A stretch of DNA of 64,000 bases from Lachnospiraceae bacterium (GTDB lineage: Bacteria > Bacillota > Clostridia > Lachnospirales > Lachnospiraceae), in assembly GCA_024682115.1 (NCBI GenBank), contig JAIKZO010000046.1, positions 1 through 64,000 on the forward strand. The letters are read 5' to 3'. The notes below the pieces were generated by a model, which saw nothing but the letters and a program-made list of their open reading frames with translations, had not been told where the DNA came from and ran no database searches. Positions 1 through 64,000 of this stretch are shown here, piece by piece. How positions within the stretch are numbered: the first letter of the stretch is position 1; the number at the start of each line of letters is the position of its first letter. The position numbers and the translations under genes were made by a program.

Positions 1-986
1 TTGTTGATTATGCCGATAAAGAGCTTTCGATATGGCCGACCGAGGATTGGCCGTATTTTTCGTCATACAGGAACAGGAGCCGGGAACTCGGGGCGACCTT
101 TAAAGGGCTGGAGGAACTCAAAGAACAGGCGTTGGCCTATATTGATAAGAACGGTCCGGTCTGCAGTGATTCTCTTCCGATCGAAGGAGAGATATTCTGG
201 CACTCTTCGATGCACTGGAGCGGAAACTGGGACAAACTTTCACCGGCAGCAAGATCCGTTCTGGAACAGCTATATACCGACGGGGAACTCATCATACATC
301 ATAAGCAGGGCAGCAGGAAATATTATGATCTTGCGGCGAAGTATATTTCACAGGATGTTCTTGATGCCGGGAATCCCTGTGAGAATGAAGAAAGCTTTAT
401 TTCATGGCGTGTGCTTCGGCGTGTCGGGGCTGTCGGTCTTTTGTGGGATAAGAACAGCACGGCGCTTTTGGGCATAAACATTAATGCGAAAACCCGTAAA
501 GCGATCCTTGAGGGACTTGAAGAGGAAGGAAAGATCTGCAGTGTGATGGTCGAAGGCATTAAGCAGCCTTTCTGTTATCTTGCACAGGACGAGCCTTTGA
601 TGCTAAATGTAATTAGCGGTGATGTTGATCTTAAACCGAGGATGTCTTTTATCGCACCGCTCGATCCGCTCATGTGGGACAAGTCGCTTGTTTTTGCTTT
701 GTGGGATTTTCTGTATGCATGGGAGATATATACTCCGGTTGCAAAGCGAAAGTACGGATATTATACGTTGCCGATCCTTTACGGCGAAAGGTTCGTTGGT
801 CGTATCGAGATCATCGCAGACCGTAAAGAACATATTCTTCGGGTAAAAAACATATGGTGGGAACCCGGCATAAGAATGACTAAGAAACTGGTAACAGCAC
901 TGAATAAAATACTTAATACCTTCTGCAGATTTAATGACTGTAAGGAGATCGAAAGGGACTTAGCAGGATGTCATATTCAATCATAA
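1..986 (+). CDS. winged-helix DNA-binding / YcaQ-like (crosslink-repair glycosylase family) protein, 5' truncated
   Basis: Frame 3 is open from base 3 (VDYADKELSIWPTEDWPYFSSYRNRSRELG...) into the 132..986 ORF. PVCSDSL..GEIFWHSSMHWSG and IAPLDPLMWD resemble YcaQ-like winged-helix proteins. Confidence 0.6.
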   Translation, partial: VDYADKELSIWPTEDWPYFSSYRNRSRELGATFKGLEELKEQALAYIDKNGPVCSDSLPIEGEIFWHSSMHWSGNWDKLSPAARSVLEQLYTDGELIIHHKQGSRKYYDLAAKYISQDVLDAGNPCENEESFISWRVLRRVGAVGLLWDKNSTALLGININAKTRKAILEGLEEEGKICSVMVEGIKQPFCYLAQDEPLMLNVISGDVDLKPRMSFIAPLDPLMWDKSLVFALWDFLYAWEIYTPVAKRKYGYYTLPILYGERFVGRIEIIADRKEHILRVKNIWWEPGIRMTKKLVTALNKILNTFCRFNDCKEIERDLAGCHIQS

Positions 987-2992
987 GTACTCTGGCGCTT
1001 ATACTTAATACCATAATCAATCTGAAGACTTTTAAACACATTGGCATACGTTCCGGAGAAAAGAACGAACAGCAGGCTGATGTTCGTTACCGTTTTTTTC
1101 TTTTGGCTGCGAATTGTTACTTCATTTCGGATATAGCCTGGGGGATACTGTATGGACATCATGATATGAACAGCCTTTTTCCTGTCTTGTACTTTGATTG
1201 CATCCTGTATTTTCTTTTTATGTTCATGACCATGCTGACATGGATGCGTTATGTGGTTGCGTTCCTTGATAAGATAAGGCGCCGGAGCAAAACTCTGCTC
1301 TACAGCGTATGGATAATGTTCACGCTTGGCCTTATCTATCTGGTGATCAATTGCTTTTATCCTTTTATCTTTTCGTTTAACGCATCACACGAATATATAA
1401 CGGAACCCGGCAGGCATATAGCATTTATCCTTCAGATACTTCTTTATATGATCACCTCAACGTATATGCTTTATATAGCACGTAGATCGACCGGAGCCGA
1501 GAGAAGCAGATATATCGCGGTCGGGCTTACCTGTCTGGTGATGGAGCTGTTCCTGATCCTGCAGATACTCGATCCAAGATATCCTTCTTATGCTGCGGGA
1601 CTTATGATAGGGATATGCATTATCCACTCATTTGTTGAGGCAAGCGAAAAGAAGGAAAAAGAGATATATGACCATATTGCCACGGGACTGGCGGACGCTT
1701 ATGAGGCGATGTATTACATCAACATTGAAACGGGAGCATATCGCGAGTTTTCGAAAAGCGACGAATATGCATCCATGAATGTTCCGGTAGACGGCAGGGA
1801 TTTTTATGCCGAGACACAGGTGAACATCGATAAATATGTCCATCCGGATGACAGGGATTTTGCCAGGAGTTTATACAGCAAAGAAGCAATGCTTGAGAAT
1901 CTGGAGGGTAAAAAGTCATTTTCATATAAATACAGGATCATGATAAGCGGTCAACCGAGGTTTTTCCTGTTTACGGTCCTGCGTGCCAACGATGACAGAC
2001 ATTTAGTGCTCTGTGAAAAAGATATTGATGACGAGATCACCGCTGAGAATATGAGGCTCGAAAGCCAGAAGAAGCATGTCACTTTCAGCAGGATCGCAGA
2101 AAGTCTCGCAGCCAATTATGACGTTATATATTATGTCGATGCTGAAGATTCCAGCTTTATAAGTTACGAATGTAACAATATGTACGGTAAACTGGATATG
2201 AAGACAACTGGGGATGATTTCTTTGAGGAATCCCGAAAGGATATTCCGCTTATCGTTCATAAAAACGACCGTGATCTGGCTTTGGGATTCCTTAACAGAG
2301 AATACATAAAAAGTGCCCTTAAGGACCACAAAAGCTGCAGCGTTGAATATCGTATCGTAGGAAACAGGAAAACACACTACTTAAGACTTACCGTGCGAAA
2401 GACAGGCGACGGCACGCATTATATCATGGGTATGGAAAACATAGATGCCGAGGTCAAAAAGGAAAAACAGCAGATAAAGGCCCTGAATACAGAGAAGAAA
2501 CTGGCAAGACGGGACGAACTGACCGGCGTAAAAAACAAGACTGCATACAATGAGCTGGTGCATTCAGTACAGGAAAGTATTGACAAAGCTAAGGGCTGCC
2601 CGCCGTTTGCAATCGTTGTGAGTGACGCCAACAATCTGAAAATAATAAATGATTCCGAAGGCCATGTGGCAGGTGATGAGTATATCAGGGAGTCTACAAA
2701 ACTTTTGTGTGATATTTTTGATCACAGCCCGGTATTCAGAGTCGGAGGAGATGAATTTGCCGTATTTCTTACCGGGAGCGATTATTCAAACAGAGAGGAT
2801 CTTATAAAGAAACTGCAGGATCAGATCATGGAAAATCTAAGGTCCGGTTCCGGACCTGTTCTGGCTTCCGGAATGGCTGAATATGATCCAGATAACGACA
2901 GCAATGTCTCCGAAGTATTTGACCGCGCCGACAGGGAAATGTACGAAAACAAGCAGGATCTTAAAAATACGGAAAGCAGCCTTGACAGTTGA
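968..2992 (+). CDS. membrane-anchored diguanylate cyclase (multi-TM N-terminus, PAS-like repeats, GGDEF)
   Basis: Hydrophobic N-terminal half; RDELTGVKNKTAYNE and intact RVGGDEFAVFL at the C-terminus. Confidence 0.9.
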   Translation: MSYSIISTLALILNTIINLKTFKHIGIRSGEKNEQQADVRYRFFLLAANCYFISDIAWGILYGHHDMNSLFPVLYFDCILYFLFMFMTMLTWMRYVVAFLDKIRRRSKTLLYSVWIMFTLGLIYLVINCFYPFIFSFNASHEYITEPGRHIAFILQILLYMITSTYMLYIARRSTGAERSRYIAVGLTCLVMELFLILQILDPRYPSYAAGLMIGICIIHSFVEASEKKEKEIYDHIATGLADAYEAMYYINIETGAYREFSKSDEYASMNVPVDGRDFYAETQVNIDKYVHPDDRDFARSLYSKEAMLENLEGKKSFSYKYRIMISGQPRFFLFTVLRANDDRHLVLCEKDIDDEITAENMRLESQKKHVTFSRIAESLAANYDVIYYVDAEDSSFISYECNNMYGKLDMKTTGDDFFEESRKDIPLIVHKNDRDLALGFLNREYIKSALKDHKSCSVEYRIVGNRKTHYLRLTVRKTGDGTHYIMGMENIDAEVKKEKQQIKALNTEKKLARRDELTGVKNKTAYNELVHSVQESIDKAKGCPPFAIVVSDANNLKIINDSEGHVAGDEYIRESTKLLCDIFDHSPVFRVGGDEFAVFLTGSDYSNREDLIKKLQDQIMENLRSGSGPVLASGMAEYDPDNDSNVSEVFDRADREMYENKQDLKNTESSLDS

Positions 2993-3016
2993 TTTTTATG
3001 AAATAGAGGTTTTGAT

Positions 3017-3754
3017 ATGAAAAAGCATGATGTGGTTCTTTGGATCCTGTTCATAGTATTTATGGCATTCAGGCTTACGGTCAGGATGGAGTACTGGGTG
3101 GTGCTTTCACTTGAAACATGCGGCCTGGCGATCGCACTGCTGATAAAAGCCAAAGCACCTTCGAAAAAGTATATCTTCATTTCAATCATTCTGGCCGTAT
3201 TGAGCACGGTCGCTTATCTTGGGTACGAGAGTAATCCGTGGGTCCTTCTGTACGGACTGCGTGCCGGAATACCCACACTGCTCTGCGGGCTTGCGGTATT
3301 TTCCGTCATGGAAAAGCGCGGAGGATATGCACTTCTTTCCGACAAAGGGAAGTATCCATTTCTGACAACTATCCTGATAGCCATAGTGGTTGGTGGTATT
3401 CTTGCCGCCGTGAACCTTATAGGGAATGAGATCAGCTTTGCTCCTTCTTTCGGAAAGATCTTTCTTTGCCTTAATCCCGCGATATATGAAGAGATCGCAG
3501 ACAGGGCGATATTCATAGCTTTTTGTGTCTGGTATGCTGACGGAAAGATGAATGTTTTTCAGATATTTACCATGTACTTTATGGCGTGTGTGCCGCACGC
3601 GGCTGTACACGGATATCCGCTTGTTCCGACCCTGATGCTTTGTGCTGTCTTCGGACTTCCTTTTGCGATCCTGCAAAAAAAGAGGGACATCACGTGTGCC
3701 ATGCTAAGCCACGGTATAGTTGATGCGGTCAGGTTCGTTCTGATCGGATTTTAA
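3017..3754 (+). CDS. CPBP family intramembrane metalloprotease
   Basis: Multi-TM; EEIADRAIF (EExxxR) motif and downstream HAAVHGYPL and HGIVDAVRFV motifs. Confidence 0.75.
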   Translation: MKKHDVVLWILFIVFMAFRLTVRMEYWVVLSLETCGLAIALLIKAKAPSKKYIFISIILAVLSTVAYLGYESNPWVLLYGLRAGIPTLLCGLAVFSVMEKRGGYALLSDKGKYPFLTTILIAIVVGGILAAVNLIGNEISFAPSFGKIFLCLNPAIYEEIADRAIFIAFCVWYADGKMNVFQIFTMYFMACVPHAAVHGYPLVPTLMLCAVFGLPFAILQKKRDITCAMLSHGIVDAVRFVLIGF

Positions 3755-3807
3755 AGCGGGCAGCGATGAAATTGATCATGACCATATGATATGTTTTGGG
3801 AGATGAA

Positions 3808-4404
3808 ATGAAGATATATGTAGATTTTGACGATTGCCTTTGTGAGACGGCAATGTATTTTGTAAGGTTTGTGGCCGATAATTTCGGAAAGGATGTGCCG
3901 TATGAAAAGATGGCATTTTTCGACATGAAAAAGTCCTTTGACCTTACCGATGAACAGTACGATCATATGATGGAGGAAGGCCATAAGAATGAGTCGCTGC
4001 TTTCCCTGGAAGAGACACCCGGTGCCGTAAAGTCCGTCAACGGATGGATCGATCGCGGGTACGATGTTTCGATAATCACGGGACGCCCTTTCGGTTCTTT
4101 TGACGCATCGCGCGAATGGCTCGACAGGCACGGTCTTGAAAGAGCAAAGTTATATTGCCTCAATAAATACGGCAGGGACAACTTTATAAAGAACAGTGTA
4201 TTTAACCTTGAGATCGAGGATTACCTTAAGATGCATTTTGACTTTGCTGTAGAAGATTCGCCGACCGCATTTCGGTTTTTCGAACATCTTCCGGACCTTA
4301 AGGTCATGGTGATCGACCGCCCCTGGAACAGGGACTGTACTTTTCCGACGGATCGTTTTTGCCGTTGTTTTGACTGGGAGACGATAGTAAGACTGGTAAA
4401 ATAA
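3808..4404 (+). CDS. HAD-like 5' nucleotidase family protein
   Basis: MKIYVDFDDCLCETA (DxD motif I), IITGRP (motif II-like), FAVEDSPTAF (motif IV-like). Start placed at ATG 3808 rather than TTG 3796. Confidence 0.65.
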   Translation: MKIYVDFDDCLCETAMYFVRFVADNFGKDVPYEKMAFFDMKKSFDLTDEQYDHMMEEGHKNESLLSLEETPGAVKSVNGWIDRGYDVSIITGRPFGSFDASREWLDRHGLERAKLYCLNKYGRDNFIKNSVFNLEIEDYLKMHFDFAVEDSPTAFRFFEHLPDLKVMVIDRPWNRDCTFPTDRFCRCFDWETIVRLVK

Positions 4405-4442
4405 ACGGGGACCTGACCCCGTAAATGGTGGCCAAGTCCCCG
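4405..4442. repeat. palindromic intergenic element
   Basis: ACGGGG(4405-4410)/CCCCGT(4417-4422) and the competing CGGGGAC(4406-4412)/GTCCCCG(4436-4442). Reverse complement shares ACGGGGTCAGG with 8785-8813. Confidence 0.5.
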
Positions 4443-4464
4443 CCTGAACTAAAGAGTGATGAGT

Positions 4465-5250
4465 TTATTCCGTGATATTTTCTGTCGCTTCGCTTGTGAC
4501 ATCGCTGATAACATCCTGCGCGAATTCTTCCGAAGGTCCTTCAACAGCCGCTCCGGCCTGAAGGATCTCTTTATTTTCTCTGTATGCTTTCATCATGTAT
4601 TTAAACGCAAGCACGATCTCGACGGCGTATAAGATGAAGAAGATGAATACAACGATCGTATAATCCGCCAGGTTAAGGAGCATATCAAATGATCCGTGGA
4701 ACAGTAAGGGCACGATCAATGCGTACTTCATATTCTTCTTGGACAGTTCCTCATCGCCTTTTGTAGAAAAAAACTTCGCAAGGCCGTAGAAGAATCCCAT
4801 CATCATCGCATCGATGACATGACCGAACGCACCGAGAAGTCCGCGAACGATGATCTTGGTGATGGTGGCATCGACCAGCAGGTATACGATATTCTCGATG
4901 ATACCGAATCCCAAAGCGATCATTGAGGCGTAGACGATACCGTTGAACGAATGCGTGAACAACGGGCTGTTCCAGCTTCCCTTTTTAAGCAGGAAGATCT
5001 TTGCGCCTTCTTCAACCAGAGCTACCAGGATGAAGTTGTTGAATAAGATGAACAAAAAGTTTTCCTGATTTACGCTTCCAAAGATGATGTCGGTAAAAAG
5101 AATGCTCAGTCCTGCGGCCAAAAGCGCCGATAAAGCACCGAATCCCAGCATCTTGAGGAGGAATGTGATCGAATTCTTTTGAGTCTTACCCATTCTGCAG
5201 ATGATAAACACCAAAATACAACTGGGTATCAGCGATAATATAATTCCCAT
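4465..5250 (-). CDS. PrsW family intramembrane metalloprotease
   Basis: VALVEEGAKIFLLKKGSW, IVYASMIALGFGIIENIVY and FGHVIDAMMMGFFYG motifs of PrsW; multi-TM. Confidence 0.8.
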   Translation of the reverse strand: MGIILSLIPSCILVFIICRMGKTQKNSITFLLKMLGFGALSALLAAGLSILFTDIIFGSVNQENFLFILFNNFILVALVEEGAKIFLLKKGSWNSPLFTHSFNGIVYASMIALGFGIIENIVYLLVDATITKIIVRGLLGAFGHVIDAMMMGFFYGLAKFFSTKGDEELSKKNMKYALIVPLLFHGSFDMLLNLADYTIVVFIFFILYAVEIVLAFKYMMKAYRENKEILQAGAAVEGPSEEFAQDVISDVTSEATENITE

Positions 5251-5491
5251 TGTTTTCCCCTTTCGGAATCTTGATCTTCCGCCTTTTGGCGGATCCTATT
5301 AAATTATAAAGCCTAAAAGTACATGGCAGGTAGTGAAAAACTGTCACCAAAGAAGTCACTTCCTGTGACAAAAATACGGAATTGCAATGACATAATGACA
5401 CAAATTACGAAAAAAATGATAGAATAGATGGGCGGCTTTTGATCTGCCGCTTGATAACCCCGGAAAGGGGATGTCGAAGGAGGTAACTTAA

Positions 5492-6508
5492 ATGATCCGA
5501 AACGGAAATATCAAAAAACTTATCAAAGGCCTTGCGGTACTTACTGCCCTGACGGTCACGATAAGCTTCCTGCCGGTAACGGTACTGACTGCTCCGGTGG
5601 TTATGCCGGACGGATCCATATTTGATGCCGAATACTATGCGGAAAACAACCCGGATGTGGTCGCAGTATACGGAAGCAACAATCCCGACGGCATGTATGA
5701 ACATTACGTTACTTTCGGAAAAAAAGAAGGACGCCTTCCCTATGCCGGTGCAGACAAAGTAAAAACGACGACTGCAAATGCGGTTCAGGCAGCTGCGCCT
5801 ACACCCACACCTGCTCCGACGCCCGCTCCTGCAACTGCGCCTACGTTAGGCGTGACGGCCCTTGGCGGCACAGCTTTGGCAAAACGCACCACGTCACAGG
5901 ATGCGGCGGCATATTATGCAAGATCGGTATTTATCGGTGATTCCGTTCTTGCCGGATACAGAAACTATCTTGCCAAGCAAAAGGACTCACCGGTATCTTC
6001 GGCGACCTTTTTGGCGGCGGCGAGCTATTCAGCGGCTCACGCGCTTAATGAAAGGGATTCGCTTCATCCCATTTACAGAGGAAAAAAACAGCCTGTTTGG
6101 ACAGCCATCTCACAGATGGATGTTGACAGAGTGTTCATAATGTTCGGAACGAATGACCTCGTCGTTAAGGATGCGGGCCCTGCTTCCGAAGATGTTCTTG
6201 CGCTTGTCGACAAGATCATGGCGACAAATCCCGGAAAAGAGATCCATATCATAAGCATGTCGCCCGTATATGCGGGGACGAGCAAGGGTGCGATGAACAA
6301 TCCTACCATCAACGTTTATAATTCGCTTCTTTTCCAGGGCGCATTCCAAAGAGGAGCTTATTACCTTGACCTGAATTCGCATCTGCTAGACGCAAACGGA
6401 AATCTGGCCGGCAAATACTGTTCGGATCGATATGTTCATCAGACCAATACTTCTTATTCGGAAGTCTGGGATCCGGTATTTACGGCTTATGCGACAGGCG
6501 CGCAATAA
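5492..6508 (+). CDS. secreted SGNH/GDSL hydrolase-like protein
   Basis: Signal peptide; YYAENNPDVVAVYG..HYVTFGKKEGRLP surface-protein motif; Pro/Thr/Ala linker; VFIGDSVLAGY and MFGTNDL SGNH blocks. Confidence 0.75.
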   Translation: MIRNGNIKKLIKGLAVLTALTVTISFLPVTVLTAPVVMPDGSIFDAEYYAENNPDVVAVYGSNNPDGMYEHYVTFGKKEGRLPYAGADKVKTTTANAVQAAAPTPTPAPTPAPATAPTLGVTALGGTALAKRTTSQDAAAYYARSVFIGDSVLAGYRNYLAKQKDSPVSSATFLAAASYSAAHALNERDSLHPIYRGKKQPVWTAISQMDVDRVFIMFGTNDLVVKDAGPASEDVLALVDKIMATNPGKEIHIISMSPVYAGTSKGAMNNPTINVYNSLLFQGAFQRGAYYLDLNSHLLDANGNLAGKYCSDRYVHQTNTSYSEVWDPVFTAYATGAQ

Positions 6509-6540
6509 TATTCAAAAAATAAAACTATCAGGATGGAATT

Positions 6541-7317
6541 ATGAAAAAAGTTATCAGATACGTATTACTGGCCGTAATGGTATTAAGCCTTCCGGCATTG
6601 AGCGCATGTAAAAAGAGTCCCGCACCTTCAGCGGATCAGGCAACTGCCGGGGCAATCGAAGAGACAAATACCACTGAAACGATTGAAGAGACAAACACTG
6701 CAGAGGCTGATACTGAGCCTGCTGCGGAGAAAAAGAAGGAAGCGACCGCAGAGGTAACTGCCACTCCGGCTGAGGAAGTAACAGAGGAACCGACTGCCGA
6801 ACCGACAGCGGAAGCAGTTGCGGATGATGATAAAGATGCCGGCACGGCTGAAACGGGCGACGAAGATAAAAATTCAGCCGGAACGGAAACCGCCGATACC
6901 GGTGCTCAGGATGCGGCCGGCCAAGACGCATCTTCCGTAGCACTTAAGGATCTTTATAACGTGATCGCCGGAAGCGTATCACTTCCCGAAATGTACTTTG
7001 CGGATGCGGGCTTTATGCTCAATTACTACGGAATAGATGCTTCGAAACTAGAAGATTACGTTTTTGCTTCTTGCCTTGATTCAACATCTGCGGATTCGAT
7101 CATCCTTATAAGACTTAAGGATGAAGCTTCCGCCAACGAGGTTATAGGCGGTCTTAACATGGTCCTTGAACAGATGGGTGCGGAGCTGGAAAACTACAAT
7201 CCCGAAGCGAACGAGCTCGTTAAAGCGGCCAAGGTGCGCAGGAACGGCAAAAACATAGATCTTATCATCCATAAGGATCGCAAGGCGATCCTGTCGATCA
7301 TAGACAGTGCCCTTTAG
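6541..7317 (+). CDS. lipoprotein with acidic low-complexity linker, DUF4358-like
   Basis: LSLPALSACKK lipobox; Thr/Glu/Ala-rich spacer; C-terminal domain resembles DUF4358 proteins located beside MBOAT genes. Confidence 0.6.
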   Translation: MKKVIRYVLLAVMVLSLPALSACKKSPAPSADQATAGAIEETNTTETIEETNTAEADTEPAAEKKKEATAEVTATPAEEVTEEPTAEPTAEAVADDDKDAGTAETGDEDKNSAGTETADTGAQDAAGQDASSVALKDLYNVIAGSVSLPEMYFADAGFMLNYYGIDASKLEDYVFASCLDSTSADSIILIRLKDEASANEVIGGLNMVLEQMGAELENYNPEANELVKAAKVRRNGKNIDLIIHKDRKAILSIIDSAL

Positions 7318-7329
7318 AAAGGATAGTCC

Positions 7330-8784
7330 ATGGTTTTTTCCGGCCTTTTGTTTTTAATCTTTTTTCTGACGGCGCTGATCCTTTGTTATTTCCCGGTAGG
7401 AATCATTTCCGGGAAGATAAAGACAGAAAAAGCGGGCCGGATAGGGATCGGCATTCAAAACGGGATACTTCTTGTTTTCAGTCTTTTTTTCTATGCCTGG
7501 GGAGAACCCAAATGTGTTTTTCTCCTTATTTTTTCTTCGTTCGTAGATTATATTGACGGCATTCTTCTTGAAAAGTTCAAGGAACGCCCGACGGCAAAAA
7601 AGATCTGCCTCGGGATCTCTTTGCTTATCAATCTTTCCCTGCTCGGGATAATGAAATACACCGACTTCTTTATCGGGACGGTAAACCGTATCGCGGGAAC
7701 CGATATCCCTCTTCCGGGGATCGCACTTCCGATAGGGATCAGTTTTTACACCTTCCAGACAACCAGCTATTCGATCGATGTGTACAGGGGAAAAGTTAAT
7801 GCGGAGCGAAACTTTTTCCGTTACCTTACGTACATATCCATGTTCTCACAGCTTATCGCCGGACCCATCGTCCGTTATTCTCTCATAAAAAACGAGCTTA
7901 CCGATCGTAAGACAACTCTCGATAACTTCACGAACGGTTTCAGACGTTTCCTCATCGGACTTTTCAGAAAGGTCCTTATTGCTAACGAGCTTGGCGCTCT
8001 GTGGGATTACCTCAGGGGAGTTTCGAACATATCCGTAGCGGGGGCATGGCTCGGTTTCCTGATCTTCACGCTCCAGCTTTATTATGATTTCAGCGCATAT
8101 TCGGATATGGCGATAGGCCTTGGTTTGATGATGGGATTCCATTTTGACGAAAACTTCCGTTACCCGCTTTCGGCACTTTCGATAACCGATTTCTGGAGAC
8201 GCTGGCATATCTCTCTTTCGGGATGGTTCAGGGATTATGTTTATATCCCGCTCGGAGGAAACCGCAAGGGCAGGGCAAGGCAGCTTATAAATCTCGGTGT
8301 TGTCTGGTTCCTTACGGGATTATGGCACGGGGCTTTCTGGAACTATGTGCTTTGGGGACTATATCACGGATCGATGCTCGTTTTGGAAAAGTTTATCTGG
8401 GGAAGATTTCTTGAAAAAGCGCCTAAATTCCTCAGGCATATTTACACACTTATCATCGTGATCTTCGGATTCGGACTTTTCTATTTTGAGGATATGTCCG
8501 CATTCGGAACGTATCTTACATATGCATTCGGCATGGCGGGAAATGCGATATCGGGACCCGAGATCCTGTGGGCATTTGGCAACTACCTCCCGGTGATCGT
8601 TTTTGCGGTAGTATTTATGTTCCCGGTATTCCCTAAGATCACGGAATTTGTAAAAAATCTCGGAGGAGCAAAGAAGAATACCGCCACTTTTGTTGCGGGA
8701 TTGGTTTCAGTTGGCCTTTTGATACTCTGCATCGCAAACCTTGTCAGGGATTCATATAATCCGTTTTTATATTTCAGGTTTTGA
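7330..8784 (+). CDS. MBOAT family O-acyltransferase (AlgI-like)
   Basis: YYDFSAYSDMAIGLGLMMGFHFDENFRYPLSALSITDFWRRWHISLSGWFRDYVYIPLGGNRKG and WHGAFWNYVLWGLYHG are hallmark AlgI/DltB segments. Confidence 0.95.
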   Translation: MVFSGLLFLIFFLTALILCYFPVGIISGKIKTEKAGRIGIGIQNGILLVFSLFFYAWGEPKCVFLLIFSSFVDYIDGILLEKFKERPTAKKICLGISLLINLSLLGIMKYTDFFIGTVNRIAGTDIPLPGIALPIGISFYTFQTTSYSIDVYRGKVNAERNFFRYLTYISMFSQLIAGPIVRYSLIKNELTDRKTTLDNFTNGFRRFLIGLFRKVLIANELGALWDYLRGVSNISVAGAWLGFLIFTLQLYYDFSAYSDMAIGLGLMMGFHFDENFRYPLSALSITDFWRRWHISLSGWFRDYVYIPLGGNRKGRARQLINLGVVWFLTGLWHGAFWNYVLWGLYHGSMLVLEKFIWGRFLEKAPKFLRHIYTLIIVIFGFGLFYFEDMSAFGTYLTYAFGMAGNAISGPEILWAFGNYLPVIVFAVVFMFPVFPKITEFVKNLGGAKKNTATFVAGLVSVGLLILCIANLVRDSYNPFLYFRF

Positions 8785-8813
8785 TCCATTGGGGACGGGG
8801 TCAGGGGTTCAAA

Positions 8814-10070
8814 ATGAAAAGAAGATCAAGTTTCATTTTCAACTTCATAAAAGACATTCCGGTTTTTATCTCGATCGCGATCCTTTTCGTGTTTGCGGTT
8901 TTGTTTTTCGTGCTCCCGTTAAGGGAGTTTTCGGAAAACGAAAACAGGATGCTCGCGATCTGCCCCGAGCCTTCGCTTGAGACAATCTTTGACGGAAGCT
9001 TCAGGAAGGAATACGAAACTTACCTTTCGGATCAGTTCCCTATGAGAGATGAACTTCTTTCCTTTTCGGTGCTGTCTTCAAGGGCCGAAGGAAAGCAGAG
9101 GATAAACGATGTTATCTATGCAAAGGAAGATGACGGGAAAACGAGGCTTATCGACGATTATAAAACGCCCAAAAACGAGGATAAGTTCATAGATGCCGTC
9201 AGTCGCTTGTATGAGGGAGTTGAATCTGCCGATATCACGGTCATGATAGTTCCGACAGCATATCAGTTCTATGAAGATGAGATGCCCAAGGTCCTTTTAT
9301 CACAGGAGAGGGCAAGGCAGCAGGATACATTTGAACGCCTGAGAGAAGGCATCGCCGCGATCGGGAATAAAAGCGTGGCGGAAGACATGCCTGAAGGCTT
9401 TGGAAGATCCGGTGGGATAAACATAGTAGAAGGGATCACGAATTCCTTAGAAGAAGGACGGAACGCCGGCTTTAACATGTACTACCGGACAGATCATCAT
9501 TGGACGATGCACGGAGCATACAGAGGATACCGGGCACTGGCTCCTTACCTTAAACTGCCAGTTGATACTGCATTGGAAGATAAAATGACAATAGTGTCGG
9601 AAAGTTTCTACGGAACTACCTGGTCAAGAGTTGTAGACAGTTCCGTTTTGCCCGATACGATAGAGATATATGAAAACCCCGCATGGGAAAACAGTCTTGT
9701 CGTTTCGTATGAAGATACGAAGGAAGTTTCATCATCCCCTTACAACAGGGAATATCTTGATAAAAAAGACAAATATTCGCTTTACTTAAATAACCAGCAT
9801 TCTCTCATAAGGATAGACAATCCCGGAGTGGATCTTACGAGGACCGACGGAAGCAAAAGGCGTGCGATCGCGATCATAAAAGACAGCTATGCAAACAGCC
9901 TTATCCCGCTTTTGATCGATCGGTATGAAACCATATGGGTGTTTGATCCGAGATATTATCGCGGGAGCATTGTAGAATGGGTGAACGAACATCCCGAAGT
10001 CGAGGATGTCCTGGTCCTTTATAATCTTGCTACGATGGATAATGACAGAGGGCTTGGCGCGATCTATTAA
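8814..10070 (+). CDS. DHHW family protein (AlgJ/AlgX-like SGNH-fold)
   Basis: YRTDHHWTMHGAYRGY motif; single N-terminal TM; start placed at ATG 8814 after GGGGTCAGGGG. Confidence 0.85.
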   Translation: MKRRSSFIFNFIKDIPVFISIAILFVFAVLFFVLPLREFSENENRMLAICPEPSLETIFDGSFRKEYETYLSDQFPMRDELLSFSVLSSRAEGKQRINDVIYAKEDDGKTRLIDDYKTPKNEDKFIDAVSRLYEGVESADITVMIVPTAYQFYEDEMPKVLLSQERARQQDTFERLREGIAAIGNKSVAEDMPEGFGRSGGINIVEGITNSLEEGRNAGFNMYYRTDHHWTMHGAYRGYRALAPYLKLPVDTALEDKMTIVSESFYGTTWSRVVDSSVLPDTIEIYENPAWENSLVVSYEDTKEVSSSPYNREYLDKKDKYSLYLNNQHSLIRIDNPGVDLTRTDGSKRRAIAIIKDSYANSLIPLLIDRYETIWVFDPRYYRGSIVEWVNEHPEVEDVLVLYNLATMDNDRGLGAIY

Positions 10071-10111
10071 CGATTGCGACCCACCGGACCGTAACGCAGA
10101 TCGTCGATCGT

Positions 10112-10993
10112 TCATCGTCCCGTAACGCTGACCATGATACCGGCGAGGATGATAAGGGCACAGAAGATCTTGTAGCCGATATTCTTTTCCTTAAAGATAA
10201 ATTTTCCGCAGATAATGGAAATGATGCAGGATGACTGCTTCAACAAAGTCATTATTATGATCTTTGAATCGGTGACCGAGTTAGCGATAAAAAGCGCTTT
10301 GTCAGCGATGAAGAACATGAAGCTCAGAAGCCAGATCCATCCGTTCTTCCAGACGGAAAGGCTTAACTTAACGCGGTCGGCCACGAATAGGATCCCGTAG
10401 AAAAGAACGAGATAGAGCATGTACCAGAATTGAAGCTGGGATGAATTGATATCCCGCATGTATATCTTATCGAGACATCCCGATATCGCGTTCAGGATAC
10501 ATGAACCAAGTACCATCCAGACATATTTGGGTGGTATTTTTTCTGACCGGAATGCCTGATTGCCTTTTCCGGTACGCATTCTGATCGTGGGATAAAGCCT
10601 TAAGAACAAAAGACCTGACAGTACAAGGATAAGTCCGATTGTTGTGTAGACCGTGGCTTTTTCCTTAAGTACGATGATCCCGAAGCCTGTGGAAAAGATT
10701 ATCCTTGAAAGGTCGAGGATGCCGTATACGCTTATCGGGATCTTATCTAAAGCCATAAACGACATGATCCAGGCGACGAATATCACGAAGCTCTTTATCG
10801 CGATCAGAAAGTAATACTTCGTCGGCAGACCGCTGAATGCAGCGGGAGCCTCCGGAAGGCAGAATATAAAAGCCAGGAAAGTGTACACAAAAAGAACCTC
10901 CACAACGGAGTTTTTGTTTAAAGCTTTCTTTTTGACCACATCACGGAATCCCTTTACGATCCCGTAGAATAAAACAAGCCCTGCCCAGAGCAT
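10112..10993 (-). CDS. EamA/DMT-type membrane transporter
   Basis: About 10 TM segments in two repeats; FGIIVLKEKATVYTTIGLILVLSG and CGKFIFKEKNIGYKIFCALIILAGIM EamA-type ends. Confidence 0.8.
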   Translation of the reverse strand: MLWAGLVLFYGIVKGFRDVVKKKALNKNSVVEVLFVYTFLAFIFCLPEAPAAFSGLPTKYYFLIAIKSFVIFVAWIMSFMALDKIPISVYGILDLSRIIFSTGFGIIVLKEKATVYTTIGLILVLSGLLFLRLYPTIRMRTGKGNQAFRSEKIPPKYVWMVLGSCILNAISGCLDKIYMRDINSSQLQFWYMLYLVLFYGILFVADRVKLSLSVWKNGWIWLLSFMFFIADKALFIANSVTDSKIIIMTLLKQSSCIISIICGKFIFKEKNIGYKIFCALIILAGIMVSVTGR

Positions 10994-11158
10994 ACGTTTT
11001 CTCCTTTTTTGAACGTCCCTCTCAGTGACATCTTACTGCTTTATCGGGACACTTTCTCACTTCATACGCACCGTTGTTCATGATAAGATATATTGATAAA
11101 GGTGTCAAAATCAGCACAAGCTATTATATAATGTTGAAGGTAGGAAAGGAGCCGCCAC

Positions 11159-11845
11159 ATGGATAACCGTGATATCATACGTAGGAAGTTTTACCTCATA
11201 CTTATTGTAGTGACAACGCTGGCGATAGTATGTGTTCTTATCTACGCTTCAAACCATAAAAGGAATGAGGAAAGCCACCTTGCCAGGACATACGAAAACG
11301 GCAGCAGCAAGGAAAAACTTTTTGAAAATGCCGAGAAGAAAGAAGAAGTCGTGACCATAAATACCGAGATCATTGAAGACGGTCTAAAGGAAATGGGAAC
11401 GCTGATAACGGAAGAGTACTATTTCACGCAGGTCGAGGAATACACGAGCACCACGAAAGCCTGGGTGTTCTTCGATTCGACCGCGAAATTTACATACAGC
11501 TATGACGGAACGGTATCGGCCGGAATCGATTGCAATAAGATCAGTGTCGATAAGGACGACGAGCAGAAGATCATAAAGATCAGTGTTCCGAAAGCCGAGA
11601 TAATCAATGTTTTCATAGATCACAACAGCTTTAAGATCTATGAGGAAAAGAACGGGCTCTGGAACAAGATCGACATGGAAAAATATAACGACTCGATCAT
11701 TGAATTCGAAGAGGCCGCAAGGACCAAGGCACAGGAAAAAGGCATAATAGACAAAGCCGATGAGGGTGCAAGAAAGATGATAGAATCGTTTGTCAGATCC
11801 ATAGCGGATACGGATGAGTACACGATCGAACTGACGACGGGTTAG
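11159..11845 (+). CDS. DUF4230-like membrane-anchored protein
   Basis: N-terminal TM followed by a domain resembling DUF4230 (ELGTL...YFTQVEEYT...FDSTAKFTYSYDGTVSAGID). Confidence 0.6.
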   Translation: MDNRDIIRRKFYLILIVVTTLAIVCVLIYASNHKRNEESHLARTYENGSSKEKLFENAEKKEEVVTINTEIIEDGLKEMGTLITEEYYFTQVEEYTSTTKAWVFFDSTAKFTYSYDGTVSAGIDCNKISVDKDDEQKIIKISVPKAEIINVFIDHNSFKIYEEKNGLWNKIDMEKYNDSIIEFEEAARTKAQEKGIIDKADEGARKMIESFVRSIADTDEYTIELTTG

Positions 11846-11853
11846 GAGGTTTT

Positions 11854-12600
11854 ATGAAGATAACAAAAAGTATCGCAGCGATCCTTATAGTGATCCTCAT
11901 ATGTCTTATCTCAATCCTGATCATCACGCCTGTTACGACTGATGCCGATAATCACAGGCAGACGGTGGAGCAGCTTGACAATGAGATAGAAAACGTGCTT
12001 AAGCTTGCGGGCGGCGCAACGGTTGTTTCTGCGGCTGTATCGCTCCTTCCGGGTGATGCGTGTACGCCCATTTCCGAGCAGTTTGCGGAGCTTGGAAAAT
12101 ACTTTATCGTGATATTGAGTGCACTTTATTTTGAAAAATATTTCGTGACGCTTTCGGGGTATGTTTCTTTCGCGTTCCTTATCCCGGTTGCCTGTATTCT
12201 TTTCTGCGCGGGAGCGTTTTTCCTTAAGGACAGGCTCAAGGAAATCTCGCTAAAGCTCATGATCTGTGCGCTTGCGATCTATTTCCTCATACCGGTCAGC
12301 GTTAAGGCTTCACAGGTAATTTACAACAACTATCAAAGCAACATCGAGCAGACACTTGATGATGCGAACAAGATAAGTATAATAGATGAAGATGAGAGCG
12401 GTGTTGACAAGTTTCTTTCGTGGATAGAAAACGTATCGGGAACGGTCATAGATTATGTTACGGGACTGCTCAGTCGGTTTATCGAAGCCATTGCGGTCAT
12501 GTTGGTGACTTCGTGCCTGCTTCCGGTGATAGTTCTTTTGTTCTTTGTCTGGCTGATAAAACTGTTGTTTAATTTCGATATCGTTCAGATTCCAAAATGA
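11854..12600 (+). CDS. hypothetical membrane protein
   Basis: ORF with SD (GGAGG) 9 bp after the upstream gene; several hydrophobic segments. Confidence 0.7.
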   Translation: MKITKSIAAILIVILICLISILIITPVTTDADNHRQTVEQLDNEIENVLKLAGGATVVSAAVSLLPGDACTPISEQFAELGKYFIVILSALYFEKYFVTLSGYVSFAFLIPVACILFCAGAFFLKDRLKEISLKLMICALAIYFLIPVSVKASQVIYNNYQSNIEQTLDDANKISIIDEDESGVDKFLSWIENVSGTVIDYVTGLLSRFIEAIAVMLVTSCLLPVIVLLFFVWLIKLLFNFDIVQIPK

Positions 12601-12622
12601 AGGATCAAGGAGAGTTTTACAG

Positions 12623-14053
12623 ATGAAACGAGGTGCAAATAAACGAGGTGTATTCGGAGACCTCATCGAAAAGCCCGGAAAAACAGACGGGTTTTTCTTT
12701 GGTACCGAAGATGTTTTTGAGCTGAAGGGCTCTGACGATATCGTGGCAGTCGGGCTGGTCATGGGAAAGATAAAGACAGGCGACACCGTTTATATAACAA
12801 ACCCCGGAGATGACGACGGAAAAGAAGAATCGGGGACGGTAGTAGGCATTGAGATAAACAGGATGGAGGCCAGGGCAGCAAAGAATTCCGTGGCGGCACT
12901 GAGGATAAAGGACGGAAAAAAATATACACTCAAGACGGGAACGGTGCTTCACCAGCAAAAGGCCCCCGAAAAAACGATACATGATGTTTACATGATGGCA
13001 CTCGGTGAGGGCTTTATCACATTTAAGGAGATGAAGCTTTCCCAAAAGGAATTCGAGAAGATGAGCCTTACCGATCTTGTCGAACTCGTTAATCTCTACA
13101 GGCTTTACCTTGATAACAACAAAGGGCCGCTCGCTGACACACTTACGGAACATGACCGGGAGATATCCGAGGTCATGAGCTCGTACCTGTGCAAAAAGCT
13201 CCTTTTGGCCAAGCGGATATATGTACTCATAAACAAAAAGACCGGCGAACCTCATATGTTGTCGGTGACTTATGAAAACGATAACGGTGAGATAATTACC
13301 ACCCCGCCGGATATCGTTGTGCTCACCAAGGCATATATCGATGAGTGGAGCAAACGGTTTGATACCTATACATATGAGTTCCTTGAAGTTGAAAACGGTG
13401 AGAACGGAAGAGGGATACACGATTACCTCGGCGAAGCTTTTTATCTTAACGGAGCCTGCGGTGTAAGGATACTTTATGAAAATATCGTCGTTGTTGCCGA
13501 GGCACTCGTTCGAAGACCCGATTACTCAAACCTTCCGGAGGTTCAGGTTCCGGTTACAAATCCCGATCTTGAAAGGTGGCTCCTGCTAACGGGACAGCTC
13601 GATCCTCCCGAGACACTTTCCGAGGACAAGCTACAGAAAGCTCTTTATTCGCATCTGTTTAAAGCTCTTGCATCCGCAAAGTTCATCGTGCCGATGAAGA
13701 TGAGCGAAGAAGGGGACGGTACCGGCGGGCCGGATTCATCCGACAACCCGGACGGTACGCTAAAACAGAGCTCTCCGGATAAGGATCAAAAGAAAGAGAC
13801 CAAGATGACGATCTCGATCCAGAAGGGTAAGAACAAAAAGGATGCTGTCCGCATGTATACGGACTGGAAGAGATTCCATATGGCATATAAGGAAGAGGAC
13901 GGATGGAAGGGACTTGTCGAACGTATCCCCAACATGATCGTCACATTTGACTGCGCGATCAACGTGACCGATTATCCCAAAGCCGGCTGCTACATCGACA
14001 GGATATCCTTTGAAGCCGATATCAGAAAATTCATGACGGAAGAAAACGGATAA
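12623..14053 (+). CDS. EF-Tu domain-II-like beta-barrel plus SseB-like domains
   Basis: EDVFELKGSDDIVAVGLVMGKIKTGDTVYI...VVGIEINRMEARAAKNSVAALRI resembles translation-factor domain II; C-terminal VRMYTDWKRFHMAY...YIDRISF resembles SseB. Confidence 0.6.
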   Translation: MKRGANKRGVFGDLIEKPGKTDGFFFGTEDVFELKGSDDIVAVGLVMGKIKTGDTVYITNPGDDDGKEESGTVVGIEINRMEARAAKNSVAALRIKDGKKYTLKTGTVLHQQKAPEKTIHDVYMMALGEGFITFKEMKLSQKEFEKMSLTDLVELVNLYRLYLDNNKGPLADTLTEHDREISEVMSSYLCKKLLLAKRIYVLINKKTGEPHMLSVTYENDNGEIITTPPDIVVLTKAYIDEWSKRFDTYTYEFLEVENGENGRGIHDYLGEAFYLNGACGVRILYENIVVVAEALVRRPDYSNLPEVQVPVTNPDLERWLLLTGQLDPPETLSEDKLQKALYSHLFKALASAKFIVPMKMSEEGDGTGGPDSSDNPDGTLKQSSPDKDQKKETKMTISIQKGKNKKDAVRMYTDWKRFHMAYKEEDGWKGLVERIPNMIVTFDCAINVTDYPKAGCYIDRISFEADIRKFMTEENG

Positions 14054-14068
14054 GACGTTTTTGATCCA

Positions 14069-14106
14069 AAGAGCGAAATAGGCATGCCCATTTCGCTCTT
14101 ATTTAT
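14069..14106 (+). terminator. Rho-independent terminator
   Basis: Perfect 11-bp stem AAGAGCGAAAT/ATTTCGCTCTT with loop AGGCATGCCC, T-rich 3' flank. Confidence 0.8.
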
Positions 14107-14164
14107 ATTTCTTCATATGCTGTCCGGGATTATCATATAAGCATAAAAGGATGTTAACAGCCCA

Positions 14165-14410
14165 ATGGCTGAGAAAGGAAAGCATATGTTGACATTATTA
14201 TTTACGATCGGACTTATATGGATGGTGTGGAAAGTGGCTTTTCTGGGATTCAGACTTACATGGGGGATCATAAGACTGTTGTTCTCGACGATCCTTTTCC
14301 CGATCATTCTCATAGGATTTTGTGTTGCCGGACTTGTATACACAGCACTTCCCATAGTGATAGCTGTCGGGATCATCGCTCTGATAGCAGGCAAGGCAAA
14401 AACTATCTGA
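14165..14410 (+). CDS. small membrane protein
   Basis: 81-aa hydrophobic ORF with upstream GAAAGGAAAG. Confidence 0.5.
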   Translation: MAEKGKHMLTLLFTIGLIWMVWKVAFLGFRLTWGIIRLLFSTILFPIILIGFCVAGLVYTALPIVIAVGIIALIAGKAKTI

Positions 14411-14897
14411 GCATCGAACTGTCAAGCTTTCCGGTAGCAACCGCATTATTGACCCAAAGCTTCAGGGCATCGATTGCCAGAGACATCTCGTTAAGAGAAT
14501 TCTGGATGGACAGGAAATCCGGAAGTTCGTCCTCGCTCAGTTCACCGTCAGCCGAGATCTCGATAAGGCGGTCCTTGTTATTCTGAAGACGGTTCAGTGT
14601 TGCGAGCATCTCAAGCGTGATATGAGGCAGGTCCTTGACCTTGACTTCGGGAACGTATTTCTGCCCGATCTCACACTCATGAGAACAGAAATAATTGCAT
14701 AAAGAAGGGTTTTTATAACATTCAGCCATAAGCAATACTTCATCGGGATGGGGTATTGCTTTTTCCGTTTCTATCTTATATATCCGGTCGGCGGATATGC
14801 ATCCCATCTGTTCGGCAGCAGCTTCCCTCGTAAGACCGGCCTCTTCGCGGCTGGTAAAATATATGTTCTTGTCTTCTTTGACGGATCTGTTTCCCAT
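14403..14897 (-). CDS. XRE/Cro-type HTH protein
   Basis: REEAGLTREAAAEQMGCISADRIYKIETEKAIPHPDEVLLMAECY helix-turn-helix. Confidence 0.8.
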   Translation of the reverse strand: MGNRSVKEDKNIYFTSREEAGLTREAAAEQMGCISADRIYKIETEKAIPHPDEVLLMAECYKNPSLCNYFCSHECEIGQKYVPEVKVKDLPHITLEMLATLNRLQNNKDRLIEISADGELSEDELPDFLSIQNSLNEMSLAIDALKLWVNNAVATGKLDSSMLR

Positions 14898-15050
14898 GAT
14901 ATTCCTCCGTTTTCGCCAAATTGAACGAAATGGAACACCGAAATTCTGTTTTTTAACGATGTTCCCCGTTACCGGAATATTATAATATATTCTCAGATCA
15001 AATGAAAACCGGTCTGATATTTTCGGATACGGATGCAGGAGGGTGGTCCC

Positions 15051-15194
15051 ATGGATGTAAAAGAAAGAGTATGGCTGTGCAGGGTGATAGAGAAGATCAA
15101 GTCACAGCCCGAGTTTTCCGAAAGACTTAGGATACAAAACGCATCTGAGGTCGTTATTTCGCAAAATATGGAAGAAGAGAGGTCAGGATCATGA
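15051..15194 (+). CDS. 47-aa small ORF (MDVKERVWLCRVIEKIKSQPEFSERLRIQNASEVVISQNMEEERSGS)
   Basis: ATG after AGGAGGGTGGTCCC; stop overlaps the next start as ATGA. Below the length cut-off of the ORF track. Confidence 0.6.
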   Translation: MDVKERVWLCRVIEKIKSQPEFSERLRIQNASEVVISQNMEEERSGS

Positions 15195-15607
15195 ACGAAG
15201 CGGAAAGAAGAGAAATACAGGAGGCCATTGATGCAGCCGATGAGGCTTTGTATCATCTTTATTCGGCCAGAAAGTATCTTAACAGTGCCGGAAACTGGGG
15301 ACTGCTGGACATTTTCGGCGGCGGCCTCATATCGGGACTTATAAAGCACGGCAAGATGAGCGATGCCGAAAACGAGATAGAAAAGGCAAAATACGCCCTT
15401 CAGAAGTTCAGTAAGGAACTCAGGGACATAAGCGGATACAGTTCAATACATATCGATGATTTTCTGACGATCGCGGATTTTATCTTCGACGGAGTACTTA
15501 CGGATTTCTGGGTCCAGTCAAAGATAAACAAGGCCAAAGACCAGTGCGATGAGGCGATAATACAGGTTGATACGATCCGCACCGAACTCAGATCCAAAAT
15601 AAACTGA
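15191..15607 (+). CDS. hypothetical protein with helical repeats and Gly-rich patch
   Basis: ORF translationally coupled (ATGA overlap) to the 47-aa ORF. Confidence 0.65.
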   Translation: MNEAERREIQEAIDAADEALYHLYSARKYLNSAGNWGLLDIFGGGLISGLIKHGKMSDAENEIEKAKYALQKFSKELRDISGYSSIHIDDFLTIADFIFDGVLTDFWVQSKINKAKDQCDEAIIQVDTIRTELRSKIN

Positions 15608-15644
15608 AAAAAACGAAAAACTGAAAAACCGATCGGTCCCGAAA

Positions 15645-15911
15645 CTATATCCAGGAGTAATCTCCGCCGGTAACGGCAAGACTTAGTAAGGTGTCGTATT
15701 TTTCGACGTCTTCGCCTTCGAGCATTTCAAGGAGTCTGGCATCTTCTTTTGCTTTCGGCATTTCTTCATCGGGGCCGATCTCCATGTTCACTTCTTCACC
15801 GCAATATGGACAGACAAGAGAAGGCGCTATCCTTATGTCCAGAAAACGGTTATTGCAAGAAACACATTCGTAGAATCCACATCTTTCTGTTCCGTCGGGT
15901 ACATAAAACAT
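15645..15911 (-). CDS. small zinc-ribbon-like protein
   Basis: CVSCNNRF...VCPYCGEEV double CxxC. Confidence 0.6.
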   Translation of the reverse strand: MFYVPDGTERCGFYECVSCNNRFLDIRIAPSLVCPYCGEEVNMEIGPDEEMPKAKEDARLLEMLEGEDVEKYDTLLSLAVTGGDYSWI

Positions 15912-16021
15912 AATCAGGTTTTCTCCATTCTAAATCTCATTTTATGATATAACACAATCGTGCTTTAAGTCTATTTTTTCGCACATAAAGTATGCAATAA
16001 TGAATTGTGTTAACAACCGGT

Positions 16022-16041
16022 ACAGTAAATGGTGTAAAATA
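16022..16041 (+). promoter_or_regulatory. extended -10 promoter candidate
   Basis: TGGTGTAAAAT immediately upstream of the inverted-repeat block starting 16043. Confidence 0.4.
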
Positions 16042-16042
16042 G

Positions 16043-16149
16043 AATTGCACCTGTTCGAGAGAATGATTCATTATGTTTCATTGCCCGGATGACTCTTTTT
16101 TCAAATGCGTAGGCTGTGCGGAGCATTCAACCGGGCAGCAGGTGCAATT
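16043..16149 (+). ncRNA. candidate structured RNA / 5' leader (nested inverted repeats)
   Basis: AATTGCACCTG(16043-16053)/CAGGTGCAATT(16139-16149), TGCCCGG(16082-16088)/CCGGGCA(16131-16137), AATGC(16104-16108)/GCATT(16123-16127). Confidence 0.5.
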
Positions 16150-16173
16150 GTTAAAGAAGGCAACTTAACGATA

Positions 16174-16845
16174 ATGCTGGGAAATACATACGGAAACAGA
16201 TTAACTGAATATCTTAATGACTATGTTGTTTTTGATCTTGAGACAACCGGTACATCGTGTTATACGGACAGAGTCGTGGAAATATCGGCAATAAAAGTGA
16301 TAAACAACGAGATAGCGGAGGAATTTTCATCTCTTGTCAATCCGGAGCAGAAGATTCCTTATTTTGCGTCACAGGTTAACGGTATTACCGATGATATGGT
16401 CGCCGATGCGCCGTTGTTTGAAGAGGCGTTGCAGGATTTCCTCGAGTTTATCGGTGATCTTCCGCTGGTAGGACATAACATTCATTGTTTTGACATGAAG
16501 TTCATATACAGGGATTCAATGGAGTTTTATGGGGCTGTACCCGGAAATGATTATGTTGATACTCTGTATCTTGCCAGGATGTGCCTGCCCGAACTGGATC
16601 ACCATACATTATCGGATCTGGCGAGTCATTATGGTATCTCGACGGAAGGAGCGCACAGGGCTCTTGCCGATTGCAGGATGAACCGGATGGTATATGAAAA
16701 ACTTGGCGAACATCTTGTTTCTCATACATTGGATTTCCCCAAATGCCCCAAATGCGGCAACATAATGGTAAAAAGATCCGGAAAGTATGGGTCGTTCATG
16801 GGTTGCAGCGGATACCCGAATTGCAGACATACCGAAAAACTCTGA
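16174..16845 (+). CDS. DEDDh exonuclease (DnaQ/PolC-epsilon-like) with C-terminal topoisomerase-type zinc ribbon
   Basis: VVFDLETTG, GHNIHCFDMKF, HRALADC; C-terminal CPKCGNIMVKRSGKYGSFMGCSGYPNCRHT. Start placed at ATG 16174. Confidence 0.85.
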   Translation: MLGNTYGNRLTEYLNDYVVFDLETTGTSCYTDRVVEISAIKVINNEIAEEFSSLVNPEQKIPYFASQVNGITDDMVADAPLFEEALQDFLEFIGDLPLVGHNIHCFDMKFIYRDSMEFYGAVPGNDYVDTLYLARMCLPELDHHTLSDLASHYGISTEGAHRALADCRMNRMVYEKLGEHLVSHTLDFPKCPKCGNIMVKRSGKYGSFMGCSGYPNCRHTEKL

Positions 16846-16878
16846 GATTTCCTATGCATAAAAACTCTAATAGTCATT

Positions 16879-17511
16879 ATGAATACAGTTTCGTACGCAG
16901 ATAAAGACTCCGATCTTATCCTTGTTCAGATGAGCGGAGCGCATGAGAGGGAGTCGGTTGAAAAAGAGGTTTCTCTTATAAAGGAGCGGACCGATCGCGA
17001 TTTTATGTTGCTGGCATGTTTTGTCGATGACTGGAACCGGGATCTTTCGCCGTGGAAAGCCGGCGCGGTGTTCGGAAACGAACCCTTTGCGGGAGGCGCA
17101 GAGGCGACTTTGAACGCGCTTAAGAGCGACGTCCTGGGTAAATATCCCGGGCGAAGGTTTATCCTCGGCGGCTATTCGATGGCCGGTCTTTTTGCACTTT
17201 GGGCATCATACAGGACGGATGCTTTCTGTGCCGTTGCGGCAGCTTCCCCTTCGGTATGGTATCCGGATTTTTTAACGTATGCGACAGATCACGAAATCAA
17301 AACGAATGCCGTATACTTAAGCCTCGGGGATAAAGAAGAAAGAACGAAGAATAAGGTGATGCGGACGGTGGGAGATAATATCAAAGCCCTTCATGAGCGT
17401 TATACGGATAAAGGCATAAAGAACGTGCTTGAATGGAACGAAGGGAACCATTTTACGGAACCCGATGTGCGGCTTTCAAAAGCCTTCGCCTGGACTGTCG
17501 AAAACATATAA
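16879..17511 (+). CDS. alpha/beta hydrolase (putative esterase)
   Basis: FILGGYSMAGLFALWAS nucleophile elbow; NHFTEP near the C-terminus. Confidence 0.65.
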   Translation: MNTVSYADKDSDLILVQMSGAHERESVEKEVSLIKERTDRDFMLLACFVDDWNRDLSPWKAGAVFGNEPFAGGAEATLNALKSDVLGKYPGRRFILGGYSMAGLFALWASYRTDAFCAVAAASPSVWYPDFLTYATDHEIKTNAVYLSLGDKEERTKNKVMRTVGDNIKALHERYTDKGIKNVLEWNEGNHFTEPDVRLSKAFAWTVENI

Positions 17512-17520
17512 GGGGATTAT

Positions 17521-18261
17521 GTGAAGAAGAAGGTTTTTTTATATATAATAATTGCGTTCTCCGTTGTTCTTATTGCAATCTTCGGTACGTTGATAATATT
17601 GAGAACCGGAAAGAGGCTTCCGGGGCGGAAAGACTTTGCCATTCCGGAGTATTCCGGAAGGCCGTATGTCGAGATCAACGGGAATATGCCTTTTTTTAAC
17701 GAAGATGATCTTAAGAAAGATTCGTTTGAGATCTACAGTGAGCTTGATGAACTCGGAAGGTGCGGGACGGCTTTTGCCAACGTGAGCAGGGAACTCATGC
17801 CGACCGGTAAACGTGAAGAGATCGGACATATCAAACCTACGGGCTGGGTTCAGAAAAAATACGAGGGCATTGTGGATTCGGAGCCACCTTATCTTTATAA
17901 CAGGTGCCATCTCATCGCATACTGTCTGACCGGTGAAAATGCCAATGTCAGGAACCTTATCACAGGCACGAGATATATGAATTTCGAAGGCATGCTTCCC
18001 TTTGAGGAGCAGGTTGCAGCATATCTGGATGAGAACGATAACCACGTACTCTATCGCGTGACGCCTGTCTTTGACGGAAAAAACCTGGTCGCGGACGGTG
18101 TGATCATGGAAGCATATTCCGTTGAGGACCGGGGCAGAGGAATATGTTTTTGCGTATACTGTTACAATGTCCAGCCGGGTGTCAGGATAGATTATCTGAC
18201 CGGTGAAAGTGAGATCGACGGAACAAAGATGAGATATATGATATCGGGAAAGACCGAGTGA
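17521..18261 (+). CDS. DNA/RNA non-specific endonuclease (DNA-entry-nuclease-like), membrane anchored
   Basis: N-terminal TM; YNRCHLIAYCLTGENANVRNLITGTRYMNFEGMLPFE motif; GTG start. Confidence 0.85.
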   Translation: MKKKVFLYIIIAFSVVLIAIFGTLIILRTGKRLPGRKDFAIPEYSGRPYVEINGNMPFFNEDDLKKDSFEIYSELDELGRCGTAFANVSRELMPTGKREEIGHIKPTGWVQKKYEGIVDSEPPYLYNRCHLIAYCLTGENANVRNLITGTRYMNFEGMLPFEEQVAAYLDENDNHVLYRVTPVFDGKNLVADGVIMEAYSVEDRGRGICFCVYCYNVQPGVRIDYLTGESEIDGTKMRYMISGKTE

Positions 18262-18286
18262 AACAGAGTTGTATTTGGGGAGACAG

Positions 18287-18964
18287 ATGATAAAAAGATC
18301 GGGAATATTTTTTAATATGATTCTCGTGATATTCACGATATGCGGTACCTATGCGATGCTTACCAGCAAAGCGCCGGGTTCCGGACTTACCGCGTCCGGT
18401 TTCGAGAACCTTAAGTTCTTTACGGTGCTCTCAAACGAGTTTTGTGGGATCGTGGCTTTGCTGTGGCTTATTTTCTACCGGATCAAAAAGGGATTTCCGG
18501 TGCTCCTTAAGCTGATGGCTGCTTCAGCCACGGGGCTTACCTTTGTGATCATAGCTGCTTTTCTTGCACCTTTGTATCCTGATCTTAATCTTTATTCAGG
18601 CGGAAATCTGTGGTTTCACCTCATCATCCCGCTGACGGCAATGGCCGATTTTATCCTTATGCGGACCGAAGAAAAGATTCCTTTCGGATATACTTTTATC
18701 TCGGCATTGCTTTCATTGGCATACGGAACATTTTATCTTGTAAATATTCTCATAAACGGGATCGGGCAGTGGCCTGATACCAACGACTGGTACGGATTTT
18801 TGAACTGGGGATTTCCTGTTGGAATAGGGATATTTGCATTCGTAGTCCTGCTTGATTTTGCAATGGCATGTCTCCTCAGGTTCATAAACCATAGGGTAAA
18901 TATATTGATAGAAGACTCGCTTCGGGAAAAAAGAAATGATGAAAAGAGCGGAGGTCGAAAATGA
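18287..18964 (+). CDS. Pr6Pr-like multi-TM membrane protein
   Basis: Six hydrophobic segments; FFTVLSNEFCGI motif. ATG 18287 preferred over TTG 18269. Confidence 0.55.
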   Translation: MIKRSGIFFNMILVIFTICGTYAMLTSKAPGSGLTASGFENLKFFTVLSNEFCGIVALLWLIFYRIKKGFPVLLKLMAASATGLTFVIIAAFLAPLYPDLNLYSGGNLWFHLIIPLTAMADFILMRTEEKIPFGYTFISALLSLAYGTFYLVNILINGIGQWPDTNDWYGFLNWGFPVGIGIFAFVVLLDFAMACLLRFINHRVNILIEDSLREKRNDEKSGGRK

Positions 18965-20076
18965 AGATAATACATTGTGCGGATATACATCTTGATTCGA
19001 GGATGACATCCAATCTGAAAGGGAATCAGGCCAAAGAAAGAAAGCACGAGCTTATCGGCACGTTTCTTAAGATGATAGAATATGCGGTCGGAGAAGGGGT
19101 TTCTGCGATCATCATCGCAGGCGATCTTTTTGATACCGATTATTTTTCTTCAACGACCGCTAATGAGGTCGTAAATGCGATCACATCTCACCCGGGGATA
19201 GCATTTTACTATCTTAAAGGAAATCACGGCGGCGGAGACCGTTTTATAAACGAACTGGATGAGATCCCGTCAAACCTTTATCTGTTCGGTAACGAATGGA
19301 AGACATACATTCTTTCGGATAACGGCAGATCGAAGATCACATTATCCGGGATCGAACTCGTCAAAGAAAACAGCGGTACGGCCTGCGCTATGCTTAACCT
19401 CGATCCGGATGACCTTAATATCGTGACACTTCACGGTCAGGCGGAAACCTATAATTCCGAACACTCGCCGGAAGCTATAGGTCTTAACGAGCTTAGGAAT
19501 AAGAGTATAGATTACCTTGCGTTGGGACATTTCCACGAATATCAAACGGGAGATATCCCTCCCAGGGGAACATATTGCTACTGCGGCTGTCTTGAGGGCA
19601 GGGGCTTTGATGAGTGCGGCCGCCACGGCTTTATCCTGCTTGATATAAACGATGACGATCACAGGGACTGGAAGTATGAGTTAAAGGACATATCAAAAAG
19701 AAAGATATTCGAACTGAAAGTGGATATCAGTGACTGCACAGATACTCCCGGGATAAATAACAGGATACTTGCATCCGCTGCGGAAAACGGATGCAGTGAA
19801 AATGATCTTGTTAAAGTCGTCCTTACCGGCAGTGTCGATATGGACTGTGAAAAGAACATCGAATATCTTACTCAGAAACTGAATGAAAAATTCTACTTTG
19901 CCAAAGTCGAGGATAAAACGAAGATACTTATCGATTATGCCGATTATGAACTGGAAGCGTCATTAAAGGGAGAGTTCGTACGGCTTGTAAGGGGCGATGA
20001 GAGCATCGGCGACGAAGAAAAAGCCGAGATAATCAGATACGGGATCAAAGCACTTAACGGAGAGGATTTCGAATAA
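18961..20076 (+). CDS. SbcD/YhaO-like metallophosphoesterase
   Basis: MKIIHCADIHLDSRM, IIAGDLFDTDYFS, LKGNHGGGD, VTLHGQAE, LALGHFH metallophosphoesterase motifs; overlaps next gene. Confidence 0.9.
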   Translation: MKIIHCADIHLDSRMTSNLKGNQAKERKHELIGTFLKMIEYAVGEGVSAIIIAGDLFDTDYFSSTTANEVVNAITSHPGIAFYYLKGNHGGGDRFINELDEIPSNLYLFGNEWKTYILSDNGRSKITLSGIELVKENSGTACAMLNLDPDDLNIVTLHGQAETYNSEHSPEAIGLNELRNKSIDYLALGHFHEYQTGDIPPRGTYCYCGCLEGRGFDECGRHGFILLDINDDDHRDWKYELKDISKRKIFELKVDISDCTDTPGINNRILASAAENGCSENDLVKVVLTGSVDMDCEKNIEYLTQKLNEKFYFAKVEDKTKILIDYADYELEASLKGEFVRLVRGDESIGDEEKAEIIRYGIKALNGEDFE

Positions 20077-22358
20077 TGAGACTGGTAAGCTGCCATATAG
20101 ACAATTTCGGAAAGATCAGCGGTCTTGATCATTCTTTTGATCAGGGGACGAACATCATCCATGAAGATAACGGATGGGGTAAGAGCACTCTTGCCACTTT
20201 CATCAGAGTCATGTTCTACGGATTTTTGGGTGAGAGGACCCGCGACGAAAACGAGAACGAACGTAAGAAATATTATCCCTGGCAATCGGGTGCTTACGGA
20301 GGGAATATAGTATTTTCGGTTCGGGGTAAAACATATCGTCTCGAGCGCTTTTTTGACGCAAAGAAGGCAGCTTCGGATATATTCAGGCTTTATGATAATG
20401 ACACAAATCTTGAGAGCGATGATTACTCTGTAAACATTGGTGAACAGCTCTTCGGTATAGATATCGATTCGTTCCTTAATACTGTTTTCATCAGGCAGCA
20501 GAGCTGCGGAACGGATGTTACGAGCGGAGTAAAGGCCAAGATAGGCGATGTTTCCGATGAGACAGCGGACATGGGAAACTATGATGATGCCTACCAGAAG
20601 ATAAAAAAGACACTGGACTCTCTTACTCCAAACAGAGCTACGGGAAGGATATCAAAGCTTGATTCATCCATAGCAATTCTTAAGGAAGAGATAAGAGGTA
20701 AAGATGCCCTTAAGGCAAACCTTGATGAGATGGAAAGGAAAATGGGTGAACTTAAGGAAGAAAGAAGCGCCCTTGAAAAGAAGAAAGCTTCCCTGCAGGA
20801 ACAGATAAATACCGAAAGCACCAGGAATGACATCAGGGTGGAAGCGGAAAAGTATAACGCGATCATAAATTCCGAAAACGCCGTAAAGGAAAAGTATGAT
20901 GAAAAGCTTAAGTTTTTCCCGGGCGAGGTTCCGGATGCGGAGAAGGTTGAGGATATCATTCTTGTTTCCGAAGAACTTGAAACCGTTATAAGGCAGAGAG
21001 ACGACAATTCATTTACCGAAGACGAGAAGGCTTCGTATGAGATATCGTCAAATAAGTTTTCTTCGGGGATACCTTCCGAGGATGATATCGATTCCATGGA
21101 GGAAGCGATAAACGATCTGGACAGGGCAAAGAGCAGGGAAAATGAAAGAGCGATCCGTGTGGCCGAAGACATCAGGAAAAACCGTAATGCTTCGGTGATA
21201 AGGCTGACAGGGCTTGCTGTTGCGATCGTACTTCTGGCCGTTGCGGGAGCATTGCTCATCTTTACGGAAGATAAGACCGTGCCTGTGATCCTTTTTGTTG
21301 CGGGCGTGCTTTTGGGACTTATACCTTTGCTGTTTGTTAAGAAAATAAAGACTGATCCGGAAGAAGGATCTGCCAAAGAATTGATTGCCGAAGAGGAAGA
21401 CCGCGTAGAGGATTTCTTTGAAAGATTCGGTTACGGATCTTCGGATGCTTCCTACCAGAAGAGACTTTTTTCACTGAAGAGCGAGAAAGGATCTTTTAAG
21501 CGACTCATGGATAAGAAGGAAAGATATGATGAAGCGGAGCGTAAAGCGGATATCCTCAGAACGACCGTAAAGGAATTTATGTCAGGATACGGTTTTACCG
21601 TCACGGAAAATGTAAGGCAGAGCCTTATGAAGATAAGGGATCATGCCAAGGACGTAAAAGAACTCGGAGCAGAGCTTGAGGCCGAGAACAAAAAAAGGCA
21701 GCGCTACGAAGAAGAACATGATGTATCAAAGTTTACGGGCGGGAGCAAAGAAGGATCTGTTTCCCTGGAGGATCTTAACGGGCAGCTTAATGACCTTATC
21801 GACAGGATCGAGGGAATAAACCGGTCGGAGAGCCAGCTTAAGGACAATATAGGATCTTCATCCGAAAAACTTGAACTGATAGAGAACAGGGAGATCGAAC
21901 TTAAGGAAAAAGAAGAAGAACGCGAAGCTTTATTCCGGCAGTTTGATCTGATGAGCAAAACCAGGGATTTTCTTGAAAAGGCAAAAGAGTCTTTTTCATC
22001 AAAATACATGGTTGAAATACTGGAGTCGTTTGAAAAGTATCACGACATGATCTCCGAAAGCGGAGAAAAATACGAGCTTGATGCCAACCTTAACATCAAA
22101 CTCAAGGATATAGGCGGAACACATGATATCAGATCCTTAAGTGAAGGCTATCAGGATATGGTCGGTCTTTGCAGGAGGATGGCGATGGTAGATGCTATGT
22201 ATGATCTTGAAAAACCGTTCCTTATCTTTGACGATCCGTTCGTCAACCTTGATGAGAGCAGACTTAAGGGCGCTATGGACTTTTTGGACAGACTCGGCAG
22301 CACCTATCAGATAATATATTTCAGCTGCCATGAGAGCAGATGCATATCGGGCCCTTAA
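20076..22358 (+). CDS. SbcC/Rad50/YhaN-like ATPase with internal transmembrane hairpin
   Basis: Walker A NGWGKSTLATFIRVMFYG, signature LSEGYQDMVGLCRRMAM, Walker B KPFLIFDDPFVNLD; TM pair in the middle of the coiled coil. Confidence 0.9.
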   Translation: MRLVSCHIDNFGKISGLDHSFDQGTNIIHEDNGWGKSTLATFIRVMFYGFLGERTRDENENERKKYYPWQSGAYGGNIVFSVRGKTYRLERFFDAKKAASDIFRLYDNDTNLESDDYSVNIGEQLFGIDIDSFLNTVFIRQQSCGTDVTSGVKAKIGDVSDETADMGNYDDAYQKIKKTLDSLTPNRATGRISKLDSSIAILKEEIRGKDALKANLDEMERKMGELKEERSALEKKKASLQEQINTESTRNDIRVEAEKYNAIINSENAVKEKYDEKLKFFPGEVPDAEKVEDIILVSEELETVIRQRDDNSFTEDEKASYEISSNKFSSGIPSEDDIDSMEEAINDLDRAKSRENERAIRVAEDIRKNRNASVIRLTGLAVAIVLLAVAGALLIFTEDKTVPVILFVAGVLLGLIPLLFVKKIKTDPEEGSAKELIAEEEDRVEDFFERFGYGSSDASYQKRLFSLKSEKGSFKRLMDKKERYDEAERKADILRTTVKEFMSGYGFTVTENVRQSLMKIRDHAKDVKELGAELEAENKKRQRYEEEHDVSKFTGGSKEGSVSLEDLNGQLNDLIDRIEGINRSESQLKDNIGSSSEKLELIENREIELKEKEEEREALFRQFDLMSKTRDFLEKAKESFSSKYMVEILESFEKYHDMISESGEKYELDANLNIKLKDIGGTHDIRSLSEGYQDMVGLCRRMAMVDAMYDLEKPFLIFDDPFVNLDESRLKGAMDFLDRLGSTYQIIYFSCHESRCISGP

Positions 22359-22388
22359 TTGCGGCAGAGCCGTAAGCAGGTATATAAT
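22359..22388 (+). promoter_or_regulatory. candidate sigma70-type promoter
   Basis: TTGCGG-N18-TATAAT; -10 box ends 6 bp before ATG 22395. Confidence 0.4.
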
Positions 22389-22394
22389 CAGAGT

Positions 22395-24194
22395 ATGTTT
22401 ATCAAGAGATTTATTAAGAGATATATTACAAACGAAGAATTGGAAGTCAGCCACAGACTGATGAATATCATACTGATGGTGGGAATTCTGGTCCTTCCCG
22501 TCTGCATTATCTTCGATGTGGCTCTGGGATCGGTTTCGGGAACGTTCGTCCCGCTGATGATTCTCTTTACCGTTTTCATGATCTCTTTTTTTATCGCGAA
22601 TTTCAAACACAGGGCGAACATTGCGGGAATAATCCTTACGGTCACAGCAAACGATATACTGGTTCCGTATCTGTATTTTATGGGCGGCGGAAGGTCTTCG
22701 AGCATGCCCTGCTGGCTTATCCTGGCTTCGGTGTTTTCATGGCTCCTTGTTAAAGGATGGCCCTGTATAGCCATATTCATAAGCAATATCATTGTCTATG
22801 CGGCTGCTTTCTATGTCGAATATGAATTTCCCGAATATGTGGAAAGACTTCCCGATGAAGAAAGCGAGATCATAGATACGGTATTTGGAATATATCTTAT
22901 CATCATGATGATCGGGATAATCTTTAAGTTCCAGAACAGACTTTATGAAAAGAAGAAAAAGGAGCTTGAGGAAAAGGAAAAAGAGCTGACCGAAACAAAC
23001 ATCAAACTTGAAAAGATGTCAGATGCCAAGAGCTTTTTCCTGGCGAGTATGTCGCATGAGATCCGCACTCCGATAAATGCGATCGTCGGCATGAACGAGA
23101 TGATCTTAAGAGACAGTAAGGAAGACTCCGTAGTAGAGTATGCGGAGAGCATTGAGCATGCATCGACTACACTGCTTTCGCTGGTGAACGACATCCTGGA
23201 CTTTTCAAAGATCGAGGCTGGACTCCTTGAGATAATCCCGGATAATTATGATACATATTATATCCTGAACGACTGCTATTCGATGCTTGAGATGCGTGCT
23301 TTCCAAAAGGGATTGAAGCTCAAGCTTGAAAATGATCCTGCTCTTCCCTCAAAATTATACGGAGATGAAAAGAGGATAAGGCAGATCATGATAAATCTCA
23401 TGACCAATGCCGTAAAATATACCGATAACGGGACCATTACGATAAGGGCAGGCTTCAGCAGACTCTCGGATGATGAGATACTGTTCATCATATCGGTTTC
23501 GGATACCGGACGCGGAATGTCCGAAGAGGGCATGCAGCATCTTTTCGATTCATATCAGAGGATAGATGAAAAGAAGAACAGGAATATCGAAGGAACCGGT
23601 CTGGGACTGGCCATAACAAAGCAGCTCATAGATCTTATGCACGGTGATATAACCGTAAAGAGCACTCTCGGAGAAGGTTCGACTTTTACGATAAGCATTC
23701 CGCAGAAGATCGTGTCGGATGTTCCTATGGGTTCCTTTGCAAGCAGGAGAAATCTCGATCCGTCGTCACCTGCTAAACACGGTGTCGGATTCAGGGCACC
23801 CGATGCCAAGATCCTCATCACGGATGATATCGCGATGAACCTTAAAGTCCTCACGATGCTGCTCAAGGATACGAGGATGCAGATGGATACCGCAAAGAGC
23901 GGAAAGGAATGTATCGAGAAGTATGAAGAAAAGCATTATGATCTGGTATTCCTCGATCATATGATGCCCGAGATGGACGGACTTGAGACACTAAAGATAC
24001 TTACCTGTACCGACAGGTATTTAAGAGAACACACACCGATCATCGCACTTACAGCCAATGCGATGGCAGGCGCCGACAAGATCTATCTTGATGCGGGATT
24101 CGACGATTATCTTACAAAGCCCGTTAAGAGCGCTGATCTCGAGGAGATGATCCTTAAGCACCTTCCCGACAATGTCAATATCATAAGGCAATGA
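22395..24194 (+). CDS. hybrid sensor histidine kinase / response regulator
   Basis: MSHEIRTPINAIVGMNEM, GTGLGLAITKQL, receiver DLVFLDHMMPEMDG; TM N-terminus. Confidence 0.9.
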   Translation: MFIKRFIKRYITNEELEVSHRLMNIILMVGILVLPVCIIFDVALGSVSGTFVPLMILFTVFMISFFIANFKHRANIAGIILTVTANDILVPYLYFMGGGRSSSMPCWLILASVFSWLLVKGWPCIAIFISNIIVYAAAFYVEYEFPEYVERLPDEESEIIDTVFGIYLIIMMIGIIFKFQNRLYEKKKKELEEKEKELTETNIKLEKMSDAKSFFLASMSHEIRTPINAIVGMNEMILRDSKEDSVVEYAESIEHASTTLLSLVNDILDFSKIEAGLLEIIPDNYDTYYILNDCYSMLEMRAFQKGLKLKLENDPALPSKLYGDEKRIRQIMINLMTNAVKYTDNGTITIRAGFSRLSDDEILFIISVSDTGRGMSEEGMQHLFDSYQRIDEKKNRNIEGTGLGLAITKQLIDLMHGDITVKSTLGEGSTFTISIPQKIVSDVPMGSFASRRNLDPSSPAKHGVGFRAPDAKILITDDIAMNLKVLTMLLKDTRMQMDTAKSGKECIEKYEEKHYDLVFLDHMMPEMDGLETLKILTCTDRYLREHTPIIALTANAMAGADKIYLDAGFDDYLTKPVKSADLEEMILKHLPDNVNIIRQ

Positions 24195-24198
24195 CCGG

Positions 24199-24876
24199 AT
24201 GAGAAAGTATAAAAGAAAACTCGCGATCTGCATATCGATGATAGTCATACTCCTAACGCTTGTTGGGCTTTTGGTGTATGAACACTTTTTCCCAATGACA
24301 AAAGCACCGGTAGGAGTGTGGGTATATTCCGAGGATGTTTCCGGAACAGCTTCTTCCGCGATGAGAGAGTGGTTCGGAAACGCAAATGAAGATCCTTCTT
24401 CGGGAGAGTTTTCCCTCGAAGAGCCCGTTTACGTTAACGTTATATTGCGTATCGGAAACGACGGAACTTATGAACAGTCCGTTGAAAAAGGCTCCTACGA
24501 TGCGGCAAGGGATGCTTTATATCAAAGCTGTGCGGCGGAACTCAAAAAAAGCATAAGCGCTCATCTTGAAGCTCTCGGAATGACCGGAGATGCGTCTCTT
24601 TCGGATGCCGAGGCGGAAGAACTCATTAATGAGGCAGTTTCCATGGGAAGCGTCGAATACTTAACGGTTGCGATCCCGGACATTATTCCTTCATACGAAG
24701 AGTATGTCAAAAAGTACGGCGATAAGGGAAACTATTCCGTAGGCGACCACAGCCTGACGCTCGGCAGCCGAAGTGCCGCGAAACTGATCTTTGACGGGGA
24801 GTCTCTTCTCCTCGATGATACACTTTATAAAAAACTGAGCGAAAAGGAGACCGGTAACGATGAGCTCACGAATTAA
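24199..24876 (+). CDS. membrane-anchored hypothetical protein
   Basis: N-terminal TM plus extracytoplasmic domain; overlaps downstream carboxypeptidase gene. Confidence 0.6.
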   Translation: MRKYKRKLAICISMIVILLTLVGLLVYEHFFPMTKAPVGVWVYSEDVSGTASSAMREWFGNANEDPSSGEFSLEEPVYVNVILRIGNDGTYEQSVEKGSYDAARDALYQSCAAELKKSISAHLEALGMTGDASLSDAEAEELINEAVSMGSVEYLTVAIPDIIPSYEEYVKKYGDKGNYSVGDHSLTLGSRSAAKLIFDGESLLLDDTLYKKLSEKETGNDELTN

Positions 24877-26314
24877 AAAAACGGTCGCCTTTTTTATGTC
24901 TCTGGCGCTCGCAATAATTCTTTTATATGTAAATCCCGTTGCCACTAATGCCATAACACATAAGGATATCGAGAACCTCACCCTGGAGATCCCCGACGGA
25001 ACGAGGTTCACGGTAAAGACCATACACTATTCGTATTTTAACAACAGGTTCGTATCGCTTCGCGATATGGCCTATGCGCTTGGCGGTACCGATAAAAAAT
25101 TTGCGGTAAGCGTTTCGGGCGGGGAGATCGTGATAAAGACAGGCTCGAAATACGAAAGCGCGGGCGGGGAAAACACCGGATTCGACACATCGGAATATAC
25201 GACAGAAGGATTAAAGATAAACCCTATTAAGATCGACGGGAGAGAATGCAGGTATTATACGTTCCTCGGTAAGAATGCGGAAGGGATAAACGATGCATTC
25301 ATCAGTATCGCGGACCTTGCGATGCTCGTGGATGTAGATCTCGGGATCGATCCCGAAACGGGTATCCTTAAGATGGGTGCCGGAGATTTCTGCATAGACA
25401 TGGATGCGTACGAGAAACAGGGATTTTATTACGAAGTCTCAAGCGCTCTGGTGGGGGATGCAAGGACCGGAACAGTGTTTTCGGCTTTTAACGAAGATGT
25501 GTCGGTAAGTTGTGCGAGCACGACCAAACTCATGACCTATCTTTGTATAATGGATGCGGTTTCGGCGGGGGAAGCTTCCCTTGAAGATACTGTCGTGATC
25601 TCGGAAAAGGCAGCAGCTCTTTCACAGACCTCGGACGGAGTGATCAAGATGACCGCAGGACAAAAAGCTGGGCTGGGTGACATGCTCTATGCTATCCTTC
25701 TTCCTTCGAGCAACGAATCGGCTCTTGCGGTCGCCGAGCATATAGATGGGAGCGAGGAAGAGTTCGTAAAGAGAATGAACTTAAAGGTTAAGGAACTTAA
25801 CCTGAGCGATTCAACGGTCTTTTTTAACTGTCACGGACTTCCGGAGTATTCCGATACTGTGGCCGCATCAAAGATACAGAACAGGATAAGCGCATACGAT
25901 ATGTTCGTGCTTTCGGCTCATATCCTTAACAAATATCCCGAGATAAAGGAAATAACCTCAACACAGAAATACAAGCTCGAAGCGTTCGGACTCGAGATTG
26001 AGAATACCAATCCCCTGCTTTATAACATGCCGGGAATAGTCGGATTAAAGACGGGGACGACCAAAGCCTCGGGTGCAAGCCTTGTCTCTGCATATGATTA
26101 TGAAGATGAGGACGGGATACATACGATAGTTGCCGTTGAGTACGGAGCCGAGGATGCGACTGTAAGGAACACGGTTTCGGAGGTCCTCATAAGATACGGG
26201 ATCCAGTGTCTGGAAAAGGCCGGCTCCGCAGAGGCGAACGAAGAGGCGGGATTCCCCGGTACATACGAAGAACTTTTAAAAAGGATTGTGCTCTTTAAGA
26301 GCAGGAGCAGATAG
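24860..26314 (+). CDS. D-alanyl-D-alanine carboxypeptidase (PBP5/6-like, extra N-terminal domain)
   Basis: SCASTTKLMTYL (SxxK), SSNESALAV (SxN), GLKTGTT (KTG). Confidence 0.9.
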   Translation: MSSRIKKTVAFFMSLALAIILLYVNPVATNAITHKDIENLTLEIPDGTRFTVKTIHYSYFNNRFVSLRDMAYALGGTDKKFAVSVSGGEIVIKTGSKYESAGGENTGFDTSEYTTEGLKINPIKIDGRECRYYTFLGKNAEGINDAFISIADLAMLVDVDLGIDPETGILKMGAGDFCIDMDAYEKQGFYYEVSSALVGDARTGTVFSAFNEDVSVSCASTTKLMTYLCIMDAVSAGEASLEDTVVISEKAAALSQTSDGVIKMTAGQKAGLGDMLYAILLPSSNESALAVAEHIDGSEEEFVKRMNLKVKELNLSDSTVFFNCHGLPEYSDTVAASKIQNRISAYDMFVLSAHILNKYPEIKEITSTQKYKLEAFGLEIENTNPLLYNMPGIVGLKTGTTKASGASLVSAYDYEDEDGIHTIVAVEYGAEDATVRNTVSEVLIRYGIQCLEKAGSAEANEEAGFPGTYEELLKRIVLFKSRSR

Positions 26315-26325
26315 AAAGGAGAACC

Positions 26326-26973
26326 ATGACCAAACAGATAGCACTGACATTTGATGACGGTCCGAATACAACGACCACGATAGATGTTCTTGAGAAGTTA
26401 AAAAAATACAACGTTAGCGCAACGTTTTTCCTAATAGGCGATTCGATAAACGAAGAGTCCGAAAAGTCCGTTAAAAAGGCCGTCGAAATGGGGTGTGAGA
26501 TAGAGAACCATTCAAAGACGCATTCCGATATGCAAACGCTGGACGAACAGACGATAAAGGACGAGATAAAGTATACGACCGATGAGATAACAAGGATCAC
26601 GGGAAGAAAGCCGGAGTTTTTCAGGCCACCTTATATCTCCGTTAACGAGACCATGGTACAAAGTATCGACCTTCCCTTTATCTGCGGACACGGAGGAAGA
26701 GACTGGGAAGATGAGGTTTCGGCCGAAGAAAGGGCTTCGCTCATCCTTGATGCGGTCGATGACGGAAGCATCATACTGCTCCATGATATGCCCGGAAACG
26801 ATAAGACCGTGGAAGCGCTTGATATCATAATCCCTGAGCTTAAGGCGCGCGGATTTGAATTCGTTACGGTATCGGCATTGTTTAAGAACAAGGGTAAAAA
26901 GGCCGGCGTTCATAACGGAGTGGTATATTCCGATGTCGACCAGACACTCAGGTTTGACGATCCGCTGCCTTAG
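26326..26973 (+). CDS. polysaccharide deacetylase (NodB-like)
   Basis: IALTFDDGPN, ENHSKTHSDM (HSxxH), FFRPPY. Confidence 0.95.
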   Translation: MTKQIALTFDDGPNTTTTIDVLEKLKKYNVSATFFLIGDSINEESEKSVKKAVEMGCEIENHSKTHSDMQTLDEQTIKDEIKYTTDEITRITGRKPEFFRPPYISVNETMVQSIDLPFICGHGGRDWEDEVSAEERASLILDAVDDGSIILLHDMPGNDKTVEALDIIIPELKARGFEFVTVSALFKNKGKKAGVHNGVVYSDVDQTLRFDDPLP

Positions 26974-27015
26974 ATCATGGCGGATATCATAAGACCGTTT
27001 CATGGAAGATGAGAG

Positions 27016-27048
27016 ACGGACACTATATTTAGTGTCCGTTTTTTTTCG
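27016..27048 (+). terminator. Rho-independent terminator
   Basis: ACGGACACT-ATATTT-AGTGTCCGT followed by T9. Confidence 0.9.
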
Positions 27049-27230
27049 ATGATACCATATGTGTGGCATTTTTTTATGCAAAAATTTACATTATATGTGA
27101 AATATAACGGTATATTTGTGGAAAATGACAGTTGATTTAAAGCTCCAAACATACGAAAATATGTAAAAGTCGGGTTCGGAAACTGTTTTCTGATCCGGCA
27201 GGTCATGTTTTATGGCAAGGGAGTGATGTT

Positions 27231-27467
27231 ATGGAAAAAATGGAAAGAATAGTTGGACCGTCGAATTCATTTGACAACCGTGAGATCAGGCTGGAGAGGT
27301 CGAGACTGTCTTTTATGGGAAAGGATATATACAGCTTCATCTGGCACTGCAACGGTTCAAGGAGAACATTCCATTCGTTCGGACCTGATTTCGAAGCGGC
27401 GGTAGAAGAGTTCAAGAAAAGCTACCCCGACAGCAGAGGATGTCTGCTTGAGGTGCACTGCGCCTAA
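27231..27467 (+). CDS. small hypothetical protein
   Basis: 78-aa ORF with GGGAGTGATG SD; flanked by terminators on both sides. Confidence 0.6.
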   Translation: MEKMERIVGPSNSFDNREIRLERSRLSFMGKDIYSFIWHCNGSRRTFHSFGPDFEAAVEEFKKSYPDSRGCLLEVHCA

Positions 27468-27469
27468 TT

Positions 27470-27505
27470 AAAAAAGGGCCGTGGGTAAATCCCACGGCTC
27501 TTTTT
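27470..27505. terminator. bidirectional Rho-independent terminator
   Basis: AAAAAGGGCCGTGGG-TAAAT-CCCACGGCTCTTTTT between convergent genes. Confidence 0.9.
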
Positions 27506-27513
27506 ATATCGGT

Positions 27514-28662
27514 TTAGTGTATCACAACCTCATCCCATGTGTCGTCGGGCACGATGGCTATGTACGTCTTCCCTGTGTTCAGCACGATCTCTTTTCCGTT
27601 ATCGGTATTCGTATATACCGTGACCGCCGTCTCTCCGTTCTTTATCCACATGATCGGGACCGCCTCACCGTTTGTAAGGAAGTACCCGTGATCTCCCTGA
27701 CCTATTACGTTATAGATAAGATACCCGTTCTCATCGAGCTGTGCAAATGAGCAGCCCTGGATGATGACGTTCTTGAAAGAAGATATCTCGCCGGTAAGCT
27801 CATCTATATGGCCGTCGCCGTATTCGTAATATTCGTACAGACCGGTCTCCTCGTTATACTTAAGGTTCGACTGGTTGTGATAGAAGGGAAGCTCTACCGT
27901 GGTGGCAGGTGATACGCTTCCTTCATCCGAAAGCTTGTAATCATCGTTTGAGAAAGTAAAATGCGGCCCTTGGTAGAACTCGTTATATTCCTTGGAATAA
28001 CCCGCATCCTCGATACGTTTGTTAAGCCCGTCGAAGGTCTTTCCCTTTGAATTCGTATATTCTTCGGGAGTCACATACTCGGTAAACTCAAGTGACTTGC
28101 CGTTCGGTATCCTTGCAAATCCGCCGCTTAGGTTATTGACGTAATCCTTTGCGTAGTATTCGTCGTTATAGAAAGGACCGCCGTCATGGACGAGGATCGC
28201 ATTATACTCGGCAGCGAGCATGAAGTTCGTAGGTCTGGTGCTTCGGATGCTTCCGAGCTGCTCGATGCTGTCGTAATCCTTGATCACGCACATGAGTCTC
28301 GTGATACGGTCGTTTGCGGTACTGTTCATGATCTCGTAAACGATATCCGCGCTGTTTACCCCGAAATGGGGAAGGGCGAGAGACTCGTTATCCACCATTG
28401 TCGCAATGGGGCGTTGGTTCATAAGCTCTTCGGGGATCCACTCGTTGGTGAGTTCGGATCTGTAACATCCCTCTACCACTTCCTCGATTTCTTCGGGAGT
28501 GGGTTCGGGAGTGGGTGAAGGCGGGATGGGCTCAACGTTTATCCCTACGGGTTCGCCTTCGGGCTTTACCATGCTCTGAACACTTTCGGAAGAGCAACCC
28601 ATGAGCAGGATCGTGAGCGCAAGCACGCCTACACAAAATATAGACAGTTTTTTGTTTTTCAT
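27514..28662 (-). CDS. DUF3048 (YerB-like) lipoprotein
   Basis: LTILLMGCSS lipobox; RPIATMVDNESLALPHFGVNSADIVYEI and RLMCVIKDYDSIEQLGSIRSTRP match DUF3048-type sequence. Confidence 0.85.
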   Translation of the reverse strand: MKNKKLSIFCVGVLALTILLMGCSSESVQSMVKPEGEPVGINVEPIPPSPTPEPTPEEIEEVVEGCYRSELTNEWIPEELMNQRPIATMVDNESLALPHFGVNSADIVYEIMNSTANDRITRLMCVIKDYDSIEQLGSIRSTRPTNFMLAAEYNAILVHDGGPFYNDEYYAKDYVNNLSGGFARIPNGKSLEFTEYVTPEEYTNSKGKTFDGLNKRIEDAGYSKEYNEFYQGPHFTFSNDDYKLSDEGSVSPATTVELPFYHNQSNLKYNEETGLYEYYEYGDGHIDELTGEISSFKNVIIQGCSFAQLDENGYLIYNVIGQGDHGYFLTNGEAVPIMWIKNGETAVTVYTNTDNGKEIVLNTGKTYIAIVPDDTWDEVVIH

Positions 28663-28791
28663 GATATCTCCTTTTATAATCGCATATCCGCATACCGCAA
28701 GGGATACACCCGATTTTGGGGCTGCGGATATAAATATCCCAACAATCTACATATTGTAACACATCTTTCAACTATGGTAAAATAGAAAAGC

Positions 28792-30531
28792 GTGTATATA
28801 TTAAAGAAGGAGTTCTTTTACGTGAAAAAGTATATGAAAAAGGCGCTCTTTGCGCTTCTTCCGGCTTTTCTTGTAAGCTTTATGATATTCATCTTCGGGC
28901 CGGCGGAGATATTTTTTTCAAACAGTACGCAGTTTGAGTTCCTGTTCGGAGAGTTTATCCCCGAACTCATCCTTATCGGAGTCATCGTTTCGATCGTTGT
29001 CGCACTAATAGCAGGTGCGCTTCCGGATAAGGCACACAGTGTAGTTATCGCCGTGATAGGAGCCATAGCACTCGGCGGATATATCCAGGTCATGTTCCTC
29101 AATAAGAACCTTGATCTGCTGGGACTTAATCCCGACGGAGCGGCCATTCCGGTTTCGTCCATAGTGATCGGGATCATCGCGTGGGGGATCATCATCGCTG
29201 TTTTCGTGATCCTGGCTCTGAAAAAAGAAGACGTCATAAAAAAGCTCATCGCATTTCTTGCGATACTTCTTATCGGAATGCAGCTTACCGCGATGATAAG
29301 CCTTATCGCGGGTGCACCCGAGGACGCTTTTAAAAGACAGGAAGGCTCGTGGTTCTTATCTGGTAAGGATCAGTTCGCGATATCTTCTAAAGACAACGTG
29401 ATAATCCTCGTGCTCGACTTTTTCAGTAATCAGTATGTTGAGCCGGTCAATGCCAAATATCCGGGTTCATTTGATTTTTTACATGATTTCACTTATTATT
29501 CCAACGATGAGTGTGTATATTTCGGAACCTACCCTTCTTTGGCGCATATGATCACAGGGTGTGAACTCGACACTTCGCTCACCGTTAACGACTGGACTAA
29601 GAGCATCTGGGAAGATCAGAGGACGACGGAGTTTTTTGATCTCATAGAAAAAAGCGGATACCGTTTCAATTTCTTTACGCCCGAATCCGTATATGTAAGG
29701 GGCGATAACGACATCAGGATACTCGAGGGGATGATAGACAACCTCTCGAACGAAGCGACGAACATCGAAGCCGACCGCGGTGCGATCGTAAAAGTTATGA
29801 CAAAGATGTCATGTTACAGGTTTTTCCCCGATGTCATAAAGAACGTTTTTTACATTCAGAACAGTGAGTTCTCGGGTACGGTACAGAATTCCGATCACGG
29901 AAGGAAGCATACGAATTCCGAAACATACGCGGCGCTTAAGGAAGGCGGACTCTATATCGAGGACATGCCTTCGACGATCAACTTCATGCATCTTTCCGGT
30001 GCGCACGAATACAACAATGATGAGTTCTGTAACCCGAAGGATAATGCATCTTTGGAGGAGACCTGCAAGGGCTGTCTCGTGATGGTCGAAGAGTATCTGA
30101 ACCAGCTTAAGGCGCTCGGCAAGTACGACGATTCTACGATAATCATAACCTCTGACCACGGCGGAGAGTACGATCCGCAGGTCATCTTCTTTTATAAAAA
30201 ACCCGGTGAGACACATGATGTTTCACCCGTAAGTGCAGCTCCGGTATCGCATTGCGAACTGCAGTCAACGATCCTTAAAACGATCGGAGCCGAATATGCA
30301 TCATTCGGCAGCAGTATAGATGAGGTCGGAGAAAACGATGCGCGCGAGAGGATCTGCTACGTTAAGAAGATGGACCGCGATTATCCCGAAGTACCTTTCT
30401 TCGAAGGAGGGAAAGAGGGAAATCTGAACGTTTACTACGTATATCTATATACGGGTACATATGACGATCTGAGTAAAAAGATCGAAGAGGGGCCGGATGT
30501 CATAGCCCCGATGAAAGACAGTTTCTGGTAA
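28792..30531 (+). CDS. sulfatase/LTA-synthase-like membrane protein (alkaline phosphatase superfamily)
   Basis: N-terminal TM helices; VIILVLDFFSNQY, YFGTYPSLAHMITG (Thr nucleophile candidate), IIITSDHGGEYDP. Confidence 0.8.
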   Translation: MYILKKEFFYVKKYMKKALFALLPAFLVSFMIFIFGPAEIFFSNSTQFEFLFGEFIPELILIGVIVSIVVALIAGALPDKAHSVVIAVIGAIALGGYIQVMFLNKNLDLLGLNPDGAAIPVSSIVIGIIAWGIIIAVFVILALKKEDVIKKLIAFLAILLIGMQLTAMISLIAGAPEDAFKRQEGSWFLSGKDQFAISSKDNVIILVLDFFSNQYVEPVNAKYPGSFDFLHDFTYYSNDECVYFGTYPSLAHMITGCELDTSLTVNDWTKSIWEDQRTTEFFDLIEKSGYRFNFFTPESVYVRGDNDIRILEGMIDNLSNEATNIEADRGAIVKVMTKMSCYRFFPDVIKNVFYIQNSEFSGTVQNSDHGRKHTNSETYAALKEGGLYIEDMPSTINFMHLSGAHEYNNDEFCNPKDNASLEETCKGCLVMVEEYLNQLKALGKYDDSTIIITSDHGGEYDPQVIFFYKKPGETHDVSPVSAAPVSHCELQSTILKTIGAEYASFGSSIDEVGENDARERICYVKKMDRDYPEVPFFEGGKEGNLNVYYVYLYTGTYDDLSKKIEEGPDVIAPMKDSFW

Positions 30532-30558
30532 AAGAATTTTACCGGCAAGGAGGATACA

Positions 30559-30834
30559 ATGAAAAAAGCACTTTTTTGGATCGCTAACTTTATGTTCTTT
30601 GTCATCGCAGGCAGTTACCTTACGATGATACCCGTAAGGGCCTACATAGACCCTTCGGCCGTAACGTATGTGATACAGGCCGTAGCGGGAGTCGTTATCG
30701 CAGTGGGCGCATGTCTTACGATATTCAGACATAAGATCGCGGAGTTCTTTAAAAAGAATAGGGAAGTCGAGAAGAAGGAAGTTCACTTCATCGACGAAGA
30801 AGAAAACAAAGAAAACGACGAAGTAACGGAATAA
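30559..30834 (+). CDS. small two-TM membrane protein
   Basis: 91 aa, two hydrophobic segments with AYIDPSAVTYVIQAVAGVVIAVGACLTIFRHK; acidic tail. Confidence 0.7.
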   Translation: MKKALFWIANFMFFVIAGSYLTMIPVRAYIDPSAVTYVIQAVAGVVIAVGACLTIFRHKIAEFFKKNREVEKKEVHFIDEEENKENDEVTE

Positions 30835-30852
30835 GGACGGTTTGGAAACAAT

Positions 30853-32748
30853 ATGATGGATCTTATCGGCAGACTGTTCGGACAGTTGCTTAACGCATGC
30901 TGCAACCTTACGGGCAATTTCGGATGGGGGATCTGGATCTTTACTTTTTTGACGAGGATCATCCTGCTCCCGGTTGCGATCATGGTACAGTTCAATTCAA
31001 TAAAGATGGTCAAACTCTACCCGGAGATGAACCGTTTCAAGGCAAAGTATTTCGGCGACAGGGACATGATATCCGAGGCCCAGTACGAGCTTTACAAGAG
31101 GGAAAAATACCATCCGGTGCTCGACCTTATCCCCGTTATAATCCAGCTCGTCTTACTCATGGGCGTGGTTGAAGGAATAAGGAAGCTCATGGATCACGGC
31201 ATCGATATGTCGTACTTCGGACTTGACCTTTCGAACGTGCCGATAAAAACGGGCGGTGCGGTACTTATAATTCCGCTGCTTGCAGCACTTTCTGCGCTCC
31301 TGATGTGCATAACGCAGAACATATCGAACGTCCTTCAGTCGGAGCAGAGCTTTGCGAACAAGGCGCTGACGCTTACGATCTCGGTCGGACTTTCGCTTTA
31401 CCTCGGACTTTTTGTCCCTGCGGGGATCGGCCTTTACTGGATCGCGGGAAACCTTTTGTCCATAGTCCAGATGTATGCGCTCAATTTCTTCATAAGCCCC
31501 AAAAAGCATGTCGATTACGAGGCACTCGAGGCAAGCCGCGCAGAGCTTAAAAAGGTCGAAGACGAGGCCGCCAAACAGAAAAAGTCACGTTCCAAAGAAG
31601 ATATCGCCAGGGAAAATGCCGATTACAGGCGCTTCCTTAAGGAAGGACGCAAGCAGATCGTCTTCTATTCCGAAAGGAACGGCTTTTACAAGTATTATAA
31701 GAACATCATAGAGTATATAAACAAAAAGACAGATATAGATATCCACTATATCACGAGCGATCCGAAGGACGAGGTCTTTGACATAAAGAGGGATCATTTC
31801 CATACATACTATGTCGGCGACAATAAGTTCATCGTTCTTATGATGAAGATAGAATCCGACATAATGGTGATGACGACGCCGGATCTTCAGAACTTCCAGC
31901 TGAAACGTTCGTACGTCGATAAGAACATAGAATACGTTTACGTTCCTCATGACGTTAACAGTTCAAACCTTACTTTCAGAAAGAACGCACTCGATCATTT
32001 CGATACGATCTTTACCTCGGGGCCGAGGAATATGGCCGAGATAAAAGAGCGCGAGGAAAAGGCCGGGTTAAAGAAAAAGAATCTCATAGAGTGGGGCTCG
32101 AGCGTTATCGATAACATGAAGAGCGCATATGAAAAGATAATGGAAGAAGAGGATGCTTCCGGTGCGGGTGCGAAAAAGCCCGTCATCCTGGTCGCTCCTT
32201 CATGGCAGAACGATAACATCATGGATTCATGCATCGAAGAGATCCTTGATGTGATCGATACGGAATACTTCGATGTGATCGTTCGTCCGCATCCCCAGTA
32301 TGTGAGGCATTTCGAGTCAAAGATCGATGCGCTCGCTTCAAAGTACGAAGGAAGACCGATCACCTTCCAGAAGGATTTTTCGTCAAACAAGACCGTATAT
32401 ACGGCGGATATGCTGATCACCGACTGGTCGAGCATCGCCTATGAATATGCATTTTCAACACTTAAGCCCGTACTCTTTATAAACACTCCGATGAAGATCG
32501 TGAATCCCGATTACAAAGAGCTTACGACGGTTCCCATTGATATCGAGGCCAGAGATAAGGTCGGCATTTCGCTTGAACTTTCCGATGTGCCGAAAGTCGA
32601 TGAGGCCGCAAAGAGGCTCATGAGCGAGGAACGTTTCACGAAGACCGAGATGGCACGGTTGCGCGACAGTTACATCTACAATGTCGGCAAGTCGGGCGAG
32701 ACGGGCGGAAAATATCTTATAAACAGGATCATAGAAAGGTCGAGATAA
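30853..32748 (+). CDS. YidC/Oxa1-like insertase domain fused to CDP-glycerol glycerophosphotransferase-like domain
   Basis: N-terminus IFTFLTRIILLPVAIMVQFNSIKMVKLYPEMNRFKAKY and PAGIGLYWIAGNLLSIVQMY (YidC); C-terminus YVPHDVNSSNLTFRKNALDHFDTIFTSGP, VRPHPQYVRHFESK, MLITDWSSIAYEYAF (TagB/TagF family). Confidence 0.85.
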   Translation: MMDLIGRLFGQLLNACCNLTGNFGWGIWIFTFLTRIILLPVAIMVQFNSIKMVKLYPEMNRFKAKYFGDRDMISEAQYELYKREKYHPVLDLIPVIIQLVLLMGVVEGIRKLMDHGIDMSYFGLDLSNVPIKTGGAVLIIPLLAALSALLMCITQNISNVLQSEQSFANKALTLTISVGLSLYLGLFVPAGIGLYWIAGNLLSIVQMYALNFFISPKKHVDYEALEASRAELKKVEDEAAKQKKSRSKEDIARENADYRRFLKEGRKQIVFYSERNGFYKYYKNIIEYINKKTDIDIHYITSDPKDEVFDIKRDHFHTYYVGDNKFIVLMMKIESDIMVMTTPDLQNFQLKRSYVDKNIEYVYVPHDVNSSNLTFRKNALDHFDTIFTSGPRNMAEIKEREEKAGLKKKNLIEWGSSVIDNMKSAYEKIMEEEDASGAGAKKPVILVAPSWQNDNIMDSCIEEILDVIDTEYFDVIVRPHPQYVRHFESKIDALASKYEGRPITFQKDFSSNKTVYTADMLITDWSSIAYEYAFSTLKPVLFINTPMKIVNPDYKELTTVPIDIEARDKVGISLELSDVPKVDEAAKRLMSEERFTKTEMARLRDSYIYNVGKSGETGGKYLINRIIERSR

Positions 32749-32749
32749 T

Positions 32750-33880
32750 ATGCAGATCAAAAGAAACATACTCTTAAATCCCGGTCCTTCGACCACAACG
32801 GATACGGTGAAGATGGCTCAGGTCGTTCCCGATATCTGTCCGAGGGAAAAAGAATTCGCATCGATGATGAAAGGCATCAGGCAGGATCTTGTAAAGATCG
32901 TGCACGGTAAGGAAGAGGATTATACTTCGGTCCTTTTTTGCGGTTCCGGAACGATAAACATCGATGTATGCCTTAACTCTCTGCTACCTGAGGGCAAAAA
33001 GATCCTCGTGGTCAATAACGGAGCATACAGCCAGAGAGCGGTCGAGATCTGTGAATATTACGGCATGCCCCATATAGACCTTCAGTTCCCCGTGAACGAA
33101 AGGCCGGATCTTGATAAGGTCGAAGCGACACTTAAGGAAAATCCCGACATTGCGCTCGTTCATACGACGCATAACGAGACCGGAACGGGTATCCTTAATC
33201 CGATCAGGGAGATCGGTGCGCTTGCGCATAAATACGGCGCGATATTTACGGTCGATACGACGTCGACCTACGCTATGAGACCCATAAATGTTTATGATGA
33301 CAATATCGATTTCTGTATGGCATCGGCCCAGAAGGGGATCATGGCCATGACGGGCCTTTCGTTCGTTATAGGAAGAGAAGATATCATCAAAAAGTCTAAG
33401 GATTATCCGAAGCGTTCTTATTACTGTAATCTTTATCTTCAGTATGAATTCTTCGAAAAGACCGGGGAGATGCACTTTACGCCGCCGGTTCAGACGATCT
33501 ACGCCGCAGTCCAGGGAATAAAGGAATATTTCGAGGAAGGTGAAGAAGGCAAGTGGGCAAGACATACAAGAGTTTTCAATGCGATCCACGATGGACTCGA
33601 TGAACTCGGATTCAAAGATGTCATTAAGCGTGAAGAGCAGGCCGGACTGGTCGTCAGCGTTATCTATCCCGATGATCAGAACTGGGATTTCATGAAGATA
33701 CATGATTACTGCTATGAAAGAGGGTTTACGATCTATCCCGGTAAGATATCAACGACCAATACCTTCAGACTTTGTGCGCTCGGCGCGATAGACGAAGAAG
33801 ATATAAGAGACTTTTTCAAGGTGTTCAGAGAAGCCCTTGATCATTACGGAGTAAAGGTTCCCGCAACATATAAGGAGTAA
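32750..33880 (+). CDS. phnW: 2-aminoethylphosphonate--pyruvate transaminase (biosynthetic)
   Basis: RNILLNPGPSTTTDTVKMAQVVPDICPREKEF; VDTTSTYAMRP; SAQKGIMAMTGLSFV (PLP Lys). Located directly before pepM. Confidence 0.85.
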   Translation: MQIKRNILLNPGPSTTTDTVKMAQVVPDICPREKEFASMMKGIRQDLVKIVHGKEEDYTSVLFCGSGTINIDVCLNSLLPEGKKILVVNNGAYSQRAVEICEYYGMPHIDLQFPVNERPDLDKVEATLKENPDIALVHTTHNETGTGILNPIREIGALAHKYGAIFTVDTTSTYAMRPINVYDDNIDFCMASAQKGIMAMTGLSFVIGREDIIKKSKDYPKRSYYCNLYLQYEFFEKTGEMHFTPPVQTIYAAVQGIKEYFEEGEEGKWARHTRVFNAIHDGLDELGFKDVIKREEQAGLVVSVIYPDDQNWDFMKIHDYCYERGFTIYPGKISTTNTFRLCALGAIDEEDIRDFFKVFREALDHYGVKVPATYKE

Positions 33881-33883
33881 AAA

Positions 33884-35179
33884 ATGGCTACTGTTTATAC
33901 CTGTTTTACGACCGACGTCATTCACGAAGGCCATCTTAACATTATCCATGAGGCAAAAAAGCTCGGCGATGTCGTTGTCGGTGTTCTTTCCGACGAGTCG
34001 ATGATAAGGTTCAACCGTTTTCCTTCTGTCGACTTCGAGACGAGGATAAAGATAGTTAAGGACATCCCCGAGGTTTCGAAGGTCGTCATCCAGGATGATA
34101 TCCATTATGACAAGGTTATAGAAGAACTTCATCCCGACTATGTCATCCACGGCGATAACTGGCTTGAGGGACCGATGAGAGCGATAAGGGATCGTGCCGA
34201 GAAACTGCTTTCCGCTTACGGCGGAAAGATAGTCGATGTTCCCTATACACGTAACGAGAACGTTATGATCACGGACTCAAGGATAAGGGAGCGCCTTGCG
34301 ATGCCCGAGTACCGCAGGAAAAGGCTGCGCCAGCTGATAGATCTCTGCCCTGTGGTAAAGACGATAGAGGTACACAGCGGACTTACAGGGCTTATAGCCG
34401 AAAAGACGATCGTTGAAAACGATGGCGAACTCGACCAGTTCGATGCGATGTGGATAAGCTCTCTTTGCGATTCGACCGCAAAAGGAAAACCCGATATCGA
34501 GCTTGTCGACATGACGAGCCGTTTCAGGACCATAGACGATGTTATGGAAGTTACGACGAAGCCGATAATCTTTGACGGCGATACGGGCGGACTTACGGAG
34601 CACTTTGTATACACGGTGCGCACTCTCGAGAGAATGGGCGTATCCGCGGTCATCATAGAGGATAAGACAGGTCTTAAGAAGAATTCGCTTTTCGGAACGG
34701 AGGTCGTTCAGACACAGGATACGATCGAGAACTTCTGCGAAAAGATCCGTTCGGGCAAAAAGGTCCAGCTTACCGATGATTTCATGATAATCGCGAGGAT
34801 CGAATCGCTCATTTTGGAACAGGGAATGGATGATGCCCTTACCCGTGCGAGAGCCTATGTTGAGGCAGGGGCTGACGGTATCATGATACATTCGCGTAAA
34901 AAGGATCCTGCGGAGATTCTGGAGTTCTGCGATAAGTTCAGGGCCGAAGATAAGGATACGCCGATTGTGGTAGTTCCCACTTCGTTCAATTCGATAACCG
35001 AATCGGAGCTTGCATCGCATGGTGTAAACATCGTTATCTATGCAAACCAGCTTACAAGGAGTGCTTTCCCGGCGATGGAGCAGACCGCAAAGGATATCCT
35101 CAAGCATCACAGAGCACTTGAAGTTGATGAAAGACTGATGCCGATAAAGCAGATAATCTCTTTGATAGACGAGTTATAA
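33884..35179 (+). CDS. pepM: TagD-like nucleotidyltransferase fused to phosphoenolpyruvate mutase
   Basis: N-terminal FTTDVIHEGHLNIIHEAK (HxGH) and VIHGDNW; C-terminal IFDGDTGG and IIEDKTGLKKNSLFG (EDKx5NS signature of PEP mutase). Confidence 0.93.
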   Translation: MATVYTCFTTDVIHEGHLNIIHEAKKLGDVVVGVLSDESMIRFNRFPSVDFETRIKIVKDIPEVSKVVIQDDIHYDKVIEELHPDYVIHGDNWLEGPMRAIRDRAEKLLSAYGGKIVDVPYTRNENVMITDSRIRERLAMPEYRRKRLRQLIDLCPVVKTIEVHSGLTGLIAEKTIVENDGELDQFDAMWISSLCDSTAKGKPDIELVDMTSRFRTIDDVMEVTTKPIIFDGDTGGLTEHFVYTVRTLERMGVSAVIIEDKTGLKKNSLFGTEVVQTQDTIENFCEKIRSGKKVQLTDDFMIIARIESLILEQGMDDALTRARAYVEAGADGIMIHSRKKDPAEILEFCDKFRAEDKDTPIVVVPTSFNSITESELASHGVNIVIYANQLTRSAFPAMEQTAKDILKHHRALEVDERLMPIKQIISLIDEL

Positions 35180-35235
35180 AGTAAGGATCATGCCCGCAGA
35201 ACGGGCAAATGGGGCTTTTCCCCGAAAGGAACGGA

Positions 35236-36357
35236 ATGGACGTTAAACAGTTTACCGAAATATTGGGAGCGGATTTTTATTCGGGAGTACCGGATTCCCA
35301 GCTTAAAGCGCTCTGCAACTATCTGATGGATAAGTACGGGACCGATCCGAAACATCACGTTATCGCAGCTAACGAAGGAAACTGCGTGGCACTCGGTGCG
35401 GGCTACCATCTTGCAACGGGCGCTGTTCCCGTTATCTATATGCAGAACAGCGGTGAAGGCAATATCATAAATCCGGTCGCATCGCTCCTTAACGATAACG
35501 TATACGGGATACCGATGATCTTTGTCGTCGGCTGGAGAGGCGAACCCGGGGTTCACGATGAACCCCAGCATGTCTATCAGGGAATGGTGACGGTAAAGCT
35601 CCTTGAAGACATGGATATCGAAAGCTTCATCATCGATAAGGAAACCGGCGTCGATGAGCTTAAGAAAGTGATGGAAGGCTTCAGATCAAAGCTTTCCGCA
35701 GGAAAGCAGGTGGCTTTTGTCGTCAGGAAGGGCGCTCTTTCAACGGACGTAAAGGTAGAATACAAAAACACTAACAGGATGCTCCGAGAGGAGATAATAG
35801 AGCATATAACGAAGTTCTCGGGCGAAGATCCGATCATTTCGACGACCGGCAAAGCAAGCCGTGAGCTTTTTGAGATAAGGGAAAGGAACGGCGAAGGCCA
35901 CGGAAAGGATTTCCTTACCGTAGGTTCGATGGGGCACAGCCTCTCGATCGCGCTCGGCGTTGCATTGAACAAGCCGGGTGTAAAAGTATGGTGCGTGGAC
36001 GGAGACGGAGCCACACTCATGCACATGGGTTCGCTTGCCGTTACCGGTAATATCTGCCCAGGAAACCTCGTTCATGTCGTTATAAACAACGGCGCACACG
36101 AGACGGTAGGCGGAATGCCCACGGTCGCTTCATCCGTTGATCTTTGTGCGGTTGCAAAGGGCTGCGGATACAGAAACGTAACTTCCGTAAGCGAACCCGA
36201 TTCGCTGGATAAGGCGCTTAAGGAAGCAAAGGAAGCTTCTTCGCTTTCGTTTATCGAGGTAAAATGCGCTATCGGCGCAAGGGACGATCTCGGACGTCCC
36301 ACAACGACCGCTGCGGAAAATAAAAAGAATTTTATGGATAACTTAAGGAAATATTAA
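35236..36357 (+). CDS. aepY: phosphonopyruvate decarboxylase (ThDP-dependent)
   Basis: YSGVPDSQLKALCNYL, AANEGNCVALGAGYHLATG, YMQNSGEGNIINPVASL, WCVDGDGATLMHMGSL. ATG 35236 preferred (AGGAACGG SD). Confidence 0.9.
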   Translation: MDVKQFTEILGADFYSGVPDSQLKALCNYLMDKYGTDPKHHVIAANEGNCVALGAGYHLATGAVPVIYMQNSGEGNIINPVASLLNDNVYGIPMIFVVGWRGEPGVHDEPQHVYQGMVTVKLLEDMDIESFIIDKETGVDELKKVMEGFRSKLSAGKQVAFVVRKGALSTDVKVEYKNTNRMLREEIIEHITKFSGEDPIISTTGKASRELFEIRERNGEGHGKDFLTVGSMGHSLSIALGVALNKPGVKVWCVDGDGATLMHMGSLAVTGNICPGNLVHVVINNGAHETVGGMPTVASSVDLCAVAKGCGYRNVTSVSEPDSLDKALKEAKEASSLSFIEVKCAIGARDDLGRPTTTAAENKKNFMDNLRKY

Positions 36358-36358
36358 G

Positions 36359-37069
36359 ATGTGCGAAATACAATATTGTAAAAGAGCGATCTTTATCGCG
36401 GCCGGATTCGGATCGAGAATGGTCCCCGTAACGGTCAATACACCCAAACCGCTTGTCAGGGTACACGGCAAAAGGATAATAGACGGACTCATAGATGCCT
36501 GCCTTAAGGCCGGTATCGAAGAGATAATAATAGTAAGGGGATATCTTAAGGAGCAGTTCGATCAGCTCCTTTATAAATATCCGATGATCAGATTCATCGA
36601 TAACCCTTATTTTGAGACCGCGAACAACATTTCTTCGGTCTATGTCGCAAGGGAATATCTTGAAAACGCCTATGTTTTCGAAGCCGATCTTCTGATATCG
36701 AATCCCGATATAATCTGCAAAGAGCATAAGGGATCGGATTTTCTTGCGATCAAAACTGACCATACGGATGACTGGTGCTTTGAGACAAAGGACGGGATAA
36801 TTACTGAGGAAAAGACGGGCGGTGACGACTGCTACCAGATGGTAGGTATCTCTTTCTGGAGCAAAGAAGACGGGGCGCGCCTTGCCAAGGATGTCGCTGA
36901 GGTCTTTGAGAGCGAAGAAGGCAGGAAACTCTACTGGGAACAGGTTCCTCTGGTCGTTAAAAAAGACGACTATTCCGTTGCGATAAAAGAATGCTCCTTT
37001 GACGATATCGTTGAGATAGATACCTTTGAAGAGCTTGCATCGATAGATGAGGCTTATAAGATAGGATAA
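36359..37069 (+). CDS. LicC/PntC-like nucleotidyltransferase
   Basis: IAAGFGSRMVPVTVNTPKPLVRVHGKRIIDGLI; FIDNPYFETANNISSVY typical of choline-phosphate/AEP cytidylyltransferases. Confidence 0.85.
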   Translation: MCEIQYCKRAIFIAAGFGSRMVPVTVNTPKPLVRVHGKRIIDGLIDACLKAGIEEIIIVRGYLKEQFDQLLYKYPMIRFIDNPYFETANNISSVYVAREYLENAYVFEADLLISNPDIICKEHKGSDFLAIKTDHTDDWCFETKDGIITEEKTGGDDCYQMVGISFWSKEDGARLAKDVAEVFESEEGRKLYWEQVPLVVKKDDYSVAIKECSFDDIVEIDTFEELASIDEAYKIG

Positions 37070-37090
37070 GGTATCCTGTTAGGAGGCTTT

Positions 37091-38155
37091 ATGAACAATA
37101 AAGAAAATAATCACGTACATAAAGTGTTTCAGATAGTGATCCTCGTCTTTGCGGTGATCGGAATGATCAGCGTGCTGGGACTCAGTGTCGTAGGCTTTTT
37201 TGCCGTGAAAAACTATGTACTCAATAAAGATTCGGGGAAGGTCGAGATCGCGGATGCGGAAGAAGAGACGGAAGTAAACGTTGAAGAGATCGAAGAGGAG
37301 ATCACACCAGAGAGTCCCGAAGCTGAAAAGTCGGTGATGGCGCCGATGTCGGAGCTTAAGGAGGCTGCTCTTCCCGAGACCGAGACCCAGAACCTCGAAG
37401 ACCAGATGGTCTATGAAGACGGAAAACTCACCATAACCTTTTTCGGAGACAGTATCCTCGATAACTTCAGGGATGAGACCGGAATAGCAAACAGGATGGC
37501 TTACGACCTGGACGCTACGGTATATAATCTTGCGATAGGAGGAACCTGCGCCACCCCGGAACCCGATGCGTATTTTGAGAATGACAGATGGAACTGCACC
37601 TGCGGACTCGGAATGGTCAAGGCTCTGGCCGGTGACATCAGCATAGATGTTCTGAGGGATTGTACCGCAACCCAGATACTTAGGGAACATATCGAGGAGA
37701 TCAGGAAGTCGGATATCTTCATCATAGAGTACGGTATCAATGATTTCCTTTCGGCAAAACCCATGGCGAGCGACGATTATCGTTCGGGGATGAGCACATA
37801 TGTCGGCGCGATGAGAGAAATGGTGAATATCCTTCGAACCAATTATCCTGAGGCAAAGATCATAATCTGCCAGCCTTCGTACATTTATTTCTACAGAGAT
37901 AACGGCGAGTTTATCGGCGATACTTACACATTGAACAACGGACCCGGATCGGAATTTGATTACGGCGGAAAGGCCGAGGTTGTCGCAAACGAGTACGGAA
38001 CGTATTTCTACAGCCTTGACAGACAGGGTATCGACTCATATAACAGCGACGAGATGCTTTTGGACGGTATACATCTGTCGGAGACCGGAAGATCGGTCTA
38101 CTCATCCAATCTCTCGGGGCTTATAAAGAGAAATATACTCGGCATCGAAGAATAA
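37091..38155 (+). CDS. membrane-anchored SGNH/GDSL hydrolase
   Basis: N-terminal TM; ITFFGDSILDNF, IIEYGINDF, DGIHLSETG. Confidence 0.8.
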   Translation: MNNKENNHVHKVFQIVILVFAVIGMISVLGLSVVGFFAVKNYVLNKDSGKVEIADAEEETEVNVEEIEEEITPESPEAEKSVMAPMSELKEAALPETETQNLEDQMVYEDGKLTITFFGDSILDNFRDETGIANRMAYDLDATVYNLAIGGTCATPEPDAYFENDRWNCTCGLGMVKALAGDISIDVLRDCTATQILREHIEEIRKSDIFIIEYGINDFLSAKPMASDDYRSGMSTYVGAMREMVNILRTNYPEAKIIICQPSYIYFYRDNGEFIGDTYTLNNGPGSEFDYGGKAEVVANEYGTYFYSLDRQGIDSYNSDEMLLDGIHLSETGRSVYSSNLSGLIKRNILGIEE

Positions 38156-38164
38156 CATTAATTG

Positions 38165-38194
38165 TTGATAATATCGTGAGTTTTCTGATATGAT
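38165..38194 (+). promoter_or_regulatory. candidate sigma70-type promoter
   Basis: TTGATA-N18-TATGAT. Confidence 0.5.
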
Positions 38195-38269
38195 AAAAGG
38201 TGAAGCATCACGGCAGTCAACGGGCTGCCGGAGGAATCTATTTTATCGGACGAAACAGACGGATACACG

Positions 38270-40618
38270 ATGTTAAAACTAAGACCATATAAAAGGAACG
38301 ACGCTGAAAAAGTCGCTTCCTGGATCACATCCGAAAAAGAATTCTATGAATGGTCGGCAGGCAAGCTGGGAGATTATCCCGCTACTGCCGATACATTGAA
38401 CGCATTCAGCGAAAAGGTAGCCGAAGACGACTCCGTTTATCAGATGATCGCAGCTGACGATAACGAGGCCGTGGGTTACCTTATCCTTCGTTATCCCGAA
38501 GAAAACCAGAGACATATAAGGATAGGGTTTGTCGTACTCGATCCCGCAAGGCGTGGGCGCGGGTACGGCATCGGCATGGTCTCCCTTGCACTGAAGTATG
38601 CTTTTGGGATACTTAGGGCAAAGAGGGTCACTCTCGGTGTGTTCGAAAACAATGACATCGCCCGTAAGGCATATCGTACGGCCGGCTTCATCGAGACCGG
38701 AATGAACGAAAAATACGAGATCAACGGAAAGATCATGAACTGCATCGAGATGGAAGCCCGTTTTGAAGCAGGCTCAAAGAGTGTGGAAGAAAATATCGTT
38801 CCCGAGGATAAGATGATAAAAGACATCCTCACCGAGAACAAACTGTTTTATGCCTTCCAGCCCATAGTTGACACGTCTTCGGGTGAGATATTCGGATACG
38901 AAGCCCTTATGAGGGCAGATTACGGCACGAACGTATCTCCGATGGCAATACTTGATTATGCCACGAGAAAGCATAAATTATACGATATAGAAAAGCTCAC
39001 GCTCTTTAACGTTATGGAGATCTACGTTAATAAGCGCGAAGCATTTGCCGGGAAAAAGATCTTCATAAACAGTATCCCGGGGTATCAACTTAAAAAACAG
39101 GATTATTTCGATTTCAAGAAAAAGTACGAGGATTATCTTAATAACGTTGTAATGGAGATAACGGAAAATACCGAGTTCAAGGATAAGGAGCTTGGTTCTC
39201 TTCTCCAGAGAAGTGCAGATGACGGATTTGAGCTTGCGATCGACGATTACGGCACGGGCTATTCGAATACATCAAGCCTTTTGAGCTATCTTCCCAATTA
39301 TCTTAAGATAGACCGGTTGCTGATCTCCAATATCCATGAAGAAACAAAAAAACAGCATTTCGTAAGGGGCATCATAGAATTTGCCGCATCCAACGGAGTA
39401 AAGACGCTGGCTGAAGGCGTTGAGACCGCCGCGGAGCTCAAGACAGTCGTAGAGATGGGTGTCGATTACGTTCAGGGCTTTTATACGGCAAGGCCTTCAC
39501 TTGATATTGTCGAAAGCATAGACGAAGATATAAAGAATGAGATAATCACTTCTTCCGTCAAGGGTTCAAACCAGGAGATCCGCAAGATATATACGGTAGA
39601 GGACGAAGCGGAGCTTCCCGTTATGCGTCTTGCACTTGAAAAATATACGGGTATCCTGATCGGCCGGGAAGAGTTCACTCTGGTCGGAAACACCGGATAT
39701 TCAGCTGAAATGTCCATTAAGATAAAGGACGGTGTAAAGTGCCGTCTTACGATAAGAGATGTATTTGTTGAAAGTACACAGCAGCGTCCGTGTATAGAGA
39801 TAGGCACGGGAAGTGAGCTTACACTCGTAGTCGAAGGCGAGAACAGGATGACCAAATACGGTATCCTTGTCCCCGAAAGCAGCCGTCTTACGATTGAAGG
39901 CGACGGAAACCTTCAGCTCCGTTCACAGGGCATTTCAAGCTTTGCCTTAGGCAATTTCTGGGATGCCAAGGTCGGAGACATCAGATGGCAGGGTACGGGC
40001 GCACTGGATATCCTTGTTGAAGCCGATGAGGGAATAGGTATAGGCGGCGGAGAGTTCAGGGAAGGATGCGGAATAAGCCTTCTTTCCGGAATGGTAAGGA
40101 TAGAGCCCGCAAGCGGTAAGGCAATCGCGATAGGTGCGGTAAAGGGCGTTCCTCCGATCATCATTTCGGATTGTAAGCTTCAGCTCGACGTCAAGGTTGA
40201 AAAGGGTCTGGGTGTCGGATGCCTTGAAGGAACCCAGAATACGAGATTTCTTAATTCGAACATTAATATACTCTGTGCCGGAAATACGATATCGGCCATC
40301 GGTACGACGGAAGAATCCGACGGCAATATCAATATCGAAAGCAGTGAGGTATCGATCCTCGCTAACGGCGCAATGCTCTATCTTATTGGAGCCCAGGGCG
40401 GAAAACTGAACATCGGACTGCTTGATTCCGCGATCAACTTAAGGGGTGAGGGTAACAATGTTCTTGCTCTCGGAACGAGGGATCTGAACGCCGCGATAAG
40501 CGCAAAGCAGGCCATATGTAATATAAAGATCGCATCCGGTTCGCCGGTGGTATATGGCGCGAAGACCGAGAATACCGTTTTCTCGGGCGGATTACAGAGC
40601 GTCAGCGTAAATGAGTAG
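38270..40618 (+). CDS. GNAT acetyltransferase - EAL phosphodiesterase - beta-solenoid-like fusion protein
   Basis: GNAT: LDPARRGRGYGIGMVSLAL..LGVFENNDIARKAYRTAGF. EAL: YEALMR, ITENTEF, AIDDYGTGYSN, LKIDRLL, LAEGVET. C-terminal ~270 aa rich in short Gly/Ile/Val repeats. Confidence 0.85.
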   Translation: MLKLRPYKRNDAEKVASWITSEKEFYEWSAGKLGDYPATADTLNAFSEKVAEDDSVYQMIAADDNEAVGYLILRYPEENQRHIRIGFVVLDPARRGRGYGIGMVSLALKYAFGILRAKRVTLGVFENNDIARKAYRTAGFIETGMNEKYEINGKIMNCIEMEARFEAGSKSVEENIVPEDKMIKDILTENKLFYAFQPIVDTSSGEIFGYEALMRADYGTNVSPMAILDYATRKHKLYDIEKLTLFNVMEIYVNKREAFAGKKIFINSIPGYQLKKQDYFDFKKKYEDYLNNVVMEITENTEFKDKELGSLLQRSADDGFELAIDDYGTGYSNTSSLLSYLPNYLKIDRLLISNIHEETKKQHFVRGIIEFAASNGVKTLAEGVETAAELKTVVEMGVDYVQGFYTARPSLDIVESIDEDIKNEIITSSVKGSNQEIRKIYTVEDEAELPVMRLALEKYTGILIGREEFTLVGNTGYSAEMSIKIKDGVKCRLTIRDVFVESTQQRPCIEIGTGSELTLVVEGENRMTKYGILVPESSRLTIEGDGNLQLRSQGISSFALGNFWDAKVGDIRWQGTGALDILVEADEGIGIGGGEFREGCGISLLSGMVRIEPASGKAIAIGAVKGVPPIIISDCKLQLDVKVEKGLGVGCLEGTQNTRFLNSNINILCAGNTISAIGTTEESDGNINIESSEVSILANGAMLYLIGAQGGKLNIGLLDSAINLRGEGNNVLALGTRDLNAAISAKQAICNIKIASGSPVVYGAKTENTVFSGGLQSVSVNE

Positions 40619-40624
40619 GAAATA

Positions 40625-41320
40625 ATGAACGGAAATAAAAAGATCATCATGTTGGTGGTTATATTCACCGTATTTATACTGCTTATGATGGTCCCCGGGA
40701 TAATATCATTTCTGATGGTATCCCTGGGACCTTTTTTTCCGATACTTTTTTATATCCTGATAATAGTACTGCGTGCAAGGGGATCGGGTGGCAGAAGGAG
40801 CAGATGGACCGAATACCGCGAACAGGATATATGGGAAGACAACAGGAACGAGACAGAGTTCTTAGGGCGTGAGATCCACGATAAGAGTGCGATACTTAAG
40901 AAACTGTATGATCTTCACTACGGTGTGGTAGGAGACGGTCTTTTTAACAGATATCACGATGCGATGTACCGGGTTTCAAGGGGAGAATGCAGCACGGATC
41001 TCCTAAGCGAGCTCCAGAGCCTCATAAAAGCCTATTCTATGTACGAAAACCCGGAATACAGGGAAAGACAAAGGACGCAGAACACTTCGTCCGGACCCAG
41101 GTCTTATTACAGACAACCCGAGTATCAGCAGGCCCTTTTTCATCCTTTTCTGGGAAAGACAAAGCATTTTAAGGACTGCCAGGACTTTGATTCTGCCAAA
41201 AAGAAGTATTACAGACTGATGAAGGAAACCCACCCTGACAATTCCTCGGCAGATGCCGAGCTCTGCGCGGAACTCAATTCCGAGTTCGACAATATTCAGA
41301 AGTACTTCGGGAAGAAATAA
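40625..41320 (+). CDS. TM protein with C-terminal J-domain-like region
   Basis: Hydrophobic N-terminus; C-terminal FDSAKKKYYRLMKETHPDNSSADAELCAELNSEFDNIQKYF with HPD tripeptide. Confidence 0.7.
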   Translation: MNGNKKIIMLVVIFTVFILLMMVPGIISFLMVSLGPFFPILFYILIIVLRARGSGGRRSRWTEYREQDIWEDNRNETEFLGREIHDKSAILKKLYDLHYGVVGDGLFNRYHDAMYRVSRGECSTDLLSELQSLIKAYSMYENPEYRERQRTQNTSSGPRSYYRQPEYQQALFHPFLGKTKHFKDCQDFDSAKKKYYRLMKETHPDNSSADAELCAELNSEFDNIQKYFGKK

Positions 41321-41325
41321 GGATA

Positions 41326-42375
41326 CTAATCAATAAGGATCTCAGCTATTTTGGATGCGCCGGTGCCGTCGATGTACCCGCGCATCTTTTTGCTTATGAC
41401 CTCGCGCTCGGACGCCGGTTTTGAGGATATTCCGGCAACGATCGCAAGGATGTTATCCATCGTTTTTGCCGGATCTTCGGTAAGATCTCCTGCACAGGGG
41501 ATGATGCCGTCTTTTTCGAATTCATATACGCCGGCGCGCTGGTTTTCGGCGATGATATAGCTTACGGAAGGAATACCGAGGGCACAAAGCTCACCCAAAG
41601 TAGTCCCGCCGGCACATATCGCCATATCACACATCTTCATTACTGAGGCCACATCGCTGATACCCTCGTAAATATGTATATTATCGTTTTTGCTTTCAAG
41701 TTCTTTAAGCTCGTCGTAATTTTTGTTAAGACGGCTTGTAAGGATCCGGAAATCGTGATCTTTTATGTTTTTGCAAAGGGCTGTACAGACACCGAAAGGA
41801 TCGATACCGCCGCTTGAAATGAAAATACCGGATACTCTTTCTCTTATGGGAGCGGGAGAATCCGAAAACTGGCTTCTTAAGGGCGTGAACTTCTTTCCGA
41901 GGAGTTTTTCCGGAACTGACATATATGACGCAGGCTCACTGACAGTACTGTAATTGATAATGACATCAACGTCATATTTTTCGAGAGACTGCAGATCATC
42001 AAGGTAAACCAGCTTTATTCCGACCTTTTCGGTATGCCGGTGAAGTACGGTAAAGAAGTTTTCGTCAACGGCATAGGAATCTATAAGAAGAGAGGTTGTA
42101 TTCAATTGACTGATACAGTCAAAAAGCATGTCCGCCTCATCCTTCAGCTTTTCGTGATCTGAATTCAAAACACGTATCGGGAATTCGTCTTTTTCATCAA
42201 AGCGTTCTTCAAGTATTTCCTTACTTTTTTCGTCGGAAACGATGAAAAATACTTCTCTTTGCGATATAATCGAATTTGTAACAGCCCTTACGGCACGGGC
42301 GATACTGAGACAGCGCTGGATATGTCCGGTAGCAATCTTATCGTTTCCGTCCGTTCTTATGCATACGGTTTTCAT
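41326..42375 (-). CDS. PseG/SpsG-like nucleotide-sugar hydrolase/glycosyltransferase
   Basis: MKTVCIRTDGNDKIATGHIQRCLSIARAV; IFISSGGIDPFG; MAICAGGTTLGELCALGIPSVSYI. Internal ATG 42375 preferred. Confidence 0.75.
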   Translation of the reverse strand: MKTVCIRTDGNDKIATGHIQRCLSIARAVRAVTNSIISQREVFFIVSDEKSKEILEERFDEKDEFPIRVLNSDHEKLKDEADMLFDCISQLNTTSLLIDSYAVDENFFTVLHRHTEKVGIKLVYLDDLQSLEKYDVDVIINYSTVSEPASYMSVPEKLLGKKFTPLRSQFSDSPAPIRERVSGIFISSGGIDPFGVCTALCKNIKDHDFRILTSRLNKNYDELKELESKNDNIHIYEGISDVASVMKMCDMAICAGGTTLGELCALGIPSVSYIIAENQRAGVYEFEKDGIIPCAGDLTEDPAKTMDNILAIVAGISSKPASEREVISKKMRGYIDGTGASKIAEILID

Positions 42376-42433
42376 GGCTAAATCATAGCACAAGACGGGG
42401 CTATTATCAAAGAATACGATCCGGGGAATTTTG

Positions 42434-45316
42434 ATGTACAATTTTTTATTGGTCATACAACTTATCAGCCTTGTTGTACTGTTCGGTGAGGGTCTGTATG
42501 TATTCTTTCACCTTAATTCAAGGATGCACAGCTTCCTTTTCCTTTATCTTATAGCGAACATCGCCAACCAGGCCGGATATCTTTTCGAGATGACGGCAAA
42601 GACATCGGAGGAAGCTTATCTTGCGACCAGGCTGCTCTATCTCGGAAAGGTTTTCATACCGATCGGTATGATCATTTTTATACTGCATTTTTGCAGGATC
42701 AATATCCCGCAGTGGCTGAGTGCCCTGCTGATTTCGCTCCATGCCCTTATGTGGATGGTCATCGCGACCAACGATTATCATCATCTTTTCTATTCGACGA
42801 TCACTTTCGTTAATTCGGGCATGTTCCCGCATAATTCATACGGACACGGGCCCCTTTACTTCATTTATCAGGCAACTTCTCCCATATATGCGATCATAGA
42901 TATCGTATTTGCGATCAAATTAAGGAAGGAATTCCAAAGGAATGAGACTAAGCGGCACTTCCTCATATTCATTCTCGCACCGCTCCTTCCGCTCATCGGA
43001 TTTGTATTTTTCCTGTTCGGGGTCACGAACGGATACGATACGACGAACCTGGGCTTCTTCCTTGCTTCGATCCTTCTTATGTGCGCGTTTTTCAGGTTCG
43101 ACCTTATCGATACCGAGGATATGTTCCGGAACAGGGTAATAGACAGCCTGAACGACGGTATCCTTGCTACGGGATATAACGGGAAACTCGTATATTACAA
43201 CAACAGGGCCAGAGGGCTGTTCCCCGGAATGCTCGTAGCCGGAAAGACCGATGAGAACAGCGGTATCATAAAGGATCTTCGGAACAAGGCCGAAAGGAAA
43301 GAAAGGATAAAGATCGGGGACTGTGTTTACGGCATCGTCGTAAAGGAAGTCGTAAGGGACGATCTTTTTACCGGGCGGCTTTATATCCTTGATGACGTGA
43401 CCGACTCGGTGAAATACACAAAACAGCTTGAGGAAGAAAAGGAAAGAGCGAATGCGGCAAACGAGGCTAAATCGAGGTTCCTTTCGAACATGTCTCACGA
43501 GATAAGGACCCCGATGAATGCGATCGTCGGAATGACGGATATCATCCTTCGCGACGAACTGCCCGATTCGGACAAGGAATATCTTGAAAACATCAGGAAT
43601 TCCGGTAATGCGCTCATCGATATAATCAACGACATCCTCGACTTTTCAAAGATCGAATCGGGTCGTATGGAGATCATGGAATCGCCTTATGAGCCTTTGA
43701 CACTGGTCAACGATCTTAAGATGATCTTTATCACGAGGATCGGAGATAAGCCGCTGAGGCTCAATTATGATATCGATTATAAGCTTCCCGCCAGACTCAT
43801 GGGCGATCAGGTAAGGATCAGACAGATAATCATAAACCTCGTAAACAACGCGATAAAGTTTACGGAGGTCGGCTATGTCAGGCTCAAGGTAAGTGCCGAC
43901 AGGGTTTCGGATGATGAGATAAAACTCAATATTTCCGTAAAAGACAGCGGACTCGGTATCCGGGAAGAGGATATGGAGCGCCTGTTCGATTCCTTTACTC
44001 AGGTGGATTCGATAAAGAATCATTCAAAGGAAGGTACGGGACTCGGACTTACGATCACGAAGCAGCTCGTCGAACTCATGGGAGGCAAGATCTCCGTCGA
44101 ATCCGCTTACGGGAGCGGATCGGAGTTCTTTGTTACCATACCCCAGAAGATCGTTGACGAGACTCCGGCTACGGAATTCAACTATCAGAAGGAAGACAAG
44201 GAAAACGTTCACTTTATCGCCCCTGAAGCGGAGATCCTTGTGGCCGAAGATAATGAGATCAATGTCAAGGTGATCATGGGGCTTCTCGAGCCGCTTAAGA
44301 TGAATATAGATGTTGCCGAAAACGGTCTTACCGCATTGAGGAAGATCACAGACAGGAAGTACGATCTCGTTTTGATGGATCATATGATGCCGGTCATGGA
44401 CGGACTTGAAGCGACCTCGAAGATAAGAGAGCGCGGAGGCGAGTATTACGAGAAATTACCGATCATCGCACTTACGGCCAATGCCGTGCAGGGAGCAAGG
44501 GAAGAGCTGCTTTCTGCCGGGATGAACGACTATGTGATGAAACCGGTCGATATAGACGAGCTTAAATACAAGATAAGGAAATGGCTGCCTGCCGATCTTG
44601 TCATCGATGTAAGTCCCGAAGAATACGCTGCTGCAGCTTCGGATGATGCTTATGCGGGGACTTTGGCCGGAACGGACTCCGGGAATAAAGACAACGAAAG
44701 AACGGGAGCACCTGAGCGCGACCTGGGAGAAAAGGAATCCGATTACGGTTATCTTGACCGCGAGATAGGACTTAAGCATTGCGGGTCTGAATCCCTTTAT
44801 AATGAGGTATTAAGGGACTTCTACAAGCTCATAGACAACAAAGCGGGCAGGATAGAGGCTCTTTATAACGAAAACAATCTGGATGAATATACCATAGAAG
44901 TTCATGCGTTAAAGAGCGTGGCCAGAATGGTCGGTGCCGAGTACCTTTCCGGGCTGGCACTTGAGCTCGAGATGGCCGGAAAAGAAGAGAACAGGGCGCT
45001 CATAGACGAAAAGACGCCGGAACTTCTCGACAGGTACAGAGCGTACAAGCAGACGCTTTCGTATTTCGATGCCGAAGATAATACCGATAAGAGCGAAGTT
45101 TCAAAAGATGAGATAATAGAAAAACTGAACGCGATGAAGGAAGCCGCATCAACCTTCGATATAGATACCGTCGATGAGATGATGGAAGTGATAAACGGAT
45201 TTAAGATGCCTGACGAAGAACTCGAAGGCATGATAAAGGATCTGGATGCGCTTGTAAGGGATGTTTCCTACGATGATGTAACCCGTTCAGTCGACGAAAT
45301 CATATCGAAGCTTTAA
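42434..45316 (+). CDS. 7TM hybrid histidine kinase with receiver and C-terminal HPt-like domain
   Basis: Seven hydrophobic segments; MSHEIRTPMNAIVGMTDI, GTGLGLTITKQL, DLVLMDHMMPVMDG, EVHALKSVARMVGA (HPt His). Confidence 0.9.
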   Translation: MYNFLLVIQLISLVVLFGEGLYVFFHLNSRMHSFLFLYLIANIANQAGYLFEMTAKTSEEAYLATRLLYLGKVFIPIGMIIFILHFCRINIPQWLSALLISLHALMWMVIATNDYHHLFYSTITFVNSGMFPHNSYGHGPLYFIYQATSPIYAIIDIVFAIKLRKEFQRNETKRHFLIFILAPLLPLIGFVFFLFGVTNGYDTTNLGFFLASILLMCAFFRFDLIDTEDMFRNRVIDSLNDGILATGYNGKLVYYNNRARGLFPGMLVAGKTDENSGIIKDLRNKAERKERIKIGDCVYGIVVKEVVRDDLFTGRLYILDDVTDSVKYTKQLEEEKERANAANEAKSRFLSNMSHEIRTPMNAIVGMTDIILRDELPDSDKEYLENIRNSGNALIDIINDILDFSKIESGRMEIMESPYEPLTLVNDLKMIFITRIGDKPLRLNYDIDYKLPARLMGDQVRIRQIIINLVNNAIKFTEVGYVRLKVSADRVSDDEIKLNISVKDSGLGIREEDMERLFDSFTQVDSIKNHSKEGTGLGLTITKQLVELMGGKISVESAYGSGSEFFVTIPQKIVDETPATEFNYQKEDKENVHFIAPEAEILVAEDNEINVKVIMGLLEPLKMNIDVAENGLTALRKITDRKYDLVLMDHMMPVMDGLEATSKIRERGGEYYEKLPIIALTANAVQGAREELLSAGMNDYVMKPVDIDELKYKIRKWLPADLVIDVSPEEYAAAASDDAYAGTLAGTDSGNKDNERTGAPERDLGEKESDYGYLDREIGLKHCGSESLYNEVLRDFYKLIDNKAGRIEALYNENNLDEYTIEVHALKSVARMVGAEYLSGLALELEMAGKEENRALIDEKTPELLDRYRAYKQTLSYFDAEDNTDKSEVSKDEIIEKLNAMKEAASTFDIDTVDEMMEVINGFKMPDEELEGMIKDLDALVRDVSYDDVTRSVDEIISKL

Positions 45317-45766
45317 GAAATCCGACATATAGGAATCCCAGACGTTGTCGGGAGCCTTGTCGGGAATGAAGGAATTGAGGCTCGTAGCCGTGACCACGGT
45401 TATCGTGCCGTTCTGATATTTGATATTCAAGGTTAAGCCTTTTATCTGTTCAATGCTTGAGGAAGAGACTTCTTCAAGCATTATTTCTTTGGCCTTATCC
45501 GGCTTAAGCTGCATTACAAAAAGGAAAGATACGGGCAGTATCTTTCCTTTTATCAGTTCAAAACAGATGGGACGGATATCTTTCCAGGAAGAGTATTCGT
45601 ATCCGAACTCGTAATCGTCGAAATATTCGGGAATTATGCGTCCGTCTATGCTGAAGGTGTTGTATGTTTTGATGAGGGCCTCGCAAAGGAGGAAATCATC
45701 AAACACATCACCTGCCAGAAGTGCGCTCATGAACTTTTTGGGGTTCTTAACGGTAAAAGATCTCAT
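45287..45766 (-). CDS. DUF5721-like protein
   Basis: Start [30 protein letters not shown] overlaps trpS stop (TAATG); 3' end overlaps the convergent kinase gene by 30 bp. Confidence 0.65.
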   Translation of the reverse strand: MRSFTVKNPKKFMSALLAGDVFDDFLLCEALIKTYNTFSIDGRIIPEYFDDYEFGYEYSSWKDIRPICFELIKGKILPVSFLFVMQLKPDKAKEIMLEEVSSSSIEQIKGLTLNIKYQNGTITVVTATSLNSFIPDKAPDNVWDSYMSDFLKLRYDFVD

Positions 45767-46851
45767 TAGCTGCTGTAACGCTCTGATTGTTCGGTGATGA
45801 GCGCTTTGTCTTCGAAGTAATTGATCTTCATGGCTTCCTTGACGTCGCGAAGTGTCTCGGCAGCGACCTTTTCGGCTTCTTCTGAACCTTTCTTTAAGAG
45901 CTCGTATACTCCGGGGATATCCTTTTCCCATTCGGCGCGTCTACTTCTTATCGGAGCAAGTGTCTCCTGAAGCACGCTGTTAAGGAACTTCTTGACCTTC
46001 ACATCGCCCAGACCGCCGCGCTGATAGTGTTCCTTCATCTCATCGAGATTATTGTAATCGGGGCAGTACTCGGCAAACATATCGTCCTTAGAGAATGCAT
46101 CAAGGTATGTAAATACGGTATTTCCTTCAAGATGTCCGGGATCTGAGACCTGAAGGTGCTCAGGATCCGTGTACATTGACATTACTTTCTTCTTAACTTC
46201 ATCCTCGGGATCCGAAAGATAGATGCAGTTTCCGAGAGACTTGGACATCTTGGCCATTCCGTCTGTACCGGGAAGTCTCATGCAGGCCTTGTTATCCGGA
46301 AGAAGGATGTTGGGCTCGACAAGAGTCTCGCCGTAGACCGAATTAAACTTATGAACGATCTCCCTTGTCTGTTCGAGCATGGGCATCTGATCTTCGCCTA
46401 CGGGAACCGTTGTGGCCTTGAAAGCCGTTATATCGGCAGCCTGTGAGATCGGATATGTAAAGAATCCCACGGGAATGCTGGCTTCGAAGTTCCTCATCTG
46501 TATCTCGGACTTTACGGTAGGATTACGCTGAAGTCTTGATACGGTAACGAGGTTCATATAATAGAATGAAAGCTCGGTAAGCTCGGGTATCTGAGACTGG
46601 ATAAGGATCGTTGATTTTTTGGGGTCCAGTCCGGCCGAAAGATAATCAAGAGCGACCTCTATGATGTTCTGACGTACCTTTTCGGGATTCTCGGCATTAT
46701 CGGTAAGTGCCTGAGCGTCGGCTATCATTATGAAGATCTTTGAATACTCGCCCGAGTCCTGAAGTTCAACACGGCGTCTTAAAGATCCGACATAGTGCCC
46801 GACGTGTAACCGCCCCGTCGGTCTGTCACCGGTTAAGATAATTTTTTCCAT
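45766..46851 (-). CDS. trpS: tryptophanyl-tRNA synthetase
   Basis: [17 protein letters not shown] (HIGH-like) and [11 protein letters not shown] (KMSKS). Confidence 0.95.
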
Positions 46852-46906
46852 AATATATACTTCCTTTCAATAACAGTTGTTAAATTAAAACAGTATTAAA
46901 TAAAAT

Positions 46907-47800
46907 TTACGAATTTTCGCCAATCCAACGACCTGAAGCTCCACAGGGAAGCACCAATCCGTTCGATGAAACCGGAAGCCCGATCTCGTCGCTCTCGACT
47001 CTGCCGCCTCTTTTCTTAACAAGAAGGGTATTCAGCATATATGAAAGAACAGCCGGCTGCAATCCTGTTGTATAGGAATTGACGAGCATAAAAGCCGCAT
47101 CATCGGCCAGTATCTCTGTACAAAGCTTTATAAAGGGATAAATGCTTTCTTCGATCTTCCAGGTCTCTCCTTTGGGTCCGCGTCCGTAAGAGGGCGGATC
47201 CATGATGATCCCGTCGTATCTGTTACCGCGCCTTATTTCTCTTTCAACGAACTTCACACAGTCATCGACGAGCCATCTTACCGGCGCATCCGACAGTCCT
47301 GAAGATACGGCATTTTCCTTGGCCCATGTGACCATGCCCTTTGAAGCATCGACGTGAGTGACACTCGCGCCGGCCTTTGCCGCACTTAATGTTGCTCCGC
47401 CGGTATAGGCAAAAAGATTCAGTACTTTAAAGGGTTTTTCACTTGTATAACGACCGCTATTTATTCTTTCTTCTATGATCTTTCCGAACCAGTCCCAGTT
47501 CACGGCCTGCTCGGGAAAAAGACCCGTATGCTTAAAAGAAAACGGTTTGAGATTGAATGTAAGATCCCGGTATCTGATGCTCCATTCCTCGGGAAGATCG
47601 AAGAACTCCCATTCTCCGCCACCCTTGGAGCTGCGGTGATAATGACCGTTGAGCTTTTTCCATTCGGGAGCGTTCTTTTTGGTGCTCCAGATGACCTGGG
47701 GATCCGGGCGGAGCAGTATGTATCTGCCCCATCTTTCAAGTTTTTCGCCTCCGGAAGTATCGATGACCTCGTAATCCTTCCAGTCCTTTGCAATCCACAT
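46907..47800 (-). CDS. class I SAM-dependent methyltransferase (RlmI/RlmK-type)
   Basis: VLNLFAYTGGATLSAAKAGASVTHVDASKGMVTWAKENA and IIMDPPSYGRGPKGETWKIE. Confidence 0.85.
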   Translation of the reverse strand: MWIAKDWKDYEVIDTSGGEKLERWGRYILLRPDPQVIWSTKKNAPEWKKLNGHYHRSSKGGGEWEFFDLPEEWSIRYRDLTFNLKPFSFKHTGLFPEQAVNWDWFGKIIEERINSGRYTSEKPFKVLNLFAYTGGATLSAAKAGASVTHVDASKGMVTWAKENAVSSGLSDAPVRWLVDDCVKFVEREIRRGNRYDGIIMDPPSYGRGPKGETWKIEESIYPFIKLCTEILADDAAFMLVNSYTTGLQPAVLSYMLNTLLVKKRGGRVESDEIGLPVSSNGLVLPCGASGRWIGENS

Positions 47801-47901
47801 AATAACATACTAACCAAAACGTTGCCAAAACACAAGAAACTTTTCCTTTATGGGCGCTGCTGTGATAAAATTATCATGTCAGGAGAATTGCTTATTAAGA
47901 T

Positions 47902-49125
47902 ATGTACGGAACAGCTTTTGATCTCGGAACAACAACCGTAGTCGGATACCTTTGCAACCTCGAGACCGGAAAGGTCACGGGGACATTAAGCGAGTCCAAT
48001 GCGCAGATAGAATGCGGCCTTGACGTTTTAAGCAGAGTGAGCTTCAGGAACGCATCTAAGGAAAATGCCCTTAAGCTCGCTTCTTTATTGGGCGATCAGG
48101 TCTGCAGAATGGCAAATGAGCTCATATCCGGGATAAAAAGCGGAGTTACGGACGCCGGAAAGTCTCCGTTAAAAGCCGTTCTTGTCGGAAATCCCGTGAT
48201 CATGGGAAGTGTGGCCGATTATGATTTTGAATCCGCGGGAATAGAGGCCGTAAGGATCCCCGGGATAGGTCATTATGTAGGAGCCGATGCGCTTGCTGCT
48301 TCATATGTTACCGAAAAAGACAGGAAGGGCAGGAACATCGTCATAGTTGATATAGGAACGAACACTGAGATAATCCTTCTTTCCAACGGTAAGAAGACCG
48401 CGACGTCAGCCGCCGCCGGTCCGGCTATGGAAGGCGGAAATCTTGTCTGCGGTATGCGGGGGGAGGAAGGAGCCATAGAGTTCGTAAAGTTGACTGATGC
48501 GGTCAGCCAGAACAGGGACATCATATTCAAGGTCATAGGCGATGTGGCACCCACCGGTATATGCGGATCGGGTTATTTCTTTCTGCTGAAGGCCCTGCTG
48601 GAAGCCGGAGTTATCAATAACGATGGTTACCTAATCAGTAAAGAAGAGGCTTTGAGGGCAAATGTGCCCGGAAGGATAGTGGCCCGTATACATGAAAATA
48701 ACGATAGTGATCCTGCTTCGGAAAAAGGCAGATTTTTCGCTTTGACCGAATCGATAGCAATTTACCGGGAGGATATCAGAAATCTTCAGCTTGCGATCTC
48801 GGCGATCAAAACCGGCATAGATATCGTCATAAACGAAGCAGGGTTGACCGAATCGGTCATAGATAATGTGTTTATAGCCGGAGCCTTCGGAAATAAAATA
48901 TCGGTTGATAGTCTTACTGCTGTCGGGATGCTCCCCGGCACCCTGTATGACAAAGCGATCCGGGTCGGCAATATTGCTGGGCTTGGAGCATGTCTGTTTA
49001 TGTTCGACGAGGTTAAAATAACAGATGCAATTAATCTCAAAAAAGAGATATTGACCGTTTCGCTTGCGGATCATCCCGATTTCCAGAGGCTTTTCATGGA
49101 GAATATGAACTTTAACATAATATAA
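47902..49125 (+). CDS. ASKHA-domain (RACo/RamA C-terminal-like, DUF4445-type) protein without ferredoxin domain
   Basis: TAFDLGTTTVVGYLCNLETG; VDIGTNTEIIL; GPAMEGGNLVCGMRGEEGAIE; GICGSGYFFLLKALLEAG. Confidence 0.75.
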   Translation: MYGTAFDLGTTTVVGYLCNLETGKVTGTLSESNAQIECGLDVLSRVSFRNASKENALKLASLLGDQVCRMANELISGIKSGVTDAGKSPLKAVLVGNPVIMGSVADYDFESAGIEAVRIPGIGHYVGADALAASYVTEKDRKGRNIVIVDIGTNTEIILLSNGKKTATSAAAGPAMEGGNLVCGMRGEEGAIEFVKLTDAVSQNRDIIFKVIGDVAPTGICGSGYFFLLKALLEAGVINNDGYLISKEEALRANVPGRIVARIHENNDSDPASEKGRFFALTESIAIYREDIRNLQLAISAIKTGIDIVINEAGLTESVIDNVFIAGAFGNKISVDSLTAVGMLPGTLYDKAIRVGNIAGLGACLFMFDEVKITDAINLKKEILTVSLADHPDFQRLFMENMNFNII

Positions 49126-49135
49126 GGAGGAATTT

Positions 49136-49390
49136 ATGAGACATTGTACTTATTCACCCAAAGGAGTCTGCTCCACAAAAATAGATTATGATCTTGATGA
49201 CGATAACAGGATCCATAATCTTTCATTCACCGGAGGATGTAACGGAAACCTCAAGGCCATAGGAAGGCTTTGCGAAAATGCCGATGCGGCATCCATAGCC
49301 GATATCCTTCGCGGAAATCTCTGCGCCATGAGGGGCACTTCCTGTGCGGACCAGTTTGCAAGATCTTTGGATGAGGCATTAAATCAATAG
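49136..49390 (+). CDS. TSCPD domain-containing small protein
   Basis: YSPKGVCSTKIDYDLDDDNRIHNLSFTGGCNGNLKAIGRL...CAMRGTSCADQFARSLDEAL. Confidence 0.85.
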   Translation: MRHCTYSPKGVCSTKIDYDLDDDNRIHNLSFTGGCNGNLKAIGRLCENADAASIADILRGNLCAMRGTSCADQFARSLDEALNQ

Positions 49391-49423
49391 TTGTGATATA
49401 ATATTTTGATGGAGTTTTGCAAC

Positions 49424-50224
49424 ATGGACAGGTCGTTTTTAAAGGATAAAAAGAGAATAGTCGTAAAGATCGGTACGTCGAACGTTACTCATGAAGAAAG
49501 CGGAGATATCAATCTTCTCAAACTTGAGAAGTTTGCGATGGTCCTTACGGATATACAGAACAGGAACAAGGATGTACTGGTGGTCTCTTCGGGAGCCATC
49601 GGAGCCGGAAGAACGGCGCTCGGCATAAAGGAGCGTCCGAGAGAGCTTCCCGTAAAGCAGGCCTGCGCCGCAGTCGGACAGGCAAGGCTCATGATGATGT
49701 ACGAAAAGATGTTTTCCGAGTACAACCAGACGATCGCCCAGCTTATGGTGACGAAGCATACACTCACCAATAAGATAAGCAGGATAAATGCCCAGAATAC
49801 CTTAAGAGAACTTTTTAACATGGGCGTTATCCCCATCATCAATGAAAACGATCCCGTTTCAACGGATCAGATACAGAACGAAGTGTTCGGAGATAACGAT
49901 ACGCTCTCGGCAATAGTTGCGGAACTGGTCGGGGCGGATCTTCTTATCCTTCTTTCGGATATAGACGGTCTTTATACCGATAACCCGAAGACGAATCCGG
50001 ATGCCGAGTTCATAGAATATGTCACAGACATAGATAAGAATATGAAGAAATTCGCCAAGGATGCATCTTCGAACTGCGGGACAGGCGGAATGATCACCAA
50101 GCTCGAGGCTGCAACGATCGCCCAAAAGGCCGGTATCGATATGATCATATGCAACGGATCCGATGTCGTGAACATCAGCAGGATACTGGACGGCAAACCG
50201 ATCGGAACACTGTTTAAGGCTTGA
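49424..50224 (+). CDS. proB: glutamate 5-kinase, kinase domain only (no PUA domain)
   Basis: RIVVKIGTSNVT, VVSSGAIGAG, NENDPVSTDQ, FGDNDTLSAIVAELVGADLLILLSDIDGLYT, GTGGMITKLEAA. Confidence 0.92.
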   Translation: MDRSFLKDKKRIVVKIGTSNVTHEESGDINLLKLEKFAMVLTDIQNRNKDVLVVSSGAIGAGRTALGIKERPRELPVKQACAAVGQARLMMMYEKMFSEYNQTIAQLMVTKHTLTNKISRINAQNTLRELFNMGVIPIINENDPVSTDQIQNEVFGDNDTLSAIVAELVGADLLILLSDIDGLYTDNPKTNPDAEFIEYVTDIDKNMKKFAKDASSNCGTGGMITKLEAATIAQKAGIDMIICNGSDVVNISRILDGKPIGTLFKA

Positions 50225-50235
50225 CGGGGGGAAAT

Positions 50236-51462
50236 ATGAGATTCAGAAACGTTTTTGAGGAATTCGGATATCCCAAAGAGGAGATAGAAAAACGACTCAA
50301 CGATATCTTCATGACGATCTTTTACGGACCGGAAGACGAGCGGTTCTATGAGAAGGTCGGAGAGGATATGGCCTATTTTACGGATACAGGTAATAACGAT
50401 GTTCGTACCGAGGGCATGAGCTACGCGATGATGATGTGCGTACAGCTCAATAAAAAAGAAGAGTTTGACCGTCTCTGGAAGTGGGCCAAGACATATATGT
50501 ACATGAGCGAGGGCCCCGGCAAAGGATATTTCGCCTGGTCATGCGGAACGGACGGAAGCAAGAATTCCTGGGGACCTGCTCCCGACGGGGAAGAGTATTT
50601 TGCGATGTCCCTTATCTTTGCATCCGACAGATGGGGAGACGGAGAGGGTATATTCAACTATGCAAAAGAAGCGATCGACCTTTTGAAGGCGATGCTCCAT
50701 AACCCCGATCCGATGTTCAACCACGATAATCATCTGGTCAAGTTCATCCCGAACTGCTGTTATTCGGATCCTTCATATCATCTTCCGCATTTTTATGAGT
50801 TATACGCTTCCTTTATAAGAGACTGTGCGGCTTCCATAAAAATGATGGAACCCAAGATGTATGATGAGCTCATAAGCGATTCGCTTTTTTACGATAATGC
50901 GGCCAAGGCGTCCAGAGAATACTTCGTTATAGCCTGTGATCCCAGGACGGGAATGAGCGCGGAATATGCTGCTTTTGACGGAACGCCTTATAAAGGAGAC
51001 GATCCGAGATGGGGAAGACATGACTGCTTTTTCTCGGATTCATACAGAACCGCGGCCAATATGGGTCTTGACTATGCGTGGAGCAGAGCAAAGGGCGCAA
51101 AGCCTGATGACAGGGAGATAAAGATCACTGCTTCGCTGCGTAAATTCTATGAAGACAAAAACAGTCCCGACGAGAACGGACCTCATTTCCCCGTATACGA
51201 GATAGACGGGACCAGGGTTCCGGGAACGGAGGATTCGGATTTTGCCTCTTCGGGCAAGGCACTCCATCCGTACGGACTTATCGCAACGAACGCAATGAGT
51301 TATCTTGCAACGGACCCTGCTATGATGGATAAAGCCGAAGGAGCGTATGCGGTAAGGCTCTTCTGGGAGCTTCCTTTAAGAAAGGGCGTCAGAAGATATT
51401 ACGATAACTGCCTGTACATGTTTGCGTTCCTGGCACTCAGCGGAAACTACAGAATATATTAA
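50236..51462 (+). CDS. glycoside hydrolase family 8 (oligoxylanase-like)
   Basis: NNDVRTEGMSYAMMMCVQLNKKEEFDRLWKWAKTYM; ASDRWGDGEGIFNY; DPRWGRHDCFFSDSYRTAANMGLDYAW. Confidence 0.9.
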   Translation: MRFRNVFEEFGYPKEEIEKRLNDIFMTIFYGPEDERFYEKVGEDMAYFTDTGNNDVRTEGMSYAMMMCVQLNKKEEFDRLWKWAKTYMYMSEGPGKGYFAWSCGTDGSKNSWGPAPDGEEYFAMSLIFASDRWGDGEGIFNYAKEAIDLLKAMLHNPDPMFNHDNHLVKFIPNCCYSDPSYHLPHFYELYASFIRDCAASIKMMEPKMYDELISDSLFYDNAAKASREYFVIACDPRTGMSAEYAAFDGTPYKGDDPRWGRHDCFFSDSYRTAANMGLDYAWSRAKGAKPDDREIKITASLRKFYEDKNSPDENGPHFPVYEIDGTRVPGTEDSDFASSGKALHPYGLIATNAMSYLATDPAMMDKAEGAYAVRLFWELPLRKGVRRYYDNCLYMFAFLALSGNYRIY

Positions 51463-51474
51463 GGGAGAATAAAA

Positions 51475-52725
51475 ATGCCCAAAGTAACACCTTTTAAAGC
51501 AATAAGACCGAATAAAGAGGCGGCGCCAAAGTTTTGTGCGCTGCCTTATGATGTATATAACAGGAAGGAAGCGTGTGCGATCGTAAAAGAAAACCCGCTT
51601 TCTTTTCTTTCGATAGACAGGGCCGAGACTTCTTTTTCGGACGATGTCGACACATATGCTCCCGAAGTATATGAAAAAGCAAAAGAACTTCTTAACTTAA
51701 GAATGAATGACGGGACACTCGTAAAAGACGGGAAACCCTGTTATTACATTTACGAGCTTACGATGGACGGACGCAGTCAGAGCGGGATCGTTGCCTGCTC
51801 GTCGGCGGACGATTATCTTAACGGGATCATAAAAAAGCACGAAAATACCCGTGAGGAAAAAGAGATCGACAGGATCAACCATGTTGACATCACGGATGCG
51901 CATACGGGCCCGATCTTCCTTGTTTACAAATCTCAAAAGGAACTGAAGGACATTGTTGCTTCTTTTAAGACCGACGAAAAACAGCTTTATGATTTTACTT
52001 CAGAAGACGGGATAAGACACAGGGCCTTTATGATCGATGATGATACGGTCATCGAAAGGATAAGGAAGATCTTTGAAGAGATCCCCTGCACTTATATAGC
52101 GGACGGACACCACAGATGTGCTTCCGCGGTCAAGGTCGCGGTAAAGAGAAGGAACGAAAACGGAACATCCGGCAGCCCGGAGAAAGGATACGAGAGATTC
52201 CTTTCGGTCATTTTCCCGGATGACGAGCTTATGATCATGCCCTACAACCGCGTGGTGAAAGATCTTAACGGAATGACTTCCGAAGCCTTCATTGAGGCGG
52301 TTAACAAGGCCGGATTCAAAACTGACACGGGAATTGACACTCCTGTCAATCCTTCGAAAAAGGCTGAATTTGGCATGTTTTTGGATGATAAATGGTATAA
52401 ACTGACAGCGGATGAAAAACTGTTATCGACCGATCCGGTCAAAGGATTGGATGTGTCGATCCTCCAGGATAACCTTCTGAAACCCATCCTCGGAATAGAC
52501 GATCCGAGGACCGATAAGAGAATAGATTTTGTCGGAGGGATAAGAGGACTCGGAGAACTTGAAAAAAGATGTCATGAAGATATGAAAGTGGCATTTTCGA
52601 TGTATCCCACTTCAATAAGCGAACTGCTCGATGTTGCGGATGCGGGTCTTTTGATGCCGCCGAAATCCACATGGTTCGAGCCTAAATTAAGATCTGGAAT
52701 GTTCATTCACAGTCTTGAAGATTAA
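51475..52725 (+). CDS. DUF1015 family protein
   Basis: KVTPFKAIRPNKEAAPKFCALPYDVYNRKEA; PCTYIADGHHRCASAVKVA; FDRV-type IMPYNRVVKDLNG. Confidence 0.85.
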   Translation: MPKVTPFKAIRPNKEAAPKFCALPYDVYNRKEACAIVKENPLSFLSIDRAETSFSDDVDTYAPEVYEKAKELLNLRMNDGTLVKDGKPCYYIYELTMDGRSQSGIVACSSADDYLNGIIKKHENTREEKEIDRINHVDITDAHTGPIFLVYKSQKELKDIVASFKTDEKQLYDFTSEDGIRHRAFMIDDDTVIERIRKIFEEIPCTYIADGHHRCASAVKVAVKRRNENGTSGSPEKGYERFLSVIFPDDELMIMPYNRVVKDLNGMTSEAFIEAVNKAGFKTDTGIDTPVNPSKKAEFGMFLDDKWYKLTADEKLLSTDPVKGLDVSILQDNLLKPILGIDDPRTDKRIDFVGGIRGLGELEKRCHEDMKVAFSMYPTSISELLDVADAGLLMPPKSTWFEPKLRSGMFIHSLED

Positions 52726-52727
52726 GA

Positions 52728-53969
52728 TCAGGGATTTGCCGTGGCGGTAGGAAAGATGCTCTTTACGGAAGGAGTACCGCTGGTCGTGTACGAAGAAACC
52801 GCTGCGGTTGAAACCACGGGAGATAAAGAACCTGCCGGTACCGAAACGGCGGGTTTTATTACGGAAGGGGTTGCGATCGGAACATTGGTCATGGCGGGGA
52901 TCCCGGTATTTACGGGAGAAGCGCTAAGGACCGCTTCGTAAGCAACACCCAGAATGAAATTCATTATCCTGACGTTGGTCTCAGCGTCATAGTGAAGACC
53001 GGAAACATCTATCTGGCTGAACTCCGTATGATAACCTGAAGTCATGAGAAAACCGTACAGGTCCACAACGGTCACGGCCGAGGTGGATTGATAATCAGCA
53101 TTGTATTTGCTGATGATCGCATTTGCTTCATCATCCGGAACGGGATTGGCGTTCATGCAAACGGGACCTGCGTTAAGCTGGTAGACATGAGTGCAGTTCG
53201 GCAACGTTCCTATGAGTGAAGTATCGTAAGGGATATAGGACTTTGCGCTGGCCTTGTCGAGCAGACAGTCGTTAAGTCCGAACATGTTAAAGAAGGTATA
53301 GCTCTTCTGGTTCCGGATATTTACATTATTATTAAGAAGGTTCAGCATCCTGTTCGTGGCACGCGTGACCGCACCGCTTTGAAGAGAACCGCCGGGTTCG
53401 GCACAGATAACGATTATCCTGTTATCCCTTTTGCAGATAGCATCTATCGCATTTGTCCTGTCGGCATAGTAGTAAAGGCTTTCGTAATTGTCGTTGTCCC
53501 AAAGAGCCTTAATAAGAGAGCATGCACGACTGTCTCCGAGGATCAGGATCACATCGCAGGGAGTGTTCTTGGAACTTGTTTTTGAGAAATTATTGTTCCC
53601 AACGTTGGGAGACAGGGTCGGAACCGCGGGGACCGCAGGTGTTATGACCGCATCCGTTGAGGGAACCGGAGTTGCGACCGTGCCGGGTACCGCAGAACTC
53701 TGGGCGGGGGTAGCAGTGATGCCTGAAATCGTAGTTCCGGGGACCGTGCCGACAGGGGCAACCGTCGTGCCTGCCGGAACAACCGGAAGTGCGGGCGTGG
53801 CTGTCGGAGAGTTACCGCCATCCCTCGGGATCACCGTCATCGACTGACCGGGCGTCGGAGTGGATGCGAATGTGTTCGTATATATATAAGAAGAAACACA
53901 TGTGGCACATATTATAATAAGAAGATATTTGATTATAAGATCGAATAAACGCATTTTTTTACTTTTCAT
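52728..53969 (-). CDS. exported SGNH-like protein with Thr/Pro/Val-rich linkers
   Basis: N-terminal TM; long T/P/V/A low-complexity segments; DVILILGDSRACSLI SGNH block-I-like motif. Start MKSKKMRLFDL preferred. Confidence 0.65.
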   Translation of the reverse strand: MKSKKMRLFDLIIKYLLIIICATCVSSYIYTNTFASTPTPGQSMTVIPRDGGNSPTATPALPVVPAGTTVAPVGTVPGTTISGITATPAQSSAVPGTVATPVPSTDAVITPAVPAVPTLSPNVGNNNFSKTSSKNTPCDVILILGDSRACSLIKALWDNDNYESLYYYADRTNAIDAICKRDNRIIVICAEPGGSLQSGAVTRATNRMLNLLNNNVNIRNQKSYTFFNMFGLNDCLLDKASAKSYIPYDTSLIGTLPNCTHVYQLNAGPVCMNANPVPDDEANAIISKYNADYQSTSAVTVVDLYGFLMTSGYHTEFSQIDVSGLHYDAETNVRIMNFILGVAYEAVLSASPVNTGIPAMTNVPIATPSVIKPAVSVPAGSLSPVVSTAAVSSYTTSGTPSVKSIFPTATANP

Positions 53970-54121
53970 ACCGTCAAACAGTATATCACGCATGTTCTGC
54001 AAGGTCAAAGATTTTGGCAAAAACAATTACTATATATAGTAGGAACTCATTCACGGGCACACTATTGGTAGATTGCACAAACAATCTTCCGAAAATCTGT
54101 AAAATTTATATAAAAAAATGC

Positions 54122-54150
54122 TTGCAATACCCGAAAGTATCCTATATACT
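54122..54150 (+). promoter_or_regulatory. sigma70-type promoter of the ribosomal-protein operon
   Basis: TTGCAA-N17-TATACT. Confidence 0.75.
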
Positions 54151-54156
54151 AGTTTT

Positions 54157-54464
54157 TGCTGTGACATGATAGCGATGAAGCGCGAGGTTGCTGCATGGCC
54201 GCGAGGATATGCAGGTTTTCCGTGGAGCGAATGTCAAGGTCCCCGAAATGTTGCATTCGGAGGACGAAAGAACCTGACGACAAGTCACTGTACGAGTTAT
54301 GTCTGCCGCAGAGCAGAAACACGGGCGTAAAGATGCCATCATTCAAAAGCGGGAAACCGCATATATTTTTTGAAAGATGTCAGGACACGCACGGAGACGT
54401 GTACAGTCACCAGCTTGTCGTACTTAATCTTTATTAAAAGTACGAAAAGGAGGCGACTTTTTTT
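54157..54464 (+). promoter_or_regulatory. structured 5' leader of the S10 operon
   Basis: ~300-nt gap with inverted repeats CTGCAT(54191-54196)/ATGCAG(54209-54214), CGAATG(54228-54233)/CATTCG(54254-54259), ACACG(54385-54389)/CGTGT(54398-54402). Confidence 0.55.
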
Positions 54465-54785
54465 ATGGCAACAACACAGGTAATGAGAATCACTCTCAAG
54501 GCTTATGATCACCAGATGGTTGATGCATCTGCCAAAAAGATCATCGACACAGTCAAGAAGACAGGATCTACGGTCAGCGGACCGGTACCCCTTCCCACTA
54601 AAAAAGAGGTAGTTACGATCCTCAGGGCAGTACATAAGTATAAGGATTCCCGCGAGCAGTTTGAGCAGAGAACCCACAAGAGACTTATCGATGTCCTTAC
54701 ACCTACACAGAAGACCGTTGAGGCTCTTCAGAAGGTCGAAATGCCTGCAGGTGTTTACATTGACATTAAGATGAAAGAAAAGTAA
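54465..54785 (+). CDS. rpsJ: 30S ribosomal protein S10
   Basis: [28 protein letters not shown]...[22 protein letters not shown]. Confidence 0.97.
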
Positions 54786-54845
54786 GAAAAAAGTTTCAAA
54801 ACTAGTATGGTCCGATCGGACCCGCTGTAGAAAGGATGGAAACAA

Positions 54846-55529
54846 ATGAAAAAAGCTATTTTGGCTACTAAAGTCGGAATGACTCAGATCTTCAACGAAG
54901 ACGGCGTGCTGGTACCCGTTACGGTATTACAGGCTGGTCCCTGCTTCGTTACACAGATCAAGACAAAGGAAAATGACGGATACGAAGCTGTTCAGGTCGG
55001 TTTTGTTGACAAGAAGGAAAGGATCGTCAACAAGGACAAGGGCGGCAGAAAAGAAGTTGCACACAGAAACGGTGTCGGCAAGGCAATGAAGGGACACTTC
55101 GAGAAGGCCGGCGTTTCAAGCAAGAGATTCGTCAGAGAGTTCAAGTTTGAAAATACTGCTGATTACACCCTTGGCGCAGAGATCAAGGCAGATATCTTCG
55201 AAGTCGGCGACAAGATCGATGCTTCAGCTATTTCAAAGGGTAAAGGATATCAGGGTGCCATTAAGAGATTAGGCCAGCACAGAGGACCTATGAAGCACGG
55301 TTCCAAGTTCCACCGTCATCAGGGTTCCAACGGTGCATGTTCATCTCCCAGCCGTGTATTTAAAGGCAAGGGAATGCCCGGTCACATGGGATGCGTTAAG
55401 GTTACGGTTCAGAACCTTGAAGTAGTAAGGGTTGACGCCGATAAGAACCTTATCCTTGTAAAGGGCGCGGTTCCCGGTTCAAAGAAGGCTTTGGTCACGA
55501 TAAAAGAGACCGTTAAAGCCGAGGCTTGA
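54846..55529 (+). CDS. rplC: 50S ribosomal protein L3
   Basis: [48 protein letters not shown]. Confidence 0.97.
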
Positions 55530-55559
55530 TCAAAGGAAGATGAAAGGAGGAAACTTTAG

Positions 55560-56180
55560 ATGGCAAAAGTATCTGTATTTAATATGGAAGGAAAAGAAGT
55601 TGGTACGATCGACTTGAATGATGCCGTTTTCGGAGCTCCGATAAACGAGCACCTCGTTCATATGGCAGTCGTACAGCAGCTTGCTAATAATCGTCAGGGC
55701 ACACAGAAGGCGAAGACACGTTCGGAAGTATCCGGAGGTGGAAGAAAGCCCTGGAGACAGAAGGGAACAGGTCACGCAAGACAGGGTTCCACAAGATCAC
55801 CTCAGTGGACAGGCGGCGGTGTTGTATTCGCTCCCGTTCCGAGAGATTACTCATTCAAGCTTAACAAGAAGGAAAAGAGAGCTGCCCTTAAGAGCGCACT
55901 TTCAAGCAGAGTGACCGACGGCAAGCTTATCGTAGTGGACGAGCTTAAGTTTGATGAGATCAAGACAAAGAAGTTTGCAGCCGTTCTTGAAGCACTCAAG
56001 ATCTCAAAGGCATTGGTAGTTCTCGGTGACGTAGATAAGAACGTTATCCTTTCAGCAAGGAACATCCCCAATGTTAAGACGGCTCAGGTAAATACAATCA
56101 ACGTTTACGATATCCTCAAGGGAGACACACTCGTTCTTACCAAGGATGCCGTAGCTAAGATCGAGGAGGTGTATGCATAA
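55560..56180 (+). CDS. rplD: 50S ribosomal protein L4
   Basis: [34 protein letters not shown]. Confidence 0.97.
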
Positions 56181-56479
56181 TGGCTGATATAAAATATTAT
56201 GACGTTATCCTTAAGCCTGTGATTACTGAAAAGAGTATGTCAGGTATGGGCGAAAAGAAGTATACCTTCTTGGTTCACCCCGAAGCTAATAAAACCATGG
56301 TCAAGGAAGCTGTTGAAAAGATGTTCGACGGCGCAAAGGTTAAGAAAGTCAACACCATGAACTGCGAAGGTAAGACAAAGAGACGCGGTTATGTGTTCGG
56401 CAAGACTGCCAAGACCAAAAAGGCTGTTGTCTGGCTCACCGATGACAGTAAGGACATTGAGATCTTCTCAGGTCTGTAA
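56180..56479 (+). CDS. rplW: 50S ribosomal protein L23
   Basis: [13 protein letters not shown]...[25 protein letters not shown] overlap with rplD. Confidence 0.97.
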
Positions 56480-56501
56480 ATCGTTGAAAGGAGAATAAGT
56501 C

Positions 56502-57344
56502 ATGGGAATCAAAACATATAATCCATATACACCTTCGAGAAGAAATATGACCGGTTCAGACTTTGCAGAGATCACAAAGACAGCTCCCGAGAAGTCACTT
56601 CTTGTTTCAAAGAACCACAAAGCCGGACGTAACAATCAGGGTAAGATCACGGTCAGACATCGCGGAGGCGGTGCAAAGAATAAATACAGAATAGTAGATT
56701 TCAAGCGTTATAAGGACGGTATCCCCGCTACTGTAGTAGGAATCGAGTACGACCCCAACAGAACGGCCAACATCGCACTTATATGCTATGCCGACGGAGA
56801 AAAGGCATACATCCTTGCTCCCGAAGGACTTAAGGACGGCATGAAGATCATGAACGGTCCCGAAGCCGAAGTAAGAGTAGGTAACTGCCTTCCCTTAGAG
56901 CTCATCCCCGTTGGTACACAGGTTCACAACATAGAGCTTTATCCCGGTAAGGGCGGCCAGATGGTCCGCAGTGCCGGTAACAGCGCCCAGCTTATGGCTA
57001 AAGAAGGTAAGTACGCTACACTTCGTCTTCCTTCGGGCGAAATGAGAATGGTCCCTTTAAACTGCAGAGCTACAGTCGGGATCGTAGGTAATGTTGATCA
57101 CAACCTTATTAAGATCGGTAAAGCCGGACGTAAGCGTTTGATGGGTATCCGTCCTACAGTCCGCGGTTCGGTCATGAACCCTAACGACCACCCTCACGGA
57201 GGTGGTGAAGGTAAGTGTAGTATCGGTCGTCCCGGTCCCTGCACACCTTGGGGTAAGCCTGCCCTCGGTCTTAAGACACGTAAGAAGAATAAGGCTTCCA
57301 ATAAGCTGATCGTCAGAAGACGTGATGGTAGAGCTATCAAGTAA
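56502..57344 (+). CDS. rplB: 50S ribosomal protein L2
   Basis: [51 protein letters not shown]. Confidence 0.98.
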
Positions 57345-57362
57345 TAAGGAGGAGAGAAGAAA

Positions 57363-57644
57363 ATGGCTAGATCACTTAAAAAAGGACCTTTTGCGGATGC
57401 AAGTCTTCTTAAAAAGGTGGATGCGATGAATGCATCAGGACAGAAGCAGGTTATCAAGACCTGGTCGCGTCGTTCTACTATCTTCCCTTCTTTTGTGGGA
57501 CATACATTTGCGGTACATGACGGAAGAAAGCATGTTCCGGTATATGTTACGGAAGATATGGTCGGACATAAATTAGGCGAGTTCGTTGCCACAAGAACCT
57601 ACAGAGGTCACGGCAAGGACGAAAAGAAGTCTAAGGTAAAGTAA
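57363..57644 (+). CDS. rpsS: 30S ribosomal protein S19
   Basis: [49 protein letters not shown]. Confidence 0.98.
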
Positions 57645-57660
57645 GATAAGGAGGTTTATC

Positions 57661-58065
57661 ATGGCAAAAGGACATAGATCCCAGATCAAGAGAGAAAGAA
57701 ATGCGCAGAAAGATGTAAGACCTTCAGCTAAGTTATCTTACGCAAGGATTTCTGTTCAGAAAGCGTGTTTCGTACTTGATGCGATCAGAGGAAAGGATGT
57801 TGAAGCGGCTTTGGGACTTCTTACATACAGCCCCAGATACGGTTCAGCTATCATAAAGAAGTTAGTGGAATCAGCAAAGGCTAATGCAGAATATCTGTAC
57901 AGCCAGGATCCTACCAAATATCCAAATCCCGAGAACCTTTACGTAGCACAGTGCTATGCAGACAAAGGTCCTACGATGAAGAGAGTACAGCCCAGAGCAC
58001 AGGGTAGAGCTTACAGGATCGAAAAGAGAATGAGCCACATCACCGTTGTTCTGGATGAGAGATAA
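57661..58065 (+). CDS. rplV: 50S ribosomal protein L22
   Basis: [50 protein letters not shown]. Confidence 0.97.
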
Positions 58066-58079
58066 GGAGGAAATGGATA

Positions 58080-58757
58080 ATGGGACAGAAAGTTAATCCT
58101 CACGGCTTAAGAGTCGGTATCATAAAGGATTGGGATTCCAGATGGTATGCAGAAGAAGAATTTGCTGATTTTCTGGTTGAAGATAACGAGATAAGAAAGT
58201 ATCTCAAGAAAAAGCTCTACAGCGCCGGCATCTCAAAGATCGAGATCGAAAGAGCGGCTGACAGAGTAAAGGTGATCGTTTTCACGGCTAAGCCCGGTGT
58301 TGTTATCGGAAAGGGCGGTACCGAGATCGAGATCACAAAGAAAGAACTTACAAAGCTCACGAACGGTAAAAAGGTTTCCGTTGATATCAAGGAGATCAAG
58401 CGTCCCGATAAGGATGCACAGCTCGTAGCAGAGAACATAGCTCAGCAGCTTGAGAACCGTGTTTCTTTCCGTCGTGCGATGAAGTCTTGCATGGGTAGGA
58501 CCATGAAGGCGGGTGCACTCGGAATCAAGGCTTGCTGTTCAGGTCGTTTGGGCGGAGCAGATATTGCACGTTCAGAGTTCTATTCAGAGGGAACTATTCC
58601 CCTTCAGACACTGCGTGCCGACATTGAATACGGTTTCGCAGAGGCTGACACCACATACGGTAAGGTTGGTGTCAAGGTTTGGATCTACAAAGGTGAGGTC
58701 CTTCCTTCCAAGAAGTCCGAGGAAGAAGAGAATACTAACGAAGGGAGCGAAAAATAA
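58080..58757 (+). CDS. rpsC: 30S ribosomal protein S3
   Basis: [39 protein letters not shown]. Confidence 0.98.
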
Positions 58758-59188
58758 TGTTAATGCCGAAAAGAGTAAAGCGTCGTAAGCAGTTCCGCGG
58801 CACTATGGCCGGAAAAGCTACGCGTGGTAATAAGATCAGCTACGGTGAGTACGGTATCGTTGCTACCGAACCCTGCTGGATCAAGTCAAATCAGATTGAA
58901 GCAGCCAGAGTTGCAATGACCCGTTACATCAAGCGTGGCGGTAAAGTATGGATTAAGATTTTCCCTGACAAGCCCATTACAGCAAAGGGTCTCGGAGTTC
59001 GTATGGGTAAAGGTAAAGGTGCCACAGAGTACTGGGTAGCCGTTGTTAAGCCCGGTCGTGTAATGTTTGAGATCGCAGGCGTAGGCGAAGAAGTTGCCAA
59101 GGAAGCATTGAGATTAGCGACACACAAGCTTCCCTGCAAGTGCAAGATCGTCTCTAAGGCCGACTTGGAAGGTGGTGTAGCAGAATGA
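58757..59188 (+). CDS. rplP: 50S ribosomal protein L16
   Basis: [43 protein letters not shown]. Confidence 0.98.
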
Positions 59189-59391
59189 AGAGCAGTAAGT
59201 ATTTAAATGATTTAAAAGGTAAGTCAGCTGCAGAACTCAACCAGGATCTGGTAGCTGCCAAGAAAGAACTTTTCAATTTGAGATTCCAGAATGCAACTAA
59301 CCAGTTGGATAACACTGCAAGGATCACAGAAGTAAGAAAGAACATCGCCAGGATCCAGACACTGATCACACAGAAGGCGAAGGAAGCTTAA
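59185..59391 (+). CDS. rpmC: 50S ribosomal protein L29
   Basis: [31 protein letters not shown]. Confidence 0.96.
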
Positions 59392-59431
59392 CCTAGCGGT
59401 AGGAACTCATTAAGAAAGGAGACTAACAGTC

Positions 59432-59689
59432 GTGGAAGCAAGAAATTTAAGAAAAACACGTGTCGGCAAAGTTGTCAGCAACAAGATGGACAAGACTATC
59501 GTGGTAGCTATAGAAAATCATGTTAAGCATCCTTTGTACAAGAAGATCGTTAAGGATACTTACAAGCTTAAGGCACATGACGAGAACAACGAATGCCAGA
59601 TAGGTGATACTGTTAAAGTTATGGAGACAAGACCTCTTTCAAAGGATAAGAGATGGAGACTTGTTGAGATAGTAGAGAAAGTTAAGTAA
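59432..59689 (+). CDS. rpsQ: 30S ribosomal protein S17
   Basis: [35 protein letters not shown] start. Confidence 0.96.
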
Positions 59690-59708
59690 CCAGGAAAGGA
59701 GAATTAGC

Positions 59709-60077
59709 ATGATTCAACAGGAAAGCAGACTCAAGGTCGCTGATAATACCGGTGCTAAGGAAATCCTTTGCATTAGGGTTATGGGCGGATCTACAAGAAG
59801 ATATGCAAAGATCGGCGATATTATCGTCGCTACGGTTAAGGATGCTACTCCCGGCGGTGTTGTTAAAAAGGGTGATGTAGTTAAGGCCGTAGTTGTACGT
59901 ACGGTAAAGGGAACCCGTCGTAAGGACGGTTCATATATCAAATTTGATGAGAACGCAGCTGTTATCATCAAGGATGATAAGACTCCCAGAGGAACACGTA
60001 TTTTTGGACCCGTAGCAAGAGAGCTTCGTGAGAAACAGTTCATGAAGATTGTTTCCTTGGCGCCGGAAGTATTATAG
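59709..60077 (+). CDS. rplN: 50S ribosomal protein L14
   Basis: [27 protein letters not shown]. Confidence 0.98.
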
Positions 60078-60089
60078 GAGGAGACGATA

Positions 60090-60401
60090 ATGGCTAGTTT
60101 AAAGATTAAATCAGGTGATACCGTACGAGTTATCGCCGGTAAGGATAAGGGTGCAGAGGGCAAGGTATTGTCGGTTGATGTCAGCGGTAAGAAAGTCGTT
60201 GTCGAAGGCGTTAACATGGCTACCAAGCACACAAAGCCTTCAGCTGCTAACCAGAATGGCGGAATTATTCAAAAGGAAGCCCCTCTTGACATCTCCAATG
60301 TAATGTATGTTCATAAGGGCAAGACAACACGCATAGGCTTTAAGACAGAGAAGGACAAGAAGGTCCGCTTCGCAAAGTCTACGGGCGATGTTATTGATTA
60401 A
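60090..60401 (+). CDS. rplX: 50S ribosomal protein L24
   Basis: KIKSGDTVRVIAGKDKGAEGKVLSVD (KOW). Confidence 0.97.
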   Translation: MASLKIKSGDTVRVIAGKDKGAEGKVLSVDVSGKKVVVEGVNMATKHTKPSAANQNGGIIQKEAPLDISNVMYVHKGKTTRIGFKTEKDKKVRFAKSTGDVID

Positions 60402-60426
60402 TTCTTAAGGAAGGAGAACATTTAGC

Positions 60427-60966
60427 GTGAGCAGATTAAAAGAAACATATAAGAACGAGATCGTAGACGCTATGATCAAAAAGTTCGGATATAAAAACAT
60501 AATGGAAGTTCCGAAGCTCAACAAGATCGTTGTTAACATGGGTGTCGGAGAAGCCAAAGAAAACGCTAAGGTTTTGGAATCGGCCGTAAAGGATCTTGAG
60601 ACCATTACCGGACAGAAAGCTGTTCTTACAAAGGCTAAGAAGTCAATAGCTAACTTCAAGCTCCGTGAAGGACAGAACATCGGATGTAAAGTTACTCTCC
60701 GCGGCGAAAAGATGTACGATTTCCTGGACAGACTCGTAAACCTTGCACTTCCCCGTGTACGTGACTTCAGAGGCGTTAATCCCGATGCATTCGACGGCAG
60801 AGGAAACTATGCTCTGGGTATCAAGGAACAGATCATTTTCCCTGAGATAGAGTACGATAAGATCGACAAGGTAAGAGGTATGGACGTCATCTTTGTTACA
60901 ACAGCAAAGACAGACGAGGAAGCACGCGAACTGTTAAAGTTATTTAACATGCCTTTCGCAAAGTAG
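60427..60966 (+). CDS. rplE: 50S ribosomal protein L5
   Basis: [53 protein letters not shown]. Confidence 0.98.
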
Positions 60967-60979
60967 GAGGAGAACAGTT

Positions 60980-61165
60980 ATGGCTAAGACAGCAATGAAA
61001 ATCAAGCAGAAGCGTACTCCTAGGTTCTCTACTCAGGCTTACAGCCGTTGTAGGATCTGCGGACGTCCCCATGCTTATTTGAGAAAATACGGAATCTGCA
61101 GAGTATGTTTCCGTGAATTAGCATACAAGGGAGAGATCCCCGGTGTTAAGAAAGCAAGTTGGTAA
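60980..61165 (+). CDS. rpsN: 30S ribosomal protein S14 type Z (zinc-binding)
   Basis: [38 protein letters not shown]. Confidence 0.97.
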
Positions 61166-61179
61166 GGAGGTAATTTGAA

Positions 61180-61581
61180 ATGACAATGAGTGATCCTATT
61201 GCAGATATGCTTACGAGAATCCGTAACGCAAATACTGCTAAGCATGATACTGTTGATATTCCTTCTTCCAAGATGAAGCTTGCTATAGCGGATATCCTTT
61301 TAGAAGAAGGTTATATCAGGAAATACGACGTTATCGATGACGGCAACTTCAAGACCATCCGCATCGCTCTTAAGTACGGTCAGGACCGTAACGAGAGGAT
61401 CATAAGCGGTCTTAAGAGGATCTCTAAGCCCGGTCTTAGGATCTATGCCGGTAAGGAAGAACTCCCCAAGGTTTTAGGAGGTCTCGGAATCGCGATCATC
61501 TCTACGAACCAGGGTGTTATCACCGATAAGAAAGCCAGAGAATTACAGGTAGGCGGCGAAGTGCTCGCTTACGTATGGTAG
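61180..61581 (+). CDS. rpsH: 30S ribosomal protein S8
   Basis: [31 protein letters not shown]. Confidence 0.97.
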
Positions 61582-61611
61582 TTTGCACATATTAAAATAG
61601 GAGGTACGGGC

Positions 61612-62154
61612 ATGTCACGTATAGGAAGAATGCCAATCGCTATACCTGCGGGAGTTACCGTGAGCATAGCAGAAAATAACAAAGTGACTGTAAAAGGTCC
61701 CAAGGGAACTCTTGAAAGAGTGCTTCCCGCTGAGATGGAGATCAAGGTTGAAGGCGCAGAAGTAACAGTAAACCGCCCCAACGATCTTAAGAGAATGAAG
61801 GCTCTTCACGGTCTTACGAGAACTCTCATCAACAACATGGTTGTCGGAGTTACCGAAGGATACGAGAAGAAGCTTGAAGTAAACGGTGTAGGTTACAGAG
61901 CCCAGAAGCAGGGCAAGAAGTTAACCCTTTCACTCGGATACTCTCACCCTGTCGAGATGCAGGATCCCGAAGGCATCGAAACCGTTGTCGACGGACAGAA
62001 CATCATCATCGTCAAGGGTATTGATAAGGAAAAAGTCGGTCAGTTTGCTGCCGAGATCAGAGACAAGAGAAGACCTGAGCCTTATAAGGGCAAGGGTATC
62101 AAGTATGCTGATGAGACGATAAGACGTAAAGTCGGTAAGACCGGTAAGAAATAA
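61612..62154 (+). CDS. rplF: 50S ribosomal protein L6
   Basis: [41 protein letters not shown]. Confidence 0.97.
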
Positions 62155-62174
62155 TTGATAAGGAGAGTATAAAA

Positions 62175-62543
62175 ATGGTTAGTAAAGAATCAAGATCAGA
62201 AGTTCGTGCCAAAAAGCACATGAAAATACGTAACCGTTTTAGCGGTACGGCTGAAAGACCCCGCCTTGCGGTGTTCAGAAGCAATAATCATATGTATGCT
62301 CAAATTATCGACGATACGGTCGGCAACACTTTAGTTTCGGCTTCAACCATTGAAAAAGAGGTTAAGGCTGAGCTTGAGAAGACTAACAACGTTGAAGCAG
62401 CAGCATATTTAGGTCAGGTGATCGCAAAGAGAGCTCTTGATAAGGGTATCGATACCGTTGTCTTTGACAGAGGCGGTTTCATATATCAGGGCAAGGTTGC
62501 GGCACTTGCGGATGCGGCCAGAGAAGCCGGATTGAAATTCTAG
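62175..62543 (+). CDS. rplR: 50S ribosomal protein L18
   Basis: [29 protein letters not shown]. Confidence 0.97.
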
Positions 62544-62555
62544 GAAGGGAGAAAC

Positions 62556-63068
62556 GTGATGAGACATACAATCATTGATGTAAGCAACATGGAATTAAAC
62601 GATAAGGTTGTTGCCATTAAGCGTGTAACTAAGGTTGTAAAAGGTGGTCGTAACATGCGTTTCGCTGCTTTGGTGGTAGTCGGAGACGGCGCCGGACATG
62701 TTGGCGCAGGACTCGGTAAAGCTGCCGAAGTTCCCGAAGCTATCCGCAAGGGCAAAGAAGATGCGATCAAGAACATGGTTAGCATAGCTACAGATGCAAA
62801 TAACAGTATCACACATGACATAATCGGAAAGTTCGGTTCTGCGGAGGTCCTTCTCAAGAAGGCTCCCGAAGGTACAGGAATCATCGCCGGAGGTCCGGCA
62901 CGTATCGTCTGCGAACTTGCAGGTATCAAGAACATCCGTACCAAGTCATTGGGTTCAAACAACAAGCAGAACGTCGTTCTTGCTACGATTCAAGGACTTG
63001 AATCATTAAAGACACCTGAAGAAGTTGCAAAGAACCGCGGAAAATCTGTTGACGAGATCTTAGCATAG
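62556..63068 (+). CDS. rpsE: 30S ribosomal protein S5
   Basis: [45 protein letters not shown]. Confidence 0.97.
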
Positions 63069-63081
63069 GAGGATTGATAAG

Positions 63082-63267
63082 ATGGCAGATAAGATGTTAA
63101 AGATCACATTGGTAAAATCTCCTATCGGAGCGGTTCCCAAGCAGAAAAAGACGGTTGAATCAATGGGCTTAAGAAAGCTTCATCAGTCAAAACTCTTCCC
63201 CGACAATGCGGCGACAAGAGGACAGATTCAGCAGGTTAATCATTTGTTAAAAGTAGAAGAAGTATAA
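63082..63267 (+). CDS. rpmD: 50S ribosomal protein L30
   Basis: LKITLVKSPIGAVPKQKKTVESMGLRKL. Confidence 0.96.
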   Translation: MADKMLKITLVKSPIGAVPKQKKTVESMGLRKLHQSKLFPDNAATRGQIQQVNHLLKVEEV

Positions 63268-63285
63268 CGGACAGGAGGTGTCAAA

Positions 63286-63729
63286 ATGGATTTATCCAAC
63301 TTAAGCCCCGCAGAAGGCTCCAGAAAGAGCGATAATTTCAGAAGAGGTCGCGGACACGGTTCCGGTAACGGCAAGACAGCCGGTAAAGGACACAAGGGTC
63401 AGAAGGCCCGTTCAGGTGCTCCCAGAATAGGTTTCGAAGGTGGACAGATGCCTTTGTACAGACGTATCCCCAAGAAGGGTTTCAAGTGCCCTTCACACAA
63501 GGAGATCGTTTCAATAAATCTCTCAGCGCTTGAAGAAAGATTTGAAGACGGCGCTACCGTAGATATCGAAGCACTCATCAACTCAGGACTCGTTAAGAAT
63601 CCCGGGGACGGAGTCAAGATACTCGGTAACGGAGATATAACAAAGAAGCTTACAGTTAAGGCAAATGCCTTTTCGGCATCAGCCGTGGAGAAGATCGAGA
63701 AAGCCGGCGGAAGCACAGAGGTGATGTAA
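63286..63729 (+). CDS. rplO: 50S ribosomal protein L15
   Basis: [41 protein letters not shown]. Confidence 0.97.
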
Positions 63730-63730
63730 T

Positions 63731-64000
63731 ATGCTTACAACCCTGAAGAATGCATTTAAGATCAAAGAGATCAGATTAAAACTGCTGTTTACTCTGTTCA
63801 TGCTGTTTGTGATCCGTTTCGGATCACAGCTGCCTGTTCCCGGAGTGGACATCGCGCAGTTTACCACATGGTTTAAACAGAAGATCGGTAGCGGCGATAC
63901 TTCAGGATTCCTTGGAGCATTTACCGGCGGTTCTTTCGAGAACATGTCGATCCTTGCTCTTAACATCACACCGTACATTACATCTTCGATCATAATGCAG
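63731..64000 (+). CDS. secY: preprotein translocase SecY (3' truncated by window)
   Basis: MLTTLKNAFKIKEIRLKLLFTLFMLFVIRFGSQLPVPGVD...NITPYITSSIIMQ at the canonical position after rplO. Confidence 0.95.
   Translation, partial: MLTTLKNAFKIKEIRLKLLFTLFMLFVIRFGSQLPVPGVDIAQFTTWFKQKIGSGDTSGFLGAFTGGSFENMSILALNITPYITSSIIMQ

Follow-up and report, generated by a model that had tools for sequence, protein, structure and literature searches.

Why should a domain of the YidC/Oxa1 insertase family be joined in one polypeptide to a TagF-like transferase, and what would such a protein do among genes for the synthesis and activation of 2-aminoethylphosphonate (AEP)? The question is raised by a gene in a 64,000-nucleotide stretch of Lachnospiraceae DNA (hereafter the window), whose features are collected in Table 1. 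Judging from domain content and gene context, we consider it fairly probable that the fusion sits in the membrane and transfers phospho- or phosphono-amine head groups from their CMP-activated form, and that it would act with two proteins encoded upstream of it: a small membrane protein with a YIDP motif and a membrane phosphotransferase of the alkaline-phosphatase superfamily (SULF). For brevity, the modules are denoted Y (YidC), G (TagF-like transferase), S (alkaline-phosphatase-superfamily membrane phosphotransferase) and M (small YIDP membrane protein).

Table 1. Features in and around the fusion gene (positions refer to the window)
Feature	Position	Strand	Evidence
SULF, membrane alkaline-phosphatase-superfamily phosphotransferase (LtaS-like)	28792..30531	+	weak PF00884, alignment, LtaS profile match
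M (MEM91), small 91-aa membrane protein, YIDPSAVTY motif	30559..30834	+	beside fusion in 37/40 other loci
YidC-GTB fusion protein, 631 aa	30853..32748	+	ORF, Pfam/NCBIfam profiles, AlphaFold2/Foldseek; same fusion in 41 genomes
YidC/Oxa1 (60KD_IMP) domain, aa 23-211	30919..31485	+	Pfam, residue table, PDB alignment
Charged helical linker, about aa 212-264	31486..31644	+	gap between two Pfam matches
PF04464 (TagF-like GT-B) match, aa 265-543	31645..32481	+	Pfam, motifs, TagF fold
2-aminoethylphosphonate transaminase (PhnW/AEPT)	32750..33880	+	TIGR03301 463.9 bits, cut-off 360.8
Cytidylyltransferase-like domain fused to PEP mutase (PepM)	33884..35179	+	TIGR02320 419.6 bits, PF01467 51.7 bits
Phosphonopyruvate decarboxylase (Ppd)	35209..36357	+	TIGR03297 465.8 bits
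LicC/PntC-like cytidylyltransferase	36359..37069	+	1jyk (LicC) E 4.7e-29, 6pd1 (PntC) E 8.1e-12
GDSL hydrolase, N-terminal TM (operon membership unsure)	37091..38155	+	PF00657

The initial annotation had described a single open frame with a YidC-type N-terminus and a TagB/TagF-like C-terminus, and its description holds: the frame is uninterrupted over 631 codons, and the protein exceeds the cut-offs of PF02096 (60KD_IMP; E 5.5e-29, 101.7 bits against 35), TIGR03592 (yidC_oxa1_cterm; 88.3 against 84.3) and PF04464 (Glyphos_transf; E 3.3e-12, 46.5 bits against 22.1). In the full-length AlphaFold2 model (mean pLDDT 86.6, pTM 0.61, the mutual placement of the two halves being its less sure part), Foldseek aligns the N-terminal half with BhYidC (3wo6/3wo7), at a TM by target of 0.70-0.76 and an rmsd of about 3.2, and the C-terminal half with TagF (3l7j-m, with 3l7m/3l7j as the top group), as well as with the TagF-like capsule polymerases 8qoy and 8a0c. 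The linker is predicted to form helices at residues 222-243 and 248-263. The arginine singled out earlier in the first transmembrane segment (TM1) is R35, the counterpart in the PDB alignment of the conserved arginine of E. coli YidC, and H366 (PHD), R478-P-H480-P and D524-W-S526 are invariant in the GTB domain of 33 fusions.

That the fusion is a product of an assembly join or a frameshift has a negligible probability: the window genome is assembled in 178 contigs and shows 4.8% contamination, but the same full-length Y-G fusion was found in 41 genomes (relatives, 30 further genome records and G603), including Lachnospiraceae bacterium G11 (L062), a record without MAG label and apparently an isolate, so that the architecture is independent of metagenome bins. 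Among 399 genomes spread over the phylum, only G603 and the window genome carried it, and within this sample the Y-G fusion seems restricted to the order of the window. A search of open-access papers returned nothing relevant on YidC-PF04464 or YidC-LtaS fusions.

The AEPT gene begins 2 bases past the stop codon of the fusion gene, and the genes from AEPT to the LicC/PntC-like cytidylyltransferase are separated by gaps of 1 to 29 bases. The GDSL hydrolase gene is possibly the last of the operon; a homologue closes the cluster in locus L033. In alignment, SULF has the invariants D209, T246, H405 and D455-H456-G457, i.e. a Thr nucleophile and a D...H...DH ligand pattern. The 91-aa protein had no match in Pfam or NCBIfam and, with its homologues, constitutes a family without an entry in either, conserved beside these transferases. 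Further along the window, a 782-aa frame (38270-40618) appears by eye to encode three parts in succession, namely a GNAT acetyltransferase, an EAL domain and, at the C-terminus, a repeat-like region, and a PseG-like UDP-sugar hydrolase (41326-42456, minus strand; TIGR03590 over cut-off) points to pseudaminic-acid-type glycosylation nearby.

The linkage is not peculiar to the window. Among 40 other fusion loci, the 91-aa protein was a neighbour in 37, a LicC-like cytidylyltransferase (NTPt) in 30, PepM in 25 and SULF in 21, counts that are minimum values wherever a contig stops short and that include related, hence non-independent, genomes. Considering that the genomes (2-4 Mb) hold only 5-11 NTP_transf_3 genes each, chance linkage of one to the fusion is roughly 5%. 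Profile searches located PepM anywhere in the genome in 16 of 23 fusion genomes, as against 23 of 195 relatives overall; among the relatives it was enriched in fusion carriers (5/11, versus 18/184 of the others; one-sided Fisher p 0.004, uncorrected for kinship). The AEP-operon context proposed from the window is thus well supported by the linkage to PepM and cytidylyltransferases. Neither of these two genes lay near the fusion in five loci (L050, L052, L054, L055 and L061).

Seven carriers lack PepM, and in six of them another cytidylyltransferase adjoins the fusion. In two of these loci (L071, L072) its neighbours are a LicA resembling choline kinases, a LicC-like cytidylyltransferase and a BCCT transporter; two others (L064, L066) have, near the Y-G fusion, a protein combining a cytidylyltransferase with a class I/II PLP domain, which in L066 is closest to threonine-phosphate-decarboxylase-like proteins (CobD type), and these NTPt-PLP proteins would fit a supply of CDP-ethanolamine. 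An NTPt together with a class V aminotransferase is found in L069, and an NTPt in L067. Conversely, locus L126 (genome G581, which has a single YidC) holds an AEP operon in which the same kind of GTB transferase stands unfused. Taken with the replacement contexts, this suggests that the transferase, and not the YidC part, is the AEP-linked element.

Several domain fusions in these loci are worth recording in their own right. A Radical SAM-cytidylyltransferase protein (L070:9897-11324, minus strand) lies between PepM and the YidC fusion and may perform a tailoring step before activation. A protein that combines a LicC-like cytidylyltransferase with an iron-type alcohol dehydrogenase (L090:9258-10967) adjoins PepM and Ppd and suggests CMP-hydroxyethylphosphonate. 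The cytidylyltransferase-class I/II PLP fusions (L064:5214-7076, L066:4488-6296, L086:3269-5074) are candidate one-protein sources of CDP-ethanolamine.

Enzymes of PF04464 have been characterised with CDP-glycerol or CDP-ribitol, and both the family match and the TagF fold would suit a conventional CDP-glycerol polymerase or primase (TagB/TagF) with a YidC domain as an incidental addition. We regard this as improbable, and CDP-glycerol as a disfavoured donor: TagD (TIGR01518) stayed below cut-off in 20 of 21 carriers, exceeding it in one, and was not found above it in the window genome (87% complete, so that absences there are soft), and the contexts are those of AEP, choline or probable ethanolamine activation. 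LicD (PF04991) was likewise not found anywhere in the window genome, at that same completeness, and was absent from 11 of 21 carriers; in the other ten it is present elsewhere in the genome and could act as the AEP transferase instead. The window genome has no PF04464 protein besides the fusion, and the same is true of the L071 and L072 genomes, in which no LicD was detected. Hence, the LicC/PntC-like enzyme in the AEP operon, the lic-type and CobD-type replacement contexts, the lack of TagD and LicD and the lone PF04464 protein make CMP-AEP the most likely donor of the window fusion, in keeping with the alternative to CDP-glycerol that the initial annotation had put forward.

In related loci the four modules recur in exchanged combinations. 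Besides Y-G, we observed Y-S fusions (L085:7828-10548, L086:6340-9126, L087:7414-9777, L131:5269-8016 and L136:1722-4472), called by Pfam in L085, L086, L131 and L136; in L087 Pfam identified the YidC part and a profile the SULF part. In the predicted Y-S structure the YidC part is weak (mean pLDDT 62) and the alkaline-phosphatase-type part alone matched known folds; the Y assignment in these proteins rests on Pfam and sequence profiles. The TM1 groove position of the Y-S proteins is Asn or Gln, not Arg. In the Y-S genomes the neighbouring transferase bears an N-terminal YIDPGTGSM segment (M-G fusions; L084-L088, L131, L132), which is likened to the 91-aa protein by its YIDP motif and the TM stretch that follows, not by a profile match, and in L128 a YIDP protein joined to SULF (M-S) adjoins a Y-G protein. 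The reshuffled fusions again have PepM, NTPt or choline genes as neighbours (L085, L132/L136, L131). Since partners are exchanged among the four kinds of fusion, their parts presumably act together, which points to one membrane system in which a group would be loaded inside and passed outward. The initial annotation is well supported as regards the fusion, its AEP context and CMP-AEP as a plausible donor, and it missed this wider system of SULF, the 91-aa protein and the Y-S, M-G and M-S fusions.

What, then, is the contribution of the YidC bundle? It may be an anchor, a docking site or a lipid relay, much as the initial annotation had proposed that it anchors, docks or flips substrate. It does not serve as the sole YidC of the cell, a reading ruled out by a second copy in the canonical dnaA/rnpA/yidD/yidC/jag/mnmE locus of the window genome (contig C63), where the fusion is not situated; a second YidC was also present in each of eleven further carriers checked. 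The idea, voiced at the outset, that the bundle is something other than the cell's insertase agrees with these copies. The fused domains of the Y-G proteins form one clade apart from the housekeeping copies (support 100), and those of the Y-S proteins also form one clade (support 100); an AU test did not reject a joint Y-G and Y-S clade (p 0.24, or p 0.52 with L020). L020 (genome G102) itself carries a YidC of Gram-negative type that has a periplasmic domain; although its genome was binned into the family of the window, L020 is probably contamination.

A specialised insertase, dedicated to the operon partners (the YIDP protein or SULF), would be consistent with the retained five-helix insertase fold and with the small membrane protein that so regularly adjoins the fusion. 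It is nevertheless unlikely in view of the housekeeping YidC in each carrier checked and of the M-G loci, where the transferase itself contains the YIDP segment.

LtaS and MCR-1/EptA-type proteins, relatives of SULF, use lipid donors, and YidC modules are joined both to a cytosolic loader (Y-G) and to an outward-facing phosphotransferase (Y-S). Moreover, E. coli YidC and further insertases of the Oxa1 type act as lipid scramblases in vitro once purified (PMC10491306). The bundle might accordingly be a dedicated lipid scramblase or relay, with the GTB domain loading a lipid inside, the bundle passing it and SULF using it outside; however, SULF was not seen near 19 of the 40 fusions, scrambling in vitro seems to be a general side activity of insertases, and no lipid intermediate is known. 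We therefore hold the relay as a doubtful reading of the bundle, and its extension, a four-module trans-envelope machine, as similarly speculative. In that machine the TagF-like domain would charge a lipid with AEP, choline or ethanolamine phosphate taken from the CMP or CDP form, the YidC groove would convey the charged lipid across, and an LtaS/EptA-like partner would set the group on a surface polymer.

Somewhat more credible, though still short of an even chance, is that the bundle is a mere membrane anchor replacing the amphipathic surface of TagB/TagF-type enzymes. Joining a ready-made five-helix bundle would be an easy route to membrane attachment, and the AEP operon of L126 has the transferase without a dedicated YidC. 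An anchor would, however, require neither the conservation of particular residues nor the joining of a YidC-type domain to SULF. Across 34 fusions there is little or no variation at the polar groove positions (R/K35, Q155, W196) or at those of the cytosolic hairpin (N48-S49-I50, P57, Q98), position 35 being R or K in all 34 (R in 6, K in 28). Several of these invariants differ from the housekeeping YidCs; N48-S49-I50, Q155 and S181 are specific to the fusions, and the Y-W..N motif of YidC is retained.

The reading that we favour, a membrane-bound head-group transferase working with the YIDP protein and SULF, would run as follows. PepM, Ppd and PhnW (families assigned by profile) would make AEP, and the LicC/PntC-like enzyme, a family member by profile whose product is predicted from LicC and PntC, would activate it to CMP-AEP. 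The cytosolic TagF-like domain would then transfer the AEP group of CMP-AEP to an acceptor at the inner leaflet, a location suggested by the membrane fusion and by the precedent of TagB/TagF. The YidC bundle would be a co-opted paralogue, with fold and polar groove kept, that keeps the GTB domain membrane-bound and presents the acceptor. Fusion, YIDP membrane protein and outward-facing SULF may constitute one unit handing the group to a surface polymer; the fusions and operons link these parts, the handover itself is conjectural, and the LtaS-like residues of SULF suggest the onward transfer. In relatives the fusion would serve CDP-choline or probably CDP-ethanolamine pathways, which is LicD's job elsewhere.

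LicD-like phosphotransferases have been noted in Pnt clusters (Rice et al. 2019, PMC6697681). The fusion resembles the LicD (PF04991) of lic/Pnt clusters in its presumed job and in its neighbours (LicA, LicC and a choline transporter in L071/L072, LicC/PntC and AEP genes in AEP loci), but it belongs to another family (PF04464) and is joined to YidC. It shares fold and motifs of its C-terminal domain with TagB, TagF and TarL, from which it differs by the five-TM YidC bundle in front and by a donor that is most likely CMP-AEP or CDP-choline. With SpoIIIJ and BhYidC2 it has in common the five-TM fold, the TM1 Arg/Lys, the cytosolic hairpin and the YW..N motif, whereas it is a second YidC copy with invariants of its own and an enzyme in place of the C-terminal tail. 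SULF shares with LtaS and EptA/MCR-type transferases the Thr nucleophile, the metal-ligand pattern and a membrane N-terminus, yet its sequence identity to them is very low and in relatives it is fused to YidC or a YIDP segment. The window operon unites PepM, Ppd, AEPT and a LicC-like cytidylyltransferase, as does the PntC CMP-AEP pathway of Treponema denticola and Atopobium rimae, whose later tailoring steps have been described as unknown (PMC6697681); it differs in offering a candidate for a later step. Both domains and the type of pathway (Pnt and lic surface decoration) are known; the fusion, the TagF-type enzyme in LicD's place and the four-module web did not turn up in the open-access papers searched.

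The coupling of AEP to bacterial surfaces has been an open step in Pnt pathways as to its enzyme (PMC6697681), and the fusion provides a testable candidate. This candidate is found in many gut Lachnospiraceae, and related cases exist for choline and probably ethanolamine, which allows a single enzyme family to be examined with several donors. The fusions are natural cases of a YidC fold tied to an enzyme instead of to protein insertion, and bear on lipid scrambling by Oxa1-type folds in the cell; should the bundle be a lipid relay, YidC would have gained a non-insertase function in evolution.
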